Origin: Rhodospirillales bacterium
GTDB taxonomy: Bacteria; Pseudomonadota; Alphaproteobacteria; JAJFIK01
Direction of reading: 5' to 3'
Assembly (NCBI GenBank): GCA_021775005.1
Contig: JAJFIK010000064.1
Location: 1 to 60,601 of the forward strand
DNA: 60,601 nt
Position numbers and translations under genes: made by a program
Part shown: positions 1 through 60,601 of the stretch, one piece after another
Numbering within the stretch: position 1 is the first letter of the stretch
Layout: each line of letters starts with the position of its first letter
Notes under the pieces: generated by a model
Seen by the model: only the letters and a program-made list of their open reading frames with translations
What the model was told of the DNA's origin: nothing
Database searches by the model: none

Positions 1-38
1 AAGACCCTTCCTGCTTGCAGGGAGGGTCTTTTTTTGTG
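1..38. terminator. Rho-independent terminator at the left edge
   Basis: A 14-base stem (one G-T wobble) with a two-base loop is followed by a run of seven T on the plus strand. It most likely ends a plus-strand gene that lies outside the window and separates it from clpS. On the minus strand there is no comparable T run inside the window. Confidence 0.85.
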
Positions 39-157
39 CATTGCGCCAATTGACCTCTGGCCGCGAGGTGAGCAAGACCCTAACTTAATATTCATAGTGA
101 ATGGGCGACAGTAGCTTTTGTAGACACTGGCGCTTGCAGGAAACCACCGGGAGACCG

Positions 158-484
158 ATGTCCGACAAGCAAAATCCGCCGGATGATGACTTTGAAGTTG
201 GGATTGTCACCAAGACAAAGCCCAAGACCAAGCGCCCGCCGCTCTACAAAGTGATGTTGTTGAATGACGATTTCACACCAATGGAGTTCGTTGTTCACGT
301 GCTGGAACGGTTCTTCAATAAGGGCCGGGAGGATGCGACGAGAATTATGCTGCATGTCCACCGAAGTGGTGTGGGAATTTGTGGTGTGTTCACCTACGAA
401 GTCGCAGAGACAAAGGTGTCGGCGGTAACAGAGTTTGCCGCTCGTCATCAGCATCCTCTTAAATGCACAATGGAAAAGGAGTAA
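158..484 (+). CDS. clpS: ClpS, ATP-dependent Clp protease adaptor
   Basis: The 108-residue product is the ClpS adaptor, which binds proteins with bulky hydrophobic N-terminal residues (N-degrons) and hands them to ClpA of the ClpAP protease in the cytoplasm. The disordered N-terminal tail (about 1-26) is followed by the conserved core with N36-D37-D38 and, near residue 68, the histidine that corresponds to the pocket residues binding the N-degron; [14 protein letters not shown] is also typical. An upstream ATG at 101 would add 19 residues, but the ATG at 158 has a GGGAG motif just ahead of it and gives the usual family length. It is followed six bases later by clpA, the normal arrangement. 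Confidence 0.96.
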
Positions 485-490
485 GGGCGC

Positions 491-2827
491 GTGCCGACGT
501 TTTCGGAAAGTTTTGAACAAGCCTTTCACCGCGCACTTCGGTTTGCGTCTGAGCGCAATCACGAGCATGCGACGTTGGAGCACCTGTTGCTCGCCCTTAC
601 CGAAGACGACGATGCCGTCGGGGTGATGGATGCCTGTGATGTGGACATTGAAATGTTGCGCCAGGGGCTCATCAGTTACATCGATAATGATTTGGCCAAT
701 TTGATTGTCCCCGGGCTGATGGAGCCCTCGCCGACGATTGGCTTCCAACGTGTGATCAAACGCGCCGCCATTCATGTGCAGAGTTCTGGCCGCGACCAGG
801 TGACGGGCGCGAATGTTCTTGTGGCGCTGATGAGTGAGCGCGAGAGTCCGGCCTTCGCCATGCTCGAAGACCAGGATATGTCGCGCTTTGATGCGGTCAA
901 TTTCATTTCTCACGGAGTCGCCAAAGCGCCCGGCAAGTCCGAGCCTCGGCCCATTCGCGGGCATGATGAGGAAGATCTCGGCGAAGATGGCAAAAAGGCC
1001 AATGACGCGCTTGAGAATTACTGCATAAACCTCAATGCCAAGGCCGCAGAGGGTAAAATTGACCCCCTTATTGGCCGGGATGCCGAGGTGGAGCGCGCCA
1101 TCCAAATTCTTTGCCGTCGGAGCAAGAACAATCCGCTTTTTGTGGGTGACCCGGGCGTCGGCAAGACCGCCATAGCTGAGGGCCTTGCGCGCCAAATTCA
1201 TGAAGGCGAAGTGCCGGACGTATTGAAAGACGCGACGATTTTCTCCCTCGACATGGGAACGCTTTTGGCGGGCACACGCTATCGCGGCGATTTTGAAGAG
1301 CGTCTGAAATCAGTCATCAAGGAACTTGAGGACTATGATGGTGCCATCATGTTCATCGATGAAATTCATACAGTGATCGGCGCGGGAGCCACATCCGGCG
1401 GGGCCATGGATGCCTCAAACCTGCTCAAGCCGGCCCTGCAGTCGGGCACGCTCCGCTGCATGGGGTCGACGACCTATAAGGAATACCGTCAGCACTTTGA
1501 GAAAGATCGCGCACTGGTGCGCCGGTTCCAGAAAATCGATGTGACTGAGCCGTCAATTGACGACACCATCAAGATTCTCAAGGGCCTGAAGCCTTATTTC
1601 GAGGAACACCACAAGGTACGCTACACCGCTGACGCATTGAAAACGGCAGTTGAGTTGGCAGCAAAATATCTGCACGACCGCAAACTGCCGGACAAAGCCA
1701 TCGATGTGATCGACGAAGTGGGTGCGAGCCAAATGCTCCTCCCTGAATCGCGGCGCAAGAAAACCATTGGCGTCAAAGACGTGGAAGTTGTGCTTGCGAA
1801 AATGGCGCGCATCCCCCCGAAGACCGTATCCAAGACCGATACCGAAGCGTTGAAGGATTTGGAAACAAACCTCAAACGCATGGTGTTCGGCCAGGATGAA
1901 GCCATCGGCAAACTGGCTGCGGCCATGAAGATGAGCCGGGCGGGCCTGCGTGAAGCAGAAAAGCCGATCGGCAACTTCTTGTTCTCCGGCCCCACGGGCG
2001 TGGGCAAGACGGAAGTGGCGCGGCAACTCGCCAGTGTCATGGGCCTGGAGCTCATTCGCTTTGATATGTCGGAATATATGGAACGCCATACCGTGAGCCG
2101 TTTGATCGGGGCACCTCCGGGCTATGTGGGCTTTGATCAAGGCGGGCTTTTAACAGACGGCATCGATCAGAACCCCCATTGTGTCTTGCTGCTTGACGAG
2201 ATTGAGAAGGCGCATCCGGATCTGTTCAACATTCTTTTGCAGATCATGGATCACGGCAAGCTGACCGATCACAATGGCAAGAAGATCGACTTCCGCAATG
2301 TCACGTTGATCATGACCACCAATGCGGGCGCGGCAGATTTGGCCAAGCCTGCCATTGGGTTTGGGCGCGAGAAACGAGAAGGGGACGATTCAGAGGCGAT
2401 CAACCGCTTGTTCTCCCCTGAATTCCGTAATCGGCTTGATGCCATCATCGGGTTCAAAAGCCTGCCGCAAGACGTTGTGCACAAAGTGGTGGAAAAATTC
2501 GTCATGCAGCTCGAAGCGCAGTTGGCGGATCGCAACATCACGTTTGAGCTCAATGAAGCGGCGACCTCATGGCTTGCGACCCGCGGCTATGATGAGCGTA
2601 TGGGGGCTCGGCCCTTGGCGCGCGTCATTGAAGAAAACATCAAACGGCCGCTGGCGGAGGAAATCCTCTTCGGCAAGCTTGCCAAAGGCGGGGAAGTTTT
2701 GGTGAAAACCAAAATGGATGACGACGGCAAGGAAGTGATCACGTTTGAATTTGAAGCTGCGCCGGAGCGTCGCCCACGCAAAAAAGGCAAAGGTGGTAGC
2801 AAGAAAAACACCGAGGAAGTTGAGTAG
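491..2827 (+). CDS. clpA: ClpA, AAA+ unfoldase of ClpAP
   Basis: The 778-residue protein is the Hsp100 unfoldase that recognises substrates directly or through ClpS and threads them into the ClpP peptidase. The double Clp N-domain spans about 1-145. AAA1 has Walker A GDPGVGKT (219-226) and a Walker B with FIDE near 288-291. AAA2 has Walker A GPTGVGKT (500-507), the pore loop GYVG (544-547) and Walker B LLLDE (566-570). The C-terminal Clp D2-small domain is complete, and the protein ends in a short basic tail. The start codon is GTG. The stop lies three bases from the stop of the convergent HIT gene, leaving no room for a separate terminator. clpP is not in the window. Confidence 0.97.
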
Positions 2828-2830
2828 GGT

Positions 2831-3250
2831 TCAGAGTTTCTCTGCGATCGTCCTTGCCAACGCCGCCAGTTCCGCGTCATCAGCGCGGCCATCACCGCCG
2901 TGTTTACCGAGCGCTTCACCTTGCCATTTTGGAATAATGTGGAAGTGGATATGAAATACAGTTTGCCCCGCTGCCGCGCCATTGAATTGCATAATGCGCA
3001 CACCATCGGGCTCCAGAGCAGCTTGCACGGCTTTGGCAACTTTCTGTGTTTTGACGGCGAGACGCGCCAGCCATTCTGGTTCGATCTCAAATAGATTTGC
3101 AGCATCTGTTTTTGGAATCACCAGCGTGTGGCCGTTGCTTTGCGGAAATATGTCCATAAAAGCGAGCACCTCGTCATCCTCAAAGACCTTGTGACAAGGG
3201 ATTTCGCCGCGCAGTATTTTGGCAAACAGGTTCTCTTTGTCATAGCTCAT
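2831..3250 (-). CDS. HIT family hydrolase (HinT-like)
   Basis: The 139-residue protein belongs to the histidine triad superfamily, small nucleotide hydrolases or transferases acting on AMP-amine or dinucleoside polyphosphate bonds. The signature H-x-H-x-H is at residues 100-104 (HIHFH) and is followed by IIPKW, and the N-terminal part LFAKILRGEIPC is typical of the HinT/HIT-like branch. It starts four bases after the stop of the acyltransferase gene on the same strand, so it is probably the last gene of that operon. It converges on clpA. The substrate cannot be assigned from sequence alone. Confidence 0.92.
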   Translation of the reverse strand: MSYDKENLFAKILRGEIPCHKVFEDDEVLAFMDIFPQSNGHTLVIPKTDAANLFEIEPEWLARLAVKTQKVAKAVQAALEPDGVRIMQFNGAAAGQTVFHIHFHIIPKWQGEALGKHGGDGRADDAELAALARTIAEKL

Positions 3251-3254
3251 TGCT

Positions 3255-4415
3255 TCAATCCTTTCGGAACGGCAGATGCCGCTTTAAGTGCGTTTGATCT
3301 TCAGCCACGTGGCGGCGTTCTTGTTCCAGGTAGTTGTCTACGGCGGTACGGAAATTGGGGTCCGCAATCCAATGCGCTGAATATGTTGTCACAGGCTCAT
3401 AGCCGCGAACAAGTTTGTGGCCCCCTTGAGCGCCAGCTTCTACGGTTTTGAGGCACTTTGCGATGGCATAGTCGATGGCCTGGTAGTAGCAGAGCTCGAA
3501 GTGCAGAAACTTATGGTGTTCCGTACAGCCCCAGTAGCGGCCATAGATCGTGTCGCCGCCAACCATATTGAGCGCCCCGGCAATGGGCTGCCCATCGCGA
3601 TAGGCGAAAATCAGTAAAACATCATCAGCCATGCGCTTTGCAAGAAGCGAGAAGAACGGGCGTGTGAGATAGGGATAGCCCCATTTGCGCGCGCCGGTAT
3701 CCTGATAGAAGACCCAGAACGCATCCCAATCTGCTTCGGTGGCTTCGCGGCCGGTGATCCACTTGATCTCGATACCATCTTCAACGGCGCGAGCACGCTC
3801 CCGGCGCAGGGCTTTGCGCTTGGCCGATGACAGCGCTGCGAGAAAATCCTCAAAGCTCTCATAGCCCTTGTTCTGCCAATGAAATTGTTGGTCCGTGCGC
3901 TGCAAAAACCCCAACCGCCCCAGGGCATCCCAGTCCGGCTTAGGTAGAAATGTGATGTGGGCGGACGATAGCGCGCTTTGATCGGTGACCTGCGCAATGG
4001 CAGAGGCAAGCGCGGTGCGATAAAGCTCTGCGTCGTCCCCCGGGCTGATCAAGAGGCGCGGGCCGGTTACCGGCGTGAAGGGCACAGAAAGTTGCAGCTT
4101 GGGATAATACCGTCCGCCCGCGTTCTCAAAGGCTTCCGCCCAGCCATAGTCAAAGACGTATTCGCCTTGGCTGTGGCTTTTCAAATAGGCCGGTGCCGCG
4201 GCCACAACTTTGTTGTCTCGTTCCAGCAAGATGTGATGCGGTGCCCACCCGGTTTCGGCAGAAGCCGAACCACTTTCCTCCAGTGCGTTGAGGAAGGCGT
4301 GACTGACAAAGGGATTGTAGGGTTGGCCTTTTGGGTTGGCAATCGCGTCCCACTCAACGGGGGCAATAGCGGCCATGGATGGCGCAGTTCGCGCGCTAAA
4401 CGTTCCCTCGGTCAT
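3255..4415 (-). CDS. GNAT/FemAB-like acyltransferase (COG3146 type)
   Basis: The 386-residue protein resembles the peptidoglycan-biosynthesis-like GNAT/FemAB family (COG3146, formerly DUF482), which is frequent in Proteobacteria. Visible features are an N-terminal lobe with NPFVSHAFLNALE (about 34-46), the stretch WAPHHILLE, and a C-terminal acyltransferase lobe with GQPIAGALNMVGGDTIYGRYWGC, where an acyl or aminoacyl donor would be bound. There is no signal peptide or membrane segment, so it is cytoplasmic. It overlaps the upstream diesterase gene by four bases (ATGA) and is translationally coupled to it. The acceptor is unknown; a role in envelope modification is only inference from the family. 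Confidence 0.82.
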   Translation of the reverse strand: MTEGTFSARTAPSMAAIAPVEWDAIANPKGQPYNPFVSHAFLNALEESGSASAETGWAPHHILLERDNKVVAAAPAYLKSHSQGEYVFDYGWAEAFENAGGRYYPKLQLSVPFTPVTGPRLLISPGDDAELYRTALASAIAQVTDQSALSSAHITFLPKPDWDALGRLGFLQRTDQQFHWQNKGYESFEDFLAALSSAKRKALRRERARAVEDGIEIKWITGREATEADWDAFWVFYQDTGARKWGYPYLTRPFFSLLAKRMADDVLLIFAYRDGQPIAGALNMVGGDTIYGRYWGCTEHHKFLHFELCYYQAIDYAIAKCLKTVEAGAQGGHKLVRGYEPVTTYSAHWIADPNFRTAVDNYLEQERRHVAEDQTHLKRHLPFRKD

Positions 4416-5179
4416 GCAGCTGAAACGCCCATGATGCCATGGTCCTCAGGCCGAAAGCCCTCAAAAATTATGTTGTCGGCATGACGAAGAACTTTTGGCA
4501 GGTCGGTTGGGTCTTTTACGGTCCAGGCAAGGACAGGTTTGCCCAGGGCGCGCATGCGGGCCGGGCCAAAGGCGGGCAGGTGTCTGTAGTCATAGGCGCA
4601 AAACTGCGGACGGCTGACGAAATTAAACAGCATCTGCGTCATCGCAAGTTTACCCAATAGCGCTTGACGGCTGCCCGACGCGCGAAAAAAATCCTGTGAG
4701 ACCTGCCCGCGCGGAAATCGCGGGGCGTTTTTGGCGAACCAGCCCACCGAATAGGGATTGAAGGATTGAATGGCGAATGTGCCGTTATAGTCATCCAGCA
4801 AATTCGCAACGCCCTGTTCTAATTGTCCTACATCACGGCGAAAGGATTTCAGCTCTATAAGCATCGGCACGCGACCGTCAATTTGTTTGAGTATCTCTCG
4901 CAAGGTGGGAATGGTGTCAGCGCTGCCGTTTAGTTTGATTGATGTCAGCTCGGTGCTCGAGTGATCGGCCATTTTACCGCTCTCATCGGTAAGGCGCTCA
5001 AGGGTGCGGTCATGAAAGACCATGACCTCTCCATCGGCGGCAAGGTGCACATCAAGTTCGATGCCATAGCGGGCGTCAGCTGCGGCCTCGAACGCGGATC
5101 GGGAATTTTCCACAATACCGCGCGAGATGTCATGAAGCCCGCGGTGAGCAATGGGTGTTGTGCAAAGCCAATCAGCCAT
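4412..5179 (-). CDS. Glycerophosphodiester phosphodiesterase
   Basis: The 255-residue protein hydrolyses glycerophosphodiesters to glycerol 3-phosphate and an alcohol, recycling phospholipid head groups. It has the GDPD fold signature: H12-R13-G14 near the N terminus, E41 and D43 in GIELDVHLAADG, and H56-D57, which together form the metal and catalytic site. No signal peptide is visible, so it is the cytoplasmic UgpQ type. Its ATG overlaps the stop of the upstream RidA-like gene in TAATG and its stop overlaps the downstream acyltransferase start, so three genes form a tightly coupled unit. Confidence 0.93.
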   Translation of the reverse strand: MADWLCTTPIAHRGLHDISRGIVENSRSAFEAAADARYGIELDVHLAADGEVMVFHDRTLERLTDESGKMADHSSTELTSIKLNGSADTIPTLREILKQIDGRVPMLIELKSFRRDVGQLEQGVANLLDDYNGTFAIQSFNPYSVGWFAKNAPRFPRGQVSQDFFRASGSRQALLGKLAMTQMLFNFVSRPQFCAYDYRHLPAFGPARMRALGKPVLAWTVKDPTDLPKVLRHADNIIFEGFRPEDHGIMGVSAA

Positions 5180-5649
5180 TATGCAATTTCAAACACCGCA
5201 TCGATCTCAACGGCCACGTTGAACGGCAAGCTCGGGGCGCCAACGGCAAAGCGGGCATGGCGTCCTTTGTCTCCCAGCACATCCACCATTAAATTGGACG
5301 CGCCGTTTATGACCGCTGGATGATCGCCAAACTCTGGCGGGCAATTCACAAACCCGCCAAGTTTTACGCAGCGCACGATACGCTCAAGGTCTCCGCCACA
5401 TGCATCTTTCACCTGCGCCAAAATATTGAGGCCACAAAGACGCGCAGCTTCCTGACCCTGTTCCACGGTAAAGTCTGTGCCGACCTTACCGATGAGGTCC
5501 AATTTTCCTTCGGCATTGAACGGCACTTGGCCAGCAACAAAAACCTGCTTGCCGCTTATGACATATGGCACGTAGTTCGCGGCTGCTTTGGCCGGTGTGG
5601 GCAATGTGATTTTGAGCTCTTTGAGGCGCGCTTCGATGGGTCCGGTCAT
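5179..5649 (-). CDS. RidA/YjgF-type enamine deaminase
   Basis: The 156-residue protein belongs to the RidA (YjgF/YER057c/UK114) superfamily, which hydrolyses reactive enamine/imine intermediates made by PLP enzymes. The C-terminal motif HARFAVGAPSLPFNVAVEID contains the arginine and glutamate positions that mark active members, and GFVNCPPEF matches the longer COG0251 variants of about 150 residues. It has no targeting signal. It is the first gene of the minus-strand unit RidA-like, GDPD, acyltransferase, HIT, with overlap or near overlap at each junction. The biological substrate is not indicated by the neighbours. Confidence 0.9.
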   Translation of the reverse strand: MTGPIEARLKELKITLPTPAKAAANYVPYVISGKQVFVAGQVPFNAEGKLDLIGKVGTDFTVEQGQEAARLCGLNILAQVKDACGGDLERIVRCVKLGGFVNCPPEFGDHPAVINGASNLMVDVLGDKGRHARFAVGAPSLPFNVAVEIDAVFEIA

Positions 5650-5716
5650 GGGATATCCTTAAGTTGGGTCTACCCCCAGACTAGCAAGACAGGGCGCGCC
5701 CCGCCATGACTAAGGG

Positions 5717-6685
5717 CTACTGGATTAAATTGGGCGGTGTTCGCCCGGCAAAGAATGCTTCCAGGTTATCCAGGGCCAACATTCCCATGGCAGTGCGGGT
5801 TTCCAATGTGGCGCTGCCAAGATGGGGGAGCGCAAAGACATTGGGCAGATCGCGGTATTCGGCGCGCAGATCAGGTTCGCCATCGAAGACATCAAGACCG
5901 GCTGCTGCCAGGCCGCCACTCTTAAGCGCAGTGATGACGTCCTCGTCCACCAGCAGGTCACCGCGCGCCGGATTGATGAGGATAGCGCCTTGGGGGAGGT
6001 GCGCCAGCCGCTCCGCGTTGATCATGTGGCGGGTTTCCGTCGTGGCTGCGCAAGCCAGCACCAGAACATCCGATATGCCGAGCAATTCTTCGAGGCTCGC
6101 GTGAAAGATCGCGCCTGTCTCAACGCCCGCATCTGTACGCCTGCGACCGTGATAATGGACCGTCATGCCAAAGCCGCGGGCGCGAGACGCGATGGCGGTA
6201 CCAATCCGGCCCATGCCCACAATACCGAGCCGCTTGTCGCCCAAAGATGATCCTAAAAGGTGGGTAGGGGACCAGCCTGGCCAACTCGCCTCGCGGATTT
6301 GCGTCATGCCTTCCTTGGCCCGCCGGGCCGCGCCGAGCATGAGCAGCATGGCGATATCGGCTGTCGCGTCAGTCAAAACATCAGGGGTATTGGTGATGGC
6401 GATATGGCGTTCCGCCAGGGCGGCGAGGTCTAGATGGTCGAGGCCAGCGCCAAAATTGGCAATGATCTTCACCGATGCAGGCAGGGCATTAATCATCGGG
6501 CGCGGCAGTTTGTCTGCGACACAAGGCAGAAGGGCAGCGGCACCTTCAAGGCGGGCAAGAAGGGCATCGCCGGTCAGGGGGGTATCTTCTGTCGCCAGAA
6601 CCGCATCAAAGATTTGCACGGCGCGGGCCTCCACAGGTTGCGGCAGAGGGCGGGTGATCACAACTCGCGGAGGCATTGGAGGCAT
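5717..6685 (-). CDS. D-2-hydroxyacid dehydrogenase (glyoxylate/hydroxypyruvate reductase-like)
   Basis: The 322-residue NAD(P)-dependent enzyme belongs to the D-isomer-specific 2-hydroxyacid dehydrogenases. The Rossmann motif GMGRIG is at about 157-162, and the catalytic set is complete: R241 in NPARGDLVDE-like context, E270, and H288 in LPHLGSAT. The R at 180-182 after the second beta strand (HGRRRT) suggests NADP preference, as in glyoxylate/hydroxypyruvate reductases. A second in-frame ATG three codons in (6676) has an AAGGG nine bases upstream and may be the true start. It is divergent from eipB with only 38 bases between the two genes. Confidence 0.92.
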   Translation of the reverse strand: MPPMPPRVVITRPLPQPVEARAVQIFDAVLATEDTPLTGDALLARLEGAAALLPCVADKLPRPMINALPASVKIIANFGAGLDHLDLAALAERHIAITNTPDVLTDATADIAMLLMLGAARRAKEGMTQIREASWPGWSPTHLLGSSLGDKRLGIVGMGRIGTAIASRARGFGMTVHYHGRRRTDAGVETGAIFHASLEELLGISDVLVLACAATTETRHMINAERLAHLPQGAILINPARGDLLVDEDVITALKSGGLAAAGLDVFDGEPDLRAEYRDLPNVFALPHLGSATLETRTAMGMLALDNLEAFFAGRTPPNLIQ

Positions 6686-6723
6686 CCCTTATTATTGCCA
6701 CAGGTTTCGTGTAGGGTTGTCCC

Positions 6724-7509
6724 ATGGTTCGTATGATTTTTACAATTCTGGCGCTCAGCGTCTTGGGGCTTGGTACCGCAGCGGCGCAAGCGCTGCAGCC
6801 TCATCGCGCGCTCTATCGTGTGGAATTGGCTGACTCGACTGCATCTACAGGCATTATGGACGCCAGCGGGCTCATCGGGTTCGAATGGACGGCCAGCTGT
6901 GAGGCCTTCATTTCCAGTCAAAGGCTCTATACGCGGTTTGTGACCACGGAAGGGCTTGCGACCAGCTCCGACATTCTTCTCAATTCCGAGGAAGCGCTCG
7001 ATGGCAGCAGTTTTAGTTTTGACATCGCCGACCGGATCAATGGCAATGTGATTGATCACGTCGCGGGTGATGTAGAAGACAATATCATCCGCTACAGCAT
7101 GCCCATCCGGCAGTTGGGCGATTTGCCCTCGGGCACCATATTTCCGACGGCGCAGTCAGCGCTTCTGCTCACCAGTGCAATGGCGGGGCAGGAATATGTG
7201 GAAACCCGGATTTTTGACGGCGGAGACGAAACCGAAGTCTATGACATTGTTTCGCGCATTTCTCGTCACAACGAGTTTTTTCTACCGCATCCGGATTCAG
7301 ATGGCGTAACGCTGCTCGCTCCGCTTCAGTCTTGGTTTGTGGCTATGAGTTACTACACCCTGGAAAATGTAGACGGACTGCCGCATTATGAGGTGTCCTA
7401 TCGCATGTTCAACAACGGTGTTGTTGACGAGCTGCTGATGGATTATGGCGACTACGCGTTTCGCGCGCGTCTCATGCAGCTTGACTATTTAACGCCGCCA
7501 TCTTGCTGA
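6724..7509 (+). CDS. eipB: EipB-like periplasmic envelope integrity protein (DUF1849)
   Basis: The 261-residue protein has a signal peptide (about 1-21, cleaved near AAAQA) and matches the EipB family, periplasmic beta-spiral proteins that maintain envelope integrity in Brucella and relatives. Seen directly: [13 protein letters not shown] at the mature N terminus, a single cysteine at C59 and another as the very last residue, C261. In Brucella EipB a conserved cysteine pair forms a structural disulfide, and this pair fits it. The 3' end overlaps the convergent dinB gene by 25 bases, and the last cysteine codon lies in the overlap. The DUF1849 assignment is by recognition of the sequence pattern, not by search. 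Confidence 0.85.
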
Positions 7510-8795
7510 GGCTTTTCTTTGGAGTCGGCTGGCGGCTTTGAGCGGCGCAAGCCGCGGCCTTTTCCAATTGCTTCTTTGCCATATTTATCTCGAAGCTGAT
7601 CCACGGCCCGTTCTGCATCCGCGCGTCGGGTACGCGCTTCGTCAATGAGGTCCGGTGGGTCGGCGTGTTGCTCATGAACCAGCCCGCTGATGCCAATTCC
7701 GATCAAGCGGAACGCCGTGCCATCCACTTCTGGTTTCAGCATATCGCGTCCCACATCAAAAATTATGTCTGCCAGTTGCGTCGGATTCTCAAGCGAATGG
7801 CTGCGGGTTCGGATCTTAAAGTTTGACGTGCGGAGCTTTAGCGTAACGGTTCGGCCAGCTGTTTCTTTTTCTTTGGCAAGGCGCGCCACTTTCTCTGCGA
7901 GGCGCCAAAGAATGCGTTCAAGTTCTGCGTAATCGGAAATGTCGTCAAAAAAAGTTGTCTCGTTGGAGATGCTTTTACGCTCTGCTCCTTGGTGAACCTG
8001 GCGACGATCCACACCGTGGCTCAAGCGCCAGATGTGCTGCCCCATCACGCCGTAGCGCCGCATCAGCTCGGTTTCTTCCATTTTTTGCAATTGACTTACA
8101 CGGGTAATGCCGTCGCCCTTTAGTTTCGCGCCGAAGGCCTTGCCCACACCCCAAATTTTGGAGACCGGCAAGCTGGCGAGAAACTCCATGGTCTCAGCTT
8201 TGCCAATGACAGAAAACCCTCGCGGTTTATCAAGGTCTGATCCGATTTTGGATAGAAACTTTATGTGAGAGAGTCCCACAGAGGCGGTAATGCCCAACTC
8301 ATCATCGATACGTTTAACCAGCCGCGCCATGAGTTCTGCGGGTGGTGCTTTGTGCAGCCGCTCGGTGCCAGAGAGATCAAGAAACGCTTCATCAAGGGAA
8401 AGCGGTTCCACAAGGGGCGTAAGCTCTCGCATCATGGTGCGGATTTCTTTTGAGATGCTGGCGTATTTTTCCATGCTTGGTTTGATGACGACCGCATTGG
8501 GGCAGGCCTTCAAGGCTTTGAACATGGGCATAGCAGAGTGAACGCCGGAAAGGCGTGCGATATAACAGGCCGCCGAGACCACCCCGCGCTTGCCGCCGCC
8601 CACAATGACGGGCTTGTCACGTATGCTGGGGTCATCGCGCTTTTCAACCGAAGCATAGAACGCATCGCAATCCATATGAGCGATGGATAGCTCCCGCAAT
8701 TCAGGATGGCTTATCAGGTGTCGCCCCCCGCAGGACGGACAACGCTTCGTGTCTTCATCGGGCCAGGTAAAGCAATCACGGCACAGGGTGCTCAT
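7485..8795 (-). CDS. dinB: DNA polymerase IV (Y-family) with N-terminal Cys motif
   Basis: The 436-residue protein is a Y-family translesion polymerase. Catalytic carboxylates are D42 (and D44) in [14 protein letters not shown] and D135-E136 in [11 protein letters not shown]; the thumb helix-hairpin-helix and the little finger domain follow. The first about 30 residues carry two cysteine pairs, C5/C8 and C19/C22, spaced like a small zinc ribbon; such an extension is seen in alphaproteobacterial DinB proteins and is absent from the E. coli enzyme. The C terminus is Lys/Pro rich without an obvious beta-clamp motif. Its start codon overlaps the stop of the upstream ROK kinase gene, so the two are coupled. 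The 3' end overlaps eipB. Confidence 0.95.
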
Positions 8796-9718
8796 GCGCC
8801 AGCCCCCGCGGTGCCGGTTGCTTCAGGCCAGAGCCACGCCGCGCCGCGCACACCACCGGAATCGCCATGGACATGCTTGAGGATCGGCACGGAGGTTTGG
8901 TCAGAAAAGACGTAGTCGGGCAGGCGTTCAGGGATCAGCTCATAGAGTGCATCTGCATTGGAAAGACCACCGCCAAGCACGATGCAGTCGGGGTCGAGGA
9001 CATTAATCACAGTGGCGAGACCGCGCGCGATGCGATCAGCCAGCAAGGCCACGCTTGCCTTTGCGGCTGCATCTCCGGCATGTGCGGCGGCGACAATTTC
9101 AGCGGCTGATAAGTCTTGGCCAGCGTTGCGCTTATGGGCAGCGGCAAATCCCGGCCCGGAGATCCAGGTTTCAAGGCATCCCGATCTGCCGCAAAAGCAC
9201 GAAGGCGCGTTGGCGTGTTCTGTTGCGCTAGGCCAGGGCAGGGGATTGTGGCCCCACTCCCCCGCAATGGCGTGGGGCCCCACAAGTGGTCGCCCGTTGA
9301 TAACAATACCGCCGCCGCAGCCGGTCCCAATGATCACGCCGAAGACGACCTCCTTGCCCGCTGCGGCACCGTCTATGGCTTCTGAAAGGGCAAAGCAGTT
9401 GGCGTCGTTGGCAAAACGCACCGGGCGAGCGAGAGCCTTACCGAGATCAACGTCAAACGCACGACCATTGATCCAGGTCGAATTGGCATTTTTTACCAGC
9501 CCAGTGGCGGGTGAAACGGTGCCGGGAATGGCGACGCCAATGGTGCCGGCCGCGTTGCAGTTCTCCTCAATGCGTTTCACCATAGCGACGATGGCGGCGA
9601 TAGTTCTCTGATAGTCTTCGCGCGGGGTGGAGCAGCGCAAGCGAGCAAGCTCCACGCCCTCTGCGCCGAGGGCAATGCCTTCGATTTTTGTGCCGCCAAA
9701 GTCGATACCAATTCGCAT
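8792..9718 (-). CDS. ROK family sugar kinase (fructokinase/glucokinase-like)
   Basis: The 308-residue protein is an ROK kinase. The N-terminal phosphate-binding loop is [10 protein letters not shown] (5-14), the catalytic Asp is in FANDANC (D105), and the zinc site is H157 with [10 protein letters not shown] (C174, C176, C181). There is no DNA-binding domain, so it is a kinase and not a repressor. Homologues of this length phosphorylate fructose, glucose, mannose or N-acetylglucosamine; the sequence does not settle which. It sits between a HAD-like phosphatase gene (10 bases upstream) and dinB (4-base overlap). A functional link with the HAD protein in sugar-phosphate metabolism is possible but unproven. 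Confidence 0.92.
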
Positions 9719-9728
9719 GGCTGCCAGC

Positions 9729-10388
9729 CTAACCCAGAAGTGCCTTGCGGATCAGGGGTTCCGCCAAATGCCACTCATCCACCCGGTGAAGTGCAGCGGG
9801 GGCAGCTGGAATCAAGGGACGCAGGCGCTCGTCAGCCACAAAATGGATCGCTTTAGCCCTTGGAGCGTGCTCGAGCACCGAATCAATATTGTGAGGGATA
9901 TCGTCCATAAAGAGTGTCGGACCAGAGGTTTGCGCGGCAAGGGCTTTGGCTGCGGGCCCCTTGAGGCCTTGATTGGCTATGACAGGATAGGCCATGCCGT
10001 GTTTCGCCAATATTTGAGCGCGGGCCTGGCGTTGCGGCTGCGGGGTATTGGTCAGAACGATGATCTGTATGTCGGGGGTCAGGGCGGCTAATGATTCGGC
10101 AGCCCCAGAGACAGGCTCAAGGGTGTGCATATGCCCCGCAAAGAAACCATCGATGAGGCTGGAAACGTCCTCACGGCTGGCGGCAGTACCATTATCGGCG
10201 TGCTTAATGTTGCCAAACAGCGAGAAGGATACAAGATCAAGCAGATACCCTTCATTGTTCAGGTGCACTTCCAGACCGCGCAAAAATTGCAGCAGAACCT
10301 CGTCGGCGTCACACAAAAGCATGGGTTTTGTCGAATCGATTTGTAGCGATTCGATTTGATTCGAAACGGCAGAGGGCAAGGACGTCAT
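9729..10388 (-). CDS. HAD-like hydrolase
   Basis: The 219-residue protein has the haloacid dehalogenase fold. Motif I is LLCDADEVLLQF (about 24-35) with the nucleophile D and the D two residues later; motif II is IIVLTNTPQ, and motif III/IV is a downstream K (LKGPAAKAL) followed by TLFMDDIPHNID with the acidic pair. The residue after the first Asp is Ala and the motif is DADEV, a slight departure from the usual DxDGT/V. It starts inside the stop of the DUF3572 gene (ATGA overlap). The substrate is not predictable. Confidence 0.82.
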   Translation of the reverse strand: MTSLPSAVSNQIESLQIDSTKPMLLCDADEVLLQFLRGLEVHLNNEGYLLDLVSFSLFGNIKHADNGTAASREDVSSLIDGFFAGHMHTLEPVSGAAESLAALTPDIQIIVLTNTPQPQRQARAQILAKHGMAYPVIANQGLKGPAAKALAAQTSGPTLFMDDIPHNIDSVLEHAPRAKAIHFVADERLRPLIPAAPAALHRVDEWHLAEPLIRKALLG

Positions 10389-10699
10389 GACCCCGTGCCG
10401 CCCAGGGCATGCAGGGCGCGGGTCACGTCATTGGGGCTGATGCCCGATTCGGTTTCAAACCCCAGCAGCAAGTCTTCATACCTTGTTAGGAAATCCAGCA
10501 CGCCAGCGAGAAATTCAGGGTTGTTTGCTTGTCGCCGTAGTTCAGCGCCATCAATACCAGTTTGGGTCAGTAATGTGCCCCGTGCTGTTTCATCGGCAAC
10601 AATGTAGCCAAGCGCCTTAAGGGCAATGGTTTGCGCCATTTCGGTATCTTGCTTGGGGTTCATGTCCATTCCATCCATCTCACAGGGACGCGAAAGCAT
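10385..10699 (-). CDS. DUF3572 family protein
   Basis: This small cytoplasmic helical protein of up to 104 residues belongs to DUF3572, found almost only in Alphaproteobacteria and often beside divK. The conserved core ALKALGYIVADE...LLTQTGIDGAELRRQANNPEFLAGVLDFL..DEDLLLGF-like pattern is present. The start is uncertain: ATG codons occur at residues 1, 8, 11 and 13, and the last three crowd a GA-rich stretch that could act as a ribosome binding site, so the true protein may be about 92-97 residues. No function is known for the family. The first gene of the minus-strand set DUF3572, HAD, ROK, dinB, it is divergent from divK. Confidence 0.8.
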   Translation of the reverse strand: MLSRPCEMDGMDMNPKQDTEMAQTIALKALGYIVADETARGTLLTQTGIDGAELRRQANNPEFLAGVLDFLTRYEDLLLGFETESGISPNDVTRALHALGGTGS

Positions 10700-10798
10700 T
10701 GATTAAGGTTATTCCCGTTTAATTGGCAAGCTCAGGGCGCAGATGGCGCTCTAAATTTCTTTCTAAGGAGTGCGATCGTGTTCGCGGGGGAGACGGCA

Positions 10799-11185
10799 GT
10801 GACTGGCAAGACCGTCCTCATTGTTGAAGACAATGAGCTCAACATGAAGTTGTTCCACGATTTGCTGGAAGCGCACGGCTATCGCACCATTCAAACGCGC
10901 GATGGCTTGGCAGCGCTTGATTTGGCGCGAGAGCATCACCCCGATCTGATTTTGATGGACATTCAGTTGCCGGAGGTTTCAGGCCTCGAAGTCACCAAGT
11001 GGCTCAAGGATGACGAAGACCTCAAATCGATTCCTGTCATTGCGGTCACTGCGTTCGCCATGAAAGGCGACGAGGAAAAGATCCGCCAAGGGGGCTGCGA
11101 AGCTTATATCGCCAAGCCCATTTCTGTCGCACATTTTGTTGAAACCATTGGCCGCTTTGTCGGTGATGCTGCCGAGGAGGCCTAA
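10799..11185 (+). CDS. divK: DivK, single-domain response regulator
   Basis: The protein is a stand-alone receiver domain matching DivK, which controls the DivJ/PleC/DivL-CckA cell-cycle and polarity network in Alphaproteobacteria. From the GTG at 10799 it has 128 residues, with the acidic pocket VEDNE, phosphoacceptor D54 (LILMDIQLP), a conserved T ([13 protein letters not shown]) and K in YIAKPIS. Another GTG at 10778, with AAGGAG seven bases upstream, would add seven residues; the 10799 start has its own GGGGGAG. The D54 numbering is close to D53 of Caulobacter DivK, which favours the shorter form. pleD follows four bases after the stop, as in Caulobacter. Confidence 0.95.
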
Positions 11186-11189
11186 GCCC

Positions 11190-12566
11190 ATGACTGCTCG
11201 TGTACTCGTTGTCGATGACATCATGGCAAATGTGAAACTACTCGAAGCGAAGCTAAAGGCTGAGTACTACGATGTGGTCTCCGCTATGAGCGGTGAAGAA
11301 GCGCTTGAAGCAATCAAAAACGAAGTACCGGATATCATTTTGCTCGACGTCATGATGCCGGGCATGGACGGGTTTGAAGTTTGTGAACGCATTCGCGCCA
11401 ATCGTGATACGCAGCATATCCCTATTGTTATGGTCACGGCACTTGATGCCCCGGAAGATCGTGTTCGCGGCCTTTCTGCGGGTGCTGACGATTTTTTGAC
11501 GAAGCCGGTGAACGATATCGCCTTGTTTGCGCGAGTAAAATCCCTTGTACGTATCAAGATGATGACCGACGAATTGATGATGCGCCAAAAGACTGGCGAA
11601 GAAATGGGTCTTGTGGACTCTGAAGAAACGCGTCTGCCTGACGAAGTTTCAGGCCGTATTTTAATCGTCGAGGATCGTGAAATTTCCGCACAGCGAATTG
11701 CCAAGGCTATTAGCCCCGGTAATGAAGTTGAGATTGAAAGCAATCACGAAGAAGCCTTAATTAAGGCGCGTAGCAATGACTATGGCCTAATTGTTACGAG
11801 CCTTGATCTAAAGTCCATCGATGGCTTGCGCTTTTGCTCACATCTGCGGACCATGGAAGCGACCCGGCAGACACCGATTCTGATGGTAGCTGAAGAAAGC
11901 GACATGAAGCGACTCGTGCGTGCGCTTGATATTGGTGTGAATGACTATTTGCTTCGGCCCATTGATGAGAACGAGTTGAAGACACGGGTTAAAGCGCTTC
12001 TGAAACGAAAACTCTTTCAGGACATGATGCGGCAGAACTTGCAGCTGTCCTTGGAACTGGCCATTACCGATCAGCTTACCGGCGTCTATAATCGCCGCTA
12101 TATGGAAACGCACCTAAGCGGGCTTGTGCGCAAGGCCAAGGTCAATGGCAAGCCGCTTTCCATGCTGATGTTGGATATCGATCATTTCAAGAACGTCAAT
12201 GACAGCCATGGTCATGCCGTGGGGGATGAAGTTTTGAAAGAATTTGCCGGCCGCCTACAGCGCAATGTGCGGGGGCTTGATCTGGCGTGCCGCTATGGCG
12301 GTGAGGAATTTGTTGTACTGATGCCTGAAACGCCACCTGACTTCGCCATGATGGTAGCGGAACGGCTTCGCGCGGATGTGGCTGATCTACCGTTTGAGAC
12401 TGAGTCCGGTGAACTCAGCATCACCATTTCAATTGGCATGGCTACCCTGCGCACAGATGGTGACACGGTCAGCGAGACGGGTGAGGCCATGCTCAAGCGC
12501 GCGGATGAAGCGCTCTATCAAGCCAAAGGCGAGGGCCGTAATCGGGTTGTGGTTGCCGCCGCGTGA
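11190..12566 (+). CDS. pleD: PleD, diguanylate cyclase response regulator
   Basis: The 458-residue protein has the PleD architecture: receiver 1 (about 1-120, phosphoacceptor D53 in IILLDVMMPG), receiver-like 2 (about 155-275, an adaptor domain), and GGDEF (about 290-458). The active-site motif is GGEEF (370-374), and five residues upstream is RGLD (361-364), the inhibitory I-site, so the enzyme should be an active, feedback-inhibited c-di-GMP synthase. In Caulobacter PleD drives the swarmer-to-stalked transition under PleC/DivJ control. The ATG at 11190 has GAGGAGG eleven bases upstream; a longer reading frame from 11136 overlaps divK and is unlikely. It forms an operon with divK. Confidence 0.95.
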   Translation: MTARVLVVDDIMANVKLLEAKLKAEYYDVVSAMSGEEALEAIKNEVPDIILLDVMMPGMDGFEVCERIRANRDTQHIPIVMVTALDAPEDRVRGLSAGADDFLTKPVNDIALFARVKSLVRIKMMTDELMMRQKTGEEMGLVDSEETRLPDEVSGRILIVEDREISAQRIAKAISPGNEVEIESNHEEALIKARSNDYGLIVTSLDLKSIDGLRFCSHLRTMEATRQTPILMVAEESDMKRLVRALDIGVNDYLLRPIDENELKTRVKALLKRKLFQDMMRQNLQLSLELAITDQLTGVYNRRYMETHLSGLVRKAKVNGKPLSMLMLDIDHFKNVNDSHGHAVGDEVLKEFAGRLQRNVRGLDLACRYGGEEFVVLMPETPPDFAMMVAERLRADVADLPFETESGELSITISIGMATLRTDGDTVSETGEAMLKRADEALYQAKGEGRNRVVVAAA

Positions 12567-12622
12567 CAATTCTAATTTCCGGCCGCTAGGGGGGCCGCAT
12601 TGATCCCGCAACGGATCAAAGA

Positions 12623-12660
12623 AAAGGGCCGGCGTCCCGCGGGGGAGGCACCGGCCCTTT
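12623..12660. terminator. Bidirectional terminator between pleD and rpmG
   Basis: A GC-rich stem built from AAAGGGCCGG and CCGGCCCTTT, with further partial pairing inside, sits between two convergent genes. T-rich flanks are short (TTTAT on the plus strand, TTTC on the minus strand), so it could stop transcription of both pleD and rpmG. Confidence 0.7.
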
Positions 12661-12688
12661 ATCATTTGTAGCGCCAAGTAAATGGCAG

Positions 12689-12853
12689 CTATTTGATTTT
12701 GCCTTCGACAAATTCAACATGCTTGCGCACAACCGGGTCATATTTCCGAACGCGCATTTTTTCAGTCATTTCCCGTGAATTTTTCTTGGTCACGTAGAAA
12801 TAGCCAGATTCCGAAGAATTCAGGCGAATCTTGATCGTTGGTTGTTTGGCCAT
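12689..12853 (-). CDS. rpmG: 50S ribosomal protein L33
   Basis: The 54-residue reading frame begins [14 protein letters not shown] and contains [11 protein letters not shown] and the C-terminal [12 protein letters not shown], the complete L33 sequence pattern. It lacks the CxxC pairs of zinc-binding L33 paralogues, so it is the zinc-independent form usual in Proteobacteria. A GGAGG-like motif lies upstream of the ATG. It follows the divK-pleD pair head-to-tail across a shared terminator, a gene order I recall from other Alphaproteobacteria. Confidence 0.95.
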
Positions 12854-12930
12854 CGGGGCCTCCTAAAATGGCGCTCACCGGCCCTAAACCGGGTGCAGCC
12901 TTGATTACTTCAAAGAGCGCCGGAGACTAC

Positions 12931-14127
12931 TCATGGCGAAGGCCCTGTCAAGCTCTGCTTACGGTGCTGCCGCGCAAAGACCAAAACCGCATAAATTCCG
13001 CAGAAAGAGCCCAATATCAGCATCAATCCGGTCGGGTCCCAAAGGTCCATGGCAACCCCAGAAAGAGGCGGCCCGACGAGGGCCCCTGCGCCATACATGG
13101 TGATAAAGGCCGCATTGGCACCGGCAATCTGGCCCCCTTGGAAACGCTCGCCCATGCGGGTCAGCCCGATGGTGTAGAGCCCCACGATAATGCCGCCAAA
13201 GACAAACAAAATGGGATAGAGCAGCCACGGGATCCCCAATGTTAATGGGATCAACACAGCAGCGATGGTGCCCACCACAGCACAGCCCAGCAGCACTTTT
13301 TGTCGGTCGATTCGATCCGCCAGCATGCCAAGGGGGATCTGGCAGACCACATTCCCGGCAGCGGCGACCATCAGCATGATGGCAGCAGCAGCGGGCAGGA
13401 GCCCGGCGCGCTCGCCATAGACCGGCAAGAGATTGAGAATGCCCATTTCCACCGCGCCAAATACAAAGGCCGCCATCATCGCGGCCGGGGCGGCGGTGAG
13501 ATAGGGCAGCACCGCGCCCTTGCCGTCTGCGGGGGGCGCCTCGGGAGCTATATCTCGGGCAAGGATCAACGGCACCACTGCAAGGGCAAGAACGCCAATT
13601 GCGACAAAGACCCCAAGCCAACCTTGCTGGCCCACCACCGCCAGAAGACCGGCCCCAACCGCAAACCCGCCCGACAAAGACGCTGCATAAATGCCCAAGG
13701 TGCGACCGCGAGTCTTTTCGGTGGCGATCAAGTTGATCCAGATTTCTGTGGCCACAAACAGTCCGGTGAACGCCAATCCCAAAACAAATCGTAAGGCAAA
13801 CCACAGCCAAATGCTGTCACTCAGCATGAAGAGCAAAAGCGAAACCATCATGATCGCAAAAAATAGGGCCAAGGCGCCCACGGTACCAAAGCGCCGCATC
13901 AGTGCTGGCACAAAGGAGCTGAACAGTAAGGTGGAAAGGGCGGGGACCGCTGCGAAGATGCCAATGATCGCGCCGGGGTGGCCTGCACGATCAAGCATCA
14001 GGCTCAACAATGGCGTAGACAGCCCAAAGCCGGCGCCAGCCACCCCAATGGCGGCAATGATCGCAATCAAACTGCGACGTTGTTCGCTTTCGGTGAGATC
14101 AAGATCAGTGCTCAAGGGCGGCCCCAA
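12931..14127 (-). CDS. MFS transporter
   Basis: The protein of about 395 residues is a 12-helix major facilitator superfamily permease, with two six-helix halves that are each visible as hydrophobic segments (first half from about residue 20, second half from about 205). The loop between helices 2 and 3 reads VPALMRRFGTVGAL, a weak MFS motif A, and LADRIDRQKVLLG is the second copy. The start is uncertain: 14127 is a TTG, and another TTG four codons on is equally possible; no ATG is available upstream. The substrate is unknown; similarity to YcaD/sugar-drug efflux types is only an impression. It lies 43 bases downstream of the NUDIX gene on the same strand. Confidence 0.86.
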   Translation of the reverse strand: MGPPLSTDLDLTESEQRRSLIAIIAAIGVAGAGFGLSTPLLSLMLDRAGHPGAIIGIFAAVPALSTLLFSSFVPALMRRFGTVGALALFFAIMMVSLLLFMLSDSIWLWFALRFVLGLAFTGLFVATEIWINLIATEKTRGRTLGIYAASLSGGFAVGAGLLAVVGQQGWLGVFVAIGVLALAVVPLILARDIAPEAPPADGKGAVLPYLTAAPAAMMAAFVFGAVEMGILNLLPVYGERAGLLPAAAAIMLMVAAAGNVVCQIPLGMLADRIDRQKVLLGCAVVGTIAAVLIPLTLGIPWLLYPILFVFGGIIVGLYTIGLTRMGERFQGGQIAGANAAFITMYGAGALVGPPLSGVAMDLWDPTGLMLILGSFCGIYAVLVFARQHRKQSLTGPSP

Positions 14128-14170
14128 ATTGTTTGGGCCGTTTTATCGTTCTTTGTGCCGGTTGGCGAGG

Positions 14171-14890
14171 CTAGTGTTCCTCATATTGGGCACGGCCTTT
14201 GTGAAAGCGAATATAGGGAACTGGACGTTTAATCTTGGGGTTGCCCACTCGTGCGATCACTTCGTTGAGTACAGTATGCGTCACGTTCGGGACATCCAGC
14301 TCTTGAGATTGCGAAAGGGCAATCCAATGCAAGTCCACAAGTTCGCCGGAACCGCTTAGTTGATCAGGTATCTCCGCACTCACTTCATCGGTAAAGACCA
14401 GGAAAAACCGCGTATCAAAGCGGCGCACCCGATTGGGCGGCGTGATGGCGCGAAACATGTAGCGCAAGGGGCCGAGCTGCGGCACATGCCCTGAGGCGAA
14501 AAACGGTTTCCAGTTTTTTGACTTTGTGTGCGGCGGGCGGTCCACGGCGCTGCCGATAATAAGGCCGGTTTCTTCAAAGGTTTCGCGAATGGCGGCCATG
14601 GCGAGGGCTTTGGCCCGTGCAGGTGATATACCGGCCTGCAGTAAACTGTTCGCGGTTTCAGGATGAAGCGCGTCCACTGTCGGCAGGCGTCCGTCACCAG
14701 GGTCAACACGGCCACCGGGAAAGACATACTTGTTGGGCATGAAAGTATGCTTCCCGCTGCGCTTGCCCATCAATACGCGGGGCAAATCCCCATCCCGGCG
14801 CACCAACACCAGTGTCGCTGCGTCGCGCGCGCGAACGGAGGGGCCGGGGACGATCTTCTCATCTTTGTCAAAATGGGGGCTGCGGGTCAC
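14171..14890 (-). CDS. NUDIX hydrolase
   Basis: The 239-residue protein has a Nudix domain with an insertion. PNKYVFPGGRVDPGD (about 52-66) supplies the first glycines of the box, and about 35 residues later AAIRETFEETGL (99-110) supplies the catalytic R-E-x-x-E-E core. The insertion splits the usual 23-residue box, as in the CoA/ADP-ribose-pyrophosphatase-like RPP family of Nudix proteins. Its likely action is hydrolysis of a nucleoside-diphosphate-linked metabolite, but the substrate is unknown. The ATG overlaps the rnr stop by four bases, so it is translated with ribonuclease R. Confidence 0.87.
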   Translation of the reverse strand: MTRSPHFDKDEKIVPGPSVRARDAATLVLVRRDGDLPRVLMGKRSGKHTFMPNKYVFPGGRVDPGDGRLPTVDALHPETANSLLQAGISPARAKALAMAAIRETFEETGLIIGSAVDRPPHTKSKNWKPFFASGHVPQLGPLRYMFRAITPPNRVRRFDTRFFLVFTDEVSAEIPDQLSGSGELVDLHWIALSQSQELDVPNVTHTVLNEVIARVGNPKIKRPVPYIRFHKGRAQYEEH

Positions 14891-17157
14891 TTGCGCCGCC
14901 TTGCCTTGCCAAGTTTGGATCCATGGGGTTTGCCGCCCTTGCGATCTTTGGGGCCTTTGCCGCGCGGCCTGCCGCCACTAGACACCCCGGAGATCGTTTT
15001 GGGGTCACTTAGAAGTTCAAAACGCAAGCCACCGGTGAGCGGCGTTGCTTCACGAAGGCGCACTTCAACAATGTCGCCAAGGCGGTAGCCCTTGCGCGAG
15101 CGATCGCCCACCAGCGCGTGGGTCGCTTCGTCGTGAAAGAAGTACTCGTTCCCCAGTGTAGCGATGGGCACCAGGCCATCGGCACCACTATCGGGCAGCC
15201 GCACAAAGAGGCCAAATCGCGTCACGCCGGAAATGCGTCCATGAAAAGTCTCACCCACCTGATCATGCATATAGGCCGCAAGGTAGCGATCAACGCTGTC
15301 ACGTTCAGCCGCCATGGCGCGGCGCTCATGATTGGAAATTTCCTCCGCGATCTCGGCCAATTTATCTGCTTCAACATCCGTCAGACCGTCCTTGCCAAAG
15401 TCATGCGCGCGGACGAGGGCGCGATGCACAATCAGGTCTGCATAGCGCCGGATGGGGGAGGTGAAATGCGCGTAGCGCCGCAGGTTCAATCCAAAGTGGC
15501 CAAGGTTCTCCGGCGTGTAAACAGCTTGGCTCTGAGAGCGGAGAACAATGTCGTTCACCAGCTGATTGAACTCAGTATCTTTAGCTCTTGCCAGAATAGT
15601 GTTGAAGTTCGTGGGCTTCATCACCTGGCCTTTGGCGAGGGAGAGATCAATGCTCGCCAGAACTTCGCGCAACGAGTTGAGTTTTTCCTCCGTCGGCGTG
15701 TCGTGAACACGGTAGATAAGGGGCGAGCGCTTTTGCTCCAAAGTTTCAGCGGCGCACACATTCGCCTGGATCATGCATTCCTCAATGAGACGGTGCGCGT
15801 CGAGCCGCATGCGGTTGCTGATGCTTGCGATTCGGCCTTTTTCATCCAACTCGATTTTGCGCTCGGGTAAATCCAAATCAAGTGGCCCGCGCCGATCTCG
15901 CGCGATAGCCAATGCCTCATAGGCATTCCACAAGGGGCGCAGTACGGATTCAAGAATGGGAGCGGCCTTTTCGCCGGGGGCGCCATCGATAGCGGCTTGG
16001 GCTTCCACATAGGATAGTTTAGCGGTGGAGCGCATGAAACCGCGCATAAATTTATGCCGCCGTTTCGCGCCGGACTTGTCGAATACCATTTCCACGCACA
16101 TGCACGCGCGGTCTTCGCCCTCACGAAGGGAGCAGAGGTCATTTGAGATGCGCTCCGGCAACATGGGCACAACGCGATCAGGGAAATAGACCGAATTGCC
16201 ACGCTTCAGTGCTTCGCGATCCATCGCTGTGCCGGGGCGGATATAGGCCGCCACGTCAGCAATAGCGACGCGCACAATGTGCCCACCTTCATTTTTGGGA
16301 TCATCGTCAGCTTCGGCATGAACTGCATCATCATGATCCCGCGCGTCAGAAGGATCAATGGTGATAAAGGGGATACCGCGCAAGTCAGTGCGCTTGCCCA
16401 ATTGGGCAGGCTGGGCGGCGTCCGCTTCCGCCAATACAGCACTTGGCAGCTCATTAGGAATGCCGTGGGCATGAATGGCGATGAGGCTGACTGCCTTGGG
16501 TTCCTCCACGTCACAAAGGCGCTCAACCACGCGCGCGAGCTTGGTGGCATGGCCCTTGGCAGGCATCAGTTCTGCAAGAACCAACTCACCATCTTTCGCG
16601 CCATTGGTCTCGTTACGATCCACCAACAGGTCACTTTTGGCCCGTTTGTCCACGGGGTAGATGCGCGCAGCTTTGCCATCCTTGCGATAGACGCCGAGAA
16701 TTTTCTGAGCCCCGAGCCCGAGCTTCTTGATGACACGGGCTTCATGGGTGCCATCCTTCAAGCGATTGATGCGGGCCAGAACGCGATCACCAATGCCGAT
16801 GGCAGGTCCTCGGCCCTGACCTCGCTCCGGGGCCATGTAAATCTTGGGCGGCGGGCTTTCGCTTTCCCATTTCATGGGCCGGGCGAGCAATTCGCCGTCT
16901 GTGTCACGATCAAACACATCCAGCACCGTCACTGGCGGCAGCTCCCCCTGAACCACAAACCCTTTGCTGGGCTGTCGGGAAAGAGTGCCGTCTTCAATGA
17001 GCGCCCGCAGATCCTCTTTTAGCTGGATGCGACCGTCGGCTTTGATGTTGAAGGCTTTGGCGATCTCGCGCTTGCCGGCGTGACCCTCGGCCTCGCGGAT
17101 AAAGCGGATGATGTCTTTTCGCGAAGGGTAGCCCGGATCAGATTTATTGCGGGCCAC
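14887..17157 (-). CDS. rnr: Ribonuclease R
   Basis: The 756-residue 3'-5' exoribonuclease degrades structured RNA and takes part in trans-translation and rRNA quality control. A winged-helix start (about 12-70) is followed by cold-shock domains, the RNB catalytic domain with IDPSDARDHDD (267-277; D268, D274, D276 and D277 hold the metal ions), an S1 domain (GRISGVTRFGLFVRL near 655) and a Lys/Arg-rich tail that helps unwind RNA. The length is typical. It starts seven bases after topA stops and overlaps the NUDIX gene, so topA, rnr and NUDIX form one unit. Confidence 0.96.
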   Translation of the reverse strand: MARNKSDPGYPSRKDIIRFIREAEGHAGKREIAKAFNIKADGRIQLKEDLRALIEDGTLSRQPSKGFVVQGELPPVTVLDVFDRDTDGELLARPMKWESESPPPKIYMAPERGQGRGPAIGIGDRVLARINRLKDGTHEARVIKKLGLGAQKILGVYRKDGKAARIYPVDKRAKSDLLVDRNETNGAKDGELVLAELMPAKGHATKLARVVERLCDVEEPKAVSLIAIHAHGIPNELPSAVLAEADAAQPAQLGKRTDLRGIPFITIDPSDARDHDDAVHAEADDDPKNEGGHIVRVAIADVAAYIRPGTAMDREALKRGNSVYFPDRVVPMLPERISNDLCSLREGEDRACMCVEMVFDKSGAKRRHKFMRGFMRSTAKLSYVEAQAAIDGAPGEKAAPILESVLRPLWNAYEALAIARDRRGPLDLDLPERKIELDEKGRIASISNRMRLDAHRLIEECMIQANVCAAETLEQKRSPLIYRVHDTPTEEKLNSLREVLASIDLSLAKGQVMKPTNFNTILARAKDTEFNQLVNDIVLRSQSQAVYTPENLGHFGLNLRRYAHFTSPIRRYADLIVHRALVRAHDFGKDGLTDVEADKLAEIAEEISNHERRAMAAERDSVDRYLAAYMHDQVGETFHGRISGVTRFGLFVRLPDSGADGLVPIATLGNEYFFHDEATHALVGDRSRKGYRLGDIVEVRLREATPLTGGLRFELLSDPKTISGVSSGGRPRGKGPKDRKGGKPHGSKLGKARRRK

Positions 17158-17163
17158 GAGACA

Positions 17164-19839
17164 TTACTCCGCTGCCTTGTCGAGTGCCGCATCGTCATCC
17201 GTCGGTTTCTTGGCGGCGGACTTTTTCTTCGCGGTTTTTTTCTTGGCCGTTTTCTTTTTGGCGACCTTTTTCTTTGCCGTCTTCTTCTTCGCAGCCTTCT
17301 TTTTGGCGGCTTTCTTTTTTGTGGCCTTTTTCTTCGATGGCCCCTTTGCCGCCTTGGCCGCTAAAAGTTCCAGCGCCTGTTCCACCGTTATTTCTTGCGG
17401 GTCGGACCCGCGGGGCAGCGTTGCGTTGATCTTGTTGTTGCTGACATAGGGTCCGTATCGGCCGTCCATGACCTGGATCGGTTTTTCATTTTCCGGATGA
17501 TTGCCGAGTTCCTTTAATACGGTCGGCCCACGGCGCCCTTGGGTTTTCTTTTCAGCGAGCACCGTTACGGCTCGATTGAGGCCGACGGTAAAGACTTCCT
17601 CAGGGCTATCAAGATTGGCGTATTTGCCATTGTGCAGCACGAACGGACCATAGCGGCCAATACCGGCGCGAATTTCAGCGCCGTCCTCAGGGTGCATCCC
17701 CACAAGGCGCGGCAGGGCAAGTAATTCCAGGGCGAGATCAATACCTACATCTTCAAGCGCAAAGCTGCGCGGAATGGAGCTACGCTTAGGCTTATCGCCT
17801 TTGTCGACGGGCTCACCCAATTGCACGTAGGGACCAAAGCGACCGCTTCGCAAAGTGACCTCTTGGCCAGTTTCAGGATCAAAGCCCAACACCTTGGTGC
17901 CCTGATCCACGGCATCGGCGTTGCTTTGATTGAGCTGGCGGGTGAAATTGCAGTCTGGATAATTTGAGCAGCCAACGAAGGCCCCATAGCGGCCGACCTT
18001 CAAACTGAGCTGACCTTCATCGCATGACGGGCACGCACGCGCATTGGAGCCATCTTCCTTCGCGGGGAAGACGTGCGGGCCCAGCAATTCATTCAGCGCG
18101 TCAAGAACCTCGCTTACGCGCAGATCTTTGATCTCGTCCACATGAGCAATGAAATCTTTCCAGAACACACCAAGGAAATGAGTCCACTCCATCTTGCCAG
18201 CGGCAATATCATCGAGTTCTTCTTCCAGCTTGGCTGAGAAGTCATACTCCACGAAGCGCGCAAAGAAGCTTTCCAGGAACGCCGTAACAAGCCGCCCCTT
18301 GTCCTCAGGAATAAAACGGTTGCGATCCATCTGGACATAGCCGCGGTCGCGCAAGACCGACAGCGTGGAGGCATAGGTAGAGGGGCGGCCGATGCCGAGC
18401 TCTTCCATCTTCTTCACCAACGATGCTTCGGTAAAGCGGGGCGGGGGTTGGGTAAAGTGTTGGTTAGGCGTCACTTCCACCAGCGACAGGGCATCACCGG
18501 TCGTCAGTTTAGGTAACAGTTTGCCATTTTCGTCGTCGTCGCTGTCGTCCTGGCCTTCTTGGTAAAGGCTTAGGAAACCGTCAAACAAAATCACCTGTCC
18601 CGTTGCGCGCAAGGTGGCGTTGCCATCTGAGGTGGCGAAATCAATGGTGGTTTGCTCCAGGCGGGCGCTTTCCATTTGGCTGGCAACCGAGCGTTTCCAA
18701 ATCAAATCATAAAGCCGCGCTTGATCTTCATCGAGAGCGGCTTTGAAGTCTTTCGGCAGGCGCGTTGGGTCTGCAGGGCGAATGGCTTCGTGGGCTTCTT
18801 GCGCGTTCTTGGCCTTGGAGGTGTAAGCGCGGGGGCTGTCAGGCAGATACTGTTTGCCGTGCACCGACCCAATGACATGGCGAATCTCAGCAACGGCCTC
18901 CGGGATGATGGTTACCCCATCGGTCCGCATATAGGTAATGAGCCCGGCGGTGTCGCCGTCAATCTCGATGCCTTCATAAAGGCGTTGCGCCACCTGCATG
19001 GTGCGTTTGGCAGTAAATCCAAGTTTGCGCGCGGCTTCTTGTTGCAAGGTGGAGGTCGTAAATGGCGCGGGGGGATTGCGCCGTACGGGCTTGCTTTCAA
19101 CGCTGGAGACCTTCAGCCCGCCAACTTCGATGGCAGCAACCGCAGCCTTGGCGGCGGCTTCATCGGGTAGGCCAAATTTGTCCAGCTTGCTGCCATTCAA
19201 GGCAAAGAGCCGTGTGCTCACCAGTTCCCCGGCAGATGATTTAAGCACAGACTCAACCGACCAATATTCTTGTGGATTGAATTTCTCAATCTCAAGTTCG
19301 CGATCGCAAATGATGCGCAAGCAAACTGACTGCACACGTCCGGCAGAGCGCGACCCCGGCAATTTGCGCCACAACACCGGCGAGAGCGTGAATCCAACGA
19401 GATAATCCAAAGCGCGGCGGGCGAGATAGGCGTCGATAAGTTCTTCATCAAGGCCGCGCGGCTCCTTCATTGCCGCAAGAACTGATTTTTTGGTGATCGC
19501 GTTGAACACCACGCGCTCAACATGGACACCCTCCAGCGCCTTCTTCTTCTTGAGGATCTCCAGCACGTGCCAAGAAATGGCTTCGCCTTCTCTGTCAGGG
19601 TCAGTGGCAAGGATCAATTTGTCTGCGCCTTTGACTGCCTTGGCGATGTCATTGAGGCGTTTGGTGGCCTTGGCGTCGGCCTCCCACTTCATTTCAAAGC
19701 CCTGCTCGGGATCCACTGATCCGTCTTTCGAGGGCAGATCGCGCACATGACCATAGCTGGCAAAGACCTTAAAGCCCGGGCCGAGATACTTGTTGATCGA
19801 TTTGGCCTTGGCCGGAGATTCGACGATGACGACGTTCAT
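17164..19839 (-). CDS. topA: DNA topoisomerase I
   Basis: The 891-residue type IA topoisomerase relaxes negative supercoils. The Toprim domain has E8 (VIVESPAKAKS) and DPDREGE (80-86); the nucleophile is Y303 in ITYMRTDG. One clear four-cysteine zinc ribbon follows near 590-620 (CPSC...CSNYPDC), then TopA C-terminal repeats of the GRYGPYV type. The last about 60 residues are a lysine-rich tail built from a repeated AAKKK/TAKKK unit, common in alphaproteobacterial and actinobacterial TopA proteins and thought to give non-specific DNA contact. It is the first gene of the minus-strand unit ahead of rnr. Confidence 0.97.
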   Translation of the reverse strand: MNVVIVESPAKAKSINKYLGPGFKVFASYGHVRDLPSKDGSVDPEQGFEMKWEADAKATKRLNDIAKAVKGADKLILATDPDREGEAISWHVLEILKKKKALEGVHVERVVFNAITKKSVLAAMKEPRGLDEELIDAYLARRALDYLVGFTLSPVLWRKLPGSRSAGRVQSVCLRIICDRELEIEKFNPQEYWSVESVLKSSAGELVSTRLFALNGSKLDKFGLPDEAAAKAAVAAIEVGGLKVSSVESKPVRRNPPAPFTTSTLQQEAARKLGFTAKRTMQVAQRLYEGIEIDGDTAGLITYMRTDGVTIIPEAVAEIRHVIGSVHGKQYLPDSPRAYTSKAKNAQEAHEAIRPADPTRLPKDFKAALDEDQARLYDLIWKRSVASQMESARLEQTTIDFATSDGNATLRATGQVILFDGFLSLYQEGQDDSDDDENGKLLPKLTTGDALSLVEVTPNQHFTQPPPRFTEASLVKKMEELGIGRPSTYASTLSVLRDRGYVQMDRNRFIPEDKGRLVTAFLESFFARFVEYDFSAKLEEELDDIAAGKMEWTHFLGVFWKDFIAHVDEIKDLRVSEVLDALNELLGPHVFPAKEDGSNARACPSCDEGQLSLKVGRYGAFVGCSNYPDCNFTRQLNQSNADAVDQGTKVLGFDPETGQEVTLRSGRFGPYVQLGEPVDKGDKPKRSSIPRSFALEDVGIDLALELLALPRLVGMHPEDGAEIRAGIGRYGPFVLHNGKYANLDSPEEVFTVGLNRAVTVLAEKKTQGRRGPTVLKELGNHPENEKPIQVMDGRYGPYVSNNKINATLPRGSDPQEITVEQALELLAAKAAKGPSKKKATKKKAAKKKAAKKKTAKKKVAKKKTAKKKTAKKKSAAKKPTDDDAALDKAAE

Positions 19840-20197
19840 GGATTGTCCTGATTGCCCAAAAAACTGAAACTTTGCACCCCATTATGACGCCGGGCGGGGG
19901 CGGGTCGGGGCGCAACAAATGGAGAAACGATCCGGGCCTGTCAACCGGGACACTTAACACTTGGCCCCATTCAGGAGAGAATTACCCGGATAACGAGAAC
20001 TAACGTGTGTTTTACAAGTCGTTCTAAATATGCATCCGAGGGTTTGTTTTCCACCCGCACAATTCAAGCTATCAGCCATAAAGTTGCGGCTGACCGTTAG
20101 TGCGCGCCTGGCGCGCTTTGCGGAGTTTTCCCCGCATACAACGCAAATTGCCGCCATTGATCCTGATGGCGGGGCATACGATTGAATTGGAAACTAC
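19840..20197. other. topA upstream region with stacked stem-loops
   Basis: This 358-base gap separates divergent topA and a small plus-strand ORF. On the minus strand a perfect TTGACA (19939-19944) could be the -35 element of a topA promoter, but no good -10 is seen. Close to the small ORF there are three short stem-loops in a row: GCGCGC/GCGCGC with a 3-base loop (20102-20116), TGCGG/CCGCA (20119-20136), and CCGCCAT/ATGGCGG (20151-20172). None has a T run. They could shape a leader RNA or be a small RNA; nothing else is apparent. Confidence 0.4.
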
Positions 20198-20365
20198 ATG
20201 GCCACTGGCGGCGATCCCCCCGGAACCCGAGAGGAAGCGTTGGCGTATATCTTCGAAATGACTAGTGCACTGCGGGAATTGGCAGAAAAACACCGGCTGC
20301 ATTTTCTTGTCTATTTGTTGGAAATGGCCGCCCTGGCGTCGGTGGGTAACGGTAAGGAAAAATGA
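20198..20365 (+). CDS. Small conserved alphaproteobacterial protein
   Basis: A 55-codon reading frame starts with ATG at 20198. The product begins MATGGDPPGTREEALAYIFE and continues with amphipathic helices (TSALRELAEKHRLHFLVYLLEMAALAS). I recognise the pattern LAYI..M...L..LA..H....L.YLLEMA.LE as that of a short family found next to dprA/topA in Rhizobiales; its function is unknown. It has no signal peptide or membrane segment. It converges on dprA with 14 bases between the two stops. The three stem-loops upstream may belong to its leader. The alternative is a chance ORF, but the coherent helical pattern makes this less likely. Confidence 0.65.
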   Translation: MATGGDPPGTREEALAYIFEMTSALRELAEKHRLHFLVYLLEMAALASVGNGKEK

Positions 20366-20379
20366 TCTTCGCGCGATTT

Positions 20380-21495
20380 TCAGGAGATTCGGCGAAAAGC
20401 AGGTCCCGGTAACCGCTCAAGCCGTCCTGCCAGTTCCAACTCCAGTAGGGCCGCAGCCACGTCTCCCACGGGCAGGTCTGCTTCGCGGGCCAACACATCA
20501 AGGGCGATGGGCGCGCCACTGAGTAATTCGCAGACCCGATCTACTGTAGCGGCGGGAATGTCTTCGGGCATATCTGCGGCCTCATCGAAACCTAATTTCT
20601 GACCCAAGGGCTCGCAAGGCGACAAGGCGTCTAGTTCCTCCAGGATGTCATCCACGCCGGTGGTTAGCTTTGCCCCATCTTTGATTAGACGATTGGCCCC
20701 CGCCGCGCGAGGATCACTTGGGGCACCGGGAATGGCAAACACCTCGCGGCCTTGCTCCAGAGCGAAGCGGGCGGTGATGAGTGAGCCGGACCTGAGCGCT
20801 GCTTCCACCACGACCACGCCAAGGGCAAGCCCTGAGACAATGCGATTGCGCCGCGGAAAGTGCCGCGCTTGAGGTTTTACGCCCCACGGCATTTCAGAAA
20901 TTACTGCGCCGCGCTCTCTGATAGCGCCATAGAGGTCTTCGTTCTGGGGCGGATAGACGTGATCCACGCCGCCAGCCATCACGGCAATAGTGCCGGTATC
21001 AAGGGCTCCTTCATGGGCGGCGGTATCGATGCCCCGCGCAAGGCCAGAGGTGACAGTAAGTCCTGCGCTGCCGAGCTCCCGCGCCAGCCCCCGTGCAAAG
21101 GCACGGCCCGACGCAGACGCATTGCGCGCGCCAACCATCGCCACCATGCGCGCGCCCAGGTGTGAGGTATCGCCGCGCACCGTGAGTACGGGCGGGGGTT
21201 GATCAATGGCCGCAAGGAGTGGGGGGTAATTCTCCGACCCCATATAGACAAAAGTTGCACCAGCTTTTGAGGCCGTTGCCTGCTCTGCTTCGGCGTCTGA
21301 TTTTTGGCAGATCTTGATGGCGCGCTTGGCACCTCCCTTACGCGCCAGATCAGGTAATTCATCAAGCACGCGAAACGGGTCGCCATAGCGCCGCATGAGA
21401 CCGGCAAAGGTCGCCGGACCTACGTTTTCTGAGCGAATAAGCTGGAGCCAGGCGAGCTGCGCTTGAGGTGTTTGCGGCGGGTTGAAATCAGTCAT
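20380..21495 (-). CDS. dprA: DprA/Smf, DNA processing protein
   Basis: The protein binds incoming single-stranded DNA and loads RecA during natural transformation; many non-competent bacteria also carry it. From the ATG at 21495 it has 371 residues; a GTG-like extension to 21513 exists but MTDFNPPQTPQAQLAW is the usual start. An N-terminal SAM-like region with RSENVGPATFAGLMRRYG is followed by the Rossmann-like core (MVGARNASASGRAFARGLA, then TVTSGLARGIDTAAHEGAL and TIAVMAGGVDHVYPPQN), and a C-terminal winged-helix DprA domain (about 310-371) is present. It lies 47 bases downstream of plsY on the same strand. Confidence 0.95.
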   Translation of the reverse strand: MTDFNPPQTPQAQLAWLQLIRSENVGPATFAGLMRRYGDPFRVLDELPDLARKGGAKRAIKICQKSDAEAEQATASKAGATFVYMGSENYPPLLAAIDQPPPVLTVRGDTSHLGARMVAMVGARNASASGRAFARGLARELGSAGLTVTSGLARGIDTAAHEGALDTGTIAVMAGGVDHVYPPQNEDLYGAIRERGAVISEMPWGVKPQARHFPRRNRIVSGLALGVVVVEAALRSGSLITARFALEQGREVFAIPGAPSDPRAAGANRLIKDGAKLTTGVDDILEELDALSPCEPLGQKLGFDEAADMPEDIPAATVDRVCELLSGAPIALDVLAREADLPVGDVAAALLELELAGRLERLPGPAFRRIS

Positions 21496-21542
21496 GACCA
21501 CAACCTTACACAAGCCATGGGGTTTGACTATCTACCAGCGGT

Positions 21543-22163
21543 TTAGTCCTTCTTGGCGCCAATGCGGGGCTCTTCCCCTTTGAGCAGGCGACCGATGTTG
21601 GCGCGGTGCGCCCACCAGATGATCACCACCAGCAGCGCCGACATCTCAGCCAACTGATACTGCTCAAAGACCCAAAAGAGGATTGGTGTCGCTAGTGTTG
21701 CCACAAGGGCAGCGAGGGAGGACATGCGGAACACAGCCGCTATGGCGAGCCAAATGCCGATGAACAACAATCCCACTTGCCATGCGCCCACAAGGGCAAT
21801 GCCGAGGAAGGTCGCGACGCCTTTGCCGCCCTTAAATTTGAGCCACACCGGAAAGATGTGACCGATGAAGGCAGCAGTGCCCGCGATCACCGCATGGTCA
21901 GGCCCCCAGAGCGATAGGAACAGGAGATAGACCAGCCCGCCCTTGGCGCCGTCACTGATTAGCGTAGCAGCCGCGATCCATTTATTTCCCGTGCGTAAAA
22001 CATTCGTCGCGCCAATGTTGCCAGAGCCAATATCGCGTACATCCCCAAGGCCAGCGATGCGGGTATAAACAAGACCAAAGGGAATGGATCCAGCAAGGTA
22101 TCCAACGGCGGCGCTGATAAGGTAATATGGCAGCGGCGTCAGCAGTTGTGAGAAATCTGGCAT
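21543..22163 (-). CDS. plsY: PlsY, acyl-phosphate:glycerol-3-phosphate acyltransferase
   Basis: The 206-residue integral membrane enzyme transfers an acyl group from acyl phosphate to glycerol 3-phosphate, the first acylation step of phospholipid synthesis. The three conserved loops are visible: IPFGLVYTRIAG (about 26-37), the motif GSGNIGATNVLR (45-56) and KFKGGKGVATFLG near 110-122. Several hydrophobic helices separate them. The length is normal. It follows the dihydroorotase-like gene by three bases, in the pyrB-pyrC-plsY-dprA order common in Alphaproteobacteria. Confidence 0.96.
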   Translation of the reverse strand: MPDFSQLLTPLPYYLISAAVGYLAGSIPFGLVYTRIAGLGDVRDIGSGNIGATNVLRTGNKWIAAATLISDGAKGGLVYLLFLSLWGPDHAVIAGTAAFIGHIFPVWLKFKGGKGVATFLGIALVGAWQVGLLFIGIWLAIAAVFRMSSLAALVATLATPILFWVFEQYQLAEMSALLVVIIWWAHRANIGRLLKGEEPRIGAKKD

Positions 22164-22166
22164 GGC

Positions 22167-23459
22167 TTAAGCCTCCGCGATCATGTGTGTCACGCCGCCC
22201 ACAATTGTGCGAAGGGCGCGCCCTTGCAAGGTGCGGCCCTGAAGCGGTGTGTTGCGCGACTTCGATTTGAATGTACGGCTATCCACTTTCAATGGATAGC
22301 CCACATCAATGAGTACAAGATCAGCAGGGGCACCCGCACTCAGCCGCCCTTGAGCTAAGCCAAGAATAGCCGCAGGCCCACTCATCAGCATACGGAGTAC
22401 TGTAACGAGGTCCGCATGCCCTTCATGATGTAATTGCAATGCGGCGGGCAATAGCGTTTCCAAACCCACAGCGCCTTCCGCGGCATCGGCAAAAGGCATG
22501 GCTTTGTCTTCAGCTATGCGTGGGCGGTGGCTGGACACAATAGCATCAATGGCCCCCGACGCGGCGGCTTCTGCAAGCGCTTGCCTCGTTTGTTCTGCGC
22601 GCAACGGTGGGTTTAGTTTTTTCGTCGTGTCATAGTCACCAACATCAAGATCATTGAGCAAAAGATGATGAGCGGAAACAGCGCAAGTCGCCTTCGTTCC
22701 CGCAGCCTTGGCGCGCGCAAAAGCATTGAGCGCAAGCTGCGAGGAGATTTGCCCCAAGTGATAGCGCCCCCCGGTGAGAGCGGCCAGCTGCAGGTCGCGT
22801 TCCACCATGATGCTTTCAGCCTCTTCGGGGATGCCCGCAAGGCCAAGCCGCATAGCGTGTTCGCCATCAGCCATTACGCCACCGCGGCTTAGTTCCAAGT
22901 CCTCTGCGTGATTGGAAATCACCGCGCCGAAACTGCTGGCATAGGAAAGCGCGCGCCGCATGAGGAGCGAGCTAGCGATGGGCTTGTCTCCATCGGTGAA
23001 CATGATCGCACCTGCCTCAGAGAGGAGCCCGATCTCGGTCATCTTCTCGCCAGCGAGCCCTAATGTGACAGCGGCGGCGGGGTAAACGCGCACTTGTGCG
23101 GTCACGCTTGCCCGCAGGCCCATGTAGCTCACAAGGGCAGGGTCATCGATGGCGGGGGCAGTGTTGGGCATGGTTACGATTGACGTGACGCCGCCGGCAA
23201 GGGCAGCTGCGCTAACGCTTTCAAGGTCCTCAAGGTGTTCATCGCCGGGCTCGCCTACAAAGACGCGCATGTCGATGAGGCCCGGGGCAAGCACGTGCCC
23301 GCCGCAATCGATAATTTCCGCGTCCTCGGCAATGCCGTCGCGCCCTTTGGCAGGCTCTACTGCGGCAATGCAATCGCCATCAATGATCAAACGCCCCAGT
23401 TCATCCAGCCCGCTGGCCGGGTCGATCAGTCGCGCGTTGTGGAAAACAGTCAAACTCAT
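22167..23459 (-). CDS. pyrC: Dihydroorotase-like protein, probably non-catalytic
   Basis: The 430-residue protein has the amidohydrolase fold of dihydroorotase, the third step of pyrimidine synthesis, and sits downstream of pyrB with a four-base overlap. The metal-binding HxH that normally follows GLID is replaced by R65-V-F67 ([13 protein letters not shown]), and the usual TDHAPH becomes SSHRPR (309-314), so the metal Asp is also lost. H184 (NHAED) and H234 remain. This is the pattern of the inactive dihydroorotase homologues (PyrC' in Pseudomonas, PyrX) that support assembly of the PyrB oligomer. A true dihydroorotase must then be encoded elsewhere. The symbol marks the family, not activity. 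Confidence 0.9.
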
Positions 23460-24424
23460 GCCCGGGCTCCCACGTCATTACGCCGATGTTGGCTTAGAGC
23501 ATCCAAAATGGCCATGCGCATGGCAACGCCCATCTCCACCTGAGTAAGGATCAGGCTTGTCTTTGGGTCGTCAGCCACGCGGCTATCAATTTCAACACCG
23601 CGATTTATCGGGCCGGGGTGCATAACCACGGCGCCAGGTTTGGCCAGCGCCAGGCGCTCCGGGGTGAGGCCATAATATCTGAAGTACTCGCGAGTGGAGG
23701 GCAGCAATGTGCCTTCCATGCGTTCATTTTGAAGCCGGAGCATCATCACCACGTCTGCACCCTTTATGCCGGCCTCAAAGTCGTGGAATATTTCCGCGCC
23801 CCAGCGCGTCGCATCCGGCGGCAATAGCGTCGGCGGGGCCACCAGGCGAACCCGCGCGCCCATCATGGCCAGAAGATAGAGGTTGGATTTGGCCACGCGG
23901 CCATGAAGGATGTCACCACAAATCGCCACTGTTAGCCCGCTGAGATCGCCAAACTTGTGGCGCATGGTCAAGGCATCAAGCAGCGCTTGCGTTGGGTGCT
24001 CATTGGTGCCGTCACCGGCGTTGATGATGGAGCAATTCGCTGTGCTCACAAGCATGCGCTGCGCGCCAGAGGCGTGGTGGCGCACCACCAACAGGTCTGG
24101 GTTCATGGCATTGAGGGTCGCCACAGTGTCGAGCAGGGTTTCGCCCTTGGTCACGCTTGAGGTGGTCACCGCCATGTTCACGGTGTCCGCGCCGAGGCGC
24201 TTGGCGGCTAGTTCAAAGGAGGCTTGCGTGCGGGTCGAGGGTTCAAAGAAGAGGTTGATCACCGTGCGCCCTTTAAGGGTGCTGAGCTTCTTGTCTTGTT
24301 GGCGGTTCAAATCCACATAGGTGTCCGCCAAATCCAAAAGAGATGTGACATCGCCAGGGGATAAATCCCGAATGGAGAGGAGGTGTTGGTGCCCGATCAG
24401 GGGCGCTTTGGGTGCGGCGCTCAT
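23456..24424 (-). CDS. pyrB: Aspartate carbamoyltransferase catalytic subunit
   Basis: The 322-residue enzyme condenses carbamoyl phosphate with aspartate in pyrimidine synthesis. The carbamoyl-phosphate loop is [13 protein letters not shown] (about 56-68), the catalytic loop follows at [12 protein letters not shown], and the C-terminal [11 protein letters not shown] (aspartate binding) is intact. A longer frame to 24481 adds 19 residues without family character, so the ATG at 24424 (MSAAPKAPL) is chosen. No PyrI is nearby; the enzyme is expected to be the type that forms a complex with the dihydroorotase-like partner encoded by the overlapping gene. Confidence 0.96.
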
Positions 24425-24483
24425 GTCGAAGCGCACTCTATAGGGACAACGGGGCTCTGTCGCAAGCGGCATACTCCACAAGG

Positions 24484-24918
24484 TTAGCGGCGGCTATCAA
24501 GAAAGCCCTGGAGGATATAGGCGGCGGCCAGTTTATCTATGAGCTCGGCGCGGCGGGCACGGCTGGTGTCGGCGGCAATCATGGCGCGCTCCACCGCGGC
24601 AGTGGAGAGCCGCTCGTCCCAAAAGGTGAGGGGGGCGTCGGTAAGCTTGGCAAGGTTCTGGGCAAACGCACGGGTCGCCTGGGCGCGCGGGCCCTCGCTG
24701 CCGTCCATGTTTTTGGGCAGGCCAAGCACAAGGCCGATGATTTTGTTTGCGGCCATCAGCTCTATGAGCTTGCTCGCGTCTACGCCAAACTTTTTGCGTT
24801 TGATTGTCTCCAATGGTGTGGCGATCATCTGGGTGCTGTCGCTCACGGCGATGCCAATGGTCTTGGTGCCAAGGTCGAGGCCAAAGAGCGCGCCGGTGGT
24901 GGGGAGGTCCGCATTCAT
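24484..24918 (-). CDS. ruvX: RuvX/YqgF, RNase H-fold rRNA maturation nuclease
   Basis: The 144-residue protein has the RuvC/RNase H-like fold: [17 protein letters not shown] (about 12-28) carries the first catalytic Asp, [13 protein letters not shown] is the middle strand and [13 protein letters not shown] (about 100-112) supplies further acidic residues. E. coli YqgF is essential and processes pre-16S rRNA; a Holliday junction role was also proposed. The start overlaps the stop of the upstream VOC gene by four bases. Confidence 0.95.
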
Positions 24919-25283
24919 CGCGCGCCGATCTCCACGCGATTGTCGGCGGGGTCGCGCGCAAAGAAGCGTATGAGGCCGGCGGCATCGATGGGCTCTGGTG
25001 TGATCTCAACACCCGCAGCCTCAAGGGCCGATTGAGCTGCCCCAAAGTCAGGCACCAGAAAACAAACATGGGCTTTGGTGGTTTCGCTATGGCTTGCATC
25101 CACCCCAACATGAAGTTGCTGGGTGCCGATCTGAAACCATGCCCCGCCGCGGGCCTTTAACTCGTCCGGCTTCGCAATCTCAGGGAGGCCCAGCACGTCG
25201 CGATAAAAGGCAATGGTTGCTGCCTCTTGAGCGGGCGCACAGGTGACCTGCACATGGTCGATGGCGGTAACATTGAGACTCAT
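24915..25283 (-). CDS. VOC superfamily protein (glyoxalase-like)
   Basis: The 122-residue protein has the paired beta-alpha-beta-beta-beta modules of the vicinal oxygen chelate fold: IDHVQVTCAPAQEAATIAFYRDVLGLPEI at the start, QQLHVGVD in the middle and IRFFARDPADNRVEIG at the end. Candidate metal ligands are H10, H57-58 region and the Glu near residue 119. Such proteins include glyoxalases, dioxygenases and antibiotic-binding proteins; none can be chosen. It is the first gene of the minus-strand series VOC, ruvX, (gap), pyrB. Confidence 0.86.
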   Translation of the reverse strand: MSLNVTAIDHVQVTCAPAQEAATIAFYRDVLGLPEIAKPDELKARGGAWFQIGTQQLHVGVDASHSETTKAHVCFLVPDFGAAQSALEAAGVEITPEPIDAAGLIRFFARDPADNRVEIGAR

Positions 25284-25326
25284 GGAGTGGTTATATACGG
25301 GTTGTGGCCGAGGTTCACCCCCACCA

Positions 25327-25407
25327 GACGCTTTGCGTCGACCTCCCCCGTCAAGGGGGAGGTTTGCCGGTGCAGCACTCTCTTCCTTCCTCCCTTGCGG
25401 GGGAAGG
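25327..25407. repeat. Cluster of intergenic palindromes
   Basis: Three inverted repeats lie side by side between the divergent VOC gene and gatC: GACGC/GCGTC (25327-25339), an 8-base CCTCCCCC/GGGGGAGG stem (25342-25362) and CCTTCC with GGGGAAGG (25385-25407). A fourth weaker one follows near 25424-25440. The CCTCCCCC...GGGGGAGG form resembles dispersed palindromic elements found in many copies in Rhizobiales genomes. It is non-coding and could influence mRNA stability or be a relic of a mobile repeat. Confidence 0.55.
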
Positions 25408-25495
25408 ATAGGATGGGGGGAAAGCCCGCTTGCGCGCGGGGCCCGGTATTGCTACCTCTCAGCGCCAATCCAGAGCTGAATTGTTAGGGAAACCC

Positions 25496-25783
25496 ATGTC
25501 GGTCGATCAAGACACGGTCCGGCGCATCGCGAAGCTTTCGCGCATCGCCATCAAAGAAGAACAAGTTGAACCCATGACGGGGGAGCTGAACGGCATCCTG
25601 GCGTGGGTGGAGCAGCTCCGTGAGGTGAACACCGATGGCGTGCCGCCGCTCACCTCTGTGGTGGAGGCGAAGTTGAGCATGCGCGAGGACGTCATCACGG
25701 ATGGCGGCATTCCTAAGGATGTAACGCGCAATGCCCCCGAAACCGAAGACGGCTTCTTTGTTGTGCCGAAGGTGATGGAATGA
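25496..25783 (+). CDS. gatC: GatC, Asp/Glu-tRNA amidotransferase subunit C
   Basis: The 95-residue protein is the small scaffold subunit of the GatCAB amidotransferase, which makes Gln-tRNA(Gln) and Asn-tRNA(Asn) from mischarged tRNAs. It starts [19 protein letters not shown] and contains [22 protein letters not shown], the family signature. The ATG at 25496 has AGGGA seven bases upstream; a longer in-frame extension is not conserved. gatA overlaps its stop by four bases. Confidence 0.95.
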
Positions 25784-27255
25784 GCCAGCTCACCGATATG
25801 ACCCTGGCGCAAATGCGTGACGGCCTGCGCGCTAAGACCTTCAGCGCCCATGATTTGGCCGAAGCGCATCTGACAGAGATGGAAGCCTCCCGCATTCTCA
25901 ATGCCTTTTTGGTGGAAACCGGCGACAAAGCCCTCGCCATGGCGCGGGAAAGTGACAAGCATCTTGAGGCAGGCACGGCGCGGCCCCTTGAGGGCATTCC
26001 CCTTGGCATCAAAGATCTCTTCTGCGTCAAGGATGTGCCCACCACCGCTGGCAGCCATATTCTTGAGGGTTTTTCTCCACCTTATGAAAGCACGGTGACG
26101 CAGAATCTTTGGCACGACGGTGCTGTTTGCCTCGGCAAGCTCAATATGGATGAGTTTGCCATGGGCAGCTCCAACGAGACGAGCTACTTCGGGCCGGTGA
26201 AAAACCCCTGGCGGCGCGCAGGTTCAAATCAAGACCTGGTTCCCGGTGGGTCCTCCGGGGGATCCGCCGCTGCAGTGGCGGCCAAACTGGTTCCCGGCGC
26301 AACGGGCACCGATACCGGCGGCTCCATTCGCCAACCGGCAGCGGTCACCGGCATTGTGGGTGTAAAGCCCACCTATGGCCGTTGTTCGCGCTGGGGCGTT
26401 GTGGCGTTCGCGTCTTCTCTGGATCAGGCGGGGCCGCTTGCGCGCACCGTGCAAGATTGCGCCATCATGCTCAAATCCATGGCGGGTCATGACCCGAAGG
26501 ATTCAACTTCGCTAAAAGTCGATGTGCCGGATTTTGAGGCCGCCATGACCGGCGACGTGAAGGGTTTGCGCATTGGCGTTCCCAAAGAATATCGCGTTGA
26601 CAATATGCCGGAAGAAATTGATGCCCTCTGGCAGCAAGGCATTGAGTGGCTGAAAGCAGCAGGCGCTGAGATTGTGGATGTCACTCTACCGCACACCAAA
26701 TATGCGCTGCCAGCTTACTACATCGTAGCTCCGGCGGAGGCATCATCGAACTTGGCGCGGTATGACGGGGTGCGCTATGGCCTACGCGAAGCAGGCACCG
26801 ACATTACTGAGCTTTATGAGAACTCCCGCGCTGCAGGCTTTGGTCACGAAGTACAGCGCCGGGTGATGATCGGCACCTATGTTTTGTCTGCGGGCTATTA
26901 TGACGCTTACTATCTGCAGGCGCAGAAAGTGCGCACGCTTATCAAGCGCGACTTTGATGAGGCGTGGGCCACCTGCGACGCGATCCTGACGCCAACAACC
27001 CCTGGCCCTGCATTTGCCATTGGCGAAAAGGCAGACGATCCGCTGGAAATGTATCTCAATGATATTTTCACGGTAACGGCGAACATGTCGGGGCTACCAG
27101 CCATTTCAATTCCGGGGGGCGTGACCAAAGACGGCTTGCCTTTGGGTCTTCAACTCATTGGCAAAGCTTTGGATGAAGAGACGTTGTTCCGTGTTGGCGG
27201 CGTGATCGAAGAGGCCGCACAGTTCACCGCGCAGCCTGATGTGTGGTGGAGGTAG
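25780..27255 (+). CDS. gatA: GatA, Asp/Glu-tRNA amidotransferase subunit A
   Basis: The 491-residue amidase-signature protein liberates ammonia from glutamine for GatB. The catalytic Ser-cisSer-Lys triad is present: K78 in [10 protein letters not shown], cis-S158 in GGSSGGS and nucleophile S182 in TGGSIRQPA. The remaining sequence, including [11 protein letters not shown] and GVKPTYG, is standard for the family and the length is normal. It is the middle gene of gatCAB, three bases before gatB. Confidence 0.97.
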
Positions 27256-27258
27256 GCC

Positions 27259-28740
27259 ATGACAACGAAATCTCCAGAAGCCACCACAGGGCAAAAATTG
27301 ATCCAGGGTGTCACCGGCCCATGGGAAATTGTCATTGGCTTGGAAGTCCACGCCCAAGTGAGTTCCAACTCGAAGCTTTTTTCGGGGGCAGCCACCGAAT
27401 TCGGCGCGGCACCCAATAGCCAGGTGAGCCTTGTTGATGCGGCTATGCCGGGCATGTTGCCGGTGATCAACAAATACTGCGTGGAACAAGCGGTGCGCAC
27501 GGGCCTTGGCCTGGAAGCGCAGATCAACAATTACTCCGTGTTTGATCGGAAAAACTATTTCTATCCGGATCTGCCACAAGGTTATCAAATCTCGCAGTAC
27601 CTTCAGCCTATTGTGGGGGAGGGCACGGTGCTTCTTGATATGCCCGATGGAAAAACCGTTGAGATTGGCATTGAGCGCCTGCACCTGGAGCAAGATGCGG
27701 GCAAGTCGATCCATGACATGCATCCGCAGCATTCGTTGGTGGATTTGAACCGCTCTGGTGTGGCGTTGATGGAAATTGTCTCCAAGCCGGATATACGCTC
27801 GTCAGAAGAAGCGGGGCTTTACGTCACTAAGCTGCGTTCGATCCTACGTTACCTGGGCACCTGCGACGGCAATATGGAACAGGGCTCCATGCGTGCCGAT
27901 GTGAACGTGTCCGTGCGCCGCCCTGGCGAAGAGTTGGGCACAAGGTGCGAGATCAAAAACATGAACTCCATCCGTTTTATTCGCGCCGCCATTGAATACG
28001 AAGCCCGTCGCCAGGTGGACGTGATCGAGGAGGGCGGCACCATCACCCAGGAAACACTTCTTTATGATACCGCCAACGGGGTTACGCGCTCCATGCGGTC
28101 CAAAGAAGAAGCGCATGATTATCGCTATTTCCCCGACCCTGATTTGTTGCCGCTGGAACTTGATCAATCCTGGGTAGATGAAATTCGTTTGTCATTGCCA
28201 GAGCTGCCGGACCAAAAGAAAAAGCGGTTTATCGATGATCTTGGCCTGTCGCCTTATGACGCCAGTGTGCTGGTGGCCGACCGCGAGCGCGCAGCCTATT
28301 TTGAGACCGTTGCTGAAGGCCGTGATGGCAAGCTGGCCTCTAACTGGGTTACCTCTGATCTCTTCGGGGCGTTGAAGAAGTCTAATCTCGATGTCACCGA
28401 AAGCCCGGTTTCGGCTGAGGCGCTGGGGCGTCTTATTGATCTCATCTCCGACAACACCATTTCAGGCAAAATCGCCAAGCAAGTGTTTGAGATCATGTTT
28501 GCAGAGGGCGGTGAGGCCGCTGACATTGTGGAAGCGCGCGGGCTGCGCCAGGTGACCGACAGCGGTGCCATTGAAGCGGTAGTAGATGACATCATCGCTG
28601 CGAACCCGGAAAAGGCCGCCGAAGTTGCGACCAAGCCCAAGGCTCTTGGCTGGTTTGTGGGCCAGGTCATGAAGGCGACGCAGGGGAAAGCAAATCCCCA
28701 AGCCGTGAATGAGATACTGAAGAAAAAGCTGGGCGGGTAA
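27259..28740 (+). CDS. gatB: GatB, Asp/Glu-tRNA amidotransferase subunit B
   Basis: The 493-residue protein activates the tRNA-bound Asp or Glu with ATP and receives ammonia from Gat[19 protein letters not shown] (about 29-46), the FYPDLPKGYQISQY-like segment and [26 protein letters not shown] are the kinase-like core motifs. The C-terminal YqeY-like helical domain that grips tRNA spans about 345-493. It ends the gatCAB operon; the GST genes follow after 53 bases. Confidence 0.97.
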
Positions 28741-28793
28741 CGCAGAGCCGTTATGGTTCATCCCAATGCGAATTAAACTATGGGACCCCGCAC

Positions 28794-29510
28794 ATGATTG
28801 AATTTCATACCTGGTGGACGCCAAACGGTTGGAAAATTGGCATCATGCTCGAAGAGTGCGGCCTTGATTATGAGCTCTTCCCCGTCAACATCGGCATTGG
28901 TGATCAATTCAAACCAGAGTTTCTAGCTATCAGCCCTAATCACCGCATTCCGGCAATCATCGACCGTGACGCAGAGGGCGGGCCGCTGTCTATATTCGAG
29001 AGCGCAGCGATCCTTATGTATCTGGGGCGTAAAACCGGCAAGTTCTATCCCACCGATGAGCGCAAGCGCACCAAGGTGGAAGAATGGCTCATGTGGCAGA
29101 TGGGCGGGGTCGGCCCCATGTTTGGCCAAGCGCACCACTTCCTTATGTATGCGCCGACGATTGAGCCAGACGCCTCAAAGCTTGAATACGGCCAGAACCG
29201 ATACCGCAACGAGACCCGACGCCTCTACGGCATTATGGACAAGCAGCTTGGCAACGAAGAATTTTTGGCCGGCGAATATTCCATTGCCGATATGGCGGTG
29301 TGGCCTTGGGTGCTGCCCCACACACGGCAACAAATCGAGCTGAAAGATTTCCCGAACGTGGACCGATGGTTTCAGCAATTGCGCGCGCGCCCAGAAGTTC
29401 AACGGGGATATGAGATCTGCAAGGATGAACGCGAGGAAGCCAATAAGGTGGATGACCCCAAGAAGGCGCAGGAAATCCTGTTTGGTAAAGAACAGTTCAA
29501 AAAACACTAA
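28794..29510 (+). CDS. Glutathione S-transferase family protein (Nu-class/YfcG-like)
   Basis: The 238-residue protein has an N-terminal thioredoxin-fold domain (FHTWWTPNGWKIGIMLEECGLDYE, then HRIPAIIDRDAEGGPLSIFESAAILMYLGRKTG) and a C-terminal helical GST domain with YSIADMAVWPWVL. The motif TxNGxK and FESxAI are typical of YfcG/YghU-type enzymes, which use the Asn/Thr region to bind glutathione and act as disulfide-bond reductases. It is 12 bases ahead of a second, related GST gene, so the pair is a tandem duplication that has diverged. Confidence 0.92.
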   Translation: MIEFHTWWTPNGWKIGIMLEECGLDYELFPVNIGIGDQFKPEFLAISPNHRIPAIIDRDAEGGPLSIFESAAILMYLGRKTGKFYPTDERKRTKVEEWLMWQMGGVGPMFGQAHHFLMYAPTIEPDASKLEYGQNRYRNETRRLYGIMDKQLGNEEFLAGEYSIADMAVWPWVLPHTRQQIELKDFPNVDRWFQQLRARPEVQRGYEICKDEREEANKVDDPKKAQEILFGKEQFKKH

Positions 29511-29522
29511 GGCGGAAACCCA

Positions 29523-30185
29523 ATGATCGACTTCTATACCTGGTCCACACCGAACGGCCGCAAGGTCTCCATCATGCTCGAGGAATGCGGCCTTGAGTAT
29601 AAGACCTATACGGTCGACATCGGGAACGAGGAGCAATTCCGGCCAGAATTTATTGCGGTCTCTCCCAACAACCGCATCCCTGCGATTGTTGATCCCGATG
29701 GGCCGGGTGGTCAGCCGCTGGCGCTGATGGAATCGGCTGCCATCATGATCTACCTGAGCGAAAAGACCGGCAAGTTTTTGCCTGGCTCCGGCGCGGCGCG
29801 TGCCAAAGTCATGGAATGGTCCATGTGGCAGATGGGCAATATTGGCCCCATGCTTGGGCAAGCTGGACACTTCGTCAATTATTCGGAAGAGAAGATCGAA
29901 TACGCCATCAACCGCTATGTGAACGAGTCCGCGCGCCTATTGCGAATTCTTGACGACCAACTTGGCAAAGAAGAATTCATGGCGGGCGATTACTCCATTG
30001 CGGATATGCTGACCTACCCGTGGATCGTTCCCGCATGGACCCCTTTACACGCGCTTAAGAAAGACGTGATCGGGGAGGGTGCAAATATCACCCGTTGGAT
30101 GGCCACTATGGGCGCGCGACCCGCAGTATCAAAGGGTATGGCAGTGCCTGACGAGTACGCCGTCAGTATACGGAATAAAGCGTAA
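29523..30185 (+). CDS. Glutathione S-transferase family protein, second copy
   Basis: The 220-residue protein is a paralogue of the preceding one: FYTWSTPNGRKVSIMLEECGLEYKTYTVDIG, NRIPAIVDPDGPGGQPLALMESAAIMIYLSEKTG, and the C-terminal YSIADMLTYPWIVP. The substrate-side helical domain has the larger differences, so the two enzymes probably act on different disulfides or electrophiles. A plausible ribosome binding site (GGCGGAAACCC) lies ahead of the ATG. The two genes are likely cotranscribed. Confidence 0.92.
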   Translation: MIDFYTWSTPNGRKVSIMLEECGLEYKTYTVDIGNEEQFRPEFIAVSPNNRIPAIVDPDGPGGQPLALMESAAIMIYLSEKTGKFLPGSGAARAKVMEWSMWQMGNIGPMLGQAGHFVNYSEEKIEYAINRYVNESARLLRILDDQLGKEEFMAGDYSIADMLTYPWIVPAWTPLHALKKDVIGEGANITRWMATMGARPAVSKGMAVPDEYAVSIRNKA

Positions 30186-30259
30186 GACTTTCGCAAGTAG
30201 TCTTAATTTCCGTTTACTAAAAACTCTTTTCGCCTTAACTCCGCGTTTATCACAACGGC

Positions 30260-30302
30260 GCACGATCCCCCCTTACACGGACGGCTGGGGGGTCGTCCTT
30301 TA
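30260..30302. terminator. Stem-loop after the GST pair
   Basis: An inverted repeat ACGATCCCCC/GGGGGGTCGT with a loop of about 12 bases lies after the second GST gene and ends in TCCTTTAG, a weak T tract. It could be a terminator for the gat/GST transcript or a structured leader for the Sel1 gene, which starts 38 bases later. Confidence 0.5.
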
Positions 30303-30339
30303 GGTGACCTTGTGGGTCACGGACCTAAGGGAGTTGGGA

Positions 30340-30633
30340 ATGGCGTGTTTAGACGCAGGGGAGCGCGAGCTGCATCGCTTGGCAAAGGAAGACCGGGCTG
30401 CAGACGCGATGTATAGTTTAGGCATCATGTATTCCACTGGCGATGGCGTGCCGATGGATTACGTCGAAGCCCACAAGTGGTTCAATCTATCTGCCATGCT
30501 AGGCAATGCTGATGCGCGGGGGTGGCGTGGACAACTGGCTGAGGAAATGCGGCAGACAGATATTGCTGAAGCACAGCGCCAAGCCCGCTCATGGTTACAA
30601 GATAACAAAGACGACGAATCCGACGCAGCGTAA
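30340..30633 (+). CDS. Sel1-repeat (TPR-like) protein
   Basis: The 97-residue protein has one clear Sel1 repeat (AMYSLGIMYSTGDGVPMDYVEAHKWFNLSAMLGNADA, roughly residues 20-56) followed by helices (AEEMRQTDIAEAQRQARSWL). Sel1 repeats are protein-protein interaction modules; in Rhizobiales such short stand-alone proteins are common and uncharacterised. The ATG at 30340 has GGGAGTTGGGA just upstream; a longer frame from 30304 starts within the preceding stem-loop region and is less likely. It is probably cytoplasmic, as no signal is present. Confidence 0.8.
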   Translation: MACLDAGERELHRLAKEDRAADAMYSLGIMYSTGDGVPMDYVEAHKWFNLSAMLGNADARGWRGQLAEEMRQTDIAEAQRQARSWLQDNKDDESDAA

Positions 30634-30642
30634 AAGTTTGGA

Positions 30643-31680
30643 TTAGGCTTGCTGTTGGGCTGCTTGTTGGCGGGCTTTTTCTCGCTCCAGGCCCTCGGCG
30701 TCAGTGAAAAACGTGAAGAGGCCCAGGCGCACACCCTTGGTGACAGGCAAAGCCTCGTGCAGCAGCGAACATGAGAAGACTACGCCCCCCCCTGCGGGTG
30801 GTGAATAAAGCCCGCGCCCATACTCAGGGAAGCGGAGCTCGCCTCCTTCATATTCAGATGTATTTAGATTGATCGTCACGGCAAAGCGCCGGTGGGCTGT
30901 GTGTTGCGTGGTGTTGTCACGGTGGCGACCGAAGGCCCCTTCGTTTGCTGCATCATAGCCGCCAATGCGGAGCGCCTCCATGGACGCGATGCGCATACGA
31001 AATGCTTTCTCTAGCAAAGGTAGCACGCGCCGCCCAATTTGGGCTTTGACTTGGGTAAACAGTTCGCCGTCTGGCAACACAACATCATCTCGTCGTTTTA
31101 TGCTCGTAACGTCTGCCGCATTACCCTGCTGGGCGCTGGCTACCGTTCCTTTTTGTTTGGGATTATTCTTCCAATGAGCAATCAACCCTTTGCAAAGGTC
31201 TATGTCGAGAATATTTTCAATCATGAGCACAGGCGCTGCATGGCTGATGATTGATGGCGTGTCCTTGTCGTATGCCGCTTCGCAGAAGGTTATCGCTGCA
31301 TCCAGTTCAAGATCAGAGAATTGCGCTGCGAGTTGGCCTTCTGGGGATACAACAGCAATGGCGCGCCCGGTCGAGCCGGTATAATAGACGGCGGCCTTCC
31401 GGCTCTCATCAAACAGGTCCACGCCAATTTGGGTTTCGTCCGGTAGTGCCATGACCACCACAAACAAGCGCCCTTCAACGGCTTCCAGGCGTGCCCGAGC
31501 CGCTGCAATAGCCTCGCGCCGGGCGGTGATGTCGTCCACTTCCAGAAACAAAATAATTTGCCAGCGCCCGGCCCGTGTCTGTTGGCTCAGGCCAACGCCG
31601 TTTCCTTTGGCGTCGGGTAGCACCACATTGGGTACAGGATCGCCAATGGCTAGGGGGTCAGGGGCGTCTTGCTGGTTCAT
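30643..31680 (-). CDS. Redoxin-fold/2OG-Fe(II) oxygenase fusion
   Basis: The 345-residue protein joins an N-terminal peroxiredoxin-like domain (about 8-145; starts LAIGDPVPNVVLPDAKG, later YYTGSTGRAIAVVSPEG) to a C-terminal prolyl-4-hydroxylase-type 2-oxoglutarate/Fe(II) oxygenase domain. The iron ligands H253-x-D255 (GRHRDNTT) and H308, and the 2OG-binding R318, are all present. The redoxin part has no cysteine in its first 130 residues, so it cannot act as a peroxidase and may bind substrate. The ATG at 31680 is chosen because residues upstream are low-complexity Arg/Pro without family character, and GAGG lies ahead. A paralogue is encoded at 50.9 kb. The hydroxylated substrate is unknown. 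Confidence 0.86.
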   Translation of the reverse strand: MNQQDAPDPLAIGDPVPNVVLPDAKGNGVGLSQQTRAGRWQIILFLEVDDITARREAIAAARARLEAVEGRLFVVVMALPDETQIGVDLFDESRKAAVYYTGSTGRAIAVVSPEGQLAAQFSDLELDAAITFCEAAYDKDTPSIISHAAPVLMIENILDIDLCKGLIAHWKNNPKQKGTVASAQQGNAADVTSIKRRDDVVLPDGELFTQVKAQIGRRVLPLLEKAFRMRIASMEALRIGGYDAANEGAFGRHRDNTTQHTAHRRFAVTINLNTSEYEGGELRFPEYGRGLYSPPAGGGVVFSCSLLHEALPVTKGVRLGLFTFFTDAEGLEREKARQQAAQQQA

Positions 31681-31839
31681 AAGGGGCCTCGTGGGGAATG
31701 GTTTTGCGCAGAGTGGCAAAGCCAGTGTGCAGGGGCAAGCCCAAGTCGCTGAATCTGGCGTGTTATCTGATGAAATGGGCTTGTGGGTCATCACAGCAGT
31801 TTGAGAACGTATGTGTCGGAGATTGGCTATTCTGGAAGC

Positions 31840-32394
31840 ATGACGACTATTAGACAATTGATCGCGCTCACGGTCCTCTGCATTGCAGTAGCGGCGCCGG
31901 CGCTTGCGCAAGATGAGTTACCTAGCTGGTGGCAGGACCATGTCTACTTCATGAGTCATGAGGGCGGGACCTGGCGAGCGGCCAATCGGGATGTGACCGA
32001 AGATCCACGTTCGCCAGACCATTTCGAAATGGTTTGGACACGCGTCAATGATGGCTATGGTCTGCGTGGTCGTCTCTATGGTTTGCGCGACGGCGAAAAC
32101 GTCGGCGAGTATTGGACCTTCGCTGAATTTTGGCACCCCGGGGAAGCGCGGGCCATACTAGAGCAATGGAGCGCCCGCGGCGCGTACGGCATCGGAGAGC
32201 TTGGATCGGTTGGTGAGCACCGCTACGAATTAGCCCAGACATTTTGGACTCGCGCAGGTCAAGCATCGCAGAGTGGGCATCGGACTTTCGAAGACGGCGA
32301 TACCTACAATACCGATACCTTCGCAATTGACGGTGATGGGAATTGGGAACAATCCGGCGGTCTTGTTTGGACGCGGGTTACACCGTCGCAATAA
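31840..32394 (+). CDS. Secreted hypothetical protein
   Basis: The 184-residue product starts with a signal peptide (TIRQLIALTVLCIAVAAPALAQ, cleaved near ALAQ|D) and continues with a Trp-rich sequence (SWWQDHVYFM, FEMVWTRVNDGYGLRGRLYGL, TFWTRAGQASQ, GLVWTRV). The repeated xWTR(V/A) pattern suggests a small beta structure with several similar strands. I do not recognise a family. It diverges from the redoxin/2OG gene (160 bases between starts) and ends two bases from the convergent sigma-factor gene. The ATG at 31840 is chosen for its signal peptide. Confidence 0.75.
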   Translation: MTTIRQLIALTVLCIAVAAPALAQDELPSWWQDHVYFMSHEGGTWRAANRDVTEDPRSPDHFEMVWTRVNDGYGLRGRLYGLRDGENVGEYWTFAEFWHPGEARAILEQWSARGAYGIGELGSVGEHRYELAQTFWTRAGQASQSGHRTFEDGDTYNTDTFAIDGDGNWEQSGGLVWTRVTPSQ

Positions 32395-32396
32395 AA

Positions 32397-33665
32397 CTAA
32401 TTGGTTAGTGATTTGCGTTTCTTTTCCAAGAATTCACGTTCAGCCACATTCTGCGTCAGCTCTAGTGCCCGATCATATGCCCTATGCGCTTCGGTGTTTC
32501 GTCCCGCTCGCGCCAGCATGTCGGCTCTTGCTGCGTGAAACGGTTGATACTTTGCAAGGCGGGGTTCGATCTCAAGGGCCTTTAGCGCCGCAAGCCCCGC
32601 CTGAGGCCCCTCAGAATAAGAAACCGCCACAGCGCGATTGAGCAGCACCACCGGGCTTGGGTTCTGGGCATACAATTGGTCATAGAGCCCAATCATGGTG
32701 AGCCAGTCGGTTTCGGCGAAACTTTTGGCGCGGGCGTGCACCGCGCTCAAACTTGCCTGAAGTGTGTATGGCCCGGGCGATGCACTGTCACCGGCCATCA
32801 TCAAATGGGTCAGGCCTTCAGCAATGTCATCAGGCTCCCACTTATCGCGATCCTGCGCATCAAGAGGAATGATTTCTCCCTCGCGCCCCAACCGCGCATA
32901 CCGCCGCGAGTGATGCAGCAGCATGAGTGCCAGAAGGCCCGCCGCCTCAGACTCCGCTGGTACCAGCCCGGTCACAATCCGCCCCAGGCGAATGGCCTCT
33001 TCGCACAAATCAGTGCGGGCATGGGTGTCGCCCTTCAGTGCCGCATAACCCTCGTTGAAGATGAAATAAATCACGGCGAGGACTGCCGCCATGCGCTCCC
33101 CCCAAAGCTCAGCATCAGGGACGGTATAGGGAATGCCGGCAACGCTGATCTTGCGCTTCGCCCGCACAATACGCTGCGCCATGGTGGTCTCGCTGACCAG
33201 GAAGGCGCGGGCGATCTGCGGCGTGTTGAGGCCGCAAATTGTCTTCAAGGTCAATGCGACGCTTGCTTCGTGGGGCAGCGCCGGGTGGCAGCAGGTGAAG
33301 ATCAGCTTGAGGCGATCATCAGGAAACGGGGAGGGATCATCGTCGTGAGCACCACCTTCAAGTTCCCTCAGTATCGCCAGCTGCTGTTGCTTGGTCTGAA
33401 ATACTTTGGCGCGGCGAATGGCATCGATGGCCTTGCGCTCAGCGGTGCGGAGTAACCAGGCGCGCGGGCTTTTGGGCATACCGTGGTTTGGCCAATGGGA
33501 TAGGGCAGCGACATAAGCATCTTGCAAAGCATCCTCGGCCAATTCGATTTGCCGTACGCGGTGCAGCAGGGCCGCTAGAACGCGGCCCCACTCCTGACGC
33601 ACCGCATGGTCGATCTGGCGGTTTGTGACCGGAACTGGCTCTTCAAAACGATCAGTCACGGCCAC
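32397..33665 (-). CDS. ECF sigma factor with C-terminal TPR domain (ECF42/SigJ-like)
   Basis: The 422-residue protein is an alternative sigma factor of the large ECF type. Sigma region 2 is AEDALQDAYVAALSHWP...SPRAWLLRTAERKAIDAIRRAK (about 40-85) and region 4 is LKTICGLNTPQIARAFLVSETTMAQRIVRAKRKI (about 140-173). The rest is a long helical domain with the pattern of TPR-like repeats (PYTLQASLSAVHARA, YDQLYAQNPSPVVLLNRAVAV). This is the ECF42 architecture, in which the C-terminal extension takes the place of an anti-sigma factor. The partner DGPF gene lies seven bases upstream and is expected to be its target or cofactor. Confidence 0.9.
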   Translation of the reverse strand: MAVTDRFEEPVPVTNRQIDHAVRQEWGRVLAALLHRVRQIELAEDALQDAYVAALSHWPNHGMPKSPRAWLLRTAERKAIDAIRRAKVFQTKQQQLAILRELEGGAHDDDPSPFPDDRLKLIFTCCHPALPHEASVALTLKTICGLNTPQIARAFLVSETTMAQRIVRAKRKISVAGIPYTVPDAELWGERMAAVLAVIYFIFNEGYAALKGDTHARTDLCEEAIRLGRIVTGLVPAESEAAGLLALMLLHHSRRYARLGREGEIIPLDAQDRDKWEPDDIAEGLTHLMMAGDSASPGPYTLQASLSAVHARAKSFAETDWLTMIGLYDQLYAQNPSPVVLLNRAVAVSYSEGPQAGLAALKALEIEPRLAKYQPFHAARADMLARAGRNTEAHRAYDRALELTQNVAEREFLEKKRKSLTN

Positions 33666-33671
33666 ATCGCA

Positions 33672-34022
33672 TCAGTCAAACACCACCACGGGGCGCACTT
33701 CAATCCGGCCATGTTCAGCGCCGGGGATTTTAGCCGCCCACTTGAGAGCTTCATCAAGGTCTTTGCAGTCGAGCAGATAATAACCGCCTAATTGCTCCTT
33801 GGTTTCTGCAAACGGTCCATCAACTATTTCGGATTTGCTGCCACGCACAGAAACTGTGCTGCCGGACTCCGACGGTTGAAGCGCATTGCCGCCGCGCATG
33901 ACGCCGGCCTCATTGACTTCATTGGTGAAGGCAAAATAGCCCGCCATTATTTTTTCAAATTCCGGGGTACCGGGCTGGGGTTCGGTTTTAGGGTCAGTGT
34001 AGATGCCAAGTAGATATTCCAT
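33672..34022 (-). CDS. DGPF-domain (YciI-related) protein
   Basis: The 116-residue protein has the signature VDGPFAETKEQLGGYYLLDC (about 71-90) and starts with MEYLLGIYTDPK. It is the DGPF/YCII family usually found beside ECF42 sigma factors, and it is often the target of the sigma factor. An alternative ATG at 34034 adds four residues, but GGAGG lies nine bases ahead of the ATG at 34022. The enzymatic role of these dimeric alpha/beta-barrel proteins is not known. It is the first gene of the two-gene unit. Confidence 0.9.
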   Translation of the reverse strand: MEYLLGIYTDPKTEPQPGTPEFEKIMAGYFAFTNEVNEAGVMRGGNALQPSESGSTVSVRGSKSEIVDGPFAETKEQLGGYYLLDCKDLDEALKWAAKIPGAEHGRIEVRPVVVFD

Positions 34023-34190
34023 AGTGTCCTCCATTTTTCCCGCTCAAGAATCTCGAGGGGGTCGGACTAAAGACGAACGGGCGTGCCCCCTTTCGACAGT
34101 CAATCTAGAATATTTTTGCCGTTGAGGGCCATTTCTGTCCTTTGCGGCGGTCAGGGCGATCAGGGGGCAATATTTGGGGAGAAATCTGCC

Positions 34191-34219
34191 TTGAACCCCT
34201 GGCCTATATCGGCTATCTC
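34191..34219 (+). promoter_or_regulatory. Possible promoter of tRNA-Ser
   Basis: TTGAAC (34191-34196) and TATCTC (34214-34219) are separated by 17 bases and end eight bases before the tRNA. The -35 is good and the -10 is weak. The spacing and position fit a sigma-70 type tRNA promoter. Confidence 0.4.
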
Positions 34220-34226
34220 CGGCGAC

Positions 34227-34317
34227 GGAGAGGTGGCCGAGTGGCTGAAGGCGCGCCCCTGCTAAGGGTGTATACGTTAATAGCGTATCGAGGGTTCGAA
34301 TCCCTTCCTCTCCGCCA
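34227..34317 (+). tRNA. tRNA-Ser (GCU)
   Basis: The 91-base sequence folds as a type II tRNA with the CCA end encoded. The acceptor GGAGAGG pairs with CCTCTCC; the D arm is GCC-loop-GGC; the anticodon stem CGCCC/GGGTG (one G-T) closes the loop CTGCTAA, giving anticodon GCU for AGC and AGU codons. A long variable arm (ATACG/CGTAT) and the T arm (GAGGGTTCGAATCCCTT) follow. Its 3' end is repeated 164 bases downstream, which marks it as an integration site. Confidence 0.97.
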
Positions 34318-34318
34318 T
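34300..34318 (+). repeat. Left copy of 19-bp tRNA-end direct repeat
   Basis: atcccttcctctccgccat covers the T-arm end and acceptor 3' strand of tRNA-Ser and recurs exactly at 34464-34482. This is the expected crossover core of a site-specific element that uses tRNA genes. Confidence 0.8.
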
Positions 34319-34371
34319 AACAAAGGCCGCCCCAAAATGCGTTTGGCGCAAAGGGGGCGGCCTTTGTTATG
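34316..34371. terminator. Long stem-loop abutting tRNA-Ser 3' end
   Basis: An inverted repeat with arms CATAACAAAGGCCGCCCC and its complement surrounds a loop that contains its own TGCG/CGCA hairpin. It starts inside the encoded CCA end of the tRNA. It could terminate the tRNA transcript, although the T tract lies within the stem. Bases 34326-34353 recur near 37.7 kb. Confidence 0.55.
34326..34353. repeat. Left copy of 28-bp direct repeat
   Basis: The 28 bases starting gccgccccaaaatgcgtttg are identical to 37724-37751. The two copies lie just outside the AT-rich island, 3398 bases apart start to start, and each belongs to a GC-rich hairpin. Confidence 0.85.
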
Positions 34372-34463
34372 GTGAGGCGGCGTGGTGATTTGAGCGCCGT
34401 TCGACCGGACGTTTGGCGAACTTATCTCGCCTAGCAACGGCAGCGCAGGGCGAAGCCGAGCAC

Positions 34464-34482
34464 ATCCCTTCCTCTCCGCCAT
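34464..34482 (+). repeat. Second copy of tRNA-Ser 3' end (att-like)
   Basis: Exact repeat of the last 19 bases of tRNA-Ser (copy 1 at 34300-34318). The upstream bases do not match a tRNA, so it is not a second gene but a leftover of an integration event at the tRNA. Confidence 0.8.
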
Positions 34483-34497
34483 GCCGTCCTTGTCCAT

Positions 34498-34515
34498 ACC
34501 AAAAACTCTATCCGC
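34498..34515. repeat. Left copy of 18-bp direct repeat of the inner island
   Basis: accaaaaactctatccgc is identical to 37566-37583. The pair brackets the transposase remnant, the MocR regulator and the PLP enzyme, and could be the boundary of the inserted segment. Confidence 0.8.
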
Positions 34516-34536
34516 GATGGTAGGGGGGACCGCAGC

Positions 34537-34719
34537 ATGATGGTGCGCGATGTTGAAGGTCTATCACTCCTCGACCACATCATCGTCTTTGGAGAAGCCC
34601 ACCTTCGCCGGGTCATGGGGGCGGATGTCCATTACTACAATAATGCCCGAACGCACCTTTCATTGAGCAAGAATGCGCCGGTCGAGCGAAGGATTCAGAC
34701 CAGTGGCGGCATCAGATGA
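34537..34719 (+). pseudogene. Transposase/integrase-core remnant
   Basis: A 60-codon frame reads ...LLDHIIVFGEAHLRRVMGADVHYYNNARTHLSLSKNAPVERRIQ..., which matches the C-terminal end of DDE integrase-core transposases (typical: LDHVIVLGERHLRR...YYN.ARTHLSLDKDAP). The DDE catalytic domain is missing upstream, so this is a truncated remnant and not a functional gene. It lies between the left 18-bp repeat and the MocR gene, in line with the region's mobile history. Confidence 0.8.
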
Positions 34720-34765
34720 TGTCTCACCTCGCCGGAAAGAGCGTTGTGAGTTTCATATCCCGATA

Positions 34766-36172
34766 TCACACATTGTTGGCAACCGAGCAAAATGTTCTAA
34801 CTGCTCTTTCTGATGAGTCATTCCATTTGCCACTCCAACCCAACCGAACGTAGTTTGAAAAAGACTTAGTTGGCGAAAAGAGTGTGCCAGGAGCGACGCT
34901 AACTCCATGCTTGAGAGCTTCAATACGGACCTTCCGTGAGTCAATTGAAGTATCTAGCCCAATCCACAGTAAGGCACCGCCTTTCGGCAAATCAAATACG
35001 GCGTTTGGAAGGTTTCTGGCGACGATGTAAGCCATAGACTCAACCGTTTGCGAAAGCGAATTCTTAAGGCGAGCAATTTGTTTCCGATAACCACCTTCAG
35101 CAAGAAACTGCGCCAAGACTAACTGAAATTCGGCGGGAGTCGACAAATTGAGTGTGTACTTTATTGTGAGTGCCTTTTCATGATATGCCCCTGGTGCCAA
35201 CCATCCGACCCGGTACGCTGGCGATACAGTTTTGGAAAAAGATGAACAAAAAAGAACGGCATCGTTATCGTCGCGAGATTGCAGTGTGGAAAGTTCCTCT
35301 TCACCGAAATGCAAATCTCTATTTGTATCGTCTTCAATTATGGCAATTGAATTTTCAACTGCAGTTTTCACCAATTGATCCTTAATATCTTCAGAGATTA
35401 CACCACCTGTCGGATTCGAACAATTTGGCATGGCATATATAGCCGCGATCGAATGACTTCTGATTACTGAATTTAGTCGAGGAATATCAAGTCCGCCGAG
35501 TGAAGTTGTTGGAATTTCTATGGCTTTCATCTGTAGTGATTGCAAAATTTTCAAAAACCCAGGATAGCACGGTGTTTGAATGGCAATCGTGTCACCCCTA
35601 CTTGCAACACATCTCAATGCTATCCAAAGTGCTTCTTGGCAACCATTTGTGACAATGATTTCATCAGGCGACGTGTTTACTCCTCGCTCCAGCATTAGAC
35701 GACTAATGCCGCGCCGCATCGCAGGAAGTCCACGAGGATTTGGATACTCATAAAGTTCACGACAATGGGAACGAACAATTTTTCGTGTTAATCGATTAAG
35801 TTCTTCGCGGGCGACCAAATCTGGCTCCAATTGAGAAAGCCCCAATTGGGAAATTGAGCGATTGGAAGACTCGCCCAGCATTTCTGGCATCAAATCATCA
35901 AAATCTGACAACGAATGCGATTTGCGCGAAATCTCAGGTTCAACACTCATCGCTTCATGGCTTTGTCTGTTGTAAACGACAAAAAAGCCGGTTCTGGCGC
36001 GGGCCTCTATTAAGTCTTTGCCTTCCAAAATTTGATAGGCAGAAGCAACTGTTGCCATGCTAACATTTCGCAACTTCGCAATAGACCTCATCGAGGGAAT
36101 CTTTTGCCCGTAACAATAGGTTCCCTGAATGATAGATTGCCCCAATTCTTTCGCGAGTTTTTGGTACTTCAT
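34766..36172 (-). CDS. MocR-type GntR/aminotransferase regulator
   Basis: The 468-residue protein fuses a GntR winged helix (about 1-67; IQGTYCYGQKIPSMRSIAKLRNVSMATVASAYQILEGKDLIEARARTGFFV) to a fold-type I aminotransferase-like domain with the PLP lysine K314 in SSFSKTVSPAYRVGWLAPG and the preceding MPNCSNPTGG. MocR proteins sense PLP or amino-compounds and usually control a divergent gene. Here that gene is the PLP enzyme starting 126 bases away. The codon use is visibly AT-rich compared with neighbours, which suggests transfer. An ordinary aminotransferase activity is unlikely given the DNA-binding domain. Confidence 0.88.
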   Translation of the reverse strand: MKYQKLAKELGQSIIQGTYCYGQKIPSMRSIAKLRNVSMATVASAYQILEGKDLIEARARTGFFVVYNRQSHEAMSVEPEISRKSHSLSDFDDLMPEMLGESSNRSISQLGLSQLEPDLVAREELNRLTRKIVRSHCRELYEYPNPRGLPAMRRGISRLMLERGVNTSPDEIIVTNGCQEALWIALRCVASRGDTIAIQTPCYPGFLKILQSLQMKAIEIPTTSLGGLDIPRLNSVIRSHSIAAIYAMPNCSNPTGGVISEDIKDQLVKTAVENSIAIIEDDTNRDLHFGEEELSTLQSRDDNDAVLFCSSFSKTVSPAYRVGWLAPGAYHEKALTIKYTLNLSTPAEFQLVLAQFLAEGGYRKQIARLKNSLSQTVESMAYIVARNLPNAVFDLPKGGALLWIGLDTSIDSRKVRIEALKHGVSVAPGTLFSPTKSFSNYVRLGWSGKWNDSSERAVRTFCSVANNV

Positions 36173-36298
36173 TGCATACCAACCATCTGGCTGTATTGGT
36201 TCAAGTGAGTTGAAACTGTATCTATGACGGCTGAACCACTAGCGATATAGTCAACTATCCAATTCGTTACTGGGATAGTCAAATTCTGTGAGCCAAAG
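36173..36298. promoter_or_regulatory. Divergent promoter/operator region with repeats
   Basis: The 126 bases between the MocR regulator and the PLP enzyme gene hold the direct repeat ATAGTCAA at 36247-36254 and 36275-36282, the inverted repeat ATAGT/ACTAT (36247-36258), and a 7-base inverted pair ACTATCC/GGATAGT (36254-36260 and 36273-36279). A further TGGTTCA/TGAACCA inverted pair lies nearer the regulator. These are the likely MocR binding sites; MocR family members often bind direct repeats in such a gap. Confidence 0.6.
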
Positions 36299-37504
36299 AT
36301 GCCTCAATACAGAAAACCAATTCTGAGCATAGAATCAATCGCCACGAAAACATACCTAAGTGGCGATGTGTTTCCTCGCCCCCTAAGTAGTCCAATAATT
36401 CGTAGCTCCACTTTTGCCGCAAAATCGAGCGACGAACTCGCGCGAAACTATATGACGAAAGAGGTGTCGGGTGAGTTCTATCAACGCTTCGGCCACACAA
36501 GTGACTTGGATTTGGGAAAGAAGATGGCTGCACTAGAAGGCGCGGAGGTTGCAACGACGTTTGCCACCGGCATGGCAGCGATTTCTACCTCACTTTTGGC
36601 TCATCTGCCTGTTGGTTCTCATATTGTCGCAAGTGAGCAAATTTTTGAACAAACTTCTGCAGTTCTAAAATGGTTATCAGATGAAAGAAATGTTTCAGTG
36701 ACTTTTGTGGATACTCGTATTGTTGGAGACGTTGCATCTGCTGTCCAACCAAATACCCAAGTCATCTATGTTGAAACACCGTCAAATCCAGCCCTTTGGA
36801 TTAGTGACATCGGAGGCATTGGCGAAGTCGCAAAATCATGTGGAGCTCTGCTGTTTGTCGACAGCACTTTTGCAACTCCTCTTGTTCAACAGCCGATATC
36901 ATTGGGTGCATCATTGGTACTACACTCTGCAACGAAATTGATCAGTGGTCATATGGACGTCATGTGCGGTTTAGCGATTGGTGACAGAAGTGTTTTGGAA
37001 CCTATAGTTGGACTTAAGCAACTACTTGGCGGAATTATGGATCCACAAGCGAGCTGGCTGATTGAAAGAAGTTTGAGGACACTACCAGTTCGTGCGGAAA
37101 AGGCTTTCTCGACTGCCCATGAATTAGCCGAGTACCTGGATGGCACTAGCCGCGTAAAGGAGGTTCGCTATCCAATGTTGAAATCTTATGAGGGGTACGA
37201 AATTGCAAGCAAACAAATGAGCGCCGGTGGCAGTGTTGTAAGTTTTACTCTCCATGGTGGTTCGAAATCTGCAAAGGAATTTATCGACAATCTGCAGATT
37301 GTTCAGATCGCGAGCAGTTTGGGTGGGGTGGAAACAACAATTGAAATACCGAATGACCTCGATTGGAATGATGATGCTCCAGCAAAAGACCTGATCGCAA
37401 TCATTGATCCAGGGCTAATTCGTCTCTCCGTTGGATTGGAAAATTCAGCCGAACTGAAAGCGGATATTGATCGGGCATTGAGCTTAATTTCATCTGCTTT
37501 GTGA
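36299..37504 (+). CDS. Cys/Met metabolism PLP-dependent enzyme (trans-sulfuration family)
   Basis: The 401-residue protein belongs to the cystathionine/methionine gamma-lyase family (fold type I PLP). Residues seen: Y61-x-R63 in EFYQRFGHTS, which reach the neighbouring subunit's PLP phosphate; D188 in FVDSTFATP; PLP lysine K213 in SATKLISGH; and the carboxylate-binding R in LIRLSVGLEN. The usual active-site Tyr in the VYGGT-like loop is replaced by Phe (EQIFEQT, F116), and the SLGGVET motif is followed by EIPNDLDWND instead of SHPA. It may therefore act on an unusual substrate or catalyse a different reaction from the standard lyases. It is divergent from its probable MocR regulator and AT-rich. 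Confidence 0.87.
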   Translation: MPQYRKPILSIESIATKTYLSGDVFPRPLSSPIIRSSTFAAKSSDELARNYMTKEVSGEFYQRFGHTSDLDLGKKMAALEGAEVATTFATGMAAISTSLLAHLPVGSHIVASEQIFEQTSAVLKWLSDERNVSVTFVDTRIVGDVASAVQPNTQVIYVETPSNPALWISDIGGIGEVAKSCGALLFVDSTFATPLVQQPISLGASLVLHSATKLISGHMDVMCGLAIGDRSVLEPIVGLKQLLGGIMDPQASWLIERSLRTLPVRAEKAFSTAHELAEYLDGTSRVKEVRYPMLKSYEGYEIASKQMSAGGSVVSFTLHGGSKSAKEFIDNLQIVQIASSLGGVETTIEIPNDLDWNDDAPAKDLIAIIDPGLIRLSVGLENSAELKADIDRALSLISSAL

Positions 37505-37565
37505 CACGTTGTGATGCGATCGAGATAGAATGTTCCATAGGGACGAGGCATTGATTGCTGTGCCC

Positions 37566-37583
37566 ACCAAAAACTCTATCCGC
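37566..37583. repeat. Right copy of 18-bp direct repeat of the inner island
   Basis: accaaaaactctatccgc, identical to 34498-34515. It lies 62 bases after the PLP enzyme stop and marks the right boundary of the AT-rich segment. Confidence 0.8.
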
Positions 37584-37653
37584 CCAGTTCAGACGTCAGG
37601 TATTCCCTGTTTGGTGACGCAGATTTCTCTGGTACTGGACCGAATATTCTCCG

Positions 37654-37679
37654 TATTTTCCCTGTTGACAGGGAAAATA
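37654..37679. repeat. Perfect 12-bp-arm palindrome
   Basis: The arms TATTTTCCCTGT and ACAGGGAAAATA are perfectly complementary and separated by TG. A partial match (ATTCCCTGTTT) occurs about 50 bases upstream. Such TTCCCTGT/ACAGGGAA motifs accompany integrase-core transposon remnants in other Alphaproteobacteria as far as I recall, so this may be a transposon end. Confidence 0.55.
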
Positions 37680-37723
37680 TGAGAGACGGTTCGCTCTGGA
37701 CTGCCTCCACCGCATACAAAAGA

Positions 37724-37751
37724 GCCGCCCCAAAATGCGTTTGGCGCAAAG
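37724..37751. repeat. Right copy of 28-bp direct repeat
   Basis: Identical to 34326-34353. The roughly 20 bases before it (ccaccgcatacaaaagag) also resemble the tRNA-Ser 3' end and following bases with several mismatches, so this may be a degenerate right attachment site. Confidence 0.8.
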
Positions 37752-37864
37752 TGGGCGGGCCTCTCACCAACTCCATTGCTTTTGTGCTGTTTTATGTGGG
37801 GGTGCTGATCATCACTTTCATTGCCGGATATATTGCTTGGATGTGCCTTAAACCGCAGAAATAG
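37751..37864 (+). CDS. Possible small membrane protein
   Basis: A 37-codon frame from GTG at 37751 encodes one strong transmembrane segment (SIAFVLFYVGVLIITFIAGYIAWMCL) followed by KPQK. The same frame stays open to an ATG at 37679, which would give 61 residues but passes through the palindrome end and the 28-bp repeat. No convincing ribosome binding site is seen for either start. It may be a short membrane protein whose 5' end was replaced when the island inserted. The family is not recognised. Confidence 0.4.
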   Translation: MGGPLTNSIAFVLFYVGVLIITFIAGYIAWMCLKPQK

Positions 37865-38022
37865 GGGTGGTCCGGTTTGGCATTCTTTCCGCATTGCAAC
37901 AAAAGTGACGCCTGCGTCACTTTTACCCATACCCGCAAATTAAGCGTGGTCATACGGTTCAGGTCCCGATCAGGCCAGTGCGCCGGTACTCGGCCCCGTC
38001 GGGGCAAGAGGAGCCGTGTGCC

Positions 38023-39132
38023 ATGAAAGTCAATCTGGTCGACCACCCGCCCCGCGATATCCGGACTTTCGGTGACCCGGGCGAACTTGCCGATAAGCTG
38101 TCCCCTGAGGATGTCGAGATTGTACGGGAGATTTTCAATACGCCGCTGAAGGGGTCCTACAATTGGGACTATGAGAGCGCTAACGCCAAAATCCGCCGCC
38201 TCTATGAACTTGGTAAGCAGTTCAACTGGAATGCTGAGATGGATGTGGACTGGGATGTGCCGTTTGATATGGCCCAGGGTCCCTCGCAAGCGGGCATGAA
38301 CCCCTTTCATGACCACCCGGTTTTCCTGGCCATGAGTGACGAGCAGAAAAATAGCTATGCCTGGCGCTCGCTGGCGCAAGTGCTTTCCCAGTTTCTGCAC
38401 GGGGAGCAGGGCGCCATGATGGTGGCCTCGCAGTTGGTTTCCTGTGCGCCGACATATGACGCTAAATTATACGCCGCGTCGCAAACCTTTGATGAAGCCC
38501 GCCATGTAGAGGTATTCAACAAATACCTGCGCACCCGCTGTAAAGTGGAATATCCCATCAACCCCAGTTTGAAACTGTTGCTGGACAAGATCCTCACAGA
38601 TGAGCGCTGGGACTTGAAATTCATCGGCATGCAAGTGCTGATCGAAGGGCTCGCCTTAGCGGCGTTTCAGACTATGGCGCAAACAACGCGCGATCCATTG
38701 CTCCGCCAAATCGTGACCCTTGTGATGCGAGACGAAGGCCGTCATGTGGCATTCGGTGTCAACTATCTGGAAGACTGGATCAAAGCATTGACGGAAGAGG
38801 AAATCGAAGAGCGGGCGCAATTCGCCTACGAAGCTTGCGCCATTATGCGGGAGCGCTTGTTCTCAACTGTTGTGGAGGAAGAGTTCGGCTTCGACAAAGA
38901 GGAAGCGCGCCGCGCGAGCATCGATTCCGAAGGCGGCAAAGCGTTCCGCAACTTCCTGTTCGAGCGCATGATCCCCAATCTAAAACGGGTGGGACTGCTG
39001 ACGGAAAGCGTGCGGCCGAAATTTGAAGCTCTTGGCGTGTTGCATTATGAAAATGCGGCGTCCGATGCGGAGATCGATTGGGCGGCTCTGGAGCGGCCCT
39101 TGGAAACCGGCACCCTCGAAGCGGCAGAGTAA
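38023..39132 (+). CDS. Ferritin-like diiron protein (RNR R2-like fold)
   Basis: The 369-residue protein is a ferritin-like four-helix-bundle protein. Candidate diiron ligands fall on paired helices: E in FLHGEQGAMM, E and H in FDEARHVEVF, E in QVLIEGLALAAFQ and E and H in RDEGRHVAFG, the E...ExxH...E...ExxH pattern. This matches the R2/diiron-oxygenase superfamily and not storage ferritin. No partner reductase or large RNR subunit is adjacent, so it may be an oxidase or oxygenase of unknown substrate. The ATG at 38023 follows GAGGAG; an earlier in-frame GTG is possible. Confidence 0.82.
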   Translation: MKVNLVDHPPRDIRTFGDPGELADKLSPEDVEIVREIFNTPLKGSYNWDYESANAKIRRLYELGKQFNWNAEMDVDWDVPFDMAQGPSQAGMNPFHDHPVFLAMSDEQKNSYAWRSLAQVLSQFLHGEQGAMMVASQLVSCAPTYDAKLYAASQTFDEARHVEVFNKYLRTRCKVEYPINPSLKLLLDKILTDERWDLKFIGMQVLIEGLALAAFQTMAQTTRDPLLRQIVTLVMRDEGRHVAFGVNYLEDWIKALTEEEIEERAQFAYEACAIMRERLFSTVVEEEFGFDKEEARRASIDSEGGKAFRNFLFERMIPNLKRVGLLTESVRPKFEALGVLHYENAASDAEIDWAALERPLETGTLEAAE

Positions 39133-39182
39133 AGGCGCATCAATCTGCTTGCGTCGCTCACGGGCGGCGCAAGCGGGTGCAG

Positions 39183-40712
39183 TTATTTCACGCCCAGGCG
39201 CGCAAATTGCTCCTCCGGGGCATCTATTTGCCTAAGGGCGGCGTGCAGCATTTCAATCATGTCCTTTTCCAAAGGATCACCGCAGCGATTTTCCTGCTCA
39301 GTGGGGTCTTGATCCACACGGTAGAGGTGATGATCGCCGGGCTTGTGGAACATGGCCCAATAAGGGAGCAAATCCCCCGGTTGGAACGGTTGGCGGATCA
39401 CGGGAATGTCGGTGCCGGGCATGGTATCCAAAAAGGCACGCGAATCCGGATCGGGCAGGCGTAAATTGGGATAGGCGGTCAGCGGCATCGTGGACCAGCG
39501 GTTTGACCACATGGAGAGCGGAAATCCATCGCCCACCGCGGCACGAGCGTATTTGTTTTTGCCATCCTGGATTTGAACCCATTGGCCATAGACGCCGCCA
39601 ATGGCCCATTCCCGAATAGACACCGCGGCGTTTTCAATGAGCGGCATGAGCGAGTGCCCATGGGTCACATAGTGAGACGTGACGTCAAACACATCGCAGA
39701 GCGTTGTGTGGATATCGACGTTCGTCGTAAGGGCATCAATGTCTCGCGGCGGCTGCCCTGGCGCGGAAATGAGCATGGGAATGTGACCCAAAGGTTCATA
39801 TTGCGGCACAAGCGGCTTACCCCAGATGTCTTTCTCCCCCAGGTACAGGCCGTGGTCCGTGCATAAAATAAACAGGGTGTCATCCCAAAGATTTTGGCGA
39901 TCCATCTCGTCCAGAATTTTGCCGAACCAATGGTCAATCATAGAAAGCTTAGAGCCATAGTTCGCTCGCAGATGCGTTGCCTCGCGCTCCGTTAATTTTC
40001 CGTTCTTCAATGTGTCGGTGGAATAGGGCGGCCATATAAGTTGCTCACCCTTCCAGTCGGGGTCGTATGTCCCGGCCCAGGGCTTGGGCGTGTCAAAGGG
40101 TTCATGGGGGTCAAATTCATCTACAAAAAGAAAGAAGCTGTCACTGTTGCTTGCGTTTTGTTTGAGCCACTTAGCGCTCGCCGCCATGGTGCGGGCCCCC
40201 GGAAAGTCAGCCTCAGTTTTGAACCAGGTGCGGGAGAAGTCGTACCCGTGCTTGCGTTTAGGATCGCCTAACCTCGGCTTTGCATTGAGGGCCGGGGTGC
40301 CCAACCAACTTGGATCTTCACGGGTCTTCCAGGGATCAGATTCACTCCCGCGGGTGTAATCCCAGGCGAAGAAGTCTGTATGGTAATTCTCGCCGCCTGT
40401 TTCAAACAAATGAGGGTGGTCGGTGATGAGCTGAGTGACAACACCTATTTGGCGCAGTTGATGCGTAATGGGCCGTTCCCAAAGCTCAATAGACCCCCAA
40501 GGGCGCCACAAAAAGTCGAGCGCGCCTACAAGGATATCATGCCGCGCGGGCATACAGGGTAGTGACCCGGTGTAGTGATTGGTGAACCGCAGCGATCGTT
40601 TTGCAAGGCGATCCAGATTCGGCGTCAGGAATTCCGTGCCGCCATAGCAGCCAAGCAAGTGCCGATTAAGGCTATCAAGCAGGACAACAATGACTTTTTT
40701 AGGCTTGGTCAC
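39183..40712 (-). CDS. Sulfatase
   Basis: The 509-residue protein is an alkaline-phosphatase-superfamily sulfatase. The maturation signature C53-M-P-A-R57 (TGSLPCMPARHDILVG) means the Cys is converted to formylglycine by a separate enzyme. The metal site includes D13 near the N terminus (VVLLDSLNRHLLG) and the later DHG in FILCTDHGLYLGEKDIWGK. No signal peptide is visible, so it acts in the cytoplasm unless exported otherwise. The sulfate ester substrate is unknown. It stands alone on the minus strand, 36 bases downstream of nothing related; a small membrane protein follows upstream at 41.1 kb. Confidence 0.92.
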   Translation of the reverse strand: MTKPKKVIVVLLDSLNRHLLGCYGGTEFLTPNLDRLAKRSLRFTNHYTGSLPCMPARHDILVGALDFLWRPWGSIELWERPITHQLRQIGVVTQLITDHPHLFETGGENYHTDFFAWDYTRGSESDPWKTREDPSWLGTPALNAKPRLGDPKRKHGYDFSRTWFKTEADFPGARTMAASAKWLKQNASNSDSFFLFVDEFDPHEPFDTPKPWAGTYDPDWKGEQLIWPPYSTDTLKNGKLTEREATHLRANYGSKLSMIDHWFGKILDEMDRQNLWDDTLFILCTDHGLYLGEKDIWGKPLVPQYEPLGHIPMLISAPGQPPRDIDALTTNVDIHTTLCDVFDVTSHYVTHGHSLMPLIENAAVSIREWAIGGVYGQWVQIQDGKNKYARAAVGDGFPLSMWSNRWSTMPLTAYPNLRLPDPDSRAFLDTMPGTDIPVIRQPFQPGDLLPYWAMFHKPGDHHLYRVDQDPTEQENRCGDPLEKDMIEMLHAALRQIDAPEEQFARLGVK

Positions 40713-40748
40713 GTGGCGCCCCGTTTGTGATGATGTAAGGCAACTGCC

Positions 40749-41153
40749 TTATTGGCCGTTCCCTAGTATTGAGAAGCCCATGATGTAAGCAACGGTCCCG
40801 GCCCAGCCGATCAAGTAAAACGCGCTGCCCACAATTATCGTCAATAAATGGGCGAGCGCCGTGGATAGAGCGGCAGCAATCTTTGAATCATCCGCGCCAT
40901 TTTTTACGGCCGCCTTGATGTCACGCCCGATATGTCGCACCCGTAAAATGCCGACAGACCATATGCTGTAGGAAATCGCTGTAAATCCGGTGTAGAGCAG
41001 CACCATTAAAAATTGCAGCTCGCCGTCTATGGCCTCACCGGCAATAAACTTTGCCGCCAGAACCGCTGTCGTCAAGCCGATCCAATATTCCACGCGGGAC
41101 CAAGCAAACGTTGCGTACTCTTGGTATAGGTGCGCGAGATCTGTGGTTTTCAT
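40749..41153 (-). CDS. Small integral membrane protein
   Basis: The 134-residue protein has a short cytoplasmic-looking N terminus and about four hydrophobic helices (VEYWIGLTTAVLAAKFIAG, FLMVLLYTGFTAISYSIWSVG, ALAHLLTIIVGSAFYLIGWAGTVAYIMG). No family is recognised. It lies between the nitronate monooxygenase-like gene (30 bases upstream) and the sulfatase on the same strand and may be cotranscribed with either. Confidence 0.7.
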   Translation of the reverse strand: MKTTDLAHLYQEYATFAWSRVEYWIGLTTAVLAAKFIAGEAIDGELQFLMVLLYTGFTAISYSIWSVGILRVRHIGRDIKAAVKNGADDSKIAAALSTALAHLLTIIVGSAFYLIGWAGTVAYIMGFSILGNGQ

Positions 41154-41183
41154 TTTATCCCCCCATATGTGTGGCGTGTTGAT

Positions 41184-42161
41184 CTATGCCGCGAGAAATC
41201 CTTCCAAACGGTCACGGATCAGCAGCTCCGCTTCCGCCATAATGCTGTCGATAAGTTCCTTGCATGTCGGAATGTCATTGATCAGCCCGGCCACCATGCC
41301 GCAGGACCATGCCCCCGCATCCATATCGCCTTCCATCATAATGCGGGGGTAGACGCCCGCCACTTCTTCTATGATGTCCTCGAATTTCAGGTCCGCGCCA
41401 AGCTCACGTTCTTTCTCAAGCAGTTTCTCCACTGCTGCGTTGGTGAGTACGCGCTCTGTATTGCGAAGGGGGCGCATAACCAGCCGTGTATCGAGTTCAG
41501 AAGCGGCAACAATGGCCTTCTTCACATTCTCATGCACCGGCGCTTCTTTGGTGGCAATAAAACGCGTGCCCATGTTCATGCCCTCAGCACCCATTGCCAG
41601 CGATGCCACAAGCGAGCGAGCATCCGCCATGCCGCCTGAAGCAACAAACGGAATCTCAAGTTCATCCGCTGCGCGCGGTAGCAAGATCATATTGGGGATG
41701 TCGTCTTCCCCGGGATGCCCGCCGCACTCAAAGCCATCAACAGAGACGGCGTCGCAGCCAATACTTTGTGCCTTTAAGGAATGGCGCACGGAGGTGCATT
41801 TGTGGATCACGCTGATCCCGGCATCTTTAAGCGCGGGCATCACTTCCTGCGGGTTTCGCCCGGCGGTCTCCACGACTTTTACGCCGCCGTCGACGATGGA
41901 CTTCACATAGGCGGGATAGTCCGGTGGATTGAGCGATGGCAGGAACGTGAGGTTCACACCAAACGGTTTGTCGGTCATGTCGCGACATTTGGCGATCTCA
42001 TTGGTCAGATCGCCTGCGCTGCGCTGGGTCAGCCCGGTGATAATGCCCAAGCCCCCGGCATTGGACACCGCCGCCGCCATCTCAGCAAAGCCGACAAAAT
42101 GCATGCCCCCCTGGATGATGGGGTGCTGAATGCCGAACATTTCGGTGATTTTGGTCTTCAT
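41184..42161 (-). CDS. Nitronate monooxygenase family flavoprotein
   Basis: The 325-residue FMN-binding TIM barrel belongs to the 2-nitropropane dioxygenase/nitronate monooxygenase family. It starts FGIQHPIIQGGMHFVGFAEMAAAVSNAGGLGIITG, contains SVDGFECGGHPGEDD (FMN phosphate loop and the H of the active site) and PFVASGGMADARSLVASLAMGAEGMNMGTRF. Family members oxidise nitroalkane anions or act as enoyl reductases; some are FabK-like. The physiological role here is not indicated. Confidence 0.9.
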   Translation of the reverse strand: MKTKITEMFGIQHPIIQGGMHFVGFAEMAAAVSNAGGLGIITGLTQRSAGDLTNEIAKCRDMTDKPFGVNLTFLPSLNPPDYPAYVKSIVDGGVKVVETAGRNPQEVMPALKDAGISVIHKCTSVRHSLKAQSIGCDAVSVDGFECGGHPGEDDIPNMILLPRAADELEIPFVASGGMADARSLVASLAMGAEGMNMGTRFIATKEAPVHENVKKAIVAASELDTRLVMRPLRNTERVLTNAAVEKLLEKERELGADLKFEDIIEEVAGVYPRIMMEGDMDAGAWSCGMVAGLINDIPTCKELIDSIMAEAELLIRDRLEGFLAA

Positions 42162-42262
42162 GGGGGCTACCTCTTTGCCGATTTGGGTGTCGAATCTGCC
42201 ATTCTATCTGTTCAGAATGGGCTGACAAATTCTCAATTCGCTCCTGCTGGGTAAACTGCAAC

Positions 42263-43996
42263 ATGGACCACAACATAACCATACCTTTCCTGCGCGAAAT
42301 CGTGGTGTTTCTTGTGGCGACCAGCGTGATTATTCCGATTTTTCACCGCCTGCGCGTAAGCCCGGTGTTGGGGTACCTCATTGTAGGTGGATTGATCGGT
42401 CCTTTTGGGCTCGGTCTCCTAGCCCAGGAATTCAGCGTTCTCTCCTATTTTGTCATTACAGATTTGGAAGGCATGCGCACCCTTGGGGAACTTGGTGTTG
42501 TCTTTCTTCTGTTTTCCATTGGGCTTGAATTGTCCACTACGCGGCTCTGGACCATGCGGCGCTCGGTCTTCGGTCTGGGGAGCGCGCAGATCGTTGTTTC
42601 CGGAGTTGGCATAGGAGCCGTTGTTTGGCTATTTGGAAACTCCATTGAAGTATCAGTTTTGCTCGGCATGTGCTTGGCACTATCGTCGACGGCCATTGTG
42701 ATGCAGCTCCTATCCCAAAGCCATCGGGTGACCACCCCTGTGGGCCGTCAGGCGTTTTCCATTTTGCTAATGCAGGATCTGGCGGTGGTTCCCATTTTGT
42801 TTGTTGTGGGCATGGTTGGTGCCGGTAGTGGCGGCAACCCAGCACTCACTATTTTGTTCGCTGTTGGTAATGCTGTTCTCGCGGTCGGCATAATATATTT
42901 GGTGGGCCGCATCGTGATGCGACCGTTCTTGCGTTTCGCAGCGATGACGCCGGGCCGGGAGCTCTTCATGGCGGCGGTTCTTCTCGCAATCGTCGGCACC
43001 GCGGCGATGACAGGCATGGCGGGGCTTTCCATGGCTTTGGGGGCGTTCCTTGCTGGTCTTTTGCTGTCGGAAACGGAGTTTCGCCACCAAGTTGAAATCG
43101 ACATGGAACCCTTTAAGGGCCTGATGATGGGCTTGTTCTTTATGTCGGTGGGCATGGGCATTGATTGGCGTCTCCTTTCCGTTGAGCCGGTCAGCATATT
43201 GGCCGCTGTTGTTGGCCTCTATTTTTTCAAGTCCACCGTTGTTGCTCTGCTCAGTGCCGCGTTTGGCGCAAAGCGACACACGGCTTTGGAGGCCGGATTG
43301 CTCCTCGGTCAAAGCGGTGAGTTTGCTTTCATTGTTCTGGCGGCGGCGCTTACAATTGGATTGGTGAGCGCAGAGGTGAGTCTAATTACTTTACTCGTGG
43401 TCGGGCTGACCATGTTGATAACGCCTCTTGTGGCGGCGGGCGCACGACGCATTGCAGCTCGTCTGGAATTGCGAACGGCCTCGAATGAGCAAGGCCTACA
43501 GCTCGCCGACATGGGCGAGGTAGAAGGCCGCGTGCTTGTCGCCGGATTTGGTCGGGTCGGGCGCATGGTAGCGGACGTGCTGGTTGCTGAGACCGTACCT
43601 TATCTGGCGCTAGATGCCGACGCAGATACGGTTCGGATTGCCCGGCGCGACAATCTTCCGGTCTATTATGGTAACGCGGCGCGGCTGGAGCTTTTGCAGC
43701 TCACTCGGATTGAGCAAGCCCGAGCTGTGGTCGTCACTATGAACGCGCCCCAGGCCGCAGAGCAGATCGTGAAGGAAATTCGCGAAGCCTGCCCCACAGT
43801 TCCAGTATTTGCGCGCGCGGCTGACAAAGCCCACGCGACGCGGCTCATAAAAGTCGGCGCAACCATGGCTGTGCCGGAGACCGTCGAAGCGAGCCTTCAA
43901 CTGGCGGGGCAGGTGTTGCGAAGCCTTGGCGCCGGCGATGAAGTGGTGCGGCGCCGGCTTGAAGAACAACGCACTATTGAGAGTATTGAACGCTAG
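42263..43996 (+). CDS. Kef-type K+/H+ antiporter (CPA2 family)
   Basis: The 577-residue protein has an N-terminal membrane domain of about 12 helices (residues 5-395; typical LGYLIVGGLIGPFGLGLL and GLELSTTRLW) and a C-terminal RCK/TrkA-N domain (about 415-530; VLVAGFGRVGRMVADVLVAE with GxGxxG and an acid A-D-A-D at the end of the second strand). It belongs to the KefB/KefC/YbaL-like CPA2 antiporters, which export K+ in response to stress or cytosolic ligands. A KefF-type ancillary protein is not encoded nearby. It is divergent from the nitronate monooxygenase-like gene. Confidence 0.92.
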   Translation: MDHNITIPFLREIVVFLVATSVIIPIFHRLRVSPVLGYLIVGGLIGPFGLGLLAQEFSVLSYFVITDLEGMRTLGELGVVFLLFSIGLELSTTRLWTMRRSVFGLGSAQIVVSGVGIGAVVWLFGNSIEVSVLLGMCLALSSTAIVMQLLSQSHRVTTPVGRQAFSILLMQDLAVVPILFVVGMVGAGSGGNPALTILFAVGNAVLAVGIIYLVGRIVMRPFLRFAAMTPGRELFMAAVLLAIVGTAAMTGMAGLSMALGAFLAGLLLSETEFRHQVEIDMEPFKGLMMGLFFMSVGMGIDWRLLSVEPVSILAAVVGLYFFKSTVVALLSAAFGAKRHTALEAGLLLGQSGEFAFIVLAAALTIGLVSAEVSLITLLVVGLTMLITPLVAAGARRIAARLELRTASNEQGLQLADMGEVEGRVLVAGFGRVGRMVADVLVAETVPYLALDADADTVRIARRDNLPVYYGNAARLELLQLTRIEQARAVVVTMNAPQAAEQIVKEIREACPTVPVFARAADKAHATRLIKVGATMAVPETVEASLQLAGQVLRSLGAGDEVVRRRLEEQRTIESIER

Positions 43997-44083
43997 AGCA
44001 GCATTGTGCAGATTTCTCGCCGCTGTCGCTTTGGTGCTTGTGGTCTGTTAAGGTGCAACCACGTTTGCGTAGGGGAAGAGTAT

Positions 44084-45214
44084 ATGTTTGATAAGTTGAG
44101 TGCCGCCGTTTGTGCTGCCGCATTAGTGATTTCTGGCGGTTCGGCTAGTGCCTTTGACGCTACCTTGGGGGATGACACCTATTTTGTACTGAGCGGTGAT
44201 GCCTGGGTGGCCGTGGCGGCGGGAGGGGATGATGAAGGCCTATTTGCGCGCGGCACCCTGACCGGTGTTGTGCAGCATGTCTTTACCGATGACATTCAGG
44301 GCGGGTTTTTACTGACCCTGGAAGGGCGCTCAAACCAGGACGATGATATTGACAATATCGGAGACGGCCCTCGAGGTGAGATCTATCGCGCCTATGCTTT
44401 TGCCGAAACACGATGGGGCAATTTTGTCGCTGGCAAGACATTCGGTGCTGTGACTGAGTTGGTGGACGTGGCACCCAGCGCTATCGAGCTCAATTACGGA
44501 ATTGATACGCCGTTTTTTATTCACGTCATGCGCCCCCGATTTGCGCCGCGTTCGGCAACCATGTCACCGGATTTTCTGGAGCGCACTGAGCGCGTTGCGT
44601 ACTATTCTCCTGATGGGGACGGTTTTCGCATCGGGGTGAGTTACGCGCCAGAGCTACAGGACGATGGCAAACAGGCGCTGACATCCATTCACTCAAATGA
44701 TGCAATTGAAGTTGCAGTGGTGTGGCGTCAACCTTTTGACGACGGGGCCATCCGCCTTTCCGCCGGATACCAGCAAGCCGCAGCGAATGTTGCACCCGTT
44801 AATATGGCGACGGCGGCGGACCAATCCCATTGGTCTGTTGGCGCGCGGGTAGATTTAAGGGGTTTTCAAGTCAGTGGCGGCATGCAAGTGACGGAAAATA
44901 CCTTGGGGCTTCGCAATATCGACAATGTTTCCTACCAGGGCGGCGTGCTTTATGGTTGGGATGATTTTTCTGTCTCCGCTTCTTATGGGTTTTCTGAGGA
45001 TCAATACTCCCGTAATCTTGTTGTAAATCCAATTCTGGGCGGTTTTGGAGATGCGCGCGTTGAGATGATCGAGGTCGCAGCGCGCTATCAACACAGCGCA
45101 CAGATGGCCCTTTCCGCAGCCATTACTGTCGTGGACTATGAGGATGAAATCATCGCACCCACGGCTGCGAATGACGGTGTTGTTGCGGTGGTTCAATTAC
45201 ATTTCGGGTTTTAG
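44084..45214 (+). CDS. Outer-membrane porin
   Basis: The 376-residue protein starts with a signal peptide (FDKLSAAVCAAALVISGGSASAF, cleaved near ASA|F) and continues as repeated amphipathic beta strands (GNFVAGKTFGAVTELVD, VGARVDLRGFQVSGGMQV, DFSVSASYGFSEDQY), ending in a C-terminal aromatic residue (VVQLHFGF), the outer-membrane assembly signal. It is a general trimeric porin type. The ATG at 44084 follows GGGGAAGAG. It stands after the antiporter gene and before a secreted hydrolase gene five bases later. Confidence 0.9.
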   Translation: MFDKLSAAVCAAALVISGGSASAFDATLGDDTYFVLSGDAWVAVAAGGDDEGLFARGTLTGVVQHVFTDDIQGGFLLTLEGRSNQDDDIDNIGDGPRGEIYRAYAFAETRWGNFVAGKTFGAVTELVDVAPSAIELNYGIDTPFFIHVMRPRFAPRSATMSPDFLERTERVAYYSPDGDGFRIGVSYAPELQDDGKQALTSIHSNDAIEVAVVWRQPFDDGAIRLSAGYQQAAANVAPVNMATAADQSHWSVGARVDLRGFQVSGGMQVTENTLGLRNIDNVSYQGGVLYGWDDFSVSASYGFSEDQYSRNLVVNPILGGFGDARVEMIEVAARYQHSAQMALSAAITVVDYEDEIIAPTAANDGVVAVVQLHFGF

Positions 45215-45219
45215 CGACG

Positions 45220-46065
45220 ATGCCGCACGGTGATATACGAGTGATGCCGAGTTGGCCCTTACGCTTTTTTGCGTTCGCTGTGCTGTCGGTTTTTCTCGGC
45301 GCTACGAGCCCTGTTAGTGCACAAAACTTAACGTCAGGCCAGCAAAGCGAAGCGCAGCGCACATGGGATGGTGGGCTGATTTTTGTGCCGTTTCGCGGCG
45401 GCGTGGCTTGGGGTCCATTGCAGGACCTGATGCCATGGATGCTTACCGAACTTGGGGGGGAGAGCTTTCCAACCATCATTTATATGCATGGTTGTTCGGG
45501 GATCGACGGAATATCACGCCAAGTAGGTAACACTTACGCAGCGCAAGGGTTTGTGGTGATTGCGCCAGATAGTTTTGCCAGACAGAACAAACCTGCGAGC
45601 TGCGATCCGGTAACGAACGAGAGCGGTATGCATCGCGGCGTGCTCGCCTGGCGTCAGGCCGAATTGGATCTTGCCATCCGAAATGCTCGAGCCTTGGCTT
45701 TCGTCGATGGCAGCCGCATCAGCGCACATGGTTTTAGCGAAGGCGCCATTACCGTTGCTACTTTTGAAGGGGTGCCTATCAATGCACGCATTGTGGAAGG
45801 CTGGACCTGCCATGCGGGTTGGGTGGAATATGTTGGAATTAACGCGCCCGATAATGAGCCCGTTCTTACGCTGGTAGGTGAAGTTGACCCGTGGTTCCAG
45901 CAAGCATGGAGCCGAGGTGATTGCGGGCGTTATCTCAACAATTCCAATGGATCGCGATCAATTGTCTATGAGCGCGCGCATCGCCTTGGTGGACTTCATT
46001 ACCTTTTTTGGGACCCCGTAGCGCAGGCTGAGGTGTTCAACTTCATTGAGCAACATTCAAACTGA
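45220..46065 (+). CDS. Secreted alpha/beta hydrolase (dienelactone-hydrolase-like)
   Basis: The 281-residue protein has an N-terminal signal peptide (LRFFAFAVLSVFLGATSPVSAQ; start at 45220 or a few codons later at the second Met) and an alpha/beta-hydrolase core. The oxyanion side is YMHGCSG, the nucleophile Ser is in AHGFSEGAIT (G-F-S-E-G), the acid is D in LVGEVDPWF and the His is in LGGLHYLFW. The length and topology resemble periplasmic dienelactone hydrolases. Substrate unknown. It follows the porin by five bases and may share its transcript. Confidence 0.86.
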   Translation: MPHGDIRVMPSWPLRFFAFAVLSVFLGATSPVSAQNLTSGQQSEAQRTWDGGLIFVPFRGGVAWGPLQDLMPWMLTELGGESFPTIIYMHGCSGIDGISRQVGNTYAAQGFVVIAPDSFARQNKPASCDPVTNESGMHRGVLAWRQAELDLAIRNARALAFVDGSRISAHGFSEGAITVATFEGVPINARIVEGWTCHAGWVEYVGINAPDNEPVLTLVGEVDPWFQQAWSRGDCGRYLNNSNGSRSIVYERAHRLGGLHYLFWDPVAQAEVFNFIEQHSN

Positions 46066-46118
46066 AGCGTAGTTCCAATTTTTGCCAAAATTGTGGGCTA
46101 TTGGATTAGAATGTCAGC

Positions 46119-47069
46119 ATGACCGGGACATCAAGTAGATTGGACCAAGGCGCGCGATCAGTCATCATGATCCGGCCCCATGCCTTCCGCGTGAATGAAG
46201 AAACAGCCGTCGATAATAAATTTCAGGCGACCGCCGTGGATGAACCTGCCGGCGTTCTTGCCGCGCGTGCCTTAGCGGAAGTTGACCGGGTAATCGCCGC
46301 GCTTGAGGAGGCAGGCGTTACGGTTCATGTGTTCGATGATGATGGGACGCGCGATACACCAGATTCGCTTTTTCCAAACAATTGGATATCCGCCGGGCCC
46401 GATGGGCGCATTGTGCTTTATCCCATGTTTACCCCAAATCGCCGCAGAGAACGCCGCGCCGACGTGGTTCGAATGCTGCGCGGTGCCTATGACGTGTCCG
46501 AGATCATGGATTGGTCGAGTTTTGAGAGTGAAGATCAGATACTTGAAGGAACCGGCTCCATTGTCTTTGATTATGTCAATCGTATCGCCTATGCGGCGCG
46601 ATCTGAGCGGGCTGATGAGGACTTGTTCGCCAAGTATTGCGATGAGTTCGGGTTTGAGCAGGTGCTCTTTGATGCGCTGGATCAAGACGGTGACATCATC
46701 TACCACACCAATGTTGTCATGGCTGTCTGCGAGAAAATCGCATTGGTGGGGCTCGACTGCGTCGCGGATCAGTCAGACCGAGCGCGCATTTCGGCACGAC
46801 TAAGCGCAACCGGCCACGAAATTGTCACGCTTACGCAAGCTCAGATCAACGCGTTTGCCGGGAACTGCCTGGAGCTCGAAGGTGAAAGCGGCCCCGTACT
46901 AGTCATGTCCTCACGAGCGCTGGCAGCATTTCGCCCCGAACAAATTGCTACTATTGAACGCCACATGGCAATTCTAACATTCGACATTCCCACCATTGAA
47001 CTGGCGGGCGGGTCTGTGCGCTGCTTGATGGCTGATGTGCATTTGCAGAAGAGCAGCGAGCCTACATAA
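46119..47069 (+). CDS. ctlX: CtlX-type amidinohydrolase/citrulline-ureohydrolase family
   Basis: The 316-residue protein is of the guanidino-group modifying superfamily (arginine deiminase/DDAH fold). IMIRPHAFRVNEETAVDNKFQ, SLFPNNWISAGPDGRIVLYPM and ILEGTGSIVFDY are conserved blocks; the catalytic His is in DIIYHTNVV (about 195), and the nucleophile is the late Cys (about C302) in GGSVRCLMADVH. The family known as CtlX is reported to act on citrulline or arginine. The gene converges on the E2 gene with an eight-base overlap of coding ends. The symbol reflects family similarity and not proven activity. Confidence 0.85.
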   Translation: MTGTSSRLDQGARSVIMIRPHAFRVNEETAVDNKFQATAVDEPAGVLAARALAEVDRVIAALEEAGVTVHVFDDDGTRDTPDSLFPNNWISAGPDGRIVLYPMFTPNRRRERRADVVRMLRGAYDVSEIMDWSSFESEDQILEGTGSIVFDYVNRIAYAARSERADEDLFAKYCDEFGFEQVLFDALDQDGDIIYHTNVVMAVCEKIALVGLDCVADQSDRARISARLSATGHEIVTLTQAQINAFAGNCLELEGESGPVLVMSSRALAAFRPEQIATIERHMAILTFDIPTIELAGGSVRCLMADVHLQKSSEPT

Positions 47070-48297
47070 AGATTGTCGCGGGGTGTTCCATATAGCCCTT
47101 CATAGCTTGGATCATTTGCGCCGCAACGTATCCGTCCACGACGCGATGATCAAAGCTCGATGAAAGGTTCATCATCAGGCGCGTGGTGATGGTGCCGTTT
47201 AATGGCACCACGCGCTCAGCGATTTTATTGACGCCGATGATTGCCACTTCGGGGTGGTTGATCACCGGGGTGGTTACAATACCGCCGATGGGGCCCAGAC
47301 TGGTGATGGTGATGGAGCTTCCTGAAAGTTCACCCATCTTGGCCTTGCCCTCGCGGGCTGCGGTGGAAAGGCGCGCCACTTCATTGGCGCAGTCCCATAC
47401 ATCCAGGGCTTCAGCGTGTTTGATCACGGGGACCATCAAGCCATTGCCGGTTTGAGCTGCGATGCCAATGTGCGCGGCGTCATAGCGTGTGATGATGCCG
47501 GCCTCAACGTCAAACGTAGCATTGGCTTCGGGAAATTCCCGCAGCACTTTCACTAGCGTTTGCATGATAAACGGCAAGATTGTAAGTTTTGGTTGGCCGT
47601 CGGCGCGGGTGGCATTGAGGTGTTTGCGTAAGGCTTCAAGTTCGGTGACGTCCACTTCTTCCACATAAGCAAAGTGCGGAATGGAACGTTTGCTGAGGGC
47701 CATCTTCTCGGCGATTTTGCGCCGCAGGCCTATGAGCTTGATTTCTTCCACACCGGTGCGTTTGGTCTTTGCAGATGTCGCCGCCACACGCCCGCCGCCC
47801 TTCACAAAGGCGTCAAAGTCATCGCGGGTAATACGGCCCTTGGGGCCGGAACCTGCAACGACGTTCAAATCCACATCCGCTTCCATAGCGCGGCGGCGAA
47901 TGGATGGCGACGTGAGCGGGCGCTCGCTTGCGGCATCGGGTGACTTGGCTGGTGCAGGCGGCGGCGTGGGTGCTGCAACCGGAGCCGCGACCGGTGTCGG
48001 TGCGGGCGTTTCCGTCACTGGGGCGGCAGGGGCTGGTGCCGGTGCGCTTGCATCACCGTCACGCTCAAACACTAAAAGTTCACTGCCGACCGCAAGAATG
48101 TCGCCGGGTTCACCGGTGGTGCTGACAATTGTTGCGTCAAAGGGCGCGGGGATTTCCACCGTGGCCTTATCGGTCATGACATCGACCACATTGTCATCTT
48201 CCTTGACCACGTCGCCGGGTTTTACGTGCCATTCGACAACTTCGGCCTCGGTAATGCCTTCTCCAAGATCGGGTAATCTAAATGCGTGATGAGCCAT
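47062..48297 (-). CDS. bkdB: Branched-chain 2-oxoacid dehydrogenase E2 (dihydrolipoyl transacylase)
   Basis: The 411-residue protein has one lipoyl domain (1-80, lipoyl-Lys K44 in VMTDKATVEIP), an Ala/Pro-rich linker, a peripheral subunit-binding domain (about 128-165, SPSIRRRAMEADVDLNVV) and a C-terminal acyltransferase domain with SFDHRVVDGYVAAQM (H and D of the catalytic motif). It moves the acyl group from E1 to CoA in the degradation of leucine, isoleucine and valine. It is the third gene of the E1alpha-E1beta-E2 operon, three bases after E1beta. No E3 lies in the window. It could also be a related 2-oxoacid complex. Confidence 0.93.
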   Translation of the reverse strand: MAHHAFRLPDLGEGITEAEVVEWHVKPGDVVKEDDNVVDVMTDKATVEIPAPFDATIVSTTGEPGDILAVGSELLVFERDGDASAPAPAPAAPVTETPAPTPVAAPVAAPTPPPAPAKSPDAASERPLTSPSIRRRAMEADVDLNVVAGSGPKGRITRDDFDAFVKGGGRVAATSAKTKRTGVEEIKLIGLRRKIAEKMALSKRSIPHFAYVEEVDVTELEALRKHLNATRADGQPKLTILPFIMQTLVKVLREFPEANATFDVEAGIITRYDAAHIGIAAQTGNGLMVPVIKHAEALDVWDCANEVARLSTAAREGKAKMGELSGSSITITSLGPIGGIVTTPVINHPEVAIIGVNKIAERVVPLNGTITTRLMMNLSSSFDHRVVDGYVAAQMIQAMKGYMEHPATIFM

Positions 48298-48300
48298 GGC

Positions 48301-49314
48301 TTAAACTTTCATGACGTGTTGAAGCGCATTGATGATGCGCGCTTGGCTGGGGAAATACTCCCACTCATGGGCGTGGGGGTAGGGTGTGTCCCACCCGGTT
48401 ACGCGTGTGATGGGAGCCTCCAGATGGTAGAAGCAATTTTCCTGAATGGCAGCGGAAAGTTCAGCGCCAAAGCCACTGGTTTTTGGAGCCTCATGGACGA
48501 TGACGCACTTGCCGGTTTTTTCCACCGACCAGGTGATGGTGTCGAGATCAACTGGCGCAAGGGTGCGCAGATCGATGATCTCCGCATCAATACCGGATTT
48601 CGCCACTGCCGCCAGGGCTACATGCACCATGGTGCCATAGGTAATGATGGACGCGTCTTTGCCCGCGCGCACGACTTTGGCTTTGCCAAGCGGCACAGTG
48701 TAGTGCCCATCAGGAACATCGCCGCCAGAGTGCTGCGCCCAGCTTTTGGCTGCCGCTTCGTGGTCGCCATCAAACGGGCCATTGTAGAGCCGTTTTGGTT
48801 CAAAGAAAATCACCGGGTCGTCGTCTTCCACGGCGCTGATCAGCAGGCCCTTTGCATCATGGGGCGTTGAGGGTACCACGACTTTGATGCCTGGGATGTG
48901 AGTGAAGAACGCTTCAGGGCTCATGGAATGGGTTTGCCCCCCCCGAATACCGCCGCCCCAGGGGCTGCGCACGGTGACAGGCGCGGTATACTGGCCGGCA
49001 CTGCGATAACGCAGGCGCGAAAGCTCAGAGATAATTTGATCAAAGCCTGGGAAGATATAGTCAGAAAACTGAATTTCGGCGATGGGGCGTAGCCCATTTG
49101 CGCCCATACCAATGGCCATGGCGATAATGCCGGCCTCGGTGATGGGGCTATCGAAAACGCGCTGAAGACCGTGCTTGGCTTGCAGTCCATCGGTTGCGCG
49201 AAACACGCCGCCGAAATAGCCGGTGTCTTCGCCGAAGATGACAACATTTGGGTCGCGCTCGAGCAAAATGTCTTGGGCCGCGTTGAGGGCCTGAATCATA
49301 TTTTGTTGTGGCAT
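48301..49314 (-). CDS. bkdA2: Branched-chain 2-oxoacid dehydrogenase E1 beta
   Basis: The 337-residue protein is the E1 beta transketolase-like chain: DPNVVIFGEDTGYFGGVFRATDGL, FDSPITEAGIIAMAIGMG (the Glu that activates thiamine diphosphate), PWGGGIRGGQTHSMSPEAFFTHIPG and the C-terminal HEAPKTSGFGAELSA are standard. It pairs with the E1 alpha subunit encoded just upstream (two-base gap). The context with a one-lipoyl E2 and the long N-terminal extension of E1 alpha supports the branched-chain complex and not pyruvate dehydrogenase. Confidence 0.93.
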   Translation of the reverse strand: MPQQNMIQALNAAQDILLERDPNVVIFGEDTGYFGGVFRATDGLQAKHGLQRVFDSPITEAGIIAMAIGMGANGLRPIAEIQFSDYIFPGFDQIISELSRLRYRSAGQYTAPVTVRSPWGGGIRGGQTHSMSPEAFFTHIPGIKVVVPSTPHDAKGLLISAVEDDDPVIFFEPKRLYNGPFDGDHEAAAKSWAQHSGGDVPDGHYTVPLGKAKVVRAGKDASIITYGTMVHVALAAVAKSGIDAEIIDLRTLAPVDLDTITWSVEKTGKCVIVHEAPKTSGFGAELSAAIQENCFYHLEAPITRVTGWDTPYPHAHEWEYFPSQARIINALQHVMKV

Positions 49315-49316
49315 GA

Positions 49317-50540
49317 TCAGGCTCCAAACTCTTCGCGTTGGCGTTTCAGGTTTGGCGGCATGTCCTTCAAAACATCATCGAAGAGGGTCACCGGGTCCGG
49401 GCGCGGGGCGGCATTGAGCGTACCATAACCTTCGGCTTCCTTAAGATCGTTGAGAACTTGATCAGTAATCTCACCTTCCATTTGCGCATGGCGTTCGTCC
49501 GACCACTCACCAATGACAATCAGGTGCGTCTTAAGCCGTTCAATGGGATCGCCTAAGGGCCAACTCCCCCAATCCTCCTTGGGGCGATAGCGTGCCGGGT
49601 CGTCGCTGGTGGAGTGCGCGCCACCGCGATAAGTGAGAGCTTCAATAAATGTGGCACCAAAGCCTTTGCGCGCGCGTTCTGCCGCCCAGGTCGTTGCCGC
49701 ATGCATGGCGAGAACGTCATTGCCGTCAACACGCAGACCTGGAATGCCATAGCCGATGCCTTTGGCGGCGAAAGTCGTTTCATTGCCGCCAGCGATGCCT
49801 TGGAAGGTTGAGATGGCCCATTGATTGTTGACCAGGTTCAGGATCACCGGCGCGCGATAAACGCTGGCGAGCGTCATGGCGACGTGGAAATCACCTTCTG
49901 CACTAGAGCCTTCACCAATCCAACTTGCCGCAATGGCCTCCTCGCCTTTGTAGGCGCAGGCCATCGCCCAACCCACAGCTTGCGGGAATTGGGTGCATAG
50001 ATTTCCTGAGATTGAAAAGAGGTTCCCTTCACGCCAGGTGTAGTGAACCGGTAGTTGGCGTCCCATCAGATTGTCCCGCGCATTGGACATGCAATGGCTG
50101 GCCATATCCACCATGCTGCGACCGCGCACAAACAAAAGGCCTTGCTGGCGATAGCTGGGAAAAAGTGTGTCTTCATCACGCAAAGCCATGCCCTGGCCAA
50201 TGGCGATCGCTTCCTCACCATTACTGGTCATGTAAAAAGACATCTTGCCCTGGCGGTGCATGCGCAACATGCGATTGTCGTAGATACGAGTCTGCACCAT
50301 GTGGCGCAGGGCCGTGCGCAAGGTTTCAGCACTGAGCTTGGGGTCCCACGGTCCGACCGCCTTGCCATCATCGTCAAGGACCCGAATTAAGCCATAGGAA
50401 AGGTCGTGGGTTTCACGCGCTGCTACATCAATTTTGGGGCGTGCCGCCGCACCAGCGGGTTCAAGGGGCACGGAACTAAAGTCCGGCGCATCACCCGGGC
50501 GCGCGACATTGGATGGAACATGAAGGTTGTTCTGAGCCAT
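49317..50540 (-). CDS. bkdA1: Branched-chain 2-oxoacid dehydrogenase E1 alpha
   Basis: The 407-residue subunit decarboxylates branched 2-oxoacids with thiamine diphosphate. The cofactor motif is GEGSSAEGD...NNQW (GDG-like at about 215, closing N at about 243), and YRGGAHSTSDDPARYR near 310 is the phosphorylation-loop region seen in BCKDH and PDH alpha chains. The ATG at 50540 (MAQNNLHVP) is preferred to a GTG six codons earlier, because GGAG lies twelve bases ahead. It is the first gene of the operon; no regulator (BkdR/Lrp) is visible upstream. Confidence 0.93.
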   Translation of the reverse strand: MAQNNLHVPSNVARPGDAPDFSSVPLEPAGAAARPKIDVAARETHDLSYGLIRVLDDDGKAVGPWDPKLSAETLRTALRHMVQTRIYDNRMLRMHRQGKMSFYMTSNGEEAIAIGQGMALRDEDTLFPSYRQQGLLFVRGRSMVDMASHCMSNARDNLMGRQLPVHYTWREGNLFSISGNLCTQFPQAVGWAMACAYKGEEAIAASWIGEGSSAEGDFHVAMTLASVYRAPVILNLVNNQWAISTFQGIAGGNETTFAAKGIGYGIPGLRVDGNDVLAMHAATTWAAERARKGFGATFIEALTYRGGAHSTSDDPARYRPKEDWGSWPLGDPIERLKTHLIVIGEWSDERHAQMEGEITDQVLNDLKEAEGYGTLNAAPRPDPVTLFDDVLKDMPPNLKRQREEFGA

Positions 50541-50915
50541 CTTTGCATTTCTCTCCACTTACGGACCGCCTGCCCATTTTTATTACTCTGCCGTTACAGG
50601 TCTGATTTACTCAGCGCGCGGGGAACGCTACGCCGAATAACGGGAAGGGCGGCGGATATCGTCGTATAATTTTGGCTTGGATATACTGGCTAAAGCGGAG
50701 AAGGGCTACTCTCCGTGTGGAGATTTCATAAACACCCTCTCGGATGGCCTTTCGGGGTCGGAATTTTTCAATTCTGCTTGGTTTTCCGCAATATCGTTTT
50801 CATAATGGGTCAGGCGGGGTTGGCCGAGAATCGCTTCCCTTCAGACCCATTGCGACAGCAGGTCTGCTGGGCCACCATACCGCAGCGCAATACCAGGAGA
50901 GGGTGCCGCCCCTAA
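50541..50915. other. Intergenic region between bkd operon and redoxin/2OG gene
   Basis: This roughly 375-base divergent gap holds the promoters of the bkd operon (minus) and the oxygenase gene (plus). One weak hairpin (CGGAGA/TCTCCG, 50696-50715) and an isolated TATAAT (50665-50670) without a matching -35 are the only features seen. Short ORFs in it have no recognisable content. Confidence 0.5.
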
Positions 50916-52061
50916 ATGTCTCAGTTTTTCCAGTCTCTCGCCTATGAAAGACCACCCGCAATCGGCATGGCGGCACCGTGGTTTTCCGCACCAACGCCGC
51001 GCAATCCTCACTTTACTTTCTCGTCGTTGGGGGGGCGCTGGATTTTATTGCACTTTTTTGGAGATAGTCGCGTGCCGCAAAGCACGAAATTCCTCGCCGC
51101 CCTGGCAGAGAAGCCCTTCGATTTTGGTGACGATCATTTCGTAAGTTTTGGCGTTACTTATCGTCAGCGTGATTTGGAGGACGCCGCGGTTCAACGTGCT
51201 TTTCCCGAACGCCGCGTCTTTTTGGATGAAGATTTTGAAATTGCACGCCGGTATGGCCTGACAAAAACCGTTGCGGAAATAGAGGGCGGGCCCTATCGCG
51301 CGCGATGGTTTTTGCTTGACCCGACGCTGCGTGTCTATGACAGCGGAGCGCCACACGAGTACGATCGGCTTGCCAAGATTATACGAGAATTACCTTCAAC
51401 AGATGAACATGTAGGGCTCGCGGAAAACCGATTTGCGCCCGTCTTGGTTATACCCCGCGTCGTTAGCCGCGACTATTGCAAGCAACTCATTGATGTCTAC
51501 AACAAGGGCCAGCCTGAAGTTTCCGGGTTTATGCGCCAAGTTGATGGCAAGACTGTTCACCAATTTGACAAAAGTTTCAAACGGCGCAGTGATGTAAGAA
51601 TCGCAGATGAAAAGCTACGGACCGAATTACGAGCGGCGGTGCTCACACGGATCGCGCCGGAAATTCACAAAAGCTACCAATTTGATGTGACGCGTATAGA
51701 GCGGTTTATCGTGGCGTGTTATGACGCGGACGAAGGCGGGTTTTTCCGAGCGCACCGAGACAACACCACATCGGGAACGGCTCATCGCCGCATGGCGGTG
51801 ACCATCAACCTCAATACGGAAGACTATGATGGTGGCGGTCTTCGTTTTCCAGAATATGGAACAAGAGAGTTTCGCGCGCCGACAGGCGGTGCCGTCGTCT
51901 TCTCTTGCGCTTTGCTTCATGAAGCGCGCCCGGTACTTAGGGGCACGAGATATGCAACACTGCCATTCCTTTATGATGATGCGGCGGCGGAAATCCGCGC
52001 TGAAAATCGTCATTTGCTTCAACCAAGCCCCGAACCCAACGATTTGGATATGATAAAATGA
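50916..52061 (+). CDS. Redoxin-fold/2OG-Fe(II) oxygenase fusion, second copy
   Basis: The 381-residue protein is a paralogue of the one at 30.6-31.7 kb. The N-terminal redoxin-like domain (about 12-160; AIGMAAPWFSAPTPRNPHFTF, RWILLHFFGD, RWFLLDPTLRVYD) has no cysteine before residue 188. The C-terminal 2OG-Fe(II) oxygenase keeps H280-x-D282 (RAHRDNTT), H335 (ALLHEARPV) and R345, and shares TAHRR.AVTINLNT with the other copy. It is probably soluble. It overlaps the saccharopine-dehydrogenase-like gene by four bases (ATGA), so the two are translated together. The substrate is unknown. Confidence 0.86.
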   Translation: MSQFFQSLAYERPPAIGMAAPWFSAPTPRNPHFTFSSLGGRWILLHFFGDSRVPQSTKFLAALAEKPFDFGDDHFVSFGVTYRQRDLEDAAVQRAFPERRVFLDEDFEIARRYGLTKTVAEIEGGPYRARWFLLDPTLRVYDSGAPHEYDRLAKIIRELPSTDEHVGLAENRFAPVLVIPRVVSRDYCKQLIDVYNKGQPEVSGFMRQVDGKTVHQFDKSFKRRSDVRIADEKLRTELRAAVLTRIAPEIHKSYQFDVTRIERFIVACYDADEGGFFRAHRDNTTSGTAHRRMAVTINLNTEDYDGGGLRFPEYGTREFRAPTGGAVVFSCALLHEARPVLRGTRYATLPFLYDDAAAEIRAENRHLLQPSPEPNDLDMIK

Positions 52062-53293
52062 CGGATACAAAGTTTGACCTTGTTGTTTGGGGGGCCAGCG
52101 GATTTGTTGGCAAGCTAATCTGTGAATATCTGGCCAGCTCATATGGTGGCGGTTCTTTGCACTGGGCCATGGGTGGACGCAGCCAAGAAAAATTGGAGGC
52201 GGTTCGTGCCTCCCTTGGTGATGGCGCGCAAAACATCCCTATTGTTACCGGCGATGCCATGGACGCCGCCGCCCTGGATGGCATCGTTATGAGCACCAAG
52301 GTGATAATCTCAACGGTGGGGCCGTATGCCTTGTATGGCTCTGAAATGCTTGCCGCCTGTGCGCGCCACGGGGTCGATTATGTAGATCTCACGGGCGAAA
52401 CCCAGTGGATCGCCAAAATGGTTGATGCCCACCAAGACGCCGCGCAGGCCTCTGGCGCGCGCATCGTGAATTGTTGCGGCTATGACTCCATACCTTCGGA
52501 CCTGGGTGTGTTTTTGGTCAATGAATATGCCAAGGCCAATGGCAATGCCCCGTGCACGGAAATCATCATGGCGGTCAAAGCTGCCAAAGGCGGCGCCAGC
52601 GGCGGAACGATTTGGAGTTTGCTGAACGTGATTGAGGAATCGCAGCGAGATAAGGCCGTCGCGAAACTGTTGGCGAATCCCTTTGCCATTGCCCCAAAAG
52701 GTGCCAGGTCCGGCCCGCGGCAACCTTCGACAAACGTCTTGGAATATAATGCGGACTTCGGCATCTGGCTGGCACCCTTCGTCATGGCAGCCATCAACAC
52801 CCGCGTTGTTCATCGCTCAAATGCATTGATGGACTATCCCATGACGCGCGAGTTTCGCTACAGCGAGGCTATGATGACGGGCCCAGGGTTTGGCGGACGC
52901 ATGGGGGCCTATGGCCTTGCGGGCGGCTTGGGATTATTTGCTGCGCTGGCAGCCATCGCCCCAACACGCTCGTTTCTTAAGTCATTTGTCTTGCCCAAGC
53001 CGGGGGAGGGGCCTTCGAAAGAAGCCCGTGAGACAGGGTTTTTCAAACATGTGGTTTTGGGAAAAACTGAAAGCGGCGCAAAGCACGTTGCCCACGTCAC
53101 GGGCGATCGCGACCCTGGCTATGGCAGCACCGCCAAGATGATCTCCGAGGCCGCACTCTGTCTGTTGTGGGACGTACCGGAAGAAGACAAAGGGGGCGGC
53201 CTCTGGACACCGGCATCGACCATGGGGCAAAAGCTCATCGACCGGCTTGAGCAAAACGCCGGGCTGACTTTTACTATTCAAGATGCCGCCTAG
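52058..53293 (+). CDS. Saccharopine dehydrogenase-like NAD(P)-binding protein
   Basis: The 411-residue protein starts with a Rossmann motif (LVVWGASGFVGKLICEYLA, GxxGFxG), continues with AMGGRSQEKLEAVRASLG and has the fold of the saccharopine dehydrogenase-like/trans-acting enoyl reductase family (ISTVGPYALYGSEMLAACARHGVDYVDLTGE). Such proteins in mycobacteria act with lipid synthases; in Proteobacteria they are mostly uncharacterised. There is a possible membrane-interacting hydrophobic stretch near 285-310. It sits between the oxygenase and tesB in one direction. Confidence 0.87.
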   Translation: MTDTKFDLVVWGASGFVGKLICEYLASSYGGGSLHWAMGGRSQEKLEAVRASLGDGAQNIPIVTGDAMDAAALDGIVMSTKVIISTVGPYALYGSEMLAACARHGVDYVDLTGETQWIAKMVDAHQDAAQASGARIVNCCGYDSIPSDLGVFLVNEYAKANGNAPCTEIIMAVKAAKGGASGGTIWSLLNVIEESQRDKAVAKLLANPFAIAPKGARSGPRQPSTNVLEYNADFGIWLAPFVMAAINTRVVHRSNALMDYPMTREFRYSEAMMTGPGFGGRMGAYGLAGGLGLFAALAAIAPTRSFLKSFVLPKPGEGPSKEARETGFFKHVVLGKTESGAKHVAHVTGDRDPGYGSTAKMISEAALCLLWDVPEEDKGGGLWTPASTMGQKLIDRLEQNAGLTFTIQDAA

Positions 53294-53308
53294 GAAGAAC
53301 CCTCAAAA

Positions 53309-54175
53309 ATGACTGATGCCACAGAAGATCCAGTTGAGGAGCTCCTTACGCTCCTTGATCTTGAACAGATCGAAGTGAATATGTTTCGCGGGCACAGCCC
53401 CGATGTCACTTGGCAACGGGTCTTTGGCGGGCAGGTCATCGGTCAAGCGTTGACGGCGGCCTATCACACCGTTGAAGGGCGCACATGTCATTCGCTCCAT
53501 GGCTATTTCATTCGCCCGGGCGACCCCAAAATCCCCATCCTTTATGAAGTGGACCGCTCTAGGGACGGCAGAAGTTTCACAACGAGGCGCGTTGTTGCCA
53601 TTCAGCATGGGCGGCAAATTTTCAATCTCGCCGCCTCATTTCAGATAGAAGAGCAAGGCTATGAGCATCAATTCGACATGCCTGATGTTCCCATGCCGGA
53701 AGATCTAAAAAGCGAAAAAGAACTGCGCGCGGACATTATTGATAAGCTACCGCCGGAAGTTGCTGCGCATTTCCTGCGGCCCCGGCCGGTGGAAATTCGC
53801 CCAGTAGAACCGCAGGATTATCTCAACCCCCAACCAACCGGGCCCTCGCAGTACAATTGGATTCGCGCGCGGCGATCTGTGGGGGACGACATCGCCCTCA
53901 ACCAATGCATTCTTGGCTACGCCTCGGACATGACGCTCCTTGATACCTGCATTCGCCCTCATGGCATCAATTGGTTATCCGGCAAGTTGCAGACCGCAAG
54001 CCTTGATCATGCAATGTGGTTTCATATGCCGTTTGATGCGGGCGAGTGGCTCTTGTATGCCCAAGATAGTCCCAATGCCCATGGTGCGCGCGGGTTCAAC
54101 CGCGGCAGCATCTTTACGCGCGATGGCCGCTTGGTGGCGTCTGTGGTTCAAGAGGGTTTGATCCGCCCGCGGTAA
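53309..54175 (+). CDS. tesB: Acyl-CoA thioesterase II
   Basis: The 288-residue double-hotdog thioesterase hydrolyses acyl-CoA to free fatty acid and CoA. NMFRGHSPDVTWQRVFGGQVIGQALTAAYHTV (first hotdog) and LGYASDMTLLDT with the catalytic Asp (second hotdog), followed by LDHAMWFHMPF, are the TesB motifs. The length is right. It follows the saccharopine-like gene by 15 bases, and the run oxygenase, reductase, thioesterase suggests a lipid-related unit. Confidence 0.93.
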   Translation: MTDATEDPVEELLTLLDLEQIEVNMFRGHSPDVTWQRVFGGQVIGQALTAAYHTVEGRTCHSLHGYFIRPGDPKIPILYEVDRSRDGRSFTTRRVVAIQHGRQIFNLAASFQIEEQGYEHQFDMPDVPMPEDLKSEKELRADIIDKLPPEVAAHFLRPRPVEIRPVEPQDYLNPQPTGPSQYNWIRARRSVGDDIALNQCILGYASDMTLLDTCIRPHGINWLSGKLQTASLDHAMWFHMPFDAGEWLLYAQDSPNAHGARGFNRGSIFTRDGRLVASVVQEGLIRPR

Positions 54176-54308
54176 AGACGAAAATACCTTGTAATTCAAT
54201 ATGCTATGACTGTGATCTCAGATCATTTTGGAGATTTCTGGATAGCTTGTTGCCGGTTTCCATTTTCAGGTTACCATGCATCGGGTCGTTCATCGACTGG
54301 AGGGAGCC

Positions 54309-54692
54309 ATGCTGCGCAATCCTGTTTTGATCCTGACGTTGGTCGCGTCATTTTTTGTGATCCCCAATGCTTTGGCCGAATTTCCCGATGATTGGGATCG
54401 CATTGATACTCAAGTTTTTCATCGCGGAAAATCTAATGCGGAAACCGTCTTCCCACTGGATCGCCGTTATGAACGGGTGGCATTCATCTCCCGGGATGGT
54501 GGCACCCAGTGCCAGTTTGTGCGGATTGTCTTCGGCAATGGTACCGTGCAACTGATTGAAGATCAGCGATTTCGAGTGAACCGGGAACGCCGCGTAAACC
54601 TAGATGGCGATGAACGTCATGTATCCCATGTCAGGTTCCGCTGCCGGTCACGTGTTGACGGGCCAACGCGACTGATCGTTTACGCCAGGTAA
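54309..54692 (+). CDS. Small secreted protein
   Basis: The 127-residue product has a signal peptide (LRNPVLILTLVASFFVIPNALAE, cleaved near ALA|E) and a mature domain with a conserved-looking beta pattern (WDRIDTQVFHRGKSNAETVFPLDRRYERVAFISRDGGTQCQFVRIVFGNG). One Cys is near the middle and one near the end, so a disulfide is possible. It looks somewhat like DUF2541/YaaI-type periplasmic proteins. The ATG at 54309 follows GGGAGCC; an in-frame ATG at 54276 would add 11 residues before the signal peptide. It stands alone. Confidence 0.75.
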   Translation: MLRNPVLILTLVASFFVIPNALAEFPDDWDRIDTQVFHRGKSNAETVFPLDRRYERVAFISRDGGTQCQFVRIVFGNGTVQLIEDQRFRVNRERRVNLDGDERHVSHVRFRCRSRVDGPTRLIVYAR

Positions 54693-54746
54693 GGCTTGCT
54701 AGGTCCCGTTACTCAGTGAAGATTGCCCGAACAAGAGGAAAACAAC

Positions 54747-55154
54747 ATGACGATCACGGGTGGGTGTTATTGCGGCGCGGTGCGCTATGAAGCAAGTGGT
54801 GATGCAGGTTTTAAGGCGCAATGCCATTGCCGCGAGTGTCAGTTTTTTACCGGCGGGGGGCCAAACTTTTTCATGGTGATGCCAGGCGAGGGGTTTCGTT
54901 TTACCAAAGGCGAGTCCAAACCATTTGCCCGTTCGGACCTTGAAACACCGGTAACACGCGAGTTTTGTAAAGACTGCGGCACACCGCTGCTAACGCGTTC
55001 ACCGAGCTTGCCTGATGCGGTCATTCTAAAAATCGGCTCCCTGGATGATCCCAGCCAATTTGGAAGTCCGGCGGTTGCCATTTTCACTTGCGACCAGCAA
55101 AGCTTTCACATGATCCCCGAAGGTGTTCCGGCATTCGACAAATTGCCGGGTTAG
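54747..55154 (+). CDS. GFA family protein (glutathione-dependent formaldehyde-activating-like)
   Basis: The 135-residue protein has the CENP-V/GFA zinc fold: GGCYCGAVRYEASG, CHCRECQFFTGG and FCKDCGTPLLTRS, each providing cysteine ligands. Family members bind glutathione and zinc; Gfa of Paracoccus speeds S-hydroxymethylglutathione formation, though the activity of most homologues is unproven. The ATG at 54747 follows AGAGGA. The aminotransferase gene starts 13 bases later. Confidence 0.9.
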   Translation: MTITGGCYCGAVRYEASGDAGFKAQCHCRECQFFTGGGPNFFMVMPGEGFRFTKGESKPFARSDLETPVTREFCKDCGTPLLTRSPSLPDAVILKIGSLDDPSQFGSPAVAIFTCDQQSFHMIPEGVPAFDKLPG

Positions 55155-55167
55155 CACAAGGGCCATC

Positions 55168-56268
55168 ATGTCGAACTACCCCTTTAATCCGGTGACCAAG
55201 GCGTTGCCTGCTACGGTCCCTTTTGTAGGGCCTGAGGCGCAGGAGCGCGCCCGTGGGCGACCCTTCAAGGCGCGGCTTGGGGCCAATGAAAGCGGTTTTG
55301 GTCCTTCCCCAAAAGCACTTGAAGCCATGCAGGCAGCGGCCGCTGAGGTCTGGATGTATGGGGATCCGGAGAATTACGATCTCCGGCACGCTCTTGCCGC
55401 ACACCACCAAATCCCGCCGGAAAATATTGTCGTGGGCGAGGGGATCGACGGGCTCTATGGCACCGTCGCACAAATGTTTGTGGAGCCAGGGACACCCATT
55501 GCGACCTCGCTCGGGGGCTATCCGACGTTCAACTATCAAATGGCGGGGCGTGGAGCAGCAATCCACACCACCCCCTTTGTCGATGATAAAGAACACCTGA
55601 GCGGCCTTATTGAATTGGCAAAGCAAACCAGGGCGCGGCTGACCTTTCTGGCCAACCCCGACAATCCCATGGGTACCTGGTGGGACAGCGGCGCGGTCTT
55701 GGAGATGATCGCCCACATTCCAGGCGGCAATATTTTGTGCCTGGATGAAGCCTATTGTGACTTTACCCCGATGGGGACCGTGCCGCCGATTGATATCACG
55801 GACCGGCGGGTCTTGCGGTTCCGGACCTTCTCAAAAGCCTATGGCATGGCAGGCGCGCGCATTGGCTATGCCATTGGTGAGGCATCGCTGATCAAAGCAT
55901 TTGAGAAAGTACGCAATCACTTCGGTGTCAATCGCGTGGCGCAAGCGGGCGCGCTGGCAGCATTGGGGGACCAAACCTACCTGCGCAAAGTCATCAGCAA
56001 TGTGGAATTGGCGCGAGAGCGGATCTATAGCATCGCCGCCGAAAATGGATTTATAGCCATTCCATCTGCAACGAATTTTGTCGCTATAGATTGCGGCAAG
56101 GATACTGACTTCTCAGATCAGATCCTTGCGGGGCTCTTGGAGCGAGATGTCTTTGTGCGCAAACCATGGGTGGCACCGCAGAACCGTTGTATTCGCGTGA
56201 GCGTCGGGACTGATGAAGAGCTCGATCTTTTCGCCCAAGCCCTTAGAGAGACCATGGCCGCGCTGTAG
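55168..56268 (+). CDS. Histidinol-phosphate aminotransferase-like enzyme
   Basis: The 366-residue fold-type I PLP aminotransferase is close to HisC: LGANESGFGPSPKALEAM, NPDNPMGTWW, LDEAYCDF, and the PLP lysine K223 in FRTFSKAYGMAGARIGYA, with the C-terminal RVSVGT. HisC paralogues also act on aromatic amino acids, so histidine synthesis is not certain; no other his gene is in the window. The ATG at 55168 follows a GGGTTAGCACAAGGG stretch and is chosen over an earlier in-frame ATG. Confidence 0.85.
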   Translation: MSNYPFNPVTKALPATVPFVGPEAQERARGRPFKARLGANESGFGPSPKALEAMQAAAAEVWMYGDPENYDLRHALAAHHQIPPENIVVGEGIDGLYGTVAQMFVEPGTPIATSLGGYPTFNYQMAGRGAAIHTTPFVDDKEHLSGLIELAKQTRARLTFLANPDNPMGTWWDSGAVLEMIAHIPGGNILCLDEAYCDFTPMGTVPPIDITDRRVLRFRTFSKAYGMAGARIGYAIGEASLIKAFEKVRNHFGVNRVAQAGALAALGDQTYLRKVISNVELARERIYSIAAENGFIAIPSATNFVAIDCGKDTDFSDQILAGLLERDVFVRKPWVAPQNRCIRVSVGTDEELDLFAQALRETMAAL

Positions 56269-56396
56269 CCGGGCTTAGGTCAGCGGTTGGTGGGTATTTT
56301 CGCGGTCTTTTGCGGTAATCGCCGGGTTTATTTGTGAATTTCGCCGTGATGACAAAAATGTGAGGCAAATACCTGTGATTCGTCGGGCTCTGAGAC

Positions 56397-56420
56397 GTAA
56401 CGGTCTGTAAGGGTGGACAT
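56397..56420 (+). promoter_or_regulatory. GTAAC element upstream of bufA
   Basis: GTAAC lies about 75 bases upstream of the bufA start. ECF sigma factors, including the one controlling the Caulobacter bufferin operons, use -35 elements with a GTAAC-like core. The expected -10 sequence about 16 bases downstream is not clear, so this is a weak candidate. Confidence 0.25.
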
Positions 56421-56474
56421 CCCATGTTCAGGGTCAGGAAATGCCTGTCCTCAACTACGATGGAGCATCTAATT

Positions 56475-56828
56475 ATGAAAACGAAATTGACTGCTGTCGG
56501 CTTTGCCACTGCCGTTGTCCTCGCCGCTGGGTCCGCTTTTGCAGGCCCGAACGCCCAACTGGGCTTTTCAGGTTCCGGCGATGCCCAAGCCGATTTCGAC
56601 GCTTGGGTTGCAGGCACGTTCGACGGTGAATATGTCCATTGCTACGGCGTAGCCCTTGCTGGGGAAAATGATTGCGCCGCTGGTGCGGGTACGTCCTGCC
56701 AAGGGACCTCAACCGTCGACTTCCAAGGTAATGCTTGGGGCTTGGCGCCAGCTGGTACCTGCGCAGATATCACCACGCCTGATGGTAATGGCTCGCTTGC
56801 GGAACTTGATCGCAACATTCCTGCCTAA
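56475..56828 (+). CDS. bufA: BufA1-type bufferin precursor (DUF2282)
   Basis: The 117-residue precursor has a signal peptide (about 1-23, [22 protein letters not shown]) and a mature part with exactly four cysteines (C56 in [11 protein letters not shown]67 in ENDCAAG, C75 in GTSCQGTS, C96 in AGTCADIT), the DUF2282 pattern. Bufferins are ribosomally made, post-translationally modified peptides; in Caulobacter BufA1 two of the four Cys become thiooxazole groups that bind copper and protect the envelope. The ATG at 56475 is chosen for the signal peptide; a longer frame from 56424 is not conserved. The maturation genes follow directly. Confidence 0.88.
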
Positions 56829-56872
56829 GGCTTGAACTAAATTTCCGGATGGACCGTCAGGAGCCGCACCCG

Positions 56873-57760
56873 ATGATGTCCCATACCACGCCTCCCAGGG
56901 CTGATATCCAGCGTGCGTCTCCCCCGATGGGCGCTGGGCTTGGGCTTAAGCCTGAGTATTATCGCGATGTGCTTGATGTTCCTGGCAACGACCTTTGGGT
57001 TGAGGTTCATCCGGAAAATTACATGACGGACGGCGGTCCTCGACTGGCTTGGTTGACAGCCATTCGTGATCGCCGTCTGCTTTCATTGCATGGCGTGGGA
57101 TTGTCGCTGGCAGGGGATGAAGCGGTGGATGCTGCTCATTTGGCGCGGTGGAAAACCCTCGTCGACCGTTTTGAGCCTGAACTCATTTCAGAGCATGTTG
57201 CCTGGTCAGTGAAGGACGGGATTTATTACGCCGACCTTCTGCCTACGCCGGCCACCAAATTGGCAGCGGATTATCTTTGCGCCAATATCGACCGCATGCA
57301 GAGCGCCCTTGGCCGCAAAATTCTTATCGAAAACCCCTCGCTTTACATCGACCTTAAGGGAGACATGAGCGAACCGGAATTTCTAACCGATATTTGCAAG
57401 CGGACCGGGTGCGGGCTGCTATTGGATGTGAACAACGTCTTCGTTACGGCTAATAATATTGGGCGGGATGCCAAGGGCTATATTGATGCGATCCCGGCGA
57501 ATTTGATCGGCGAGGTTCATCTGGCGGGGCATCGCCCGGACCCGATCCTGGGGCAAGCGCTGCTCATTGATAGCCATGACGAGGCCATCAACGAAGATGT
57601 CTGGGCGCTCTATGATTATTTGATCGCGCGGGTAGGGCCAAAGCCCACTCTGATTGAACGTGATTCAAATCTGCCGCCTTTTAAAGAATTACTCGCTGAA
57701 ACCAAACGCGCCCAGGCCAAACTAACGCAAAGCGAAGGCATGGAGCTTGCCAATGGCTGA
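56873..57760 (+). CDS. bufB: BufB, MNIO (DUF692) bufferin-modifying enzyme
   Basis: The 295-residue protein is a multinuclear non-heme iron oxidative enzyme of the DUF692 family (TIM barrel). Iron-binding motifs are in order: E-N near residue 48, H73 (LSLHGVGLSL), E107-H108 (ISEHVAW), E153-N154 (IENPS), D185 and N187 (LDVNNVF), E214-x-H216 and H220 (GEVHLAGH). Its known role is oxidation of Cys in bufferin precursors. The ATG at 56873 follows AGGAG by nine bases; the earlier ATG at 56849 has no such site. The stop overlaps the start of the next gene. Confidence 0.9.
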   Translation: MMSHTTPPRADIQRASPPMGAGLGLKPEYYRDVLDVPGNDLWVEVHPENYMTDGGPRLAWLTAIRDRRLLSLHGVGLSLAGDEAVDAAHLARWKTLVDRFEPELISEHVAWSVKDGIYYADLLPTPATKLAADYLCANIDRMQSALGRKILIENPSLYIDLKGDMSEPEFLTDICKRTGCGLLLDVNNVFVTANNIGRDAKGYIDAIPANLIGEVHLAGHRPDPILGQALLIDSHDEAINEDVWALYDYLIARVGPKPTLIERDSNLPPFKELLAETKRAQAKLTQSEGMELANG

Positions 57761-58505
57761 AACGGCTTCATTTCACGATGCCATGATTTCCAATATGCGT
57801 GGCAATTCCGAAGCGCTGGTGCCTTACCTGCGCGAAGCCTCCGACGTGGGTCGTGCGCGGGTCTATCAAAACAACATGCTGAGCGCTCTTGGCCAATCCT
57901 TGGTGGACAACTACCCCGCTGTGGCACGGCTTGTGGGCGATGAATTCATGCGCGCCCTAGCCCGCGCTTTTGCGGAAACTCACCCCTCGTCCTCGCCTCT
58001 TATGACCGCTTATGGCCGGGAATTCGCGAGCTTTATAGACGGGTTTCCGCCGACGCAATCCTTGCCCTATCTTGGCGATGTGGCGCGGCATGACTGGGCT
58101 TTTATCGAAGCGCTGTTTGCTTCTGATGAGGCACCTATGGCGGCGAGTGCACTGCAAGGGTTGGATGACGCTCAAATTGCAGCTCTTGCGCCCGGGCTGC
58201 ATCCGTCTGTGCGCACGTTGAAATCCAAGTGGAACGCATATGAAATCTGGGCCAGCAATCGCGACGAGCAGGCCTCGACAAAACTTGCGCTCAAGGAAGC
58301 ACCAAGCCACGCGCTAATCTGGCGCGGGCCATCTGGGATAACACACCGCGCGATTGCTGCGCCGGTTGCTGTTTTCCTAAGAGCTATTGACGACGGCCAG
58401 ACGCTTGGAGCCGCACAAGAGATCGCTCCAGAGCCGGAAACAATAATTTTCTTTGCGGATGCTCTACGGCTCGGAGTTTTCGGCGCAATCGACAAGACGA
58501 GGTAA
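57753..58505 (+). CDS. bufC: BufC, DUF2063 partner protein
   Basis: The 250-residue protein has the N-terminal DUF2063 pattern (SFHDAMISN..., ARVYQNNMLSALGQSLVDNYPAVARLVGDEFMRALARAF, SPLMTAYGREFASFIDGFP) that recruits the bufferin precursor to BufB, and a C-terminal domain of less certain fold. Its ATG overlaps the bufB stop (ATGGCTGA). In Caulobacter and other systems this protein forms the complex with BufB that modifies the peptide. Confidence 0.88.
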   Translation: MAETASFHDAMISNMRGNSEALVPYLREASDVGRARVYQNNMLSALGQSLVDNYPAVARLVGDEFMRALARAFAETHPSSSPLMTAYGREFASFIDGFPPTQSLPYLGDVARHDWAFIEALFASDEAPMAASALQGLDDAQIAALAPGLHPSVRTLKSKWNAYEIWASNRDEQASTKLALKEAPSHALIWRGPSGITHRAIAAPVAVFLRAIDDGQTLGAAQEIAPEPETIIFFADALRLGVFGAIDKTR

Positions 58506-59005
58506 TGACTATGTTTAACAATTTGGCCGTGACCGGGCAAAGCATCTATCTAAGTTTTAGCGGGATAACCGCGAGGTTGGAACCACTCGTTTTATTGGGC
58601 TTGCGTCTATTAGCGGCGCGCGTGTTTTGGAAATCAGGCTTAGCCAAGGTGGAAACGGTAGAGGTGCTGGGCTTTCGTCTCCCCACACCGGAAATTCAAA
58701 ACGGAACCTATTTTCTTTTTGGCAATCTCTACTTTCCCAACATGCCGGAGTGGTTCACAGATCTAGCAGCCATTGGGGCGACCATTGGGGAGCTGTCCCT
58801 GTCGCTCTTGTTGGCATTTGGATTCATTGCAAGGTTTGGGGCCTTGGGACTGCTGGTTATGACCGCCGTCATCCAAATTTTCGTATTCCCAGCGGAATGG
58901 TGGGCGGTTCATGCGTGGTGGGCAGCGGCACTTGCTGTCGTGCTGGTGCGCGGACCCGGTTTCATTTCAATTGATCAATTCATCGGGCTCAATCAAAAGA
59001 ACTGA
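58505..59005 (+). CDS. DoxX family membrane protein of the bufferin operon
   Basis: The 166-residue protein has four hydrophobic helices of the DoxX/DUF1486 type (PLVLLGLRLLAARVFWKSGLAKVE, WFTDLAAIGATIGELSLSLLLAFGFIARFGALGLLVMTAVIQIFVFP, AWWAAALAVVLVRGPG). DoxX proteins are commonly the fourth gene of bufferin operons; their exact function there is not settled. The start is 58505 or two codons later; the stop of bufC overlaps in TAATG. A stem-loop terminator follows 14 bases after the stop. Confidence 0.88.
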   Translation: MTMFNNLAVTGQSIYLSFSGITARLEPLVLLGLRLLAARVFWKSGLAKVETVEVLGFRLPTPEIQNGTYFLFGNLYFPNMPEWFTDLAAIGATIGELSLSLLLAFGFIARFGALGLLVMTAVIQIFVFPAEWWAVHAWWAAALAVVLVRGPGFISIDQFIGLNQKN

Positions 59006-59018
59006 GTGTCGCTCATAA

Positions 59019-59051
59019 AGAAAGGCCGGCATGGGGAATGCCGACCTTTCT
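59019..59051. terminator. Bidirectional terminator after the buf operon
   Basis: The stem AGAAAGG(x)CGGCAT / ATGCCG(x)CCTTTCT with a five-base loop lies between the DoxX gene and the convergent crystallin gene. It can serve both; the flanks are short T/A stretches and not long runs. Confidence 0.7.
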
Positions 59052-59091
59052 GGGGGATGCCTTGAGCCCAAGGCCCAGGGCAGGGTGAGAG

Positions 59092-60601
59092 TTATTGGAG
59101 CCGAATTGATCCAATGCCATAGCCGATGTTTTGACTGAGGTTGGAATAACGACCCTCAACAGTGGTGCAGCGTCCGCGATAATAGGCGTCTTCACAGACT
59201 TCCCACCGGCCACCTAAAACTTCCAGGCTGCCGTCATACCCCGCGGCGTAGAGGGAGAAGTCCTCGATATCGACACCGACTTCAAAGTAGTCACCGCGAT
59301 AACCGCTGCTCGCATAAACGCCGACACCATAATCATCGCGACGTGTGTCGCCGTCATAGTAACCGCCATAACCGCCACTGTATTCACGGTTGTTGTAGCG
59401 ATGGCGGCTGTTTATGCGGCGGACTGAAGAGATCTCGTTGTTGATACCGAAGTTGCGCAGGTTCCGTGTGCTGCTATCAACAATGAGGCAATACCCATTG
59501 TAGTTGCGACGAGTGCATATTTCCCAAACGCCGCTCAGGACACGAATAGAGGTTGTCCGATCACTAAAGCCAATTCGGTTCAGGTCGCCAATATCACTAC
59601 TGATATGGACATAGCGTCCGTCATAGTCGTTGCGGTTATAAAGGATGATCCCGCCAGCGTATGAATCGTAGCGACCATAGTCTGAATAGCCGAGGTAATA
59701 CCCACCACCATACCCACTATAATAACTGCTTCCGCCACGGCAGTGGCTGAGTGAACCAAAACTCAAGCACCAGCTCACGTGGTCATGGCCATAGTGGTCA
59801 CGATGATCATGACCCCAACCGGAATTCCGGCCACAGTGATAATTGCTGCTACGGCTGCTGCACCAGTTAGCGTGCCCGTGACCGTTGTGTTGATTGTGGT
59901 CATTGCCCCAATTATTTCCATCGTTGTGACCATCACCACGTCCATCGTGGCGTCCGTCGCCGCGCCCATCGTGCTGACCATCACCACGCCCATCGTGGCG
60001 TCCGTCACCGCGTCCATCACGCCGACCATCGTCGCGTCCATCACGCCGACCATCGTCGCGGCCCTCATGCCGTGCTTCCCGATAGCCTGGGCGGCTCTCA
60101 TTGGCCTCTCTGCGGCGCTCACGATATTCATCGCGGTTTTCCTCGCGGCGATCTGAACGCGCGTCCTGGCCGTTATTGTTACGGCTGGCGTGATTATCCT
60201 GCCGGTTGTCCCTGCGATCTGCGCGATTGTCCGGACGATTGTTGGGACGGTTGTCCCTGCGATCGGCGCGGTTATCTTGGCGATTATCTCGATGTTCTGC
60301 GCGGTTGTTTTGTTGATTGTCGCCGCGGTTGTCCTGGCGCTCGGCGCGATTGTCCGGCCGGTTCTCGCGACGACCCTGTTGATTGTCGTGTTGTTGGTTG
60401 GATTGCTCGTTGTTGTTATTTCCGCGCCGGGCTTCGCGCCGCGCCTGGCGTCGTTCCGCGCGAGACTCATCACCGTCACCGTCACGACCGCGCGCTTGCA
60501 CTTGAACAACAATGGGGTCGCCATTTTGAAACGCATTGATCGGCGCGCCAGGGGCGGCAGAAGCGTTTTGAGCAGCGAATATGGAAATGGCGATTAATCC
60601 G
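59092..60601 (-). CDS. Secreted Asn/Asp/Arg-rich repeat protein with two beta/gamma-crystallin domains (5' end outside window)
   Basis: The frame is open to the right edge. In-frame codons before 60501 read GLIAISIFAAQNASAAPGAPINAFQ, a signal peptide with an AxA cleavage site, so the gene starts beyond base 60601. The mature protein begins with a long low-complexity stretch of Asn, Asp and Arg (repeats such as RRDNRQDNRADRRDNRPNNR), then GDGRHDGR-type repeats near 59925-60070, a Gly/Tyr/His-rich segment and two beta/gamma-crystallin units (YVHISSDIGDLNRIGFSDRTTSI and YFEVGVDIEDFSLYAAGYDGS), with paired cysteines in each (WEICTRRNYNGYC and WEVCEDAYYRGRC). Such domains bind calcium. The repeats could bind metal or polymers; this is inference. 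Confidence 0.82.
   Translation of the reverse strand, partial: GLIAISIFAAQNASAAPGAPINAFQNGDPIVVQVQARGRDGDGDESRAERRQARREARRGNNNNEQSNQQHDNQQGRRENRPDNRAERQDNRGDNQQNNRAEHRDNRQDNRADRRDNRPNNRPDNRADRRDNRQDNHASRNNNGQDARSDRREENRDEYRERRREANESRPGYREARHEGRDDGRRDGRDDGRRDGRGDGRHDGRGDGQHDGRGDGRHDGRGDGHNDGNNWGNDHNQHNGHGHANWCSSRSSNYHCGRNSGWGHDHRDHYGHDHVSWCLSFGSLSHCRGGSSYYSGYGGGYYLGYSDYGRYDSYAGGIILYNRNDYDGRYVHISSDIGDLNRIGFSDRTTSIRVLSGVWEICTRRNYNGYCLIVDSSTRNLRNFGINNEISSVRRINSRHRYNNREYSGGYGGYYDGDTRRDDYGVGVYASSGYRGDYFEVGVDIEDFSLYAAGYDGSLEVLGGRWEVCEDAYYRGRCTTVEGRYSNLSQNIGYGIGSIRLQ

Follow-up and report, generated by a model that had tools for sequence, protein, structure and literature searches.

Two genes, W1 (30643..31680, minus strand) and W2 (50916..52061, plus strand), located in a stretch of 60,601 nucleotides of Rhodospirillales DNA (hereafter the window), each encode a redoxin-like half followed by a 2OG-Fe(II) oxygenase half. 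Both are probably protein hydroxylases with a non-catalytic redoxin accessory domain, and in cyanobacteria the product of such enzymes would sometimes be glycosylated. New here are the family-wide loss of the peroxidatic cysteine, with one cyanobacterial clade that bears it, and the presence of glycosyltransferase fusions in the family; no prior description of this redoxin-oxygenase fusion was recognised in the open-licence literature searched.

Both gene assignments are based on open reading frames, Pfam matches and AlphaFold2 models. Translation of W1 from the ATG at 31680 yields 345 amino acids, that from an in-frame TTG at 31911 would yield 422; W2 encodes 381 amino acids. In W1, Pfam detected 2OG-FeII_Oxy_3 with 44.4 bits (cut-off 27), and AhpC-TSA remained at 16.2 bits, under its cut-off of 26; in W2, both domains scored above cut-off (44.7 and 29.9 bits, respectively). 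The models (pLDDT 93.5 and pTM 0.89 for W1; 90.8 and 0.85 for W2) have pTM values consistent with two packed domains. The sole run of at least three residues with pLDDT below 50 in the W1 model is the loop 185-189, which presumably lies where PHDs carry the mobile loop covering the substrate. Used as query against the 2.85 Mb genome that contains the window, W1 retrieved two matches only, itself and W2. The first-pass annotation had described a paralogue at 50.9 kb with the same architecture and a different N-terminus, and this agrees with BLASTP, by which the oxygenase halves share 42 % identity and no significant match is obtained for the N-terminal halves. A deep split of the oxygenase tree separates W1 from W2 and would be compatible with different targets of the two proteins.

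The oxygenase half comprises residues ~141-345 of W1 (30646..31260, minus strand; PF13640, 3.4e-11) and the region 51411..52058 (plus strand; PF13640, 2.6e-11) of W2; in the confident models, both have a double-stranded β-helix of the P4H/PHD type (VIA-align Z 19-20). Conservation was assessed across 143 non-identical proteins from alphaproteobacteria, cyanobacteria and a few others, which contain this oxygenase half preceded by at least 120 residues. The HxD...H iron ligands of W1, His253 and Asp255 (30916..30924) and His308 (30757..30759), as well as Arg318 (30727..30729; all minus strand), are invariant in 143/143 aligned relatives, bearing out the full ligand set claimed earlier for this half; their counterparts in W2 are H280, D282, H335 and R345. 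Judging from the P4H/PHD family, Arg318 presumably binds the C5-carboxylate of 2OG. The nearest folds found by VIA-align are peptide and protein hydroxylases, the direction in which the first-pass annotation had pointed: PHD2 and the P. putida P4H (4iw3) rank top for W1 (Z 19.2 each), and an algal P4H with a Ser-Pro peptide ranks best for W2 (Z 20.4), together with the P. putida P4H:EF-Tu complex (4iw3; 19.7) and the Trichoplax PHD with a HIF peptide (18.7). The PKHD enzymes reach 18.4-18.6 for W2, such that the gaps to the protein hydroxylases are small (within 1-2 Z). The best oxygenase matches listed for the A4 profile included PKHD hydroxylases and, at 8.4e-7, a lysyl hydroxylase-glycosyltransferase of mimivirus. 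None of the best structure and profile matches listed aligned well across both halves.

The redoxin-like half of W1 (residues ~1-140; 31261..31680, minus strand) is real despite the AhpC-TSA score below cut-off, because a profile of 12 W1-type redoxin halves matched one built from 13 free-standing BCP-type peroxiredoxins (hhalign, probability 97.6 %, E 3.7e-12) and because the AlphaFold2 models are confident; its thioredoxin-like fold is based on this profile match and on the model, all VIA-align matches listed for W1 being to oxygenases. The corresponding half of W2 (residues ~1-165; 50916..51410, plus strand) matched BCP and AhpE directly in VIA-align (Z 17.1-17.3, rmsd 2.2-2.8 across 139-147 residues). 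It is less diverged and longer than that of W1, W1-type halves being shortened in general. Of 17 free peroxiredoxins, 16 have the active-site residues P, T, C and R, the exception (L131) being taken to be a fragment of a fusion. In the stretch concerned (L131:1766-2986), redoxin and oxygenase fragments are split over two reading frames, perhaps by a frameshift or an assembly error. Aligned with the free peroxiredoxins, W1 has E, I, a gap and R, and W2 has G, V, S and A at these four columns. Residues 47-54 of W1 (31519..31542, minus strand) thus form a remnant of the peroxiredoxin active-site loop with P changed to E, T to I and the Cys deleted. The Arg of W1 aligns at the catalytic column, but its sister L003 has Pro there, and Arg occurs in 16 of 135 fusions. 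Both halves lack what a peroxidase needs, as expected from the earlier description of a dead redoxin. That description had also called the half cysteine-less, which is correct for the peroxidatic position (gap in W1, Ser in W2) and for the whole half of W2, which has zero Cys, but not for W1, in which a single Cys133 is located in the last helix (31282..31284, minus strand). Cys133 was ruled out as a relocated active site, since this column holds Cys in just 14/143 relatives and mainly Leu, Ile or Val in the others; from the alignment, it looks like core packing. No other Cys position of this half shows wide conservation across the 143 relatives, i.e. a redox Cys shifted elsewhere, which would have spoken against a dead redoxin, was not found.

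Judged from this alignment, the Cys-less state is a family trait: it is the rule among the members from alphaproteobacteria and among most of those from cyanobacteria, one clade of which keeps the Cys. The redoxin profile has 146 columns, at least 90 of which are filled in 138 of the 143 rows; L136 is counted among the rows though without a redoxin half (1/146 columns), and L070, L076, L067 and L020 fill 42-63. The long N-terminal extensions of L048, L053, L067, L071, L128 and L205 were left out as probably spurious frames, as judged by eye. A Cys at the peroxidatic column was found in 9/143 relatives, eight of them cyanobacterial and one alphaproteobacterial (L204); all eight cyanobacterial proteins also retain the Arg. 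On the oxygenase-half tree, the Cys state requires three changes, a number as low as this being reached in none of 500 shuffles. The eight cyanobacterial Cys keepers sit in one nine-tip clade with weak support (68), within which seven of them form part of an inner clade supported at 95. The full PxxxTxxC...R set is present in L178 alone among the Cys keepers, with AhpC-TSA at 94.3 bits. The simplest history would be fusion to a working peroxiredoxin, the chemistry of which was lost in most lines and retained in one cyanobacterial clade; W1 and W2 would then most likely go back to a fusion whose BCP/PrxQ-type peroxiredoxin still worked and was retired later. The tree is unrooted and therefore compatible with a gain of the Cys as well; retention is favoured because P, T and Arg of L178 also match. 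The gene of L178 (L178:1483-2613; cyanobacterium G304), with the full active-site set ahead of an oxygenase, possibly encodes a working bifunctional enzyme. In a further cyanobacterial group (L115, L086, L108, L109, L097 and L096), a Cys is located eight residues past the lost peroxidatic position, and most of these proteins also have a Cys in a downstream YGVC motif, possibly forming a new disulfide.

The retired redoxin half is under purifying selection. When dN/dS was computed for 31 pairs of related fusions, this half had a finite value in 25, always below 1 (0.07-0.79), and the value exceeded that of the oxygenase half in 24 of the 25 comparable pairs; these pairs share sequences and include Cys-keeping ones, so that the figures describe a trend and do not constitute a test. 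Furthermore, G13, P17, G38 and D91 of the redoxin half are kept in 139-140 of the 143 relatives. On account of the ω values below 1, these near-invariant residues and the ligands present in every relative, the oxygenase is regarded as the working part and the redoxin half as kept for its fold.

Three cyanobacterial members carry a glycosyltransferase on the same chain. In L117 (910 amino acids; L117:4706-7435) and L096 (879 amino acids; L096:3889-6525), a GT4 domain follows the oxygenase (PF12000, 2.2e-71 and 1.2e-62, plus PF00534), and in L180 (753 amino acids; L180:1399-3657), PF11397 ('GlcNAc', 6.9e-60) is located N-terminally, ahead of the redoxin half. These long frames are unlikely to occur by chance, because their G+C content is 48-52 % and the domains are matched. 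In the oxygenase tree, L117 and L096 are closer to W2, and L180 forms a long branch closer to W1. We take PF11397 to be the family of Gnt1, which adds GlcNAc to the hydroxyproline of Skp1. A PDB sequence search with the L180 glycosyltransferase gave no significant match. PF11397 is rare in cyanobacteria (5/244 genomes), and among those five, only G509 had the oxygenase in the stretch read; it was found in 0/21 genomes of the window and its relatives, 14 control genomes giving 0 as well. Directly upstream of the L180 gene, on the same strand of stretch L257, resides a gene for a protein O-mannosyltransferase (PMT, 5.9e-42), with a GT2 gene one gene beyond it, likewise on the same strand. In a single case (L077:6442-8472), a TPR-GT41 gene of the O-GlcNAc transferase type is convergent with a W1-type fusion. 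In the chains of W1 and W2 themselves, no glycosyltransferase was detected. The fusions suggest a protein side chain as the likeliest target, and in the glycosyltransferase-fused cyanobacterial lineages, glycosylation of the hydroxyl group is a likely next step.

W1 adjoins gatA-gatB (named by eye from the sequence), two GST genes (GST_N, GST_C) and a Sel1 gene, and W2 is the first gene of an apparent pair, its end being overlapped by the ATG of a saccharopine-dehydrogenase-like gene. Clustering of 1,319 neighbour genes from 82 stretches (80 loci and the two window stretches) revealed no family recurring in a consistent place beyond close relatives. From 60 of the 80 loci, in which the gene caller had kept the anchor, 216 flanking proteins were obtained, and those examined comprised 57 of 65 cyanobacterial and 118 of 151 other proteins, the rest having been dropped as near-duplicates or to limit alignment size; no Pfam family occurred in more than 3/57 or 3/118 of them, respectively. 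The genes gatA and/or gatB reside beside the fusion gene in L055, L056, L101, G026 and G157, an adjacency read as inherited position and not as function. GST genes at first appeared in 10/82 stretches, but that of Thalassospira is of a different kind and in a different place, and a check covering more stretches detected the window's kind only in the window's genus, G026 and G157 (beside the gene) and G038 (near it); the GST link was therefore dropped. The arrangement of gatA-gatB and/or the GST pair beside a redoxin-2OG gene (window 25780-31680; L055, L056, L101, L258, L259, L277) is shared by several alphaproteobacterial lineages. Further along the window (32397-34034), a gene for a sigma-70-like factor with DUF6596 adjoins a short ORF; the related sigma gene of L055 is located beside a YCII-domain gene. 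Tandem same-strand pairs of redoxin-2OG fusions were observed at L128:781-1809 and 1809-2891 as well as at G776:C42:151217-153318 (L203, L213).

Across genomes, matches were detected in 17/244 cyanobacterial ones (better than 1e-70) and, in a second draw, in 23/386 (1e-40). In the window's phylum, 19/398 genomes had a match at 1e-30; in its class, 88/289 had one at 0.001, including relatives of the oxygenase half only. W2 had no match in phage records, and W1 matched two plasmid records, by the oxygenase half only. An IMG/VR contig classed as viral (L135) encodes a redoxin-2OG fusion that closely resembles the one of Methylovorus (L126).

W1 and W2 are thus proposed to act in the cytosol as hydroxylases of proteins or peptides and to belong to the prolyl/lysyl-hydroxylase branch among 2OG-Fe(II) oxygenases; HxD...H-held Fe(II) and Arg-held 2OG would oxidise the side chain of a protein-borne Pro or Lys residue. 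Their N-terminal half would be a peroxiredoxin domain of the BCP/PrxQ type that has lost its peroxidase chemistry and now serves as a rigid accessory domain, most likely recognising or positioning the substrate or a partner. Some cyanobacterial relatives would probably then attach a sugar to the hydroxylated residue by means of the glycosyltransferase of the same chain. The idea put forward in the first-pass annotation, namely that a dead redoxin provides recognition for a protein hydroxylase, is hence retained as the best single reading; the recognition part is what we infer, and a purely structural role of the redoxin half would agree with these data as well.

The oxygenase might instead be PKHD/PiuC-like and hydroxylate a metabolite, e.g. 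during iron uptake, the redoxin half then acting as a scaffold. PKHD models are indeed the only NCBIfam matches, and the best matches by sequence and by Foldseek include PiuC and Sbal_3634; yet the NCBIfam scores (34.4 bits for W1, 41.9 for W2) stay far under the curated cut-off of 143, VIA-align places hydroxylases bound to peptides or EF-Tu slightly higher within the narrow range given above, glycosyltransferase fusions exist, and no transport or siderophore neighbour recurs among the 25 families listed per set. We consider such a small-molecule substrate rather unlikely. A tentative extension of the protein hydroxylase reading, which we would not put forward as probable, is a bacterial counterpart of the Skp1 pathway: O2-dependent redoxin-P4H hydroxylases, the product of which is a glycosylation site, would employ a retired peroxiredoxin as substrate receptor, and W1 and W2 would be two such enzymes with different targets, using unlinked glycosyltransferases or hydroxylation alone as signal.

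For the redoxin half itself, a relic that is being lost and survives only as a folding scaffold would agree with its faster evolution relative to the oxygenase, with the few pairs near relaxed rates (ω up to 0.79) and with the shortened W1-type halves. Such a relic is at odds with ω below 1 in all 25 finite pairs, the near invariance of G13, P17, G38 and D91 and the well-filled redoxin columns of most rows, and we consider it quite unlikely. Slightly more doubtful still would be a non-catalytic redox or docking module for a glutaredoxin, GST or true peroxiredoxin, by which hydroxylation is tied to the redox state: the GST gene pair beside or near the fusion gene in the few lineages named above may be taken in its favour, but GSTs of this kind were found in only 5/100 anchored loci at E<=1e-20 (L055, L056, L258, L259, L277; many of the loci being truncated), the GST of Thalassospira differs, and the redoxin half has no widely conserved Cys. 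An active peroxidase guarding the Fe(II) centre with its Cys placed elsewhere could appeal to L178, with its complete active site, and to the seven clade-mates that keep Cys and Arg; for W1 and W2, it is largely refuted by the sequence (gap and Ser at the peroxidatic column, Cys133 shared by few relatives, no Cys in the W2 half) and hence extremely improbable.

Among known systems, the Pseudomonas prolyl hydroxylase PPHD is described as acting on EF-Tu (PMC5701443), a substrate that is a folded protein according to PMC7864055. PPHD of P. putida and P. aeruginosa (4iw3/4j25) is also bacterial and has the P4H/PHD fold in common with the W1 and W2 oxygenase halves, at an identity of just 17-22 %. 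To our knowledge, PPHD possesses no redoxin half. In the case of Skp1, hydroxylation is stated to enable glycosylation (PMC7864055). The PhyA-Gnt1 fusions of this protist system (Dictyostelium, Toxoplasma) are paralleled by L180, which has PF11397 and a hydroxylase on one chain; in contrast to them, L180 has a redoxin domain between both enzymes, and W1 and W2 carry no glycosyltransferase. Mimivirus L230 and human LH3, both matched by profile to the oxygenase half (8.4e-7 and 2.3e-5, respectively), likewise combine hydroxylase and glycosyltransferase on one chain, as do the cyanobacterial fusions. As far as we know, they employ other glycosyltransferase families in another domain order and without a redoxin domain. 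The redoxin half shares fold and profile with the BCP/PrxQ and AhpE peroxiredoxins, compared to which W2 lost the active-site P, T, C and R and W1 lost P, T and C. The PKHD-type proteins YbiX and PiuC have an oxygenase domain related to that of W1 and W2, which match them in the oxygenase half only and far under the family cut-offs.

Few bacterial protein hydroxylases have known substrates, and the present family offers direct handles: its second domain can be recognised, one small genome contains two diverged copies, the ancestor-like L178 keeps the peroxidase set, and in L117, L096 and L180 a glycosyltransferase is part of the chain. Hydroxyl-linked glycans can be looked for in these last three, and the contrast between L178 and W1 bears on the fate of the redoxin half. 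Hydroxylation followed by glycosylation is a protein modification known from Skp1 and collagen; if the product of the enzymes described here is glycosylated, this modification would gain a bacterial version.

Follow-up and report, generated by a model that had tools for sequence, protein, structure and literature searches.

A MocR-associated trans-sulfuration-type PLP enzyme with a loop phenylalanine, on a separate branch of its family

What can an enzyme of the trans-sulfuration type be expected to do when the tyrosine of its active-site loop is a phenylalanine and its gene faces that of a dedicated regulator? This question is raised by two divergent genes in the window, that is, the whole 60,601-nucleotide stretch of DNA that was analysed. 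One of these, an intact open reading frame on the plus strand (36299..37504), encodes a PLP-dependent enzyme of Cys/Met metabolism (401 aa; PF01053), and the other, on the minus strand (34766..36172), encodes a 468-aa MocR-type regulator that combines a GntR helix-turn-helix (HTH) domain with an aminotransferase-like domain (PF00392 and PF00155). The first-pass annotation covered positions 36173-37504, which comprise the enzyme gene and the 126-bp intergenic region, with the MocR gene lying outside. The answer that we tentatively favour is that the enzyme, under MocR control, acts on an activated amino acid that bears a good leaving group and catalyses either its elimination or a gamma-replacement; if this is right, the substrates to be considered would be few and could be approached by a direct genetic test.

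The family membership of the enzyme is clear: the PF01053 profile matches it with an E value of 1.9e-102 and 343.2 bits, against a Pfam gathering score of 27, and the PLP lysine, K213, is present. Alignment shows that Lys213 (within HSATK), Tyr61/Arg63 (YQR), Asp188, Ser340 and Arg375 are retained, in agreement with the first-pass annotation, which had named the catalytic lysine and the subunit-bridging Tyr/Arg as conserved; along with Lys213, Tyr61/Arg63 and Phe116, the protein carries SLGGVETTIEIPNDLDW. Two departures from the common pattern that had been pointed out are equally real, namely Phe116 at the loop position that is Tyr in E. coli MetB and MetC and in MegL, and the sequence TIEIPNDLDW following SLGGVET, in place of LI.HPA.MTH. 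The AF2 model of the enzyme (pLDDT 82.3; residues 1-30 disordered or poorly predicted) is nearest in fold to a methionine gamma-lyase (MGL), 3jw9. With cystathionine gamma-synthase/gamma-lyase (CGS/CGL; E. coli MetB and relatives), the enzyme has in common the fold, the SLGGVE motif and the catalytic lysine, whereas the MetB-type Arg, Glu and Tyr are all missing: the fifth residue past the loop Tyr position is Ala121 instead of Arg, Ser339 takes the place of the Glu that precedes SLGG, and the Tyr is Phe116. Furthermore, Gln118 occupies the position of Cys116 of MGL. The Arg and Glu positions in the loop and before SLGG, and the Cys position of MGL, are those that we take to govern specificity for cystathionine and methionine, as in human CGL and MGL. 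Because the MetB-type Arg and Glu are lost and Gln stands at the MGL Cys position, the enzyme is atypical both as a cystathionine enzyme and as an MGL.

In a tree that included MGL, O-succinylhomoserine sulfhydrylase (OSHS), CGS/CGL and cystathionine beta-lyase (CBL) rows, the enzyme groups only with two proteins from gammaproteobacterial MAGs (loci L004 and L005), with support of 100/100 and a stem of 1.19. The two relatives are 46-48% identical to the window enzyme, and both keep Phe116 and the changed loop, so that Phe together with the catalytic set is found in 3/3 members. A profile built from the three scores them at 742-772 bits, and no other protein exceeds 336 bits. Judging from tree and profile, the subfamily is a separate deep branch of the PF01053 family; if so, a well-studied enzyme family would gain a further, as yet unassigned branch, one in which the general acid was lost a second time. 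The subfamily appears to be rare: no further member was detected in 385 genomes of the host's class, 398 of its phylum, 296 of the order to which L004's genome belongs, or 39 of the family and 369 of the class of L005's genome, these samples being overlapping subsets of the available genomes. A scan of genome contigs relied on patterns derived from one protein, which distant members would escape.

The loop phenylalanine had been presented as a mark of an atypical enzyme, and in this respect the annotation has to be revised. Phe is found at the same position in MetZ-type rows and in the solved OSHS chains PDB 9iqh and 3ndn, which rules it out as a unique feature of the enzyme and makes it a feature shared with MetZ. 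PDB 3NDN is the metZ product of M. tuberculosis, for which a review lists genetic validation (PMC12910592). Given that OSHS and the window subfamily belong to separate clades, Phe probably arose twice. As to its meaning, the loop Tyr of methionine gamma-lyase has been shown, with a Tyr-to-Phe mutant, to serve as the general acid for the departing group (PMC9307983), and Phe at this position therefore suggests substrates with a leaving group that needs no proton; in OSHS, itself a Phe-bearing enzyme, the leaving group is succinate. By this analogy, what Phe indicates is a leaving group that departs without help from an acid, and not a novel active site.

The preferred reading can now be stated more fully. 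The enzyme would be a fold-type-I, CGS-like catalyst by which an activated amino acid loses its beta- or gamma-substituent or has it exchanged for another, with Phe in place of the general-acid Tyr, as in the O-succinylhomoserine sulfhydrylases, within an otherwise different pocket. Plausible substrates would be those whose leaving group needs no protonation, for example O-acyl- or O-phospho-homoserine, S-oxides and sulfonium compounds; free methionine and cystathionine would be unlikely ones.

Of the competing explanations, the one that survives best, while still being unlikely, is that the enzyme is a divergent methionine gamma-lyase or a cysteine/homocysteine lyase, that is, a catabolic enzyme that yields a thiol and a 2-oxo acid and is switched on through MocR in the presence of a sulfur amino acid. 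The enzyme reaches none of the NCBIfam equivalog cut-offs, and its top score is that for methionine gamma-lyase (TIGR01328); the best PDB matches, by sequence as well as by fold, are methionine gamma-lyases (3jw9, 5dx5), with which it shares the PLP lysine, the Tyr/Arg phosphate-site residues, the carboxylate Arg and an uncharged distal pocket, the residues at the two cystathionine-binding positions being uncharged as in MGL. However, the score in question, 314.3 bits, is far under the cut-off of 549.7, the identity is only ~35%, both MGL hallmarks are replaced (Tyr114 by Phe116 and Cys116 by Gln118), IPNDLDW stands in the place of HPASMTH, and in the tree the MGLs form a clade to which the window enzyme and its two relatives do not belong.

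Considerably less probable is an alternative O-succinyl- or O-acetyl-homoserine sulfhydrylase of the MetZ type that would carry out direct sulfhydrylation for the host. The two proteins belong to the same superfamily and share the Phe at the catalytic Tyr position, TIGR01325 matches the enzyme with 275.6 bits, and the host has no obvious MetZ, since the other two Cys/Met homologs found there are of the CGS/CGL and CBL types. Against this, 275.6 bits falls well below the cut-off of 510, MetZ-type rows are only 31-33% identical to the enzyme and differ in the loop and the C-terminal segment, and the enzyme contains neither NNLGD..SLITHPATTTH nor the FGS/FGT loop and falls outside the OSHS clade, which stands alone at 100/99. 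In addition, such rarity and a private MocR would be surprising in a housekeeping enzyme, and no link to MocR was seen for MetZ, unlike the window enzyme. The CGS/CGL-type gene of the host lies next to a gene for a cystathionine beta-synthase-like protein; as the host already possesses this gene and the CBL-type one, the window enzyme is, by the look of this gene set, dispensable for basic trans-sulfuration. It is very improbable that the enzyme is an amino-acid racemase or some other PLP enzyme of this fold that does not eliminate, the loss of the Tyr acid then marking the loss of elimination: the family does include L-alanine/L-glutamate racemases (NF041088; 9iz5/TM1270), but the match of 251 bits is far under the cut-off of 629, and OSHS is an example of gamma-replacement by an enzyme with Phe.

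The regulator is a MocR protein with a GntR HTH, a fold-type-I aminotransferase domain and the PLP lysine K314 in an FSK motif, and yet it reaches none of the cut-offs of the named MocR families in NCBIfam (PdxR, GabR, EhuR and YczR), the best score being 260.9 against 320 for PdxR. With the MocR/GabR/PdxR regulators (NF052282, NF052285) it shares the domain architecture, the EDD and FSK motifs and the location divergent to a gene for a PLP enzyme; it differs from the named ones in that its presumed target is an enzyme of the trans-sulfuration type. When its own genome was searched with the MocR profile, nothing else matched strongly, the single other match being marginal (E 8e-4). In L004 and L005, orthologs of the regulator (38% and 35% identical, respectively) are encoded at a distance of ~2 kb from the enzyme, and the MocR-enzyme pairing is thus conserved across lineages; all three MocR proteins contain EDDTN. 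If this association is right, a branch of the enzyme family is tied to a type of regulator whose ligands are usually amino acids. Given the recurrent pairing, found in two other genomes by the neighbourhood check, the absence of the enzyme from any curated equivalog and its own deep branch, it is reasonable to speak, as was done at the outset, of a private regulator and of a compound that is not yet assigned. A literature search found no papers that tie MocR to methionine gamma-lyase.

MocR genes are often divergent to positively regulated targets, and repression of the regulator's own gene combined with activation of the neighbour is the norm that has been described (PMC5320631). The preferred reading would accommodate this arrangement, with the two genes forming a horizontally acquired MocR divergon: the C-terminal domain of the regulator probably senses PLP plus a ligand of the amino-acid type, and MocR would control the facing enzyme gene and probably its own gene too. 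MocR and the Cys/Met enzyme family meet more than once, locus L016 (G034:C6) being another case: there, a MocR gene (1-1485, +), whose product is ~28% identical and has EDDYD at the corresponding motif, is convergent with a gene for a canonical, Tyr-containing Cys/Met enzyme (1501-2757, -).

In the two relatives, the pair does not stand alone. L004 and L005 share a cluster of seven genes, five of which were compared directly (47-56% identity), that encode an ABM-like protein (a name based on how its sequence looks; Pfam gives no match), an enoyl-CoA hydratase, MocR, a DsbA/HCCA-isomerase-like protein, a VioD/GntC/PRK07324-like PLP enzyme, the present enzyme and a class-V PLP enzyme. The partners are not beside the enzyme gene in the window, and a search of the host genome for the VioD/GntC-like one found none. 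The description of the locus as a self-contained module holds locally and fails for both relatives, in which the pair belongs to this PLP-rich cluster of seven genes. The cluster can be compared with gamma-substitution enzymes of special metabolism, the CGS-like CndF, Fub7 and Mur24 and also GntC, a likeness of enzyme types (vinylglycine-ketimine or related chemistry) and not a demonstrated sequence equivalence (PMC10367076). Since CGS-type and GntC-type enzymes both use an intermediate of the vinylglycine-ketimine type in gamma-substitution (PMC10367076), their joint presence suggests the handling of a gamma-activated amino acid, and the cluster may accordingly be dedicated to an unusual amino acid. 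It is conceivable, if doubtful, that the pair in the window is what transfer has brought here, in minimal form, of a PLP-rich seven-gene pathway that has yet to be described, makes or degrades a non-canonical amino acid and is governed by a new group of MocR regulators with a changed PLP site (EDDTN). In any case, the cluster is a concrete lead to an amino-acid pathway not yet described. Beyond the shared genes, a long run of PLP-enzyme genes with IS-like genes nearby extends over L004 (8655-13130) and L059 (706-1632), and the extra genes in L004's genome encode a second DsbA-like protein, a GNAT protein, a PLP decarboxylase, a CuyA-like PLP enzyme and an EamA-type exporter.

Where could the regulator bind? 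MocR boxes number two to four and commonly combine direct and inverted repeats (PMC5320631); in the present divergent arrangement, the repeated boxes are candidates only. The 126-bp region between the two open reading frames (36173..36298) contains promoter-like hexamers on both strands, in a number that equals chance. The operator-like repeats that had been reported are indeed there: ATAGTCAA occurs twice on the plus strand, at 36247..36254, where it overlaps a promoter-like TATAGT (36246-36251, +), and at 36275..36282, where it overlaps a promoter-like TTGACT on the minus strand, and ACTATCC (36254) and GGATAGT (36273) form an inverted pair (36254..36279), the left arm of which coincides with a -10-like GATAGT of the minus strand. 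Their proposed function fares less well: against dinucleotide-shuffled versions of the intergenic region, the ATAGTCAA direct repeat is borderline (P = 0.058; P = 0.018 for direct and inverted repeats together), and the intergenic regions of L004 and L005 lack it, which rules out ATAGTCAA as a conserved operator. A better candidate footprint is CTGTATCT (36216..36223, +), which at present is the best candidate for a MocR box; its core, TGTATCT, is found in 4/5 divergent intergenic regions of three lineages, an outcome achieved by some 7-mer in 0.25% of shuffles (P = 0.0025). A second direct copy of CTGTAT lies at 36191..36196 (+), 25 bp upstream of the copy at 36216, and a pair with a spacing of 24 bp is present in L005; such pairs, the spacing of which was noticed post hoc, are unique in those sequences.

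The MocR and enzyme genes are of foreign origin. Their GC3 is 0.39-0.40, against 0.55-0.68 in eight neighbours, and they lie downstream of a tRNA-Ser(GCT) gene (34227..34317, +; ARAGORN) up to which the gene order is the same in the congener G001 and beyond which it is different, with neither MocR nor the enzyme there. Because of the low GC3, the position downstream of tRNA-Ser and the absence from the same site in G001, we conclude that the pair was horizontally acquired. The synteny with G001 stops at a perfect 19-bp copy (34464..34482, +) of the tRNA 3' end (34300-34318); a direct repeat with an exact 18-bp core brackets the module (34491..34515 and 37559..37583, both +), and an outer 35-bp repeat on the right flank of the island (37724..37758, +) matches the hairpin sequence downstream of the tRNA (34326-34360) in 34/35 positions. 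The segments 34227-34515 and 37559-37758 together resemble a tRNA hot spot at which insertion has happened more than once and has left remnants. No integrase or transposase reading frame was seen in the foreign segment. A viral origin was rejected, given that no viral contig contains a relative and the repeat sequences are absent from viral contigs, and so was a plasmid origin, the best plasmid matches being only 37-38% identical and of the megL type; the right flank has no match in plasmids or phages. In an Rfam scan, only tRNA-Ser scored above the gathering score, so that a likeness of the right flank to tRNA-linked integrative elements stays tentative; a match to the sX4 sRNA over tRNA-Ser and the downstream hairpin (34208-34455, +) falls short of its gathering score (34.7 bits against 70). 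A role in defence was discarded for want of a PADLOC match. To the right of the island, at 37978-39132 (+), lies a gene for an AurF-like/ferritin-like diiron protein that may be lineage-specific as well, since its relatives in congeners are only 30-35% identical.
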